36,186 nt of DNA, taken from contig CAIUOX010000042.1 of the NCBI GenBank assembly GCA_903900935.1, forward strand, positions 1-36,186. Reading direction: 5' to 3'. Below, piece by piece: positions 1 to 36,186 of this stretch; positions within the stretch are counted from its first letter, which is position 1; each line of letters begins with the position of its first letter. The notes below the pieces were generated by a model. That model did not search any database, was not told the DNA's origin, and saw only the letters and a program-made list of their open reading frames with translations. The DNA comes from an uncultured bacterium (lineage in GTDB: Bacteria > Patescibacteriota > Minisyncoccia > Phycocordibacterales > PALSA-1337). The translations under genes were made by a program, and so were the position numbers.

Positions 1-676
1 CAAATACAGCTATGGCAACAGTCTCTGCTCCGATATTGGCTAGTACACATCCAGCGATCTTTTGGGTTTTGGAGAGTGTGACGAATCCTGCAGCTATTGG
101 AGATGCCATGATATCTTCAACTTCTATACCAGATTCATTTACGGCTAGAATTAGGTCAGTGACATGATGATCAAGACATGTGATGAAGAGAGTTTTCAAT
201 TCAAGCTTATTTCCTGCAAGACCTTCTGGATTGCCTAGTGAAGGTATTCCGTCTACTTTGTATTGAAGTGGAATTGCATATATTATGCGACGATTGGCAA
301 TTGATACATGAGGGATGTCTTTTTCTGCCTGTTCATGAAGTTTGGCAATATCAAGATCGGTGATTTCTGCATCAGCACGAGATGTCATGATAGAGCTCAC
401 AACTACTGTTGATGCAAGACCTATGCCGTTTACTCCAACGAATGCTTTTTTGACTTTTATGCCAGCTTTTTCTTCTGCATGAGATACTGCGAGTCGTATG
501 CTATCCGCAACTTCGCGCACATTTGTAACATAACCATGGCGCAATCCACGTGATTCAGCGGTACCAACTCCTATGATTTTTGGGAATCCTTTGTCAGTTT
601 TTTCACGACCATCAGTAATAACCACTTTGATGTGGTATGTTCCTACGTCGATTCCAGTAATGATATTTCTGGCCAT
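1..676 (-). CDS. ftsA: Cell division protein FtsA (partial, C-terminus outside window)
   Basis: The ORF is missing from the track because it runs off the left edge. Translation from the ATG at 676 gives about 225 residues beginning MARNIITGIDVGTYHIKVV, the phosphate-1 motif of the actin-like ATPase fold, followed by the 'VKKAFVGVNGIG' and 'DIMASPIAAGFVTLSKTQK' stretches expected of FtsA (domains 1A and 1C). FtsA tethers FtsZ filaments to the membrane at the division site. The membrane-targeting C-terminal helix is not visible. PilM and MreB share the fold, but the separate true pilM in this window and the SHS2-type segment favour FtsA. No TATAAT lies at leaderless distance upstream; the 90 nt separating it from ybeY may hold its promoter, or it may be co-transcribed with ybeY. 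Confidence 0.88.
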   Translation of the reverse strand, partial: MARNIITGIDVGTYHIKVVITDGREKTDKGFPKIIGVGTAESRGLRHGYVTNVREVADSIRLAVSHAEEKAGIKVKKAFVGVNGIGLASTVVVSSIMTSRADAEITDLDIAKLHEQAEKDIPHVSIANRRIIYAIPLQYKVDGIPSLGNPEGLAGNKLELKTLFITCLDHHVTDLILAVNESGIEVEDIMASPIAAGFVTLSKTQKIAGCVLANIGAETVAIAVF

Positions 677-766
677 GTGATGAAGAAATAAGATGTATGG
701 GCTAAGATTTATAAAAAGCATATAGCTCTTTTCCTATCTCTTGTATCATACTCCTACCTCTAAAAT

Positions 767-1147
767 TTAAATTCCAAACTTTTTGCGAATTTTCTCTTCT
801 ATGCTCTCCATTATAGCGCTATGGTCGTATCCTTTCAAATGAACACATCCGTGGATAAAGAGAAAAGAAAAGAAATTTTTGTATGAGCGGTCAAAATTCT
901 TGGCTTCTTTTTTTGTTTCATAAGGACAGATGTATATATCTCCTTCGGTATCTGAAATAGGAAAACTTAGGATATCAGTAGCAGATTCTTTATTGTGATA
1001 TATGGTGTTTAGTTTCTTGATCTTTTTTACTGTTGTGATGATCAGATTCAGATAATATTTTTTTCCAAGAGTTTCATTCTTAATAGCCTCAAAAGCTATA
1101 TGAGGTATTTTTTCTTTTGTTTCATTGGTAAAGGTGAAGTTGGGCAT
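767..1147 (-). CDS. ybeY: Endoribonuclease YbeY (rRNA maturation factor)
   Basis: The protein has 126 residues and ends with the diagnostic zinc motif 'HGCVHLKGYDH' (H-G-x-x-H-L-x-G-Y-D-H), whose three histidines bind the catalytic metal in the UPF0054/YbeY family. 'ESATDILSFPI' is the conserved strand before it. YbeY is a single-strand endoribonuclease that acts in 16S rRNA 3'-end maturation and ribosome quality control. It is shorter than the usual 150 or so residues, with both termini trimmed. It sits on the minus strand between the S21-like gene and ftsA. A 19-bp inverted repeat separates it from rpsU, so it probably has its own promoter; a weak TAATAC lies 6 nt before the ATG. Confidence 0.9.
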   Translation of the reverse strand: MPNFTFTNETKEKIPHIAFEAIKNETLGKKYYLNLIITTVKKIKKLNTIYHNKESATDILSFPISDTEGDIYICPYETKKEAKNFDRSYKNFFSFLFIHGCVHLKGYDHSAIMESIEEKIRKKFGI

Positions 1148-1168
1148 GAATTGGTATTAGTTTATATG

Positions 1169-1217
1169 GTACAAACAAAGCACAACAAATAGAGAGTCTG
1201 TTGTGCTTTGTTTGTAC
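1169..1217. terminator. 19-bp perfect inverted repeat between rpsU-like gene and ybeY
   Basis: Arms at 1169-1187 (GTACAAACAAAGCACAACA) and 1199-1217 are perfectly complementary around an 11-nt loop. It lies downstream of the rpsU-like stop and just upstream of ybeY on the same strand, so it could terminate or attenuate rpsU transcription. No clear run of T follows on the minus strand, so a structural or processing role is possible. Confidence 0.55.
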
Positions 1218-1249
1218 ATGATAACTTTACATCAATGTCAGATATAGAC

Positions 1250-1504
1250 TTATTTTTTTGTACCACCACGTCGCTCTGGTTTTGCTGGAGCTTTTCCAAT
1301 TTTGATGAGATTTGCCATTTCAGCTTTGCGAGCGAGACCCTTTAGTGTGTGTTGTTTCGTCTTGTAATGAGATTGGGTGCGAGTCGCATAACGAAGACTA
1401 CGCTTGCGTACGATGACTCCAGAGCTTTGGACTTTGCGGGTAAAACGGCGCAATGTACCCATTGCATTTTCACCAGGGTTGCGAGTTATTTCTACGTTTA
1501 TCAT
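1250..1504 (-). CDS. rpsU: Small ribosomal subunit protein bS21-like
   Basis: This is an 84-aa, very basic protein. The N-terminal part 'INVEITRNPGENAMGTLRRFTRKVQSSGV' follows the S21 pattern of a short beta strand, then 'E.a..aLRRFkr..q.sGv', then a basic helix. S21 sits near the anti-Shine-Dalgarno region of 16S rRNA and helps initiation. The C-terminal extension 'APAKPERRGGTKK' is longer than in E. coli S21 (about 71 aa), as I recall for Parcubacteria homologues. The start is supported by a TATAAT on the minus strand (1512-1517) ending 7 nt before the ATG. The overlapping plus-strand ORF 1349-1612 is a shadow. Confidence 0.85.
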   Translation of the reverse strand: MINVEITRNPGENAMGTLRRFTRKVQSSGVIVRKRSLRYATRTQSHYKTKQHTLKGLARKAEMANLIKIGKAPAKPERRGGTKK

Positions 1505-1511
1505 AGTGACG

Positions 1512-1517
1512 ATTATA
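1512..1517 (-). promoter_or_regulatory. -10 box of leaderless rpsU-like promoter
   Basis: TATAAT on the minus strand with 7 nt to the ATG at 1504. No convincing -35 box was seen. The spacing predicts transcription starting at or next to the start codon. Confidence 0.6.
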
Positions 1518-1551
1518 GTAGCATAGATTTATTTTGTAGGCAAATATTTGA

Positions 1552-2790
1552 TTATTTCTTATGCCATTTTGTTTCTAGGTCTTTCATATGTTTTGCAATA
1601 TGTTCAAGTTGAATGATTTCTTGGGCATGTGTATCGTTGTTGCGTACGATGATGGTGCGTTCTACCGCCTCCTTTTTTCCTATAACAAGTACATAAGGAG
1701 TGTGGTATTTTTCGACAGATGATACTTGAGCAGTTAGACGATCTTTTGCTAATGATAGGTGTAATGGAATCTTTGCATGACGAAGACATTCAATCACTTC
1801 AAGCGAAATGAGTTTTGATTCCACTCCGAGCTGTACGAATGAAGCAATTGGGCGTTTTACTTTGGTTAGAGGCTTGCGTAGATCAGCTTTGCCGTCTTTG
1901 ACAAGAAGAGAAATACCTACACCTTGGACATCACGTTTCATTGAAAGACGCTTTGCGAGACCATTGTAACGTACTCCAACTGCGAGTATACGCTGAGCTT
2001 TTGCTTTCTCATTTATTCCAGCATTCATGATTGTAAATATTGTTTCTGTGCAGTATTTTCGATTTCCGAGTAGGCTATTGTTGACGACGTATGGAATATT
2101 GAGTTTTTCTAGATATTCAAGAACTTCTTCAAGGTGACGACGGCTTGTTTCAGAAAGGAAATCCATTGAGCGAGGAGCCTTGCTATTGATCTCTTTTGCA
2201 TCTGAATCACGCGAAGCAAGAAGCTCGAATGGGTCTTGTTTCAAAAGCTGACGACATGCAGGAGACATCTCATTGATATGCTTTCTGTAGTATGAGGTAA
2301 GTTCGCGTGTAAAGCGTATGATTGATTCGCGGTCGCCGATTGAATTGATCTCTACAGAGGTATTGGTGTAGCCTTCTTCAATCAACATAGAGCGAGTTGT
2401 TTGTATAAGTGTAGCTTCTGCGATAGATCCAGATGTTCCAAGGATTTCAAGGTCTGCATATCGATGGTATTTGCCTTTTCGTGATGATCCACGAGATGGG
2501 TCTTTGAAATAGATCATAACTGGCTGTGTCATAGCGTGGAGCTGTTGTTCGTGATAGGTGCGTATGATAGCTATTTTTTCTTCTACATGAAGAGGTAAGT
2601 GTCCATGAAGCTCAGTTTCATCGTCTACGTAGTCTCCTTCAAGAATATCTTTTGCAGCATTAGTATCTTCTTTGGTTATGGTAGGGCTCTTCATCGGAAT
2701 GAAGCCATAATATGTAGCTATCTCACCAATCTTATCAAGATGGTTGTGTGCAATAAACTTTGATTCTATTTTTTTTGTTGTTGTATTCAT
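1552..2790 (-). CDS. Histidyl-tRNA synthetase-like protein (divergent class II aaRS)
   Basis: This 412-aa protein has the layout of HisRS: an N-terminal class II core, 'YVVNNSLLGNRKYCTETIF' where HisRS has its RGLDYY..T.F histidine-A motif, 'AVGVRYNGL' where HisRS has GGGRYDGL, and a C-terminal anticodon-binding domain from about residue 315 ('PYVLVIGKKEAVERTIIVRN'). The catalytic signatures are eroded. The motif 2 region reads 'SRGSSRKGKYHRYADLEILG' without the usual FRxE, and the arginine of RGLDYY aligns with a glycine. It could be a diverged working HisRS, a HisZ-like paralogue or another HisRS-derived protein; no his biosynthesis genes are nearby. Family membership is fairly secure, but tRNA(His) charging is not. 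It lies 36 nt downstream of lepB on the same strand. Confidence 0.72.
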   Translation of the reverse strand: MNTTTKKIESKFIAHNHLDKIGEIATYYGFIPMKSPTITKEDTNAAKDILEGDYVDDETELHGHLPLHVEEKIAIIRTYHEQQLHAMTQPVMIYFKDPSRGSSRKGKYHRYADLEILGTSGSIAEATLIQTTRSMLIEEGYTNTSVEINSIGDRESIIRFTRELTSYYRKHINEMSPACRQLLKQDPFELLASRDSDAKEINSKAPRSMDFLSETSRRHLEEVLEYLEKLNIPYVVNNSLLGNRKYCTETIFTIMNAGINEKAKAQRILAVGVRYNGLAKRLSMKRDVQGVGISLLVKDGKADLRKPLTKVKRPIASFVQLGVESKLISLEVIECLRHAKIPLHLSLAKDRLTAQVSSVEKYHTPYVLVIGKKEAVERTIIVRNNDTHAQEIIQLEHIAKHMKDLETKWHKK

Positions 2791-2826
2791 GTGATTATTG
2801 CTGGATATGATATTTTATTAGCGACT

Positions 2827-3429
2827 TTATTCTTTGTATTCTCCCGGCCAGAATGAGAGTGTCGACAAAGGGAATATACGTATGAATGGTCTACCAATGA
2901 TAAATTTTTTATCTAGTAATCCCCAGATTCGTGAATCAGAGCTTTCTGCTCGATTGTCTCCCATTACGAAGTATTCACGATCTCCAATCGGTGCATGGTA
3001 TGAGCCAAGCCATGCATGAATCGGAGCGACATATGATTGGTCGAGTTTTTTCTTTTCACCATTGGCCTTGGTTATTGTTACTGTACCATCTTGGATATCT
3101 ATAGATTCATTTGGTAAACCAACGATGCGTTTGATGTAGTATATGCTTGGATTGTTGGGGTACTCGAATACAATGACATCTCCACGTTTTGGTTCTGAGA
3201 AACGATATGATAATCGATCAACGATCAGGAATTGGTTGGTTGAAAAGGTTGGATCCATCGATGCACCACTCACGATGAATGGCTCTGCAATGAAATATCT
3301 CACAGGAAGTGCGATTATAAGAGCAATAATAATGACTTTGATCCATTCGCGGATCTCTTTCCAGAAATTTTTTGGATTGAAGGATGGGGTTTGCTGATTT
3401 GATTGATTTTTTATATCAGCTATATCCAT
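2827..3429 (-). CDS. lepB: Signal peptidase I
   Basis: This S26 family peptidase removes signal peptides at the outer face of the cytoplasmic membrane. A single N-terminal membrane segment ('VIIIALIIALPVRYFI') is followed by the catalytic serine motif 'SGASMDPT', the lysine box 'YYIKRIVGLP' and the conserved 'FVMGDNRAESSDSR', giving an intact Ser-Lys dyad. The track ORF starts at a TTG at 3468; I prefer the ATG at 3429 (protein MDIADIKN, about 200 aa) because the added residues are not family-like. TATACT on the minus strand (3445-3450) would then give a leader of about 8 nt. It probably processes the large secreted protein at the right end and others; prepilins use PilD instead. Confidence 0.92.
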   Translation of the reverse strand: MDIADIKNQSNQQTPSFNPKNFWKEIREWIKVIIIALIIALPVRYFIAEPFIVSGASMDPTFSTNQFLIVDRLSYRFSEPKRGDVIVFEYPNNPSIYYIKRIVGLPNESIDIQDGTVTITKANGEKKKLDQSYVAPIHAWLGSYHAPIGDREYFVMGDNRAESSDSRIWGLLDKKFIIGRPFIRIFPLSTLSFWPGEYKE

Positions 3430-3715
3430 AAGTTGCTCTATTGTAGTATAAAAAATGATTTGACACAAGTATAAAATAAATGTTTTGGTATATTTATGTT
3501 GTGCTTAATATGTTTTGTGATACAGAGTGACATAGAAATCTTCATTAGAATTTGATTCTTTCTTCATCATATCTTCATGTGTTGCTGATACTATCGATAT
3601 ATTAGTAATGTAATTATTTTTTAGCATGAATAATCGAAAAACTCGCGTGTATATTTCAGCTCGTAGGCGTGACCGTCGCACAAAATCAATCATACGTGAT
3701 CCTATTAAATTTTTT

Positions 3716-3742
3716 CATATGTGTCATATGAATCATATGCGA
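3716..3742 (+). repeat. Three tandem 9-bp units with repeated in-frame ATG
   Basis: CATATGTGT, CATATGAAT and CATATGCGA follow each other directly. Each supplies an ATG in the prepilin reading frame, so the mRNA offers three alternative starts three codons apart. Confidence 0.75.
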
Positions 3743-4204
3743 AATGTTAAACATAGAGCATTCACATTGATCGAAGTGCTTGTTGTTATCGGTATTATTG
3801 CAGTACTTGCAGCTATAGTACTCGTAGCTGTCAATCCTTCTAGACAATTCAAGCTCGCACGAGATTCACAGCGTGTAAGTAATGTAAATGCATTGTTGAA
3901 TGCAATTCATCAGAATATGGCAGAACACAGAGGAATATTTACGTGTGCTGGATCATTGCGCACTATTCCTACCAATCCAACGCTCGTTAGAGATGGAACT
4001 ACTGGTCTGACACAAGGAGATATTGCTGTATGTATCGTGCCTGACTATATTTCATCAGTGCCATTTGATCCTGTACTGTCTGATGCGCACTTTAGCTCAA
4101 CGACTGATTACAATTCAGGCTATGAGATATTTAGGGATTCAAATGGACGAATAACAGCTAGTTCAACAGGAGAGTTGACTACTACTATATCAGTTACCAG
4201 ATAG
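3719..4204 (+). CDS. Type IV prepilin-like protein (orphan pilin)
   Basis: A class III prepilin signal 'KHRA|FTLIEVLVVIGIIAVLAAIVLVAVNP' is present: basic leader, cleavage before Phe, Glu at +5 and a hydrophobic helix, followed by a variable globular domain with two Cys. Position -1 is Ala rather than the usual Gly. The track ORF begins at 3626, which would give a 45-residue Arg-rich leader. Three in-frame ATGs at 3719, 3728 and 3737, spaced exactly 9 nt apart, give leaders of 14, 11 or 8 residues, which fit prepilins better. I give the first. The gene is 12 kb from the main pilus locus and directly upstream of dacA, so it may be a minor pilin or pseudopilin. Confidence 0.82.
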   Translation: MCHMNHMRNVKHRAFTLIEVLVVIGIIAVLAAIVLVAVNPSRQFKLARDSQRVSNVNALLNAIHQNMAEHRGIFTCAGSLRTIPTNPTLVRDGTTGLTQGDIAVCIVPDYISSVPFDPVLSDAHFSSTTDYNSGYEIFRDSNGRITASSTGELTTTISVTR

Positions 4205-4219
4205 ATTATGCTGATGTGA

Positions 4220-4225
4220 TATAGT
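4220..4225 (+). promoter_or_regulatory. -10 box of leaderless dacA promoter
   Basis: TATAGT followed by 7 nt and the ATG at 4233. It begins only 16 nt after the stop codon of the upstream prepilin gene. Confidence 0.5.
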
Positions 4226-4232
4226 ATCTGTG

Positions 4233-5177
4233 ATGCATGCCAGTAGAAAAAATATATTGCTTATGGCCTTTTGCTTATTTCTTATAGGTTTGATTGCTGG
4301 TATACGTTTAGTACAACAAGGATTATTCTTCTCTATTGAAGAATCCCCTAAAAAGATAATTGATCTTTCCGAAACTTTTCCAGAAAGTAATATTGCTATC
4401 AAAGAAATATCAGTTGCCCCAATTGCTGATGTGCTAACAGTTCCTTCAGATACTATAACTGCAAAAGCATACCTTGTTGGTGACGTTAAGACCGGAATTA
4501 TATATTTAGAACGTAATTCAATCAGTCCTTTGCCAGTAGCTTCGATGTCAAAACTTATTACAGCGATTGTAGCAACTGATATTTTTTCACCTACAACAAC
4601 TGTATCTATTACAAAATTAAATATGGATGTGGCTAGTGATACATCACGACTTATGTTAGGAGAGACATTCACGATGCATGAATTGTTATATCCAATGCTC
4701 CTTAATTCTTCGAATGTTGCTTCGGAAGCTATCGCTTCTTCCTCCAATCGCTCTGATTTTTTGGCTTTGATGAGTAGTTATTCATGGGAAGTCGGTGCAT
4801 CAACTGCTTTTTTTGCTGATCCATCTGGTCTTGATAGTCGTAATACTGCTTCAGCTCGCGACTTATTTGCGCTTGCAAAATATCTATATGTCAATCGACC
4901 AGATATTTTGGAGTTGACTCGTACTGCTAGTACATCGGTCGCAACGACGACTGAGCATGGTGCGCATACTTTTGTAAGTATTCATCCATTTGTAACAGAC
5001 TCTCGATTTATTGGAGGGAAAACAGGTAGAACTACTCAAGCTGGAGATACAATGATGACTATTCTACGTCTTGATGATACTCACGATATTGTATGTGTTG
5101 TTCTTGGTTCTATGTACAACCAGCGGGCTCGCGAAACAACCATTCTTTTTGATAGAGTCAAAAAGCTATTGAAATAG
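4233..5177 (+). CDS. dacA: D-alanyl-D-alanine carboxypeptidase (peptidase S11, DacA-like)
   Basis: A low-molecular-weight penicillin-binding protein of the S11 family trims the terminal D-Ala from peptidoglycan stem peptides outside the membrane. All three active-site motifs are visible: SxxK as 'ASMSKL' (about residue 107), SxN as 'LNSSNVASE' and KTG as 'GGKTGRTTQAG'. An N-terminal membrane segment ('ILLMAFCLFLIGLIAGI') acts as signal or anchor. At about 314 aa it lacks the long C-terminal beta domain and amphipathic helix of E. coli PBP5. The track start is a GTG at 4230; the ATG at 4233 fits a TATAGT at 4220-4225 ending 7 nt upstream. It is convergent with the PMM-like gene, only 9 nt away. 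Confidence 0.9.
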   Translation: MHASRKNILLMAFCLFLIGLIAGIRLVQQGLFFSIEESPKKIIDLSETFPESNIAIKEISVAPIADVLTVPSDTITAKAYLVGDVKTGIIYLERNSISPLPVASMSKLITAIVATDIFSPTTTVSITKLNMDVASDTSRLMLGETFTMHELLYPMLLNSSNVASEAIASSSNRSDFLALMSSYSWEVGASTAFFADPSGLDSRNTASARDLFALAKYLYVNRPDILELTRTASTSVATTTEHGAHTFVSIHPFVTDSRFIGGKTGRTTQAGDTMMTILRLDDTHDIVCVVLGSMYNQRARETTILFDRVKKLLK

Positions 5178-5186
5178 TCATCAAGC

Positions 5187-5939
5187 TTATGATAGCCACT
5201 CTCGTATGTGATTTGCAGTATCTTCTGGCCCAGTGACTGGAATGCAGTCAACCCCTGTTGCACGAGCAGGATAGTCATTTCCTCCACTAAATAAAGAATC
5301 TCCAACAAATAATATGTCATCTGGAGTTAATTTCAGAATATCTTCGAGCTTACGGATGCCATAGGCCTTATTGACTCCACGTTTGGTTATATCAATCGAT
5401 GTCGTACCTCCTATTCTAGTATCAAATTCTGGTATTTTTTCTTTGAGTATGACTGCTATCTCCTCTCGTTTTTTCCGAGTAGGATCCCACTGTTCTTTTT
5501 TGTCTAATGGAGCTTGTTGTCCTAAGGCAGAAAAAGTTATCTGTGATCCTCTGTCCTCGATCATTTCGCCATATAATTGTTGAGGAGTTATATATCCAAT
5601 CGTATTAAGTGCGCTTTTTAAAGCGATAGTTATTTTTTCACGCTCTTTTGGTGATAGTTGCTCTGAATATTGTTCTACCCAATCTCCTCGCCATACATAC
5701 ATGCGAGTTCCTGAAGTTGGAAGAAGAAATAGGTTATTGAAAGATTCTGCTGTATGTGGCAGAGATGTTATAAATTGTGTTTGGAATTGTGAAAATCTAC
5801 CACCAGAGATCACAGCTACTTTTTTTATTGCAAGTAGTCGAATGATAAGATCTGCCATATCTTTTGACATGGAGGATTTGCTCGGAGCCAATGTTCCATC
5901 TAAATCAAAGACGATCAATTTCTTGGAGTCTATATTCAT
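5187..5939 (-). CDS. Phosphomannomutase-like HAD-IIB phosphotransferase
   Basis: This 250-aa protein resembles the eukaryotic-type alpha-phosphomannomutase (PMM1/2) branch of the HAD superfamily. It has HAD motif I 'FDLDGTLAPSK', motif II 'AVISGGR', the cap stretch 'IEDRGSQITFSALGQQ' (PMM2: IEFRNGMLNVSPIGR), 'RIGGTTSIDITKRGVNKAYG' (PMM2: FSIGGQISFDVFPDGWDK), then 'FVGDSLFSGGNDYPA' and 'VTGPEDT'. Of the PMM2 phosphate-gripping arginines, the one in EDR is kept, while two others align with Gln and Lys, so phosphatase activity is an alternative. It is the last gene of the mannose cluster; the ATG at 5939 lies one base past the GH130 stop, and an ATG at 5951 would overlap it. Expected role is mannose-1-P to mannose-6-P (inference). 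Confidence 0.78.
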   Translation of the reverse strand: MNIDSKKLIVFDLDGTLAPSKSSMSKDMADLIIRLLAIKKVAVISGGRFSQFQTQFITSLPHTAESFNNLFLLPTSGTRMYVWRGDWVEQYSEQLSPKEREKITIALKSALNTIGYITPQQLYGEMIEDRGSQITFSALGQQAPLDKKEQWDPTRKKREEIAVILKEKIPEFDTRIGGTTSIDITKRGVNKAYGIRKLEDILKLTPDDILFVGDSLFSGGNDYPARATGVDCIPVTGPEDTANHIREWLS

Positions 5940-5940
5940 A

Positions 5941-7848
5941 TTATATATCAAGCATATTCATCAATCGGTCTATGCTTATAGTTGCTACACCACTTACGCT
6001 ATCACCAGCACCATAATACATATAGCCGATACCATTACGTACCACAAAACCACAAGGGAATACAACATTAGGGACAATTCCTGATTGTTCATATGATTCT
6101 TCTGGTTCAAAAATCGGCGCTGCTGTGCGAGCTTTGACTATAGTTGGATCTTCTAGGTCAAGCAATATCGCGCCAACACGATATATATTGCTCCATGATA
6201 TGCCATGGTATAACAAGAGCCAGCCTTTGTCTGTTTTGATTGGAGGAGTAGATATTCCAACTTTGTTGCCATCCCACATACCAGGACGAGGTGCGATCAA
6301 TTCTATGCAAGTGTTGATACTTTCTTTGCTGAAATCAAGCGAAGCGACATGATCTGCGCATATGCTTTGCTGGACACGGTGAATTATGATGTATTTTCCA
6401 TTTACCATTTCAGGAACGATGACGCAGTCTTTGTCAGGAATGTTTGGTGGTGTTATAGCTTGTGGCATTGACCAAGCACCCCACCGCCTTTCAAGAAAAT
6501 CAGTAATAGCTATTGAGCTTATTGCTACTCTTGGTGTGACTCCATCATATCCAGTATATGTCATATATACTCTATCCTGGATAAGAGCAATTCGCGCATC
6601 CTCACAACCATAGTTTTCTTGGGATTTTTCATTCATTTCAAATGGTGCTCTAGGAAAATATATAGGTTTGTCCAAACGTTCATCTATAGTGAAACCATCG
6701 CTTGATATTGCATATCCGATAGTTGAGACATTTTGTGAAGAGACTGCTCGGTATACGATATGTGTCTTATTTCCAATATCTATTGCTCCAGGATTGATTG
6801 TTCCATGCATTTCCCATAGTCTCCCAGGACGAGGTGCTATTGTTGGATTATTTTTGAAACGGGTAAATCCTTTTTGATGTCCATCTTCTAGTATGCTTAT
6901 GAGAAGCATATCTAGTGGAATAGTAGCAATAGCGCAGTGTGTATCAGCTGCACCATAATATATTTCGACTACATTGTCTTTGATGAGGACGCCAGTCGGA
7001 AATATTACGTTTGGTACTTGGCCAACATGTTCATAATATTGCTCAGGAACCATGAATGGGCCCTTGGTACGGCCAATTATCTTTAGTGGATTATTTAGGT
7101 CAAGAAGCACAGCCTCAATACCAAATGCTTGATCTGACATGCCATATCTTTGGATATGGGAATATATTACAAGCCACCCTTTTTCAGTTTTTACTGGTGA
7201 CGCACCGAGTTCTATCTGATCTTCTGGCTTGCGACGTATGTGTACTTTGTGTGCATTAAGATTGTTATACCAGTTGTGCCAATAGTCAGGGGACCACATT
7301 TCTTCAGGATTATTGAATTCTGCATAGCATATATCCGAAGGTTTACGATCGGTATTCACAGTAACAAGAGCCGCCATCTTATTATTTATTTTTTCTGAGA
7401 ATAGTGCCATCGCCTTGGCATTGAAAGGTGTAACAAGGTGTTTTTCATATATAGTTTGTATATCTTTACTTAATGCGACAGCAACTTTGATATTATCAGC
7501 AGAAAAAGGATATCCTCCGAGAGCAGTGTAAAAAATATAATATATTCCGTCTATACAGGTAATGCGAGGATCTTCACACCCAAAGCGATCAAAATCCATA
7601 TCTGGAGAAATGAGGATATGTCGATCGGTATAGTGGGTGCCATCATTGTCTGATATTGCGTGGCCGATGACTGACATACGTATGTGAGGATCTTTCAATA
7701 AGTTTGGGTCTGACATCGCTCTATATACCAGATGAGTTTTGCCATCCTTGATGATCGGGCATCCATTGAATGCTGCTGCTATTTCCCAATAATGCTCTCG
7801 AAGAGGCGATAGTATGGGATTATGGTCAGAACGCGTAACAGTGAACAT
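5941..7848 (-). CDS. Tandem GH130-GH130 fusion (beta-mannoside phosphorylase family)
   Basis: The 635 residues consist of two complete five-bladed-propeller GH130 domains, about 1-320 and 325-635. Each starts with 'NPIL/NPTIAPRPG', carries the family hallmark ('GCEDPRI' near residue 90, 'GCEDARI' near 415), 'GWLVIY/GWLLLYHG', 'VPNVIFPTG/VPNVVFPCG' and a final 'YYGAAD/YYGAGD'. GH130 enzymes mostly phosphorolyse beta-mannosidic links to release mannose-1-phosphate; some are hydrolases. The second domain keeps the YHG typical of phosphate-binding members, while the first reads 'IYSHI', so the halves may differ in activity. No signal peptide is seen, suggesting a cytoplasmic location. The gene lies 6 nt downstream of another GH130 gene. 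Confidence 0.88.
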   Translation of the reverse strand: MFTVTRSDHNPILSPLREHYWEIAAAFNGCPIIKDGKTHLVYRAMSDPNLLKDPHIRMSVIGHAISDNDGTHYTDRHILISPDMDFDRFGCEDPRITCIDGIYYIFYTALGGYPFSADNIKVAVALSKDIQTIYEKHLVTPFNAKAMALFSEKINNKMAALVTVNTDRKPSDICYAEFNNPEEMWSPDYWHNWYNNLNAHKVHIRRKPEDQIELGASPVKTEKGWLVIYSHIQRYGMSDQAFGIEAVLLDLNNPLKIIGRTKGPFMVPEQYYEHVGQVPNVIFPTGVLIKDNVVEIYYGAADTHCAIATIPLDMLLISILEDGHQKGFTRFKNNPTIAPRPGRLWEMHGTINPGAIDIGNKTHIVYRAVSSQNVSTIGYAISSDGFTIDERLDKPIYFPRAPFEMNEKSQENYGCEDARIALIQDRVYMTYTGYDGVTPRVAISSIAITDFLERRWGAWSMPQAITPPNIPDKDCVIVPEMVNGKYIIIHRVQQSICADHVASLDFSKESINTCIELIAPRPGMWDGNKVGISTPPIKTDKGWLLLYHGISWSNIYRVGAILLDLEDPTIVKARTAAPIFEPEESYEQSGIVPNVVFPCGFVVRNGIGYMYYGAGDSVSGVATISIDRLMNMLDI

Positions 7849-7854
7849 GGTTGG

Positions 7855-9000
7855 TTAATTAGAAATTTTTCCATATTTGATAAGCCATTCAAGCAATGTA
7901 TTGAGTGTAGTTTCTGCTACGCAGATATGTTTGTCACCACCACCGTAGTATACCAATAGGTTACCGTGTTTTACGACAGCGCCAGAGGCATATATAACAC
8001 CAGCCTTTGAGTCATTTTCATATGACATGATCGGTTCCAAAATCGGTTTTGGTGAACGAAATAGAACAATCGTTGGATCCTTAAAATCAAGAAGCATTGC
8101 ACCAAGCTTGTATTTGTCTGGGTCATTCTTGTCCATCGCATGATAGAGGAGTAGCCATCCTTTTGAAGTTTTGATTGGGGGAGCACCAGCGCCACGCATC
8201 CAATTGTCCCAGTGTGTCTTTCTTCCACCTTTTGGTGATTGACTTAGAATGACATCTGTTGAATATGGATTACTCAGAGAGTCTACATAGTCAATAAGAA
8301 TCTTTGGAGATACGGAATGTAATACAGCAAACTTTCCATTGATCTTTTCTGGGAATATAACCCAATTTTTGTTTATTTGTTTTGACGATGAGATAATTTT
8401 TGGCTTCTTCCAATTCCAGTGATTGTTGCGTAGGTTTTTTTCTGAGATAGAAGTTACACCTATGCGCACAGAGTTCCATCCCTCAAAAGCCGTGTATGTC
8501 ATATATATCGTATCTTCTATTTTTACTGCACGAGGATCTTCACATCCAGCCCAACCACCCCCTGAAGGATGCATAATCGGATCATATGTTAGAGGTCCGT
8601 GGATAGATGAAGGATCAGGCATACCATACCCTTGGCTCGGTTGATATACAGGAAAGCTTGATCGTGAATCTATAGTTTTGCCATCTCGGCTCGATGCGTG
8701 GCCAATGCGAGATATACCATCATCTCCAACTGCGCGATAGAGGAGGTGCACGGTACCTTCATTATCGGTAACTGCTGCCGGGTTGAATGTTCCACCGGAT
8801 TCCCATTCTTGATGCGTACGAGGAGACATAATCGGATTTTGATCATGTCGAGATAGTTTGTGGGCGTTTTTTTCTTTTGATGAGCTATTTCTTTTGAGGA
8901 ATGATCTGTGCCATAGATAAATAATCAAATACATAATAAAAAGTATCGCTATTGCGATAATAGTGTATGTAGGATTGAGAATTATTTTGGTAATGATCAT
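7855..9000 (-). CDS. Membrane-anchored GH130 family glycosidase/phosphorylase
   Basis: The protein has 381 aa. Residues 8-30 form a strong hydrophobic helix ('TYTIIAIAILFIMYLIIYLW') followed by a basic, serine-rich linker and then one GH130 domain: 'NPIMSPRTHQEWE', 'GGTFNPAAV', 'VHLLYRAVGDDG', 'GCEDPRAVKI', 'GWLLLYHAMD', 'GVIYASGAVV' and 'VYYGGGDKHIC'. A membrane anchor is unusual for this mostly cytosolic family. The basic residues after the helix (HRSFLKR) suggest, by the positive-inside rule, that the catalytic domain may face the cytoplasm, but this is not settled. It is the second gene of the cluster, 31 nt after the cupin gene. Confidence 0.85.
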   Translation of the reverse strand: MIITKIILNPTYTIIAIAILFIMYLIIYLWHRSFLKRNSSSKEKNAHKLSRHDQNPIMSPRTHQEWESGGTFNPAAVTDNEGTVHLLYRAVGDDGISRIGHASSRDGKTIDSRSSFPVYQPSQGYGMPDPSSIHGPLTYDPIMHPSGGGWAGCEDPRAVKIEDTIYMTYTAFEGWNSVRIGVTSISEKNLRNNHWNWKKPKIISSSKQINKNWVIFPEKINGKFAVLHSVSPKILIDYVDSLSNPYSTDVILSQSPKGGRKTHWDNWMRGAGAPPIKTSKGWLLLYHAMDKNDPDKYKLGAMLLDFKDPTIVLFRSPKPILEPIMSYENDSKAGVIYASGAVVKHGNLLVYYGGGDKHICVAETTLNTLLEWLIKYGKISN

Positions 9001-9031
9001 GATGCTTATAAAAAAAGTAAATATATAGTTT

Positions 9032-9394
9032 TTAGGTTCTTCCGTAGCGATCTTCTATTCTGGTAATATCCTTTTCGTCAAATATTCCGAATGCAAGCTC
9101 AAGAATAATGAGAGTTGATGATCCTGATTCAAGCCGATGTTTTATGCCTCGTGGTACAAAGCAGTTATCACCTATCTGTAATGGAATTTTTTTATCATCA
9201 ATCGTTGCAAATCCATTTCCAGAGATGATATACCAAAACTCATCACGATTATTGTGAAATTGTAGACTCAGTGTTTCTCCGGGGTTTACATTCAGTATCT
9301 TTACCATTGAAGGATTTTCGTACCCTTTGGTTAGCCACAATTCTGAGCCCCACGGACGTTTGTCACGGTAGTATTTTGGTGCTTGCGTAGACAT
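9032..9394 (-). CDS. Type II mannose-6-phosphate isomerase-like cupin
   Basis: A single-domain cupin of 120 aa corresponding to the C-terminal PMI domain of ManC/AlgA proteins: 'DKRPWGSELWL', 'NVNPGETLSLQFHNNRDEFWYIISG', 'LQIGDNCFVPRGIKHRLES', 'ILELAFG', 'EKDITRIEDRYGR'. The metal ligands (H in LQFH, E in RDEFW, H in GIKH) are present. The family interconverts mannose-6-P and fructose-6-P; stand-alone versions are common but rarely tested. It is the first gene of the cluster; a TATAAT lies about 12 nt upstream of its ATG on the minus strand, giving a leader of about 5 nt. Together with GH130 and the PMM-like protein it would close a route from beta-mannoside to fructose-6-P. Confidence 0.85.
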   Translation of the reverse strand: MSTQAPKYYRDKRPWGSELWLTKGYENPSMVKILNVNPGETLSLQFHNNRDEFWYIISGNGFATIDDKKIPLQIGDNCFVPRGIKHRLESGSSTLIILELAFGIFDEKDITRIEDRYGRT

Positions 9395-9468
9395 TGTAAT
9401 AGTTTAATTATACTACAACTAGAGCATCGTTAGGAGACTATATATATGTGTACAACTCAGCACCCATA

Positions 9469-10176
9469 TTATTCTATTGTCACATGTATATTATGTGATT
9501 CCATGAACATCTTCTGATCCTTTGAAAAAAATTTTTCTGATATATGAAATATTGTATATGTGATGAAAAATGCTGACAATACATCAATTGTGTAGTGAAA
9601 ATGCCCCAATAAGACGATAATTCCAAAAAATAAAGCACTTATAAAGCAGAATATACGCATTGGTATATGTTGCCAAAATACAAGTGCCATCAAAAATGGT
9701 AATCCTGTGTGTCCAGAGAAAAATAGGTCATTGCCTGTGCTAAAAAAGAAAAAATTACTTATTGTATAAGCGGTATGAAATATTCCTGTGCCAGATCCGT
9801 CGATTGGGATTAGATCTGGGAATGGTCCGATATGGGTTAATGTAATAAATATTGAGCGAATAACTATAAATAGCGCAACATTTTTCAGGATGAAAGGAAT
9901 TTTTCGTGGATCATGTATACAAAATCCTGCAATAACTGCCCAGAAGATGATTGGTCCATATACAAAAAATATATCAACATTGATAACAGGTAAATTGCTC
10001 AATATGATATCAGTGACTGAGCTACTTACGCGCTCTTGTGCATAGAGAGCTGCATGATAATTGATGACGAGGCTTCCAGCAAACAATGCAATACTTGAAG
10101 AAAGTGCCAGCAAGAAAGGTGCTTTTGTGGCATGAGTTTTGTATCGAGTTATTATACGTCTAAGGAATGTAATCAT
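9469..10176 (-). CDS. PAP2-like membrane phosphatase/phosphotransferase, sphingomyelin-synthase-like
   Basis: A 235-aa polytopic membrane protein with about six hydrophobic segments. The active-site motifs are 'GNDLFFSGHTGLP' and 'GHFHYTIDVLSAFFITY'. These match the H-H-D triad of the sphingomyelin synthase-like branch of PAP2 (SMS: CGDxxxSGHT and HYTxDV), more closely than classical PAP2 motifs. That branch moves a phospho-headgroup between lipids or hydrolyses lipid phosphates at the membrane surface. The substrate cannot be read from sequence. The gene begins 5 nt after a 54-aa membrane protein gene on the same strand, so they are likely co-expressed. Confidence 0.75.
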   Translation of the reverse strand: MITFLRRIITRYKTHATKAPFLLALSSSIALFAGSLVINYHAALYAQERVSSSVTDIILSNLPVINVDIFFVYGPIIFWAVIAGFCIHDPRKIPFILKNVALFIVIRSIFITLTHIGPFPDLIPIDGSGTGIFHTAYTISNFFFFSTGNDLFFSGHTGLPFLMALVFWQHIPMRIFCFISALFFGIIVLLGHFHYTIDVLSAFFITYTIFHISEKFFSKDQKMFMESHNIHVTIE

Positions 10177-10181
10177 TGGAG

Positions 10182-10346
10182 TTAGTGAGATATTTTGAAT
10201 CCGAGAATAATGCCAGCAATGCCACCGATTGTGCTGAATATGATAGAAGACATAGAAAACATACTATCACCCCAGAGTAGGGGTATAAATCCTCCGATGG
10301 TAGACCCAATGAACATACCAATCCAAATAAAGGGGCGCGAATTCAT
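10182..10346 (-). CDS. Small glycine-rich membrane protein (54 aa)
   Basis: This gene is not in the ORF track. Translation from the ATG at 10346 gives MNSRPFIWIGMFIGSTIGGF..., ending 'GIAGIILGFKISH' and TAA. It has two short hydrophobic segments with glycine-rich GxxxG-like spacing and a central 'PLLWGDS' turn, predicting a helical hairpin. The promoter is clear: TATACT on the minus strand (10354-10359) ends 7 nt before the ATG. The next gene, the PAP2-like protein, starts 5 nt later. I recall similar small proteins in Parcubacteria but know no function. The opposite-strand ORF starting at 10195 is spurious in its first part. Confidence 0.72.
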   Translation of the reverse strand: MNSRPFIWIGMFIGSTIGGFIPLLWGDSMFSMSSIIFSTIGGIAGIILGFKISH

Positions 10347-10353
10347 GCACAAA

Positions 10354-10359
10354 AGTATA
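10354..10359 (-). promoter_or_regulatory. -10 box of leaderless promoter for the 54-aa gene
   Basis: TATACT on the minus strand with 7 nt to the ATG at 10346. It supports the reality of the small gene and of the downstream PAP2 transcript. Confidence 0.6.
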
Positions 10360-10393
10360 ACATTAAATAGTTATATGTGTGTATTCATATTGG

Positions 10394-10402
10394 CTATCCA
10401 CA
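10394..10402 (+). promoter_or_regulatory. DnaA-box-like 9-mer (8 of 9)
   Basis: CTATCCACA differs at one position from the DnaA box TTATCCACA. It lies between two divergent leaderless promoters, 29 nt before the TATAAT at 10432. Occupancy is speculative. Confidence 0.25.
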
Positions 10403-10431
10403 GAATAGAAATACATTGCGATAGTTTGTTG

Positions 10432-10437
10432 TATAAT
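10432..10437 (+). promoter_or_regulatory. -10 box of leaderless promoter for the 63-aa gene
   Basis: Perfect TATAAT with exactly 6 nt to the ATG at 10444, which puts the predicted +1 on the A of ATG. Confidence 0.7.
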
Positions 10438-10443
10438 GTTCGT

Positions 10444-10635
10444 ATGGATATACAATATAATTCAGACAGTAGTTATCAGAGACCTCAGTACAGCTCTCCT
10501 CAGAGCAAGTCAGCTCTCGTCAGTTTTTTGATGAAGAAGGGTGTAGCAAAAACTGAAGGACAAGCGAATATTATTTTGATTACTTTTATTGTTGTTGGTT
10601 TCGCTATAACTATACATACGATCTTTTTTCGATAA
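10444..10635 (+). CDS. Small single-pass membrane protein (63 aa)
   Basis: The real gene is the 3' part of the 146-aa track ORF. Its start is the ATG at 10444, directly after a TATAAT at leaderless distance. The product starts MDIQYNSDSSYQ, has a Ser/Gln/Pro-rich polar N-terminus, a basic amphipathic segment ('SFLMKKGVAKTEGQ') and one C-terminal membrane helix ('NIILITFIVVGFAITIHTIFF'), so it looks tail-anchored. No family recognised. It is divergent from the 54-aa/PAP2 pair and 66 nt upstream of rnr. Confidence 0.7.
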   Translation: MDIQYNSDSSYQRPQYSSPQSKSALVSFLMKKGVAKTEGQANIILITFIVVGFAITIHTIFFR

Positions 10636-10664
10636 TAAGACCTTAGGTATATACTAGGATTTTA

Positions 10665-10693
10665 TTGTTATATATTACTATATATGGTATAGT
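10665..10693 (+). promoter_or_regulatory. Promoter of rnr
   Basis: TTGTTA (10665-10670), a 17-nt spacer and TATAGT (10688-10693), then 8 nt to the ATG at 10702. It is one of the few promoters here with both boxes. Confidence 0.6.
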
Positions 10694-10701
10694 TTTTGCT
10701 C

Positions 10702-12753
10702 ATGCAGAAAAAACAATACACTAAACATGTGGCCACAAAAGGTCAATCTCAAAAGTCATTGCAGACAAGTATTATAGGGATTATATCAACAACACAGAAG
10801 GGTGCTGGATATATAGACAATGAAGATCCAAAGAAAAATTCTATATATATAGAACAAGGTACTCTGAATACTGCTTTGAATGGCGATACGGTTGAAATTT
10901 TGGTTTCTAAGAAAGTTGTGCGAGGTGTCAAGCAAGAAGTTGGTGTTGTTACCAAGGTTATTTCTCGCGCCAAGGATACATTTGTTGGTACTGCAGATGT
11001 AGCAAAAGGATCATGCACGATCATTCCAGATGATAGAAAGATGTACGTTAGTATTATTATTCCGATATCTGAAGCAAAGCATATTAAAAAAAATGATAAA
11101 GTCTTGGTTAAGTTGCTTCCATGGATGGATGCTGGCAAGAATCCGATAGGTAAGGTTATACGTGTACTCGGGCAGAAGGGTGTGAATGACGTAGAGATGG
11201 AATCAATCATTCTTGAAAAAGGATTTGAGGTTGGTTTTTCAAAAGCAGTAGAGCATGAAGCTGAAGCTATTGAGAAACACAAAGAAATTTCAATAGAAGA
11301 GATTGCGAAACGTAGAGATATGCGCAAGAAGCAGACATTTACTATTGATCCATTTGATGCAAAAGATTTTGATGATGCTATTTCATTCAAGCAATTGTCT
11401 GAGGATCTCTATGAAATCGGTGTACACATAGCTGATGTATCTTATTATGTACGTGAAGGAACTGCTCTCGACAAAGAGGCAGTCAAGCGTGGTTGCTCAG
11501 TTTATCTCGTTGACCGTACGATTCCTATGTTACCAGAGGTTCTTTCGAATGATGTGTGTAGTTTGAATCCTCATGAAGACAAATTAAGTTTCTCGGCTAT
11601 ATTCACACTCGACAAACGAGGCAAGGTTCACTCTCGCTGGTTTGGTCGTACAGTCATGAATTCAACCCACCGTTTTACCTATGAAACAGCTCAAGCAGTT
11701 ATAGACGGCAATTCTAATGCGATTGTTGCATATTCAAGTGGAACACAGACGGTCGCATCTGCTGATGCTGGTATGCAATATCATAATCAGTTAGTAACTT
11801 TAAATGAGATTGCAAAGCATTTACAAAAAGAGAAATTTTCGAAAGGAGCTATAGAATTTGAGCAAGAAGAAATCAAGTTTCGTCTTGATGAAAAGGGTCA
11901 TCCAATCGGCGTGTATCGCAAAGACCGTCTAGATACGCACAAGCTTGTGGAGGAATATATGTTACTTGCCAATCGTGAAGTTGGTAAATATATATATGAC
12001 TCTATACAAAAAAAGGGCAAGCGTGATACGGGTTCGATATATCGTATTCATGATATGCCTGATAAAGACAAGATTTTAAATTTGGCAACTTTCGTCAAAG
12101 CACTAGGCTATAATCTCCAAAACAAAGATGGGGAAGTCACTGCATATGCCTTGAATCATCTCTTGAAACAAATAGATGGTACACAGCATGAGTCTCTGAT
12201 TCGTACAGCTACGATTCGTTCAATGCAAAAAGCCATTTATTCTACAAAGAATATTGGCCACTTTGGTTTGGCATTTGAATTTTATACACACTTTACTTCA
12301 CCAATCCGTCGCTATCCAGATCTTCTAATACATCGTGTGCTTGCAAAGCATTTAGATAACGAGCCATTTGGTGACAAAGAGATAACTATACTCCAACATA
12401 TTGCCGAAAGTTCTACGCGTCGTGAAATCAGTGCTACTGAAGCTGAACGTGCTTCCAAGAAGCTCAAGCAAGTTGAATATATGAGCTCTCGTATCGGTCA
12501 GATATTTACTGGAACAATTTCGGGTGTTACGCAGTATGGTATATATGTTGAAGAAAATGAGACAAAATCTGAAGGCATGATTGCTATACGCAATATTGGG
12601 TCTGATTATTATGTCTTTGATCAAAAAACATATTCTATTATTGGAGAAAAAACAGGCGAGCGATTTACGCTCGGTGATCAGATTTTATTCAAGGTAATGT
12701 CTGCTGATCTTGATAAGAAAATACTCGACTTTGCATTGGTGAGAAATAAGTAG
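10702..12753 (+). CDS. rnr: Ribonuclease R (RNB family 3'-5' exoribonuclease)
   Basis: About 683 aa with the RNase II/R order: N-terminal cold-shock-like domains ('GAGYIDNEDPKKNSIYIEQG', 'GTADVAKGSCTIIPDDRK'), the RNB catalytic domain from about residue 210 with the metal-binding signature 'TIDPFDAKDFDDAISF', then 'HFGLAFEFYTHFTSPIRRYPDLLIHR', and a C-terminal S1 domain ('IFTGTISGVTQYGIYVE'). It degrades structured RNA in the cytosol, including rRNA and mRNA fragments. The catalytic aspartates are intact. The track start is a TTG at 10696; the ATG at 10702 is preferred because it sits 8 nt after a TATAGT. It lacks the basic C-terminal tail of E. coli RNase R. Confidence 0.93.
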   Translation: MQKKQYTKHVATKGQSQKSLQTSIIGIISTTQKGAGYIDNEDPKKNSIYIEQGTLNTALNGDTVEILVSKKVVRGVKQEVGVVTKVISRAKDTFVGTADVAKGSCTIIPDDRKMYVSIIIPISEAKHIKKNDKVLVKLLPWMDAGKNPIGKVIRVLGQKGVNDVEMESIILEKGFEVGFSKAVEHEAEAIEKHKEISIEEIAKRRDMRKKQTFTIDPFDAKDFDDAISFKQLSEDLYEIGVHIADVSYYVREGTALDKEAVKRGCSVYLVDRTIPMLPEVLSNDVCSLNPHEDKLSFSAIFTLDKRGKVHSRWFGRTVMNSTHRFTYETAQAVIDGNSNAIVAYSSGTQTVASADAGMQYHNQLVTLNEIAKHLQKEKFSKGAIEFEQEEIKFRLDEKGHPIGVYRKDRLDTHKLVEEYMLLANREVGKYIYDSIQKKGKRDTGSIYRIHDMPDKDKILNLATFVKALGYNLQNKDGEVTAYALNHLLKQIDGTQHESLIRTATIRSMQKAIYSTKNIGHFGLAFEFYTHFTSPIRRYPDLLIHRVLAKHLDNEPFGDKEITILQHIAESSTRREISATEAERASKKLKQVEYMSSRIGQIFTGTISGVTQYGIYVEENETKSEGMIAIRNIGSDYYVFDQKTYSIIGEKTGERFTLGDQILFKVMSADLDKKILDFALVRNK

Positions 12754-12767
12754 GTTGATATTGCGTG

Positions 12768-13262
12768 CTATTTCTTTTGAGATGCATTGATCTCTTTTTC
12801 TGCTTGTTCGGCTAATTCAAGAAATTGTCCAATTTCAAGGAGGCTCATCTTTCTTGGTTTGTAATCTTTGATACAAAATACCCCTACAGTAATAGTAGAA
12901 TTTTTCTTGTAAAGTGATTTTCCTGCATAAAATCGAATGCCTTTGTTCGTGACATATGGATTGTCTTTGAAGTCATCATTTTTGAGTGTATCCTCAATAA
13001 TGAGAACGTTTTCGTGCGTAAGTGCATGACCACAGAATGAAATATCTCGCGGGCCTTCTGGCTCATCTATGCCTTGCTTTGACTTGTACCATTCACGATC
13101 TTTGTCAATTATGGTTATAGTAGAAATTGGCACATCGAATAATTCGGTAGCTTTTCTGGTGATACGATCAAATCGTTCTTCATTTGGTGTATCCAAAATA
13201 TTTAGACCAATAACAGCGCATATTCTATCTTTTTCATCTTTTGGTATGGGAGCGTAATGCAT
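12768..13262 (-). CDS. Stand-alone GAF domain protein
   Basis: The 164 aa cover a single GAF domain: 'FDRITRKATELFDVPISTITIID' (first helix and strand), 'REWYKSKQGI', the loop 'RDISFCGHAL', then 'LIIEDTLKNDDFKDNPYV' and 'IRFYAGKSLY...ITVGVFCIKD'. No output domain (kinase, GGDEF or HTH) is attached. GAF domains bind small ligands such as cyclic nucleotides or act as redox sensors; the Cys in 'SFCGHA' is common in this subgroup. It is convergent with rnr (14 nt apart). A TTATAT 6 nt before its ATG could be a leaderless -10. The ligand is unknown. Confidence 0.82.
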   Translation of the reverse strand: MHYAPIPKDEKDRICAVIGLNILDTPNEERFDRITRKATELFDVPISTITIIDKDREWYKSKQGIDEPEGPRDISFCGHALTHENVLIIEDTLKNDDFKDNPYVTNKGIRFYAGKSLYKKNSTITVGVFCIKDYKPRKMSLLEIGQFLELAEQAEKEINASQKK

Positions 13263-13379
13263 GATCGTATATAATGATTACTTTTTGTATATCTTAGTCT
13301 TTATTGTATCACAATTTATTGCCATACAAAGAATAGTTCTGTGTATTATTAAACCTCCAATTTAAGCCACATATAGTGG

Positions 13380-13385
13380 TATACT
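13380..13385 (+). promoter_or_regulatory. -10 box of leaderless promoter for the 40-aa gene
   Basis: TATACT with exactly 6 nt to the ATG at 13392. Confidence 0.6.
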
Positions 13386-13391
13386 GTATTT

Positions 13392-13514
13392 ATGCAATCA
13401 ACAATGCAATCATTACTCGTGATTATCTTTATCATCGGTATCATCTATTTCAATTCTGGATCCAAGAAGAAGGATGATAAGAAGGGTGGCAAAGACGACA
13501 ATAAGAAAAAATAA
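13392..13514 (+). CDS. Small membrane protein with lysine/aspartate tail (40 aa)
   Basis: This gene is too short for the ORF track. The ATG at 13392 opens MQSTMQSLLVIIFIIGIIYF, one membrane helix, followed by the highly charged tail 'SKKKDDKKGGKDDNKKK' and TAA. A TATACT ends 6 nt upstream, the same geometry as neighbouring genes, which is the main reason to call it. Small helix-plus-charged-tail proteins can modulate membrane enzymes, but nothing identifies a partner. It lies in a gap between the GAF gene and an unknown 91-aa gene, both on the minus strand. Confidence 0.6.
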   Translation: MQSTMQSLLVIIFIIGIIYFNSGSKKKDDKKGGKDDNKKK

Positions 13515-13552
13515 GTACTACAATACTAATTGTTTTTGGATGGTCGTTGTGT

Positions 13553-13828
13553 TTATTTGAGCTGTCGTTCGATGAGGTCTGATATTTCTTTTGCTTCAGC
13601 TTTCAATTCGATCTTTGATTTGTTTTGAGTTTTCCATTCAAGATATTGACGCATTCTATTCATAATACCTCGTCCAATTTCTTGGTCGGTGATTTTCTCC
13701 ATGACTTCTAGTGGCAGATTGTGTACGTTAAAGATGTCATTATCAAGTATTGTTTGATCTGCTTCTGAAAGACCTTTAAAAAAGTCTTCTAATGAATGTT
13801 CTTGTTTTGGTTTTTCGAAGTTTGACAT
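13553..13828 (-). CDS. Hypothetical small helical protein (91 aa)
   Basis: The likely start is the ATG at 13828 (MSNFEKPKQEHSLEDFFKGL), not the 13885 start of the track, whose extra residues are an unlikely hydrophobic extension. The product is soluble, acidic-to-basic and predicted mostly helical, with 'TDQEIGRGIMNRMRQYLEWKTQNKSKIELKAEAKEISDLIERQ' giving a long C-terminal amphipathic or coiled-coil helix. A TATAAT on the minus strand lies 15 nt upstream, giving a leader of about 8 nt. No family recognised. It is divergent from tyrS. Confidence 0.6.
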   Translation of the reverse strand: MSNFEKPKQEHSLEDFFKGLSEADQTILDNDIFNVHNLPLEVMEKITDQEIGRGIMNRMRQYLEWKTQNKSKIELKAEAKEISDLIERQLK

Positions 13829-13936
13829 AAGTATTGATTGATTATTATATGATAAGTATAGCGCATATATTAAAAAGTGTGCCATGGCTAATAATGGTTG
13901 TTGAATGTTGATATTTTCTTTTATTCGAAATCACGC

Positions 13937-13942
13937 TAGTAT
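13937..13942 (+). promoter_or_regulatory. -10 box of leaderless tyrS promoter
   Basis: TAGTAT with exactly 6 nt to the ATG at 13949. Confidence 0.5.
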
Positions 13943-13948
13943 TGAGAC

Positions 13949-15160
13949 ATGAAAGTTATAACAGATACAAAGCGTATTGAAGAGATATTTATTCGTGGAA
14001 CTGTCGTAGATATTTTACCCACCAAAGTAGAGTTGATGAAGCGACTCACTTCAGGAGAGCGCCTACGAATGTATATTGGTTTCGATCCGACTTCTACAGC
14101 ACTTCATTTGGGACATGCAAAAAATATCATGTTCGCTGAAGAGCTTCGTCAGCTTGGGCATGAAATTATTATTTTATTTGGCGATTTCACTGCACAGATT
14201 GGTGATCCTAGTGATAAGACTGCTACAAGAAAACAACTTACTTCAGAAGATGTCAAAAAAAATATCACTGGCTGGATGTCTCAAGTCAAACCACTACTCA
14301 ATTTCGCTGATACAGAAAATCCACCACTTATAAAATACAATTCAGAATGGCTTTCAAAGCTTTCTTTTATCGATGTTGTTAATCTCGCATCAAATTTTAC
14401 GGTCCAGCAGATGCTTGAGCGCGACATGTTTTCCAAACGTCTCAAGGAAAATATTCCTATTCATCTCCATGAATTTATGTATCCACTTATGCAAGGATAT
14501 GACAGTGTTGCTATGGATGTTGACATAGAGATATGTGGCACGGATCAAACATTCAACGCCCTTGCTGGCAGGACACTACTCAAGCGCCTCAAAAATAAAG
14601 ACAAACTTATTATCACATTGAATCTTACAGCAAATCCAAAAACGGGTGAGCTTATGTCCAAGAGCAATGGTACTGGTGTATTTATAGATCAGCCAGCCAA
14701 TAGTTTATTTGGTGCAATCATGTCTCTACCTGATCCAATGATAGAACCACTATTTATCAATTGCACACGCATTCCTCTTGCGAAAAAAGAATCTTTCTTA
14801 GCTGAAGGTCCTCGCAATTCGAAAGCACGATTGGCATTTGATATTGTACAGCGTTTCCATGGTGAAGTAGTTGCACACAGCGCCGAAGAAGCATTTGAAA
14901 AGACATTTGCAAAAGGTGGCATTCCTGAAGATATCCAAGAGATACAACTTGCAAAGGGTGAGACTATTGTAGAGGCTCTCATCAAAGCCGGCATTGTTGA
15001 ATCAAAAACTGAGTGGCGTAGATTGATATTGGATGGTGCTGTCAAGAATGATCCTGCATGCGCAGGTGGGGATAGTAAAATAACTGATCCAAATTTTATG
15101 CCTACTGAAAATATTATTCTCAAAGTAGGAAAGCGTAGGTTTGTGAAGATTATAAAATAA
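13949..15160 (+). CDS. tyrS: Tyrosyl-tRNA synthetase
   Basis: A class I synthetase of 403 aa that charges tRNA(Tyr). The HIGH-type motif is 'GFDPTSTALHLGHAKN' (about residue 44), the tyrosine-site region includes 'ILFGDFTAQIGDPS' and 'LMQGYDSVAMDVDIEICGTDQTFN', the KMSKS motif appears as 'ELMSKSNG' (about residue 232), and a C-terminal S4-like RNA-binding domain ('IVEALIKAGIVESKTEWRRLILDGAVKND') follows. The D.D.E.GG.DQ pattern reads 'DVDIEICGTDQ', with Cys in place of the first Gly. The length and S4 domain fit the bacterial TyrRS form. Confidence 0.94.
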   Translation: MKVITDTKRIEEIFIRGTVVDILPTKVELMKRLTSGERLRMYIGFDPTSTALHLGHAKNIMFAEELRQLGHEIIILFGDFTAQIGDPSDKTATRKQLTSEDVKKNITGWMSQVKPLLNFADTENPPLIKYNSEWLSKLSFIDVVNLASNFTVQQMLERDMFSKRLKENIPIHLHEFMYPLMQGYDSVAMDVDIEICGTDQTFNALAGRTLLKRLKNKDKLIITLNLTANPKTGELMSKSNGTGVFIDQPANSLFGAIMSLPDPMIEPLFINCTRIPLAKKESFLAEGPRNSKARLAFDIVQRFHGEVVAHSAEEAFEKTFAKGGIPEDIQEIQLAKGETIVEALIKAGIVESKTEWRRLILDGAVKNDPACAGGDSKITDPNFMPTENIILKVGKRRFVKIIK

Positions 15161-15204
15161 GTGCTCCAAAATCAGCTCAGGAGGTGCTGTATTTTTAATC
15201 TCAC

Positions 15205-15912
15205 TTAATGCGCTAAAGATAATCCACGCACATTTTCAAATCCAGCACTATTCAGAGTGTTGATGGCTTCTCTCATAGTGCTTCCTGTAGTGATAACATC
15301 ATCAATAATAACTATTGGCATATGTTTTATTTCAGGATATATACCGAGAATGGTATTAGCCGTTTTTTCATTCATGTCAAAGATACCTTTTGAGCTTTTC
15401 ACGCGTTCGGAGCGATTTTTCAATGTATGTCGAGTGTCATGGTGAGTACGAATCAATAGGTTTCTAATAATAAGAATATTTTTATTTGTGTCTAGTTTCT
15501 CTACTTCATTGACGAGAAGATCACATTGATTGTATCCACGCTCCGCTCGTCTGCGACTGGTGATGGGCATAGCTACTAATGCCACTGAATATGTTTGTGG
15601 GATGTTTTGCGCAGTACCACCTGCACAAAGTTCTTTTTTGATATAACGTTGAAGTGCATATCCGCCAATAGTGATTGCATGTTGAGATTTTTTGTATTTT
15701 ATATTCCATACTAGCCTTGTAACTCTAGGATCTTTGTAAGCAAATAGTGAAATTGCTTCAGGTAATGGTATTGCGAGGCCAAAATAGCTCGGGGCCGATG
15801 GAAGAATGCCATATGCTTGTTCAGATGTATATGATAGAAGCTCCTTTTCTACTGTAGAAATAGGGAATAGCGCATCAATAGTTGTACGGTATATAATACT
15901 AAGGATATTCAT
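15205..15912 (-). CDS. comF: ComF family phosphoribosyltransferase-like protein
   Basis: 235 aa ending in a type I phosphoribosyltransferase domain with the PRPP loop 'VVIIDDVITTGSTMREAI' and the ComF landmarks 'VWNIKYKK', 'VAMPITSRRRAERGYNQCDLLVNEV' and 'RTHHDTRHTLKNRSERVKSSKGIF'. ComF proteins act in natural competence, possibly with PriA-linked handling of incoming DNA. The N-terminal four-Cys zinc finger usual for ComF/GntX is absent. The gene is divergent from pilM with a 28-nt gap holding both promoters, which fits a shared competence/pilus role (inference). Confidence 0.85.
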   Translation of the reverse strand: MNILSIIYRTTIDALFPISTVEKELLSYTSEQAYGILPSAPSYFGLAIPLPEAISLFAYKDPRVTRLVWNIKYKKSQHAITIGGYALQRYIKKELCAGGTAQNIPQTYSVALVAMPITSRRRAERGYNQCDLLVNEVEKLDTNKNILIIRNLLIRTHHDTRHTLKNRSERVKSSKGIFDMNEKTANTILGIYPEIKHMPIVIIDDVITTGSTMREAINTLNSAGFENVRGLSLAH

Positions 15913-15919
15913 AAATGCG

Positions 15920-15925
15920 ATTATA
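15920..15925 (-). promoter_or_regulatory. -10 box of leaderless comF promoter
   Basis: TATAAT on the minus strand with 7 nt to the comF ATG at 15912. Only 3 nt separate it from the opposing pilM -10 box. Confidence 0.65.
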
Positions 15926-15928
15926 CCT

Positions 15929-15934
15929 TATAAT
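15929..15934 (+). promoter_or_regulatory. -10 box of leaderless pilM promoter
   Basis: TATAAT with exactly 6 nt to the ATG at 15941. Any -35 contact would fall inside comF. Confidence 0.7.
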
Positions 15935-15940
15935 ATAGCT

Positions 15941-17047
15941 ATGGCATCATTCGGATCATTTTTATCATCTTTTTTCAAGAAGGAATCAAGTGTTCTTGGT
16001 ATAGATATAGGATCTTCTTCTGTAAAGGTAATTCAAATAAAGAAAAAACGCGGTCATGCAGTGCTTGAAACATATGGCGAGCTTGCTTTGGGTCCATATG
16101 CAAATATGGAGATAGGTCGTGCAGTTGCATTACCTCCAGATAGATTGATTGAAGCTATAAAAGACATATTGAAAGAAGCAAAAACAACTACTCTTGTGTC
16201 TGGTATAGCTTTGCCATTCTCTTCTAGTCTTATTGCATTCATAACTATTCCACCAGTTGGTGACAAACAAGTTGCTGATGTTGTTGCATTAGAAGCGCGC
16301 AAATATATTCCTGTACCACTCAATGAAGTTCTTCTTGATTATTCTATTATTCCTCGTGAAGATAGTTTTGTTACTGATGACTCTACAAAAACAGAAAAAC
16401 AAGGAAGAGATGTACTCGTTGTTGCTATCCATAATGAATATATAAATACATATCAATCCATCATGGTTGGTACCAAGCTGAACCCTCTCTTTTATGAAAT
16501 AGAGTTATTTAGTTCCATTCGCAGTGCTTTGGATCAAGGTATGAGCACCAGCATGGTTATAGATATGGGTGCACGCTCGACCAAGTTATATATTGTAGAG
16601 CGCGGAATACTTAGAGCCTCTCATATCATTAATAAGGGTAGCCAAGATATCACACTGACATTATCCAAGGCATTATCTATTTCGATAAGTGAAGCAGAAA
16701 ATATGAAACGAGTTTATGGTCTCAAGGGTGGCCCAGAGTACAAAGAGCTCACTGAGATCATTACTGTTAATCTAGATTATGTATTCTATGAGGCAAATTC
16801 TAGTCTGCTAAATTATCAGAAAAAATATGCCAAGAATGTCTCAAAAGTCATTTTGACTGGAGGTGGTGTTTTGCTCAAAGGATTCATCGATCTTGCAAAG
16901 ATCAGTTTTCAAACAGATGTCTCATATGCTGATCCTTTTGGAAAACTTGAAACACCAGCTTTTTTGGCTGAAGAGTTTACACAAGCTGGTCCAGAATTTG
17001 CCGTAGCTATAGGTGCGGCTATACGAGCCCTCTCCGAATTGGAGTAG
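15941..17047 (+). CDS. pilM: Type IV pilus assembly protein PilM (actin-like ATPase)
   Basis: The track ORF starts at 15806, but the ATG at 15941 (MASFGSFLSSFFKKESSVLG) is the right one: it follows a TATAAT by 6 nt and the earlier part overlaps comF. The 368-aa product has the actin-like nucleotide motifs 'LGIDIGSSSVKVIQIKK', 'MVIDMGARSTKLYIVERG' and 'VILTGGGVLLKGF', with the PilM SHS2 segment 'VVALEARKYIPVPLNEVLLDY'. PilM is the cytoplasmic ring protein that binds the PilN N-terminus. It heads the pilMNOP-B operon. Confidence 0.93.
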   Translation: MASFGSFLSSFFKKESSVLGIDIGSSSVKVIQIKKKRGHAVLETYGELALGPYANMEIGRAVALPPDRLIEAIKDILKEAKTTTLVSGIALPFSSSLIAFITIPPVGDKQVADVVALEARKYIPVPLNEVLLDYSIIPREDSFVTDDSTKTEKQGRDVLVVAIHNEYINTYQSIMVGTKLNPLFYEIELFSSIRSALDQGMSTSMVIDMGARSTKLYIVERGILRASHIINKGSQDITLTLSKALSISISEAENMKRVYGLKGGPEYKELTEIITVNLDYVFYEANSSLLNYQKKYAKNVSKVILTGGGVLLKGFIDLAKISFQTDVSYADPFGKLETPAFLAEEFTQAGPEFAVAIGAAIRALSELE

Positions 17048-17105
17048 TTGTGTTATACACAAGCTCTATGGCGAGATTCCTGATATACTTAAGGTGAATA
17101 TATTT

Positions 17106-17771
17106 ATGGAGACAAAATTTCAAACCTCATTTATTCCCAAAAAACAGCTCACTCAGGTGGGATCCAATGTCTCTGGATCACACTATGGTATTTCGGGCCT
17201 TTTTCTTTTGATTGCAAGTATTATATTTATATCTTCTCTTGCTGGAGTTGGTGGTACGTATTTTTGGAATGATCATTTGCTTGTTCTTCAAAACCAAGCA
17301 AAAAAAGATCTTGCAGCTCGTCAGCAAGAATTCAATATCAATAAGATTGAGGATTTAAAACAAAATCAAAATAGGATTGATTTGGCTAGTCAACTTATAC
17401 AAAACCACCTAGTACTCTCGGAGATTTTTGGTATTCTCGGTAGGTTCACAAGTGAGGAGGTTAGATTTATGAATCTTGATCTTTCTGCACCATCGGGACC
17501 AAATGCAATAAATGATAGCATCAAGATAACGATGCGAGGATATGGCACATCATTTCCAGCAGTTGCATTCCAGTCAGATGTGTTGAGTCAACTCAACAAA
17601 TACGGATTGAGAGAGAAGATAAAGAATCCAATACTTTCTGATCCATCACTCGATTCTACTGGTACTGTGTCTTTTGGTTTCAGTGCTACTATTGACGCAA
17701 AAAATTTCCTATACAAAGATTTTGTCGTAGCTTCGACTACGGATAGTCAGGTTTTGAATAACAATCAATAA
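17106..17771 (+). CDS. pilN: Type IV pilus inner-membrane protein PilN
   Basis: About 221 aa from the ATG at 17106 (METKFQTSFIPKKQL). The track start at 17013 overlaps pilM and gives an unlikely N-terminus. A short cytoplasmic tail ('FIPKK', the region expected to bind PilM) is followed by one membrane helix ('GLFLLIASIIFISSLAGVG'), a coiled-coil stretch ('QAKKDLAARQQEFNINKIEDLKQNQN') and an extracytoplasmic ferredoxin-like domain ('DSIKITMRGYGTSFPAVAFQSDVLSQL'). AAGGTGA about 10 nt before the ATG is one of the few Shine-Dalgarno-like sequences in the window, which suits an internal operon gene. Confidence 0.82.
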   Translation: METKFQTSFIPKKQLTQVGSNVSGSHYGISGLFLLIASIIFISSLAGVGGTYFWNDHLLVLQNQAKKDLAARQQEFNINKIEDLKQNQNRIDLASQLIQNHLVLSEIFGILGRFTSEEVRFMNLDLSAPSGPNAINDSIKITMRGYGTSFPAVAFQSDVLSQLNKYGLREKIKNPILSDPSLDSTGTVSFGFSATIDAKNFLYKDFVVASTTDSQVLNNNQ

Positions 17772-17775
17772 TCAT

Positions 17776-18348
17776 ATGAATCGCAATCTTTTAGCAATAA
17801 TTCTCTTGGGTCTCTCGATTGGTTTGTATTTTACATATACAGCCAAGAATGTTGAGGAGATCAAGGCGACCGGTATCGTCAATGATGGATATGATAAGAC
17901 TCTTTCTAGTGCAAAAGAGCTTATTAGGCTTCGCGACCAGGCCAATCAAGATTGGTTGAAGATTAGTCAGGCACATCAGGACAGATTGGCAAAGATGATT
18001 CCGAACACTGTTGACAATATTCGTTTGGTCATTGACCTCAATAGCATCGCAGTAAAAAATGGTTTTTCTCTGAAGAATATTCGAGCCTCAGCTTCATCTG
18101 ATCCAAAAAAGAGTTCTGTAGTAGCGAGACCATCTACCGGAGTTGGTTCAACTATAACTACTCCAACTCTTGATACTGTTATCGTTTCATTTAATACAAC
18201 AGCCCCATATCCCCAATTCATCAATTTCCTAAAGGATTTGGAGATGAGCCTACGTATCATGGACATAACACATATAACTCTTTCTGGAAGCGATACTGGA
18301 ACATATGATTTTGGGGTTGAGCTTAAGACGTATTGGCTCCGTCAATAA
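17776..18348 (+). CDS. pilO: Type IV pilus inner-membrane protein PilO
   Basis: 190 aa, beginning with a membrane helix ('LLAIILLGLSIGLYFTY'), then a coiled coil ('AKELIRLRDQANQDWLKISQAHQDRLAKMIP') and a ferredoxin-like domain ('LDTVIVSFNTTAPYPQFINFLKDLEMSLRIMDIT'), the typical PilO/GspM plan. It starts 4 nt after the pilN stop. PilO pairs with PilN on the outer face of the membrane to align the machinery. A Ser/Thr-rich, low-complexity linker lies at about residues 110-135. Confidence 0.8.
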   Translation: MNRNLLAIILLGLSIGLYFTYTAKNVEEIKATGIVNDGYDKTLSSAKELIRLRDQANQDWLKISQAHQDRLAKMIPNTVDNIRLVIDLNSIAVKNGFSLKNIRASASSDPKKSSVVARPSTGVGSTITTPTLDTVIVSFNTTAPYPQFINFLKDLEMSLRIMDITHITLSGSDTGTYDFGVELKTYWLRQ

Positions 18349-18355
18349 TATCACC

Positions 18356-18709
18356 ATGAATACTCAATCATCATCAAAAACATGGATTTGGATAGTCGCA
18401 ATAGTTGTTATTGGCGGAGCAGTATTCTTCTATTTCAATGGGAAAAGCATGACTCAAGATACGAGTACGATTGGACTCGCCCCAAACAATGGTCTTGCTG
18501 TTGATGAGTCCCAAGTTCTTTCATTGCTCAGTCAAATTAGCAATCTACATATACAGGCTCAGCTATTCCAAGATCCTGCATATCTTAAACTGAATGACTA
18601 TTCAGTTCCTATTCCTGAGAAAAATGTTGGTCGCCCAAATCCGTTTGCACCATTGCCAGGTGAAGTAAATAAATCAACAAAGACTCCTACCATCCCTGCA
18701 ACTCGCTAA
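18356..18709 (+). CDS. PilP-like pilus-locus membrane protein
   Basis: About 117 aa from the ATG at 18356; the track start at 18305 overlaps pilO. One N-terminal membrane helix ('TWIWIVAIVVIGGAVFFYF') is followed by a low-complexity linker and 'NVGRPNPFAPLPGE', recalling the NPF motif in PilP lipoproteins. There is no lipobox and the beta-sandwich domain that binds the PilQ secretin is missing. This fits a lineage without an outer membrane (inference). It sits between pilO and pilB with small gaps (7 and 9 nt), so it belongs to the operon. Confidence 0.65.
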   Translation: MNTQSSSKTWIWIVAIVVIGGAVFFYFNGKSMTQDTSTIGLAPNNGLAVDESQVLSLLSQISNLHIQAQLFQDPAYLKLNDYSVPIPEKNVGRPNPFAPLPGEVNKSTKTPTIPATR

Positions 18710-18718
18710 TATCCAATT

Positions 18719-20458
18719 ATGTCAGTTCTCGATATACTTATACAAAAGAAGCTGATCTCAAAAGATGATCTGAGTGAAGTACGCAAGCAGATGTCTTCTG
18801 GTGCGACTATTGACGAAGCACTTATTTCTCGTGGAGTAAAACCTGAAGATATTATTATTGCTCGTGGTGAATTTCTCAATATTCCAGTACGTTCTGTTAT
18901 AGAATCTTCAATACCATTTGAGGTTCTTGATTATATTCCAGAAGAGTCAGCTGTACACTATCATTTTGCTCCTCTTGCTATCAAAGATGGTGTACTTGAA
19001 GTTGGTATTGTTGATCCAAACAATATGGAAGCACACGATGCATTGAACTTCCTTGCTGCAAAAAAGAATATTCCTTACAAGGTATTTTTGATTACACTTG
19101 ATGATTTTGGAAAGGTGATTGACGCTTACAAGGGTATGACTGGAGAAGTGTCAAAGGCGCTTTCTGAGCTTGAGACAGAATTGTCTGTTGATACATCTGA
19201 TGTTATGACTAAGGAAGAGCTGAAAGCACAAAATACGCCTACTACCCCTAGAAAAGAAAATGAAAATGCAATCATTATTGAAGATGCTCCAGTCGTCAAA
19301 ATTGTTGCTACTATTGTCCGTTATGCGGTTGAAGGAGACGCTTCAGATGTGCATATTGAACATATGCGTGACAAGATCAGGGTTCGTTTTCGTGTTGATG
19401 GGGTTTTGAATACAAGTCTAGTGCTTCCTCCACAAGTACACTCTGCTGTAGTTGCACGTATCAAGGTGCTATCAAATATGCGCCTCGATGAAAAAAGAAA
19501 GCCTCAAGATGGGCGTTTCACTGCTCGTATTGATAGCCGACGTATCGATTTCCGTGTATCTACGTTTCCATCATATTATGGAGAAAAGGTTGAAATGCGT
19601 ATTCTTGACCAAGCAAAAGGTATTCGTACTCTAGATCAGATAGGTATGTCTCCAGAAAATCTAGTAATGCTTCGTGAAGCTATCAGCAAACCGTATGGCA
19701 TGATCTTGATCACTGGTCCTACTGGTTCTGGAAAATCAACAACACTCTACTCTATCTTGAATGAGATCGACCGCGAAGCATACAATGTTCTTTCACTCGA
19801 AGATCCAGTTGAGTATTCTATCGAAGGAGTGAGCCAATCCCAGGTGCGAGCAGATATAGGATATACATTTGCTGAAGGTTTGCGCACTACCCTTCGTCAG
19901 GACCCTGATATTATCATGGTTGGAGAGATTCGTGACAAAGAGACTGCCAAGCTAGCAGTTCAAGCTGCTCTTACTGGTCACTTGGTATTTTCAACATTGC
20001 ATACCAACAACTCTGCTGGTGTGATTCCTCGTCTCATTGACATGGGAGTTGATCCATATCTCATCGCTCCTACGCTTATTTTGTCAGTCGCTCAGCGTCT
20101 TGTGAGTGTCTTGTGTCCAGGAGGAGGAGAACTCATTCAAGTTGATGGAGGTATAAAGGCTTTGATAGATCGTGAATTTGAAGATCTTCCTGAAAAATAT
20201 CGAAGCAAAATAGCCATTGGAGATACGATGTATAGAATTAAACCAACACCTGATTGTCCGAAGGGAACTCGTGGACGCATGGCGGTCTTTGAGATGTTCA
20301 AGATGGACAAAGAAATTGAAGAAGTAATGGGAAAGTCTCCTACAGAAAATGAGATTATGAAGGTACTACGTAGCAAAGGCATGCTTACTGTCAAGAATGA
20401 TGCAATCCTCAAGGCATCACAAAAAATTATTCCATTTGAAGAAGTAACAAAACTTTAA
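18719..20458 (+). CDS. pilB: Type IV pilus extension ATPase PilB
   Basis: 579 aa. An N-terminal GspE/PilB N domain ('LDILIQKKLISKDDLSEV', 'IPVRSVIESSIPFEVLDYIPEE') is followed by the hexameric ATPase core: 'EGDASDVHIEHMRDKIRVRFRVDGVL', Walker A 'GPTGSGKSTTLYS', Asp box 'LEDPVEYSIEGVSQSQV', Walker B 'RQDPDIIMVGEIRD' and His box 'TGHLVFSTLHTNNS'. The zinc-binding tetracysteine of most PilB proteins is reduced to single cysteines ('LCPGGG', 'PDCPKG'), so that site is probably lost. PilB powers pilin polymerisation at the cytoplasmic side. Confidence 0.94.
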   Translation: MSVLDILIQKKLISKDDLSEVRKQMSSGATIDEALISRGVKPEDIIIARGEFLNIPVRSVIESSIPFEVLDYIPEESAVHYHFAPLAIKDGVLEVGIVDPNNMEAHDALNFLAAKKNIPYKVFLITLDDFGKVIDAYKGMTGEVSKALSELETELSVDTSDVMTKEELKAQNTPTTPRKENENAIIIEDAPVVKIVATIVRYAVEGDASDVHIEHMRDKIRVRFRVDGVLNTSLVLPPQVHSAVVARIKVLSNMRLDEKRKPQDGRFTARIDSRRIDFRVSTFPSYYGEKVEMRILDQAKGIRTLDQIGMSPENLVMLREAISKPYGMILITGPTGSGKSTTLYSILNEIDREAYNVLSLEDPVEYSIEGVSQSQVRADIGYTFAEGLRTTLRQDPDIIMVGEIRDKETAKLAVQAALTGHLVFSTLHTNNSAGVIPRLIDMGVDPYLIAPTLILSVAQRLVSVLCPGGGELIQVDGGIKALIDREFEDLPEKYRSKIAIGDTMYRIKPTPDCPKGTRGRMAVFEMFKMDKEIEEVMGKSPTENEIMKVLRSKGMLTVKNDAILKASQKIIPFEEVTKL

Positions 20459-20521
20459 ACAGTCAGTATTTTTTATTTTACTCCCCGTAAGACTAGTTGG
20501 GGTGTGGCATGTTATATTCAA

Positions 20522-20530
20522 TGTGGATAA
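20522..20530 (-). promoter_or_regulatory. Exact DnaA-box 9-mer upstream of the response regulator
   Basis: TGTGGATAA on the plus strand is TTATCCACA on the minus strand, identical to the consensus DnaA box. It lies 20 nt before the TATAAT at 20551, near where a -35 box would be. Binding is untested. Confidence 0.35.
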
Positions 20531-20550
20531 CATCAGCCTGATTTTTCCTG

Positions 20551-20556
20551 TATAAT
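20551..20556 (+). promoter_or_regulatory. -10 box of leaderless response-regulator promoter
   Basis: TATAAT with exactly 6 nt to the ATG at 20563. It starts a second transcript within the pilus locus. Confidence 0.7.
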
Positions 20557-20562
20557 AGATAT

Positions 20563-20967
20563 ATGTCTGATGCTATTCAAAAGAAGATCTTATGTATTGA
20601 TGATGACCGATTCCTTCTAGATATGTATGCTCTCAAATTTACCAAGGCTGGGTACCAAGTCAAGACATGTGATTCGACGCTTACCGCTCTCAAGATGATC
20701 AAGGAAGAAGGATATCAGCCAGATGTTATTACATGCGATATTGTGATGCCTGGAATGGATGGTTTGTCTCTTGTAGATGTACTACGCAAAGAGAATCTTG
20801 CTTCAAAAGCGGTGATTATAATGCTTACCAATCAGGGTACATCTGACGATGTTGCCAATGCGAAAAAATTGAATGTTGATGGATATATAGTCAAAGCAAC
20901 AGCTATTCCTTCGGAAGTGTTGGCAGAAGTTGAGAAAATTACAGCAAGTAAAAAATATAATCAATAA
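20563..20967 (+). CDS. CheY-like single-domain response regulator
   Basis: 134 aa forming only a receiver domain: acidic pocket 'ILCIDDDRFLLDMYA', phospho-acceptor Asp in 'DVITCDIVMPGMDGL' (about residue 59), Thr/Ser position 'VIIMLTNQGT' and Lys in 'GYIVKATAIPSEV'. It carries no DNA-binding output domain, so it should act by protein contact. It lies between pilB and pilT (5 nt before pilT), which suggests control of pilus extension or retraction, as PilG/PilH-type regulators do (inference). No histidine kinase is in the window. Confidence 0.92.
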   Translation: MSDAIQKKILCIDDDRFLLDMYALKFTKAGYQVKTCDSTLTALKMIKEEGYQPDVITCDIVMPGMDGLSLVDVLRKENLASKAVIIMLTNQGTSDDVANAKKLNVDGYIVKATAIPSEVLAEVEKITASKKYNQ

Positions 20968-20972
20968 TACGT

Positions 20973-22031
20973 ATGGATTACAAAAAAGAAATTCAAGATT
21001 TGGTGGATCTAGTCATCAATCAAGGTGCGTCAGATCTTCATTTGTCAGCAGGAAGAACACCTTTTGTTCGCATATCTGGTAGTCTTATTCCTTTGATGAA
21101 GCGTAAGGTGATCAGTGTTGAGGATATGAATGGTTTTTTTACAGCACTCGTTTCTGAACAGACAAAAAGCATATTGAATAAAGAGAAAAGTGCAGATTTT
21201 TCATATTCTCTTGAGAATGCTCGTTTTCGTGGCAATGCATATTTCCACCAAGGAAGCCTGTCAATTGCACTACGCCTGATTCCAAAAAATATTCGTACAC
21301 TTACTCAACTCAATTTACCACCGATTCTAGAATCGTTCACTAGAAAGGCGCAAGGTTTTTTTATAGTCGTTGGTCCAATAGGCAATGGAAAGACTACTAC
21401 GCTCGCAACATTGATTGATATGATCAACCAAACACGTTCTGCTCATATATTGACTATTGAAGATCCTGTTGAATATATGTTTGAATCAAAAAAGTCAATT
21501 ATTGATCAGCGAGAAGTTCGTGTTGATACTCCAGACTTCCAGAGTGCATTGACCGCTATGTTCCGTGAAGATATAGATGTGGTGATGTTGGGAGAGATGC
21601 GTGATATCAATACAATAGGAACTGCTGTAACTGCAGCGGAGACTGGCCACTTGGTCTTTTCAACTCTCCATACCAACAATGCTGCACAGACCATCAATCG
21701 CATTATTGATTCATTCCCACCAAATCAGCAAGATCAGATTCGTATACAGCTTGCAGGATCTTTGAATGGTATTTTCTCGCAACGTCTTATTCCACGTATA
21801 TCTGGTGGTCTTATTCCTGCATATGAATTACTTATAAATAACAATGCAGTTGCAAATCTAATTCGCGAAAAACGTATTCACGAGATTAATACCATCATTG
21901 AGACAAGCTCTCAGGAGGGTATGATTGATATGGATCGTTCATTGGCAGAATTGGTCCGCGCAGGAGAGATTACTGTTGAGAGTGCATATGTGCATTCTCA
22001 AAATCCAAAAACATTAGAACGACTTATATAA
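20973..22031 (+). CDS. pilT: Type IV pilus retraction ATPase PilT
   Basis: 352 aa, without the PilB-type N domain. It opens 'LVDLVINQGASDLHLSAGRTPFVRISG' as PilT does. Walker A is 'GPIGNGKTTTLATL' (the family norm is GPTGSGKSTT, but the P-loop pattern still holds), the Asp box is 'IEDPVEYMFESKKSII', Walker B is 'DIDVVMLGEMRD' and the His box is 'TGHLVFSTLHTNNAAQTINR'. The AIRNLIRE-like retraction motif appears as 'NNAVANLIREKRIHEI'. It depolymerises pili for twitching and DNA uptake. It lies 6 nt upstream of pilC. Confidence 0.93.
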   Translation: MDYKKEIQDLVDLVINQGASDLHLSAGRTPFVRISGSLIPLMKRKVISVEDMNGFFTALVSEQTKSILNKEKSADFSYSLENARFRGNAYFHQGSLSIALRLIPKNIRTLTQLNLPPILESFTRKAQGFFIVVGPIGNGKTTTLATLIDMINQTRSAHILTIEDPVEYMFESKKSIIDQREVRVDTPDFQSALTAMFREDIDVVMLGEMRDINTIGTAVTAAETGHLVFSTLHTNNAAQTINRIIDSFPPNQQDQIRIQLAGSLNGIFSQRLIPRISGGLIPAYELLINNNAVANLIREKRIHEINTIIETSSQEGMIDMDRSLAELVRAGEITVESAYVHSQNPKTLERLI

Positions 22032-22037
22032 ACTATT

Positions 22038-23249
22038 ATGTTATTCAATTACGAAGCTCTTGATGAGGCTGGCGTTCAAAAAACTGGATCAATTGATGCA
22101 GTTAATGTTGAAGTTGCCATTTCTTCTTTGCAGAGGCGTGGTTTGGTGCTCGCTTCAATAAAAGAGGCTCAAGGCGCAAGATCTATACTAACCAAAAATA
22201 TTGCCTTTTTTGAGCGTGTACCGATGAGAGATATAGTGATATTGTCTCGCCAATTGGCAACATTGTTCCAAGCTCAAGTTTCTGCATTGCGCGTGTTCCG
22301 TCTATTGAGTTCTGAAACAGAGAATCGCATATTAGGAGAGAAGCTTGAAATAATCGCTGATGATTTGCAGAGTGGAAACTCAATCTCGGCATCTCTTGCG
22401 AAGCATCCAAAGATCTTTTCTGAATTCTATATAAACATGGTAAAAGCCGGTGAAGAATCTGGAAAACTTGATGAGACATTTGTTTATTTGGCTGATTATC
22501 TGGAGCGTTCTTATGAGCTATCGTCAAAAGTCAGAGGTGCTCTTATATATCCAGCATTTATAGTTGTCACATTCGTAGTTGTTATGATACTTATGTTTAC
22601 TATGGTTATTCCGAAAATCAGTGAGATAATGACGCAATCTGGTCAAGAAATTCCAATATATACACAAATTGTCCTTGGTATTAGCAACTTCTTGGTTAGT
22701 TATGGCTTTATACTTTTGGGTATATTTGTAATTGTGGTCTTTGTAGTTATTCGATTCATTAGAACTCCTGTTGGACGCCTCGCATTTGATCAATTCAAGA
22801 TCTCTATTCCTTATGTAAGTACACTCTTTCGCAAACTATATCTTTCACGTCTCGCTGATAATATGGCGACCATGCTTGGCTCAGGTATCCCAATGGTAAG
22901 AGCACTAGAATTAACGTCAAATGTTATCAATAATAAAATATACGAGGGTATTTTGACCGAAGCAGTCTCAGCAGTCAAAGGAGGAAAGACTTTATCAGAG
23001 TCGCTTTCCAATAATCCACGCCAGATTCCAGGAATTATGACGCAGATGATGAAAGTGGGTGAAGAGACTGGTGAAGTTGGTACTATCTTGAAGACAGTCT
23101 CACGCTTCTATTCTCGTGAAGTTACCACAGCTATCGAATCTATCGTTTCACTTATTGAGCCACTTATGATTGTGCTACTTGGTGGTGGAGTTGCTGTATT
23201 GCTTGCATCTGTGCTTATTCCTATATACAACATCGCTTCAAGTCAGTAA
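22038..23249 (+). CDS. pilC: Type IV pilus platform protein PilC
   Basis: 403 aa with two GspF domains. The first runs from 'PMRDIVILSRQLATLFQAQVSALRVFRLL' to 'YLADYLERSYELSSKVRGALIYPAFI', and the second starts 'LYLSRLADNMATMLGSGIPMVRALELT' and includes 'PGIMTQMMKVGEETGEVGTIL'. Three hydrophobic membrane segments are seen, including the C-terminal 'PLMIVLLGGGVAVLLASVLIPIY'. PilC is the inner-membrane platform turned by PilB and PilT. REP copy A begins directly at its stop codon. Confidence 0.93.
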   Translation: MLFNYEALDEAGVQKTGSIDAVNVEVAISSLQRRGLVLASIKEAQGARSILTKNIAFFERVPMRDIVILSRQLATLFQAQVSALRVFRLLSSETENRILGEKLEIIADDLQSGNSISASLAKHPKIFSEFYINMVKAGEESGKLDETFVYLADYLERSYELSSKVRGALIYPAFIVVTFVVVMILMFTMVIPKISEIMTQSGQEIPIYTQIVLGISNFLVSYGFILLGIFVIVVFVVIRFIRTPVGRLAFDQFKISIPYVSTLFRKLYLSRLADNMATMLGSGIPMVRALELTSNVINNKIYEGILTEAVSAVKGGKTLSESLSNNPRQIPGIMTQMMKVGEETGEVGTILKTVSRFYSREVTTAIESIVSLIEPLMIVLLGGGVAVLLASVLIPIYNIASSQ

Positions 23250-23274
23250 CATATCGAGGTCAGACCTCGATATG
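23250..23274 (+). repeat. REP copy A (downstream of pilC)
   Basis: 11-bp perfect arms (catatcgaggt / acctcgatatg) around a CAG loop. The core CGAGGTCAGACCTCG is at 23255-23269 and is shared with five other loci to the right. Confidence 0.85.
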
Positions 23275-23277
23275 CTG

Positions 23278-23286
23278 TTATCCACA
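23278..23286 (+). promoter_or_regulatory. Exact DnaA-box 9-mer upstream of the major pilin
   Basis: TTATCCACA, 31 nt before the extended -10 box at 23318. It is the second exact copy in the pilus locus. Confidence 0.35.
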
Positions 23287-23314
23287 CCTTATAAATCCTT
23301 GATTTTTGGAGGGG

Positions 23315-23323
23315 TGCTATAAT
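23315..23323 (+). promoter_or_regulatory. Extended -10 promoter of the major pilin
   Basis: TGCTATAAT matches the extended -10 pattern TGnTATAAT. Unlike most genes here, the start codon is about 70 nt further on, so this mRNA has a real 5' leader, as might be expected for a strongly expressed, regulated gene. Confidence 0.6.
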
Positions 23324-23394
23324 AGTATCAATGACTCTTTATATGAGTTTGTTACATTATTAAAGATATTAATATTTATAAGTAATTTCATACT

Positions 23395-23928
23395 ATGAAA
23401 AAGAATTTACATAACAAGGTAGGAGGTTTCACCCTTATCGAATTGCTCGTCGTTATCGCTATTATCGGTATTTTGAGTTCAGTTGTGTTGGTTAGTTTGA
23501 GTACAGCAAGAAATAAGGGTGCAGGAGCAACAGTAAAAGCAGATTTGTCAGGAATTAGATCTCAGGCAGAAATTGCATATAGTAATGTAGGTTGTTATGC
23601 TGCTTCTGGTACTACTTGTAGTGGAACAGTCCCTGCGGCAGTTGCTTTAGTTGCTTGCCCAACAACAGGATCGAGTGTCTTTGTGGATACCACTGTCGCA
23701 GCTCAAATTGCGGGTGCAATTAAAGCTAATGGATCTTACGCCGCTTGTTCGTCAACAGCTGGTGGTACTGCATGGGCAGTCGCAGCCCTCCTTCCAGGAG
23801 GAGTCGCAGCCACCGCTGATTCTGGATGGTGTGTTGATAGTACAGGAAAGTCAAAATCAATCAATGTTGCCACCATCGATCAGGCAGGTATAATAGCCGA
23901 AGTTTCTTCTGGTGCTTGTGTTGAATAA
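23395..23928 (+). CDS. Type IV major pilin (prepilin)
   Basis: 177 aa with a textbook class III signal 'NKVGG|FTLIELLVVIAIIGILSSVVLVSLSTARNK': Gly at -1, Phe +1, Glu +5. The globular domain is rich in Ala, Gly, Ser and Thr and contains seven cysteines, which could form disulfide staples. It has its own extended -10 promoter with a long 5' leader and a strong terminator 20 nt after the stop, so it is expressed as a single-gene unit. That points to the major pilin. GC content looks higher than in the minor pilin genes, as expected from its Ala/Gly-rich composition. Confidence 0.88.
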   Translation: MKKNLHNKVGGFTLIELLVVIAIIGILSSVVLVSLSTARNKGAGATVKADLSGIRSQAEIAYSNVGCYAASGTTCSGTVPAAVALVACPTTGSSVFVDTTVAAQIAGAIKANGSYAACSSTAGGTAWAVAALLPGGVAATADSGWCVDSTGKSKSINVATIDQAGIIAEVSSGACVE

Positions 23929-23947
23929 TTAAGTATCGATTTTCTCC

Positions 23948-23974
23948 AACCACCCCGCTTCCCGCGGGGTGGTT
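23948..23974 (+). terminator. Rho-independent terminator of the major pilin gene
   Basis: Perfect 11-bp GC-rich arms (AACCACCCCGC / GCGGGGTGGTT) around a TTCCC loop, followed by two further T. It is 20 nt after the pilin stop codon and is the clearest terminator in the window. Confidence 0.88.
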
Positions 23975-23988
23975 TTGCGTATGGGTTA

Positions 23989-24020
23989 GTCGAGGCCTGA
24001 CCTCGAGGTCAGGCCTCGAC
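23989..24020. repeat. REP copy B: 32-bp perfect palindrome
   Basis: Two inverted REP variants (CGAGGCCTGACCTCG and its reverse complement) overlap at a central CTCGAG, forming a palindrome with 16-bp arms and no loop. The RAYT stop codon TGA (24011-24009) lies inside it. Confidence 0.88.
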
Positions 24021-24587
24021 ATTTATTTTCTTAGTTATAATGCTAGTTTGAGGTCTTATTGTTCCCAGATAATCCATATAGCTCGAGTGTGTATATTTCT
24101 TTGAATATTCTATGGCTTGTTGCAGATATTCAGTTTTTGCAGTTTTCATGAGTTCTGGTTCTTCAATTCCATAGGGATTCAAGTGTATATATTGGATGAG
24201 ATATCTCAAATAATCATCATTATCAACATGTTTTTCTTTATATGCACCTTGAAATATGGTTCCCGAATGATCATACTTTTTGTTGTAGTACATCACGTAG
24301 GCGGTGCAGAGTTTGCGCATAAATATTTCAATACCATTTTTAGTCTTTTCAACTAATCCCAAGTGAAAGTGATTGGGCATCAAACAGTAGGCGAATATGT
24401 TGACGAGGTCTGACCTCGGGCAAGAGAACATCTGGTCGGGCTTCATTCTTTTGAAACTAAGTTTTGATGTATTATTTGCAAGATATAGTAAAGCTATAAA
24501 CCGCCAATAATCACTTCCGTCAAGGAATATGGGTGCCTTGTGCGCTCCACGATTGTATATATGGTAGTGTTCATTTTGTATGTGCAT
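24009..24587 (-). mobile_element. REP-associated tyrosine transposase (RAYT, Y1/TnpA_REP)
   Basis: About 192 aa from the ATG at 24587 (MHIQNEHYHIYNRGAHK, the usual RAYT opening). It has the HUH metal motif in 'YCLMPNHFHLGL' (residues 73-75) and the nucleophile tyrosine region 'YLIQYIHLNPYG' (about 129-139), with 'GTIFQGAYKEKHVDND' between. RAYTs are single-copy domesticated relatives of IS200/IS605 transposases that cut and move REP sequences as single strands. REP copies flank it, lie inside it (copy C) and end it (copy B). An alternative start at 24632 has GGAG upstream and would translate REP D too; the 24860 start of the track is not plausible. The motifs look intact, so it may be active. 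Confidence 0.9.
24402..24423 (-). repeat. REP copy C, in frame inside the RAYT gene
   Basis: Core CGAGGTCTGACCTCG (24404-24418), shared over 22 bp with copy F apart from two positions. It is translated as the insert 'CPRSDLV' just before the conserved 'FAYCLMPNHFH' without breaking the frame. Confidence 0.85.
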
Positions 24588-24597
24588 AAAGTTTGGT

Positions 24598-24622
24598 TTG
24601 GCCGAGGTCTGACCTCGGCCAA
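24598..24622 (-). repeat. REP copy D, at the RAYT start
   Basis: 11-bp perfect arms (TTGGCCGAGGT / ACCTCGGCCAA) around CTG, located just upstream of the preferred RAYT start codon. Confidence 0.85.
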
Positions 24623-24690
24623 GATCTACCATATCATCTCCAAATGAATATATAATAAAAAAAGAATCAAACCCTGATGAAGATTGTTGA

Positions 24691-24705
24691 CGAGGTCTGA
24701 CCTCT
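24691..24705 (-). repeat. REP copy E (between RAYT and pilin gene)
   Basis: CGAGGTCTGACCTCT, with a mismatch at the last position. It shares the 20-nt stretch TGTTGACGAGGTCTGACCTC with copy C. Confidence 0.8.
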
Positions 24706-24728
24706 AACACCTCGCAGAGATGGTGTGA

Positions 24729-24734
24729 TATAAT
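24729..24734 (+). promoter_or_regulatory. -10 box of leaderless promoter for the second pilin gene
   Basis: TATAAT with 7 nt to the ATG at 24742, within the RAYT-pilin divergent gap and 24 nt after REP E. Confidence 0.6.
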
Positions 24735-24741
24735 TCTAGCC

Positions 24742-25344
24742 ATGAAAACTAATCTATCATCCGTCGAGGTCAGACCTCGGGCAAATCGCGCCTTTACTCT
24801 CATAGAACTACTGATTGTAGTTGCCATTATTGGCATACTTACCGCCGCTGTTATGGTCAATTTTAGTAGCGCAAAGTCAAAATCTAGAGATGGTAAGAGA
24901 GTATCAGATTTGGGAAATATACAGCTTGCATTGACACAGTATTTTGATCGATGTCGAGAATATCCATCTCCTATAAATACTGGACTTGCTACATTTGATT
25001 TGAGTGCTGATTGTCCAAATATTTCAACTCAGACGGTAACTTTTGGAGATTATATAGGAACTATTCCTGTAGATCCTATAAATAATAGTACCTATAAATA
25101 CGAATATGCGGTCAATACCGCCAAGAATGCTTTTCTTCTTCGCACTACCCTTGAAAATAGTTCGTCAGTGCTTACTGATAGTTTTGATAATACTGCAGCC
25201 AGTCGTCTTGGAAATCAGTTTTTTGTTGATGTAGAAGATCCATTACCACCTATATTTGATAGTTTTACTTTAGGGTCATATGAATGTCCAGACGTGAATA
25301 TTGCTCCAAAGCTATATATTTATTGTCTTAGTTCAAAATTTTAA
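24742..25344 (+). CDS. Type IV prepilin with REP-encoded leader peptide
   Basis: 200 aa. The prepilin signal is 'NRA|FTLIELLIVVAIIGILTAAVMVNFSSAKSK', with Ala at -1 and Glu at +5. The GspG-like continuation 'RDGKRVSDLGNIQLALTQYFDRCREYPS' and 'GTIPVDPINNSTYKYEYAV' resembles pilins and pseudopilins with an alpha-beta loop and a C-terminal disulfide. Residues 8-14 of the leader ('VEVRPRA') are the translation of REP copy F. It lies 6 nt upstream of pilD. Confidence 0.88.
   Translation: MKTNLSSVEVRPRANRAFTLIELLIVVAIIGILTAAVMVNFSSAKSKSRDGKRVSDLGNIQLALTQYFDRCREYPSPINTGLATFDLSADCPNISTQTVTFGDYIGTIPVDPINNSTYKYEYAVNTAKNAFLLRTTLENSSSVLTDSFDNTAASRLGNQFFVDVEDPLPPIFDSFTLGSYECPDVNIAPKLYIYCLSSKF
24763..24784 (+). 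repeat. REP copy F, inside the pilin leader coding sequence
   Basis: Core CGAGGTCAGACCTCG (24765-24779) followed by GGCAA. Orientation is opposite to copies C-E. It adds about eight codons to the leader and keeps the frame. Confidence 0.85.
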
Positions 25345-25350
25345 TAATAT

Positions 25351-26154
25351 ATGGATATTTTTTCAATTATATTTTCATTCATATTCGGTACTATTATTGG
25401 AAGTTTCTTGAATGTCGTGTCATTACGTTTCAATACAGGGGTTGGCATCAATGGTCGCTCCAAATGTATGTCATGTGGTGAGACTTTGACGTGGAAAGAG
25501 CTTGTACCATTATTCAGTTTCTTTATTCAGAAAGGTGCATGCAAGAAATGTAAGAGTAAGATTTCATGGCAATATCCGTTGGTAGAGTTTATTGCTGGTG
25601 GAATATTTGTTTTGATTTTTCTAACATTTCCTCCAAATGATTCATTAACAACATTTGTTACCTTATTACAGATGATAATTGCGTGTATTTTGCTCGTCAT
25701 TACAGTTTATGACGTGAAGCATAAGATAATTCCAGATCAGTTCTCATATGCATTTTCAGGACTTGCTATGGTTGGTCTTTTTGTTGGGGGTACTTCGTGG
25801 TTCCATGTACCATCGATGTCTGCGCTTCTTGCAGGACCTATACTGGCGGCCCCTTTTGCTCTAATGTGGCTCATATCAAAGGGAACATGGATGGGTCTTG
25901 GTGATGCAAAACTCGCATTGGGTATTGGGTGGCTTCTTGGAATCAGTGCAGGAATAAATGCGCTTATCTTGTCGTTTTGGATTGGTGCCGTATTGAGTGT
26001 GCTATGGCTTTTTGTGGTCTACAAGAAATTCAAGCCAAAGACAGAGATACCTTTTGGGCCATATCTCATACTTGGTATGTATCTTGTATTGTTGTTTCAT
26101 GTGCAGGTATTTGATTTTAATTTACTCAAAGAGATAATAATGTCATATTTCTAA
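25351..26154 (+). CDS. pilD: Prepilin peptidase PilD (A24 aspartic protease/methyltransferase)
   Basis: 267 aa, polytopic. N-terminal 'GTIIGSFLNVVSLRFNTG' is followed by an intact zinc tetracysteine ('CMSC' and 'CKKC'), then the two catalytic aspartates in 'TVYDVKHKIIPDQFS' and 'GLGDAKLALGIGW', and 'EIPFGPYLILGMY'. It cleaves prepilin leaders on the cytoplasmic side and N-methylates the new Phe1. Several substrates here have Ala instead of Gly at -1, so this enzyme may be tolerant at that position. It lies directly after a pilin gene. Confidence 0.93.
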   Translation: MDIFSIIFSFIFGTIIGSFLNVVSLRFNTGVGINGRSKCMSCGETLTWKELVPLFSFFIQKGACKKCKSKISWQYPLVEFIAGGIFVLIFLTFPPNDSLTTFVTLLQMIIACILLVITVYDVKHKIIPDQFSYAFSGLAMVGLFVGGTSWFHVPSMSALLAGPILAAPFALMWLISKGTWMGLGDAKLALGIGWLLGISAGINALILSFWIGAVLSVLWLFVVYKKFKPKTEIPFGPYLILGMYLVLLFHVQVFDFNLLKEIIMSYF

Positions 26155-26191
26155 TAGCTAAGAAATGTAGGTCTAGAGGAGATTTTTAATG

Positions 26192-26197
26192 TATAAT
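26192..26197 (+). promoter_or_regulatory. -10 box upstream of the minor pilin operon
   Basis: TATAAT with 8 nt to the ATG at 26206. It probably drives the four tightly packed minor pilin genes. Confidence 0.55.
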
Positions 26198-26205
26198 AGT
26201 AGGCA

Positions 26206-26889
26206 ATGCAGTTATTACGTTCTATTTTTAGCCACCAGTCACTGAGAACTCTTCCAAATAGAAGACGTGCTTTTACTCTCGTTGAGCTTATTGTGACGGT
26301 TAGTATATTTGCATTTATTACATCTTTAGTTATTTCAAAATATGGCAACTTCAATCAAAATGTATTACTTACGAATTTGGCATATGATATGGCACTGACA
26401 GTCAGAACAGCACAGACATTTGGTGTTAGTGTTAAGACTACAGATTCTATTGGAAATAATTGTTATATGTCGTCAAATCCTTTTCAGTGTGTATATGGAA
26501 TTCACTTTGACTCCCAAATAAATACTGGTTTCATACTCTATTCTGTTCCAATTGCGATTAAAAATATATATCATTATCAGGGGCAACCATATGATATAAA
26601 TAAATATACGCTCAAAAGTGGTGTGATATCTAATATATATACATGTACTAATTCGAGCAATTCTCTTACTCCTGATACTAATCCAAATTGTACAGCCATG
26701 GTATCTGGGTCGTCTATTGATATTTATTTTAAGAGGCCAGATTCAAGTTCTCATATATGCAGAGTTATTTCTGATGTCGAAAATTGTACGTGGTCGAGTG
26801 CATATATAAAGATAGGAAATAGTAATAATCCAACCAACTATCGCTGGGTGGTCGTGTTCCAAAATGGTCAAATCTCAGTACAAGATTAA
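26206..26889 (+). CDS. Minor pilin, FimT/GspH-like
   Basis: 227 aa. Prepilin signal 'NRRRA|FTLVELIVTVSIFAFITSLVISKYGNF' with Ala at -1 and Glu at +5, then 'LLTNLAYDMALTVRTAQTFGVSVKT', the helix typical of FimT/GspH pseudopilins. A variable beta-rich domain with about six Cys follows. It is the first of four minor pilin genes separated by only 1-2 nt, and corresponds in order to GspH. Confidence 0.82.
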   Translation: MQLLRSIFSHQSLRTLPNRRRAFTLVELIVTVSIFAFITSLVISKYGNFNQNVLLTNLAYDMALTVRTAQTFGVSVKTTDSIGNNCYMSSNPFQCVYGIHFDSQINTGFILYSVPIAIKNIYHYQGQPYDINKYTLKSGVISNIYTCTNSSNSLTPDTNPNCTAMVSGSSIDIYFKRPDSSSHICRVISDVENCTWSSAYIKIGNSNNPTNYRWVVVFQNGQISVQD

Positions 26890-26891
26890 TT

Positions 26892-27560
26892 ATGAATATA
26901 TATAATAAAAAACATAAACAAGGGTTTTCATTGGTAGAGATGATGGTGTCTCTTATGATATTTTCAGTTGTAGCTGTTATCGCTCTTGGTGCCATGATAA
27001 AGATCGTGAGTGTAAATAAGAAAGCTCAGATGTTATTGTCATCTATAACCAACATCAATTTTGCTCTAGATATCATGTCACGCGAATTGAGTTTGGCAAA
27101 TGGAGTGTATTGTTCTTCCAGAGCCCCAGATACAGATTCTCCAATTGTTTCTTTTTCAACTGCTTCAGCGTCAGTGTCGTGTAATAATAGTTTTAATGCT
27201 GGTAATAGTGTTGTGCTTGCATTCAAGACTACAAATTTTGGTCCAGGATGTTCAACTGGTCAAACACTTGCAAGTGCATATCTATTTCATATATATCCGT
27301 CTAACAATACTCACTTTACTCTTGAAAAGTCGCAACAGACAGATTGTGGTCAAGATTTTGGCAGTACTGGTGCTCCTTTCGTATCTGTCACATCATCAGA
27401 TGTTACACTCCAAGATTTTTATGTCAACGTAAGTTATGACAACAGCACGCAAAAATATCCACTAGTGTCTCTACATCTTTCTGGCTATGCTGGTATAGCT
27501 AGTTTGGAGAAGACATATTTCTCAGTACAAACATCTATTTCTCTTCCAAAACTACAATAA
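26892..27560 (+). CDS. Minor pilin, PilW/GspJ-like
   Basis: 222 aa. Prepilin signal 'KHKQG|FSLVEMMVSLMIFSVVAVIALGAMIKI' with Gly -1 and Glu +5, then 'ALDIMSRELSLANGVYC', the 'd.lsReL..A' helix of PilW/GspJ proteins. A long, poorly conserved C-terminal domain follows. It begins 2 nt after the previous stop codon and 1 nt separates it from the next gene, suggesting translational coupling. Confidence 0.82.
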   Translation: MNIYNKKHKQGFSLVEMMVSLMIFSVVAVIALGAMIKIVSVNKKAQMLLSSITNINFALDIMSRELSLANGVYCSSRAPDTDSPIVSFSTASASVSCNNSFNAGNSVVLAFKTTNFGPGCSTGQTLASAYLFHIYPSNNTHFTLEKSQQTDCGQDFGSTGAPFVSVTSSDVTLQDFYVNVSYDNSTQKYPLVSLHLSGYAGIASLEKTYFSVQTSISLPKLQ

Positions 27561-27561
27561 T

Positions 27562-28113
27562 ATGAAGCTGATATTACACAGACAAAAAGGATTTACTATT
27601 ATTGAGACACTTGTCGCTATTACACTACTTATGATATCGATTGCTGGACCTTTATTGATTGCCAGCAAAGGATTGACTTCAGCACTTTTTGCAAAAGATC
27701 AAATGACTGCATCATATTTAGCACAAGAAACTATAGAAATTATAAAAAATCAGAAGACAAATAGTATCTTATTATTTGGAGAATGGGTTTCTTCTCTTAA
27801 TGCAACTTGTTATTTTAATCGTCGTTGTGATATTGGTGCGACATATTTTAATAATGATTGTGGTTTTGCGGGTGTATTGTGTCAACTGTATATTAATAGT
27901 AATAATATTTACTCTTCAAGCAATTCAAGTGCAGATATTACAGTATTCAAGCGTGGTTTTTATTTAGAAGAACCAGATTCTCCAAAAACTCATAACTTAT
28001 CAAGCCAATGTAATAACACGGCCAAAGAATGTCGTCTTCATGTGACTGTAACGTGGAATACAACGACAGTTCAAAATCAAGTTGATTTTTATACTAATTT
28101 AGCTGCAAAATAA
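27562..28113 (+). CDS. Minor pilin, PilV/GspI-like
   Basis: 183 aa. Prepilin signal 'HRQKG|FTIIETLVAITLLMISIAGPLLIASKGL' with Gly -1 and Glu +5, then 'MTASYLAQETIEIIKNQK', which matches the 'A..LAqe.iE.ir' signature of PilV/GspI. It is in the usual place, after the GspJ-like gene. Confidence 0.84.
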   Translation: MKLILHRQKGFTIIETLVAITLLMISIAGPLLIASKGLTSALFAKDQMTASYLAQETIEIIKNQKTNSILLFGEWVSSLNATCYFNRRCDIGATYFNNDCGFAGVLCQLYINSNNIYSSSNSSADITVFKRGFYLEEPDSPKTHNLSSQCNNTAKECRLHVTVTWNTTTVQNQVDFYTNLAAK

Positions 28114-28115
28114 TA

Positions 28116-28703
28116 ATGAAACAATGTAATCAAAAATCAGGGTATACGCTTCTATTTGCGGTGATTATTTCATCCTTGGTGCTTAGTGTTGCTGTTTTTA
28201 TTCTCACGGTTAGTAAGAAGCAGTTTGCACTGGCTATTGCGGCTCGTTCGTCTATGAAAGCCTCTTATAATACTAAGGCGGCTCGAGAATGTGTAGAGTC
28301 TGCTTCTTTTAAATACATCGCTTCTTCTACGGGTCTTGTCGCCCCAAGTGTTATTGCGTATACATTTGATTCTGTAGGAAATATTCCTACATGCAATGGG
28401 GTTCCAATGGAGCAAGATTCATTTTATCCAATGGCTGTAAATGGTACTCAAACTACGTGGACGTACAAAGCTATTCCATTTGGAACGTATCTCAATAGTC
28501 GTCCTGATGATTTGGGATGTGCAATTATTTCATACACTACTGACTATGACCCTGACCCTCTGGCATATCCTCGAGAATATACACGTGTCACTGTACGAGG
28601 TTATAATATCTGCGTAGAAGATCCTGATCACGGGTATATATATGATATTGGTAATTCAGACAATGTAGAGCGTGCACAAGAGATATTGTTCACTCACTGG
28701 TAG
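28116..28703 (+). CDS. Minor pilin, PilX/GspK-like (no Glu5)
   Basis: 195 aa. N-terminus 'KQCNQKSG|YTLLFAVIISSLVLSVAVFILTVSKKQ' keeps Gly at -1 and a hydrophobic helix but has Tyr at +1 and Phe where Glu +5 should be. Loss of Glu5 is characteristic of GspK, the pseudopilin at the tip of the fibre. 'SYNTKAARECVESASFKYIAS' resembles the 'A...A..C.E.A..kl' helix of PilX-like proteins. Its place as the last of the four genes supports a tip role (inference). Confidence 0.75.
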   Translation: MKQCNQKSGYTLLFAVIISSLVLSVAVFILTVSKKQFALAIAARSSMKASYNTKAARECVESASFKYIASSTGLVAPSVIAYTFDSVGNIPTCNGVPMEQDSFYPMAVNGTQTTWTYKAIPFGTYLNSRPDDLGCAIISYTTDYDPDPLAYPREYTRVTVRGYNICVEDPDHGYIYDIGNSDNVERAQEILFTHW

Positions 28704-28706
28704 TTC

Positions 28707-28735
28707 TTGGTTCTTTTGCTAGTCCTTGCTATCCT
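28707..28735 (+). promoter_or_regulatory. Leaderless ligA promoter
   Basis: TTGGTT (28707-28712), a 17-nt spacer and TATCCT (28730-28735), then exactly 6 nt to the ATG at 28742. Confidence 0.6.
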
Positions 28736-28738
28736 TAG

Positions 28739-30788
<2,050 letters not shown>

Positions 30789-30790
<2 letters not shown>

Positions 30791-30915
30791 GGCAAGAAGG
30801 TATGTCATATGCACAAAAATGGACACGGATATTTTTCTGCTGAAAAATTCCTAGTGCTCGCGCCAGTCGCGCTCGCAATGTCCATTTTTGTGCATATGAC
30901 ATACCTTCTTGCCCT
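30789..30915. mobile_element. MITE-like snapback element (37-bp perfect inverted repeats, 53-bp centre)
   Basis: Arms 30789-30825 and 30879-30915 are perfectly complementary over 37 bp (outer ends AGGGCAAGAAGG / CCTTCTTGCCCT). The 53-bp centre contains a second hairpin, ATTTTTC-TGCT-GAAAAAT (30831-30848), and a GC-rich part with GCTCGC twice. If the arms are taken as 36 bp, the element is flanked by a direct repeat TTA on both sides, like a 3-bp target duplication of the TNA type. No coding sequence is inside. It could instead be a large terminator for ligA. The right end carries the likely -35 box of gatC. Confidence 0.6.
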
Positions 30916-30937
30916 TACTCTCCCTCGCTGTTACAAT
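30909..30937 (+). promoter_or_regulatory. gatC promoter with -35 box in the repeat arm
   Basis: TTGCCC (30909-30914) is the tip of the right inverted-repeat arm. A 17-nt spacer leads to TACAAT (30932-30937), then 7 nt to the ATG at 30945. Confidence 0.55.
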
Positions 30938-30944
30938 CATTTCA

Positions 30945-31232
30945 ATGATAACCACTGCAGAAATAGAGAAATTGGCTACTTTGGCCAGGATAAAGCTTAG
31001 CGAAGAAGACAAAGCTTCGCTTGTTAAAGAGTTTGATTCTATTCTTGGTTATATTGATCAGCTCAAAAAAGTTGAAGTTTCTACTGATACTGAAGGACGT
31101 GTTGGTGCTATAAAAAATATCATGCGTCCTGATGAGTCACGCCAAATCTCTACAGATGATCGTGAGCGACTATTGGATGAGGCTCCAGATAGGGAAGGTG
31201 ATTTCATTGCTGTTAAGAAGATACTTCAGTAA
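30945..31232 (+). CDS. gatC: Asp/Glu-tRNA amidotransferase subunit GatC
   Basis: 95 aa from the ATG at 30945 (MITTAEIEKLATLARIKLSEED). The track start at 30909 is an upstream in-frame codon within the repeat arm. The protein is a helical scaffold with the signature 'FDSILGYIDQLKKVEVSTDTEG', 'MRPDESR' and 'DFIAVKKIL'. It stabilises GatA in the transamidation of Glu-tRNA(Gln) and Asp-tRNA(Asn). It lies 15 nt upstream of gatA; gatB is not in the window. Confidence 0.92.
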   Translation: MITTAEIEKLATLARIKLSEEDKASLVKEFDSILGYIDQLKKVEVSTDTEGRVGAIKNIMRPDESRQISTDDRERLLDEAPDREGDFIAVKKILQ

Positions 31233-31247
31233 TTCTATAAATAAAAA

Positions 31248-32696
31248 ATGAAAATAGATTTACACAAATTAACGATACAGAAAGCACATGAAGCTCTGAA
31301 AAAAGGTGAGTATACTTCGGTGCAACTTACGCAGGCATATCTTGAGCAGATCAAGAATAAAAATCCTGAGATCAATGCATATCTAAAAGTCTTTGCAGAT
31401 GCTATCGATCAAGCCAAACAAGCAGATACGAAAATTAAAAATTTGAAATTTAACATTGAAAATTTTCCTTTACTAGGTATTCCATGTGGTATCAAAGATA
31501 ATATTCTTATTCAAGGACATATTACGAGCGCGTCTTCAAAGATACTAGAGAATTATCGTGCAACTTATGATGCAACCGTTATTTCTAAACTCAAAAAAGA
31601 AGGTGTGGTTTTTCTTGGTCATACAAATATGGACGAATTTGCAATGGGTGGTTCTACTGAGAATTCTGCTTTTGGTGTCACAAAGAATCCATATGATACG
31701 ACTAGAGTCGCAGGCGGTTCTTCTGGTGGTTCGGCTGCAACAGTTGCTATGGATGCCGCAGTTTTTTCTCTAGGTACTGATACTGGTGGCTCTATACGTC
31801 AGCCGGCGAGCTTCTGCGGTGTCGTTGGGCTCAAGCCTACATATGGCGCAGTTTCGCGCTATGGTGCTATAGCTATGGGTTCGTCGCTCGATCAGATTGG
31901 TCCGATTTCACAGACTGTTTCTGATTGTGAGGTTGTTTTCAATGCTATCAGAGGAAAGGATATACACGATGGAACTACTATAGATATAACAACATATGCA
32001 TCAAAGCATGTATCCAAGACATTGGGTGCAAAACCTGTCATTGGTGTGCCAAGACATTTCTTGAAAGAGGGTATTGATACTGCAGTTATAGATGCATTTG
32101 ATTCAGCCATTGCATCATTCAAGCAAAAAGGATATGAGATCAAGGATATACAGTTGCCGAACATATCATATTCATTGTTGGTCTACTACATTATCATGCC
32201 AGCAGAAGTATCTTCCAATATGGCCCGCTTTGATGGCGTGAAGTATGGTCTTCATAAGGATGGTGCAAATGGTATTCAAGATTATTTTGAGACACGCCGT
32301 GCTGGTCTTGGCCGAGAAGTCATTCGTCGCATCTTACTTGGTACTTATGTGCTCTCATCAGGATATTATGATGCATATTACAACCGCGCAAATGCAGTGC
32401 GCGCTATGATTATTGCTGATTTTCAGAAAGCATTTTCATCAGTAGACCTTATTGTTACACCAACAGCACCATCTCCAGCATTCAAGATTGGTGAAAAGAG
32501 CAATGATCCGATATCTATGTATCTAGAAGATATTTTTACTGTTACTGCAAATATCACTGGTATGCCGGCGCTTTCAATCCCGTGTATGGTTGGAGAGAAT
32601 GATAATAAGCATCTTCCTATAGGACTTCAGCTTACTGCTAGACATGGCGATGAAGCCACTCTCTTTGCTGTAGGAAAAGATTTTCTCGGAGAATGA
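31248..32696 (+). CDS. gatA: Asp/Glu-tRNA amidotransferase subunit GatA
   Basis: 482 aa, amidase-signature family. The Ser-cisSer-Lys triad is complete: Lys in 'GIPCGIKDNILIQG' (about residue 83), cis-Ser in 'VAGGSSGGSAATVA' and nucleophile Ser in 'GTDTGGSIRQPASFCG'. 'GLKPTYGAVSRYGAIAMGSSLDQIGP' and 'ADFQKAFSSVDLIVTPTAPSPAF' are standard GatA stretches. It releases ammonia from glutamine for the GatB transamidase. Presence of the pathway implies that at least one of GlnRS or AsnRS is absent or supplemented in this organism (inference). Confidence 0.95.
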   Translation: MKIDLHKLTIQKAHEALKKGEYTSVQLTQAYLEQIKNKNPEINAYLKVFADAIDQAKQADTKIKNLKFNIENFPLLGIPCGIKDNILIQGHITSASSKILENYRATYDATVISKLKKEGVVFLGHTNMDEFAMGGSTENSAFGVTKNPYDTTRVAGGSSGGSAATVAMDAAVFSLGTDTGGSIRQPASFCGVVGLKPTYGAVSRYGAIAMGSSLDQIGPISQTVSDCEVVFNAIRGKDIHDGTTIDITTYASKHVSKTLGAKPVIGVPRHFLKEGIDTAVIDAFDSAIASFKQKGYEIKDIQLPNISYSLLVYYIIMPAEVSSNMARFDGVKYGLHKDGANGIQDYFETRRAGLGREVIRRILLGTYVLSSGYYDAYYNRANAVRAMIIADFQKAFSSVDLIVTPTAPSPAFKIGEKSNDPISMYLEDIFTVTANITGMPALSIPCMVGENDNKHLPIGLQLTARHGDEATLFAVGKDFLGE

Positions 32697-32722
32697 TGAG
32701 TTTGTGTCTTCTGCATAACAAA

Positions 32723-32792
32723 TTTTTTCTCTAAAAATAATAATTAGTTTGTATATTAGCTTAGAATGTATCATCTATTTTAAGAGAAAAAA
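32723..32792. terminator. AT-rich inverted repeat downstream of gatA
   Basis: TTTTTTCTCTAAAA (32723-32736) pairs with TTTTAAGAGAAAAAA (32778-32792) with a 1-nt bulge and a loop of about 41 nt. It is 26 nt after the gatA stop. The AT-only stem is weak, so a terminator role is tentative. Confidence 0.35.
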
Positions 32793-32821
32793 TCTAGTAT
32801 GCATGTGTACACTTTTTGTTA

Positions 32822-32827
32822 TATAAT
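32822..32827 (+). promoter_or_regulatory. -10 box of leaderless promoter for the membrane HEPN-like gene
   Basis: TATAAT with exactly 6 nt to the ATG at 32834. It settles the start over the upstream codon at 32816. Confidence 0.7.
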
Positions 32828-32833
32828 CTATAC

Positions 32834-33421
32834 ATGCAACCAAGTGATAGTACCAGTATAATAATTCCAAGTATTGATATTGGAAGTATTTATGATCAAA
32901 TAGTTATTTGGTGGCCAACTATTGTGATTTGGGCAAAAGCAGGAGCAGGTCTATTGGTTGGACTTTCAATTCCTATTTCTATTTTTTTTGTTATTGCAAT
33001 TATATATTCTGTTGAACGCTTGAAAATACTCCGAAAAAAGCAAGCACTTATCTATGATACAAAGGTAGAAGAAGCATTTGAAGTAGTACCAGAAGGTGGT
33101 GACATTGTGCTTGCTCATCGTTGGGAGAATGTGGTCAAGCATATTGATTCTCCAAATCAGAATGATTGGAAGCAGGCTATTTTAGAAGCTGATATGATTC
33201 TTGATGAATTGCTGAGTAAGATGGGTTATCGCGGTGAAAGCGTAGGGGAGAAGCTCAAGCGTGTAGAACCTGGAGACTTTAAGTCTATTCAGGATGCATG
33301 GGAAGCGCATAAGGTACGCAATCAGATTGCTCACGAACCAGGATTTACACTAAATAAGATTGAGGCACAACAAGCATATCATCTCTACAAAAAAGTGCTG
33401 GACGAGTTCTATTATATATAG
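32834..33421 (+). CDS. Membrane-anchored HEPN-like domain protein
   Basis: 195 aa from the ATG at 32834 (MQPSDSTSIIIPSIDIG). One or two N-terminal hydrophobic segments ('IVIWWPTIVIWAKAGAGLLVGLSIPISIFFVIAIIYSV') precede a basic stretch ('ERLKILRKKQ') and a cytosolic helical domain: 'HRWENVVKHIDSPNQNDWKQAILEADMILDELLSKMGY' and 'FKSIQDAWEAHKVRNQIAHEPGF'. 'RNQIAH' fits the R-x4-H motif of HEPN ribonuclease and toxin-fold domains. I recall this family as widespread in Parcubacteria with no known function. The RNase idea is inference from one motif. No antitoxin-like gene is adjacent; it lies between gatA and a large surface protein. Confidence 0.75.
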   Translation: MQPSDSTSIIIPSIDIGSIYDQIVIWWPTIVIWAKAGAGLLVGLSIPISIFFVIAIIYSVERLKILRKKQALIYDTKVEEAFEVVPEGGDIVLAHRWENVVKHIDSPNQNDWKQAILEADMILDELLSKMGYRGESVGEKLKRVEPGDFKSIQDAWEAHKVRNQIAHEPGFTLNKIEAQQAYHLYKKVLDEFYYI

Positions 33422-33463
33422 TATTTATACACTATACACAGCATGTTTTTGCTACTATAGTGT

Positions 33464-33469
33464 TATAAT
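33464..33469 (+). promoter_or_regulatory. -10 box of the surface-protein promoter
   Basis: TATAAT inside an imperfect inverted repeat (ACACTATA at 33429-33436, TATAGTGT at 33456-33463). The start codon is 36 nt away, so this mRNA has a 5' leader of about 30 nt. Confidence 0.55.
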
Positions 33470-33477
33470 ATAGAAGA

Positions 33478-33496
33478 CTGGATTTGGAAAATCCAG
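33478..33496 (+). promoter_or_regulatory. 5' leader hairpin of the surface-protein mRNA
   Basis: CTGGATT-TGGAA-AATCCAG, a perfect 7-bp stem ending 9 nt before the ATG at 33506. It may protect the mRNA 5' end or affect translation; no known riboswitch class was recognised. Confidence 0.45.
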
Positions 33497-33505
33497 AGAA
33501 GCTGT

Positions 33506-36186
33506 ATGGTGCAATTTAGAAAAAATAGTTTTGAAATATGTAGTAGACAGTTTTCTTACATACTCAAGTTTAGTGTGTGGATTTTGACTTTGTCATTTAT
33601 TTTAATATCTTTCAATTTTGCAAACGCTACGATATATAGGCCAGGTGAGACTTTGGAGCCAGATTGTGCTCCCGGATCTACCAATTGTGGTGTTGTCTCT
33701 CCGAGTGCATCTGCTACAGTTACCGGCCTTTTGACATCAACAGATTGGAATACTTTCAATAATAAACTATCAGTTACTTTGAATGATGGTAAGATTTTTA
33801 TAGGTGATGGTTCGAATGAGGCTAGTGCTAGGACGATTTCTGGTGATGTTTCTCTTTCCAATTCAGGTTTGGTAATAATATCTGACAATGCTATTGATAC
33901 ATCAAAGATTCTTGATGGTAATGTTACTTATGCAAAAATTCAAAATGTAGGAGCCAGTAAATTGCTCGGTAATTCAACAAGCTCATCAGCGACTGCTGAA
34001 GAGATCAATTTGGGATCTGGTCTAATTTTTTCTGGTACTGATTTGAGGATTAATTCTCCAACTTGTGAATCTAGTGAATTTTTGAGTTGGACTGGTACAG
34101 AATTTATTTGTGTTGCAGATATTTCTGATCGAACGGCAAGTGCGCACAACTTTCTTGCAGGACCGACAAGTGGTTCGGGTACGCCTGGATTTAGGACGAT
34201 AGTAGCTTCAGATTTGGGTAATGGTACAGCAACCAATCAAGAAGTACTTTTGGGTAATATGTCATGGTTTCAATTACTTGATCCATCAGGAAAAATAATT
34301 GCTGATGTTCTACCAAGTACTGTTACGGGTTCTCTAAAATTCAAGGGTACATGGAATGCCAATACAAATACTCCAGTATTGAGTTCAAGTGGTGGCGGGG
34401 GAATTCCTGGTGATTTTTATGTAGTTGATGTAGCTAGTACCACCAATCTATTGGATGGTGGTCATCAAGTTTGGAATGTTGGTGATTGGGTTGTTCACAA
34501 TGACACGACTTGGGATAGGGTATCGCAAGGCGTTACTGTTTCAAGTGTTAATAATAAAATAGGTGCAGTTTCTCTCAATACTAGTGATATAAGTGAAGGA
34601 ACAAATCAATATTTTACAAATATTCGAGCGAGAGATGCAATTTCTGGTATTGGTCCAATCGCATTTTCAACTACATCCGGTAGTATTGATTGTCCAACTT
34701 GTGTGTTAAATACTGGAAACGGAAATTTGATTGCAGGTACAGGTATAGATTTGGCTGGCCCATTATCTGGTCGCCTTATCGGTAGTGATAATGTGACTTT
34801 TTCCTTGGATAATACAGCTGTTACTGCTGGTAGTTATGGTGGTAGTACATCAGTACCAACTTTCACTGTTGATTCAAGCGGTAGATTGACACTAGCTGGT
34901 ACGACGACCCTAAGTACCTCAGCAATTTCTTCTGGAAATCTTTCCATTGCTCGTGGGGGAACTGGAGCTGGGACTTTCACAACAAATGGAATTTTATATG
35001 GTAATGGTACGAGTGCAATCTCGGCATCATCAGCTGGTACATCTGGTCAATTTTTAGTGGCAAATGGTTCTGGTATACCAACCTTTGTTACTGCTTCTGG
35101 TGATGTGACAGTAGATTCTACTGGTGCTTTTGTGATTGGTACAGGTGTGATCACCTCAGCTAAAATTTTGGATGGTACTATTGCAAATGGAGATATATCA
35201 GCTAGTGCAGGAATTGCTTATAGCAAAATCAATCTTTTAAATTCTATAGTCAATGGAGATTTGGTGGATGGCACGATCACAAATTCAAAACTTGCTAGTT
35301 CAACTATTGGCTTATCACTTGGAACATCTGGTACAGACGTCAACGTTTCTGGCTCGCCAGCTTCTCTGGGTGGAACACTAACCTTAAATCTTCCTGATGC
35401 TTCTGCAACAAATCGTGGTTTGATAACAAACACTACACAGACTATTGCTGGTGATAAGACTTTTTCTGGAACAACTACAATGAGTGGAAATTTAAAAACA
35501 TCCGCTAATTTTTCATTGTCTGATAGTGTCCAGTATTCAACAACCGGATCGCAAGATGATGTCAATCTTGGTACTGGTTCATTCTTTCGTTATATAGGCA
35601 CTAGTCCAGCAACATTCACTGGTATCATTGGTGGAATTGATGGAAGGATAATAACTATTATGACGATGGATCATGGTCATCCATTGACTCTCAATAATGA
35701 GGATGCAAGTTCTACAATTGGCAATCGTATTGTAACTGGTACAGAAGGCCCAATAATTATTCCAGAAGATAATGCCGTCATGCTCCAATATGAAAAGTCT
35801 GAAAATCATTGGCATGTCGTTGCTCCTCCTTCTAGTGCAACATCATTACTTGCTAAAGAGTCATTTATTCAAGGTGGTAGTGCTTTTGGTAGTGTTGCAA
35901 GTCTAGGTACTACTGATGCTTTTGGTCTAGATTTTAAGACAGGTGGTTATACTCGTTTTTCTCTTGCTAATAATGATTTGGGCTCGGCTACTCTGACTGG
36001 TACTGGTGCCACAACCATCACAACGAATGATACTCTATCAATATCATCAGCTTCAGCAAAGAATCTCAATATCACTTCAGGCACAACAGGTGACTTGAAT
36101 ATAGATTCTGGCTCAACAGGATCTATCAATATTGGTACTAGTACAAATGCAAAAATAATTACGATTGGCAATACTACTGGTGCTAC
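33506..36186 (+). CDS. Large secreted repeat protein, tail-fibre-like (partial, C-terminus outside window)
   Basis: This ORF is absent from the track because it has no stop in the window; the frame stays open for about 893 codons. It begins MVQFRKNSF, followed by a signal peptide ('FSVWILTLSFILISFNFANA') and 'YRPGETLEPDCAPGSTNCGV', an N-terminal module I recall from Parcubacteria surface proteins. The rest is Ser/Thr/Gly/Asn-rich and built of degenerate units seen in phage tail fibres and similar adhesins: 'LDGTITNSKLASSTIG', 'KILDGTIANGDISASAGIAYSKI', 'IARGGTGAGTFTTNGILYGNGT' and 'NLNITSGTTGDLNIDSGSTGSINIG'. It is probably exported and displayed on the cell surface, perhaps for host contact (inference). 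The C-terminal anchor or auto-processing domain is not visible. Confidence 0.85.
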   Translation, partial: MVQFRKNSFEICSRQFSYILKFSVWILTLSFILISFNFANATIYRPGETLEPDCAPGSTNCGVVSPSASATVTGLLTSTDWNTFNNKLSVTLNDGKIFIGDGSNEASARTISGDVSLSNSGLVIISDNAIDTSKILDGNVTYAKIQNVGASKLLGNSTSSSATAEEINLGSGLIFSGTDLRINSPTCESSEFLSWTGTEFICVADISDRTASAHNFLAGPTSGSGTPGFRTIVASDLGNGTATNQEVLLGNMSWFQLLDPSGKIIADVLPSTVTGSLKFKGTWNANTNTPVLSSSGGGGIPGDFYVVDVASTTNLLDGGHQVWNVGDWVVHNDTTWDRVSQGVTVSSVNNKIGAVSLNTSDISEGTNQYFTNIRARDAISGIGPIAFSTTSGSIDCPTCVLNTGNGNLIAGTGIDLAGPLSGRLIGSDNVTFSLDNTAVTAGSYGGSTSVPTFTVDSSGRLTLAGTTTLSTSAISSGNLSIARGGTGAGTFTTNGILYGNGTSAISASSAGTSGQFLVANGSGIPTFVTASGDVTVDSTGAFVIGTGVITSAKILDGTIANGDISASAGIAYSKINLLNSIVNGDLVDGTITNSKLASSTIGLSLGTSGTDVNVSGSPASLGGTLTLNLPDASATNRGLITNTTQTIAGDKTFSGTTTMSGNLKTSANFSLSDSVQYSTTGSQDDVNLGTGSFFRYIGTSPATFTGIIGGIDGRIITIMTMDHGHPLTLNNEDASSTIGNRIVTGTEGPIIIPEDNAVMLQYEKSENHWHVVAPPSSATSLLAKESFIQGGSAFGSVASLGTTDAFGLDFKTGGYTRFSLANNDLGSATLTGTGATTITTNDTLSISSASAKNLNITSGTTGDLNIDSGSTGSINIGTSTNAKIITIGNTTGA

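Follow-up and report, generated by a model that had tools for sequence, protein, structure and literature searches.

How does a repeated palindrome come to lie within the coding sequence of a pilin, and what does its presence there mean for the gene? The window, i.e. the 36,186 nt of contig C42 from a genome of 643,875 bases in 42 contigs (hereafter G000; by its small size and its genes probably one of the Patescibacteria), contains a type IV pilus operon with a RAYT-REP locus lodged between two of its pilin genes. The pilin-like gene next to RAYT (24742..25344, + strand, recognised by translation and Pfam) encodes a protein of 200 aa, and a REP palindrome was found within its prepilin leader.

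The Pfam N-methylation motif covers residues 13-38 of this protein. The leader comprises 17 codons, MKTNLSSVEVRPRANRA (24742..24792, + strand), followed by FTLIELLIVV on the mature side of the cleavage site, which is predicted between A17 and F18 by motif only. It is short and charged, the junction RA/FTLIE has the G/A at -1, F at +1 and E at +5 of type IV prepilins, and a gene for an A24 prepilin peptidase (25351..26154, + strand) lies directly 3' of the pilin, with Pfam matches to PF07963 and PF01478 for pilin and peptidase. The neighbouring gene, pilin 1 (23395..23928, + strand, translation and Pfam), has a leader without REP.

The REP core, CGAGGTCAGACCTCG, is a 15-bp perfect palindrome at 24765..24779, in leader codons 8-13. 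No in-frame ATG, GTG or TTG is present between the REP and the N-methylation motif (codons GTC GAG GTC AGA CCT CGG GCA AAT CGC GCC TTT), and translation therefore begins upstream of the REP. Judged by its codons, position 24742 is the only usable start, and any synthesis of the pilin entails translating the palindrome. This agrees with an earlier sequence-only reading of the locus, in which the REP lay between ATG and cleavage site and supplied about eight leader residues (VEVRPRAN); a start codon downstream of the REP, which would have spoken against that reading, was looked for within the leader and is absent. A predicted TGN-extended -10 box, TATAAT (24729..24734, + strand), ends 7 nt 5' of the ATG, and a -10-like hexamer ends 6-7 nt 5' of the ATG in 24 of 30 pilin orthologs, which suggests that the pilin message is leaderless.

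Among the 30 orthologs compared, the leader varies from 4 to 26 residues. Because the leader is cut off, as the motif predicts, and because its length is so variable, an added palindrome would be easily tolerated there. The same reading had held the insertion to be tolerated since the leader is removed; the tolerance is plausible and fits the ortholog lengths, the removal itself being predicted by motif. Leader length is no proof of an insertion, since REP-free leaders also reach 18-26 residues.

That the palindrome belongs to a repeat family is clear from its distribution. Within the window, 15-mer matches with at most 3 mismatches numbered 8, against 0.29 expected, and across the whole genome the GAGGTCNGACCTC core occurs 18 times exactly and at 29 places when up to one mismatch is allowed, versus 0 for the reversed control; the leader palindrome is therefore not due to chance. 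It is a short repeated palindrome linked to a RAYT gene, as REPs in general are. It is not of the GTAG type, as only 1 of the 18 copies has GTAG within 12 nt of the palindrome. Several copies, not formally counted, fall within open frames (RAYT, TatD, two pilins and an ORF on contig C33) and others are intergenic. The second pilin, on contig C34, has the leader MKKRQVLSEVRPRHIRG, in which this REP recurs at an identical leader position and frame.

One core, in the ProRS gene, was considered as a REP overwriting coding DNA without change of length. This was rejected, because R-S-D-L is present in the orthologs too, in almost identical codons; the ProRS core is native sequence, and some cores are therefore not insertions. 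The TatD-like gene (contig C8, ~6089-6128) contains two REPs, and its protein is 10 residues longer there than that of the sister genome described below. Longer palindromes, with at least 5 extra flank pairs, are centred on 5 of the 18 cores, mostly with locus-specific arms (e.g. 23250-23274 and 24598-24622); the observed total was reached by 0 of 20,000 flank permutations. Template-switch correction, or insertion at palindromes, is a possible origin of these extensions.

The RAYT gene itself (24009..24587, - strand) adjoins the pilin. It is the sole match in the genome to the Y1 transposase family (PF01797, over the cut-off), and its translation contains the HUH motif NHFHL as well as YIHLNP. 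This single-copy gene has REPs on both sides, of the family that recurs across the genome. One lies 5' of the pilin promoter (24691..24705), and another, whose stem has 12 bp, closely precedes the RAYT start (24598..24622); a third is internal to the RAYT reading frame, immediately ahead of the YCLMPNHFH codons (24404..24418); a fused inverted pair (23989..24020) provides the RAYT C-terminus VEA and the stop codon TGA; and a further one is found between pilC and pilin 1 (23250..23274), which was not seen at the matching place in the sister genome.

The closest of the compared genomes is G020, of the same genus (84% identity for ProRS, 79% for TatD, 65% for RAYT and 62% for this pilin). Trees of ProRS and of RAYT both group the two as sisters, with support of 1.00 and 0.94, respectively. 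In the G020 pilus locus, RAYT lies between the same two pilins in the opposite orientation, so that the locus has been rearranged since the split. REPs are present at matching positions in both genomes: downstream of pilin 1, upstream of RAYT, within RAYT at corresponding codons, at the stop codon of that gene, which the downstream REP provides in both (TGA in G000, TAG in G020), and in the pilin leader. The G020 REPs there are all of the family proper to that genome, being either ACAAGGGTAGACCTTGT or the GG variant of it; one has a mismatch, and exact copies, GG variant included, number 12 in the genome. In this family GTAG lies in the hairpin loop and is not 5' of the palindrome. The G020 leader, MKFKLFSNKGRPCQNRA, contains ACAAGGGTAGACCTTGT and aligns with the G000 leader without gaps and at equal length. 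Between the two leader REPs, 4 positions of the 15-bp core differ and the encoded peptides are distinct (VEVRPRAN versus NKGRPCQN). Stem pairing is retained, the second pair being changed from G-C in G000 to A-T in G020 on both sides, and the G020 stem has 6 bp with a 5-nt loop. The leader hairpin thus appears to have been kept while the REP sequence changed between sister species.

In RAYT/REP systems, the REPs flanking RAYT can change to a new class while relics of the old one remain, a process named orthoswitch (Nunvar 2013, PMC3686654). The features shared by the two loci suggest a REP site that was inherited and then passed through such a switch inside coding DNA. The G020 type is probably the older, since it is also found 5' of the pilin promoter in genome G011 and as a relic in G000 (contig C34, position 6766). 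We therefore favour, with fair but not full confidence, a resident REP of the RAYT-REP locus: the REP would have spread from that locus into the leader of the neighbouring pilin in an ancestor common to G000 and G020, and survived there because a prepilin peptidase removes a leader whose sequence and length are weakly constrained, the palindrome, open in every frame, being easily accommodated. It would later have switched family jointly with the other REPs of the locus, hairpin, frame and length being retained. Such a REP would matter to the RAYT-REP system and be close to neutral for the pilin. Some observations weigh against this account: at least one REP-like core, that of ProRS, is native coding sequence, the G000 REPs lack a 5' GTAG, RAYT is inverted between the two species, and the leader REP is carried by two genomes only, in a sample of one genome per species.

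The distribution among other relatives bears on this point. RAYT lies beside this pilin in G000, G020, G011, G003 and G028, and a REP is present in the leader of this pilin in G000 and G020 only (2 of 30 orthologs). None of the relatives without a RAYT match carries it, so that the other finding which the sequence-only reading would have taken as contrary, the same sequence in pilins of RAYT-less genomes, was not encountered among them. When 384 genomes of the class were scanned for the GAGGT...ACCTC pattern ahead of a prepilin motif, the only leader cases recognised were the two G000 pilins; of three other hits, not read in detail, one (G236) shows the repeat 5' of the ATG that opens a pilin-like leader. 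The G020-type repeat was likewise sought across the genus and, among pilin leaders, turned up in G020 only, the remaining hits being judged by the matched sequence alone. Both scans detect only the repeat type named. The idea that REPs in prepilin leaders are a widespread habit was dropped, as the two scans gave only G000 and G020.

In G000, G020, G003 and G028, though not in G011, the RAYT gene contains a palindrome at roughly corresponding codons, ahead of the HUH motif. It matches the repeats around the gene in G000, G020 and G003, where the length of the protein is about unchanged; that of G028 is similar to the G020 type. These internal palindromes may be source copies of the REP family. 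The ungapped REP in the RAYT gene could also be read as a REP overwriting coding DNA without change of length, for which the alignment is suggestive only.

Might the REP have entered the same leader twice, separately in G000 and G020, each time from the genome's own family? The DNA beside an active RAYT could be a hot spot, and a leader one of the few tolerant places in it. Where RAYT adjoins this pilin (five genomes), REPs do cluster around it in most cases, the C34 pilin of G000 has a leader REP as well, and most REP sites away from the pilus locus are found in only one of G000 and G020. Two separate entries would however require that the equal leader length, the ungapped alignment and the matching REPs throughout the locus, including the one inside RAYT, all be coincidence, and we regard them as unlikely, though to be kept in mind ahead of the other alternatives.

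A second alternative, which we rate as improbable and place next, is that the leader hairpin regulates pilin synthesis, either as an RNA structure that slows initiation or early elongation on the leaderless message, or as a site bound by RAYT that links pilin expression to the level of RAYT. It would account for the presence of a hairpin in the sister species with a changed stem, for the REP at the same place and frame in the second G000 pilin, and for the REPs or palindromes found 5' of the pilin promoter in five genomes. The folding data do not favour it. The sequence-only reading had pictured a strong hairpin about 20 nt into a leaderless mRNA; a leaderless start is indeed predicted, but the hairpin, which begins at nt 24 of the message, is a moderate one of 6-7 bp and -6.5 to -8.3 kcal/mol. 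Over the first ~125 nt the predicted folding does not reach significance (z -1.63), and the first 60 nt, at -11.2 kcal/mol versus an ortholog mean of -7.2 (sd 2.5), rank third lowest of 30, two orthologs without this REP being more stable. An exceptional mRNA structure was rejected on these grounds, and no known RNA family was matched in Rfam. The proposal that the hairpin throttles translation thus found no backing in a first 60 nt within the ortholog range, nor did a link between pilin expression and RAYT, for which there is nothing beyond adjacency. Moreover, the hairpin is carried by only 2 of 30 orthologs, its new stem tracks the REP family of the genome and is by itself no sign of selection on the hairpin, and single-stranded DNA is the substrate of the RAYTs examined to date (PMC8266576). 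Regulation by the leader hairpin is possible but not supported.

Alternatively, the REPs of the RAYT locus, including the leader and RAYT-internal copies, might have been rewritten in place as a set when the specificity of RAYT changed, the coding REPs acting as master or sensor sites, which would maintain at the pilin start a hairpin recognised by RAYT and so couple the two genes; this we consider doubtful, and rank below regulation. Finally, that the leader palindrome is chance coding sequence resembling a REP, as the native R-S-D-L codons make it in ProRS, is very improbable, because the leader has no conserved residues dictating a palindrome, two G000 pilins and the sister genome's own REP type share this position, the chance of finding 2 of ~23 REP places in ~400 nt of leader is near 1e-4 (a rough post hoc estimate), and the idea is contradicted by the G020 leader REP, an exact copy of that genome's own family.

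The resident REP of the RAYT-REP locus, the account preferred here, can be compared with known systems. As in REPtrons and REPINs (PMC3686654; Bertels and Rainey 2011, PMC3116915), a single-copy Y1 HUH gene is flanked by palindromes repeated in the genome, and as in orthoswitch systems (PMC3686654), the RAYT-flanking REPs appear to be of a new class, with a relic of the probably older one left in G000 too. In contrast to the hundreds of REP copies of known systems (PMC3686654, PMC3116915), G000 has ~20-30, without 5' GTAG, and they extend into the coding DNA of pilin leaders and of RAYT itself. Intragenic REPs of the GTAG/CGTC type, translated in frame within ordinary genes, have been catalogued, many of them near the N-terminus (Di Nocera 2013, PMC3733652). 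In-frame translation and REP ends that provide stop codons are common to that catalogue and to G000. However, many of the N-terminal cases are deemed possible start misannotations there, whereas the G000 pilin has no downstream start codon, and the main text of PMC3733652 contains neither 'pilin' nor 'signal peptide'. Rickettsia palindromic elements, as far as they are summarised in PMC3733652, likewise are palindromic mobile DNA tolerated within coding sequence; RPE-1 is longer in that summary, whereas the G000 element has 15-25 bp and lies beside its RAYT. The Patescibacteria are a further matter: in the literature searched, nothing relevant was found on REPs or RAYTs in this group, on leaderless starts there, or on REPs in prepilin leaders. 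The Rickettsia elements are not known to have a transposase.

REPs in genes and orthoswitches are thus already known. New, as far as the literature searched shows, are the prepilin-leader setting without an alternative start, the second pilin, the RAYT-internal REP, and a position and hairpin kept through a family switch in coding DNA. The locus is also a clear example, in a very small genome (0.64 Mb), of a RAYT-linked REP for which translation is unavoidable, within a leader that is removed according to its motif. Since two of the orthologous REP sites fall within genes, their homology is established by frame and protein alignment, and such sites are traceable through a switch here; on the mechanism of orthoswitches, those who described the process could offer only speculation (PMC3686654).

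Some minor features of these loci were also recorded. The G020 ortholog of the C34 pilin has a leader of equal length with no clear REP. In G000, the region 5' of the C34 pilin (6766-6815) holds the G020-type relic together with a third palindrome type, CCGAGGTCCCACCTCGG, which makes a stack of three REP types. G011 (C53, ~19255-19315) and G028 (C12, ~6725-6660) have in common a conserved element of ~60 nt, AAGAGAGCTTTCGGCCG...CACTTGGCGG, located between RAYT and pilin beside an additional open frame and without a match in Rfam, and in G003 tandem CTAGT units are found 3' of pilin 1 (C10, ~61750-61665).
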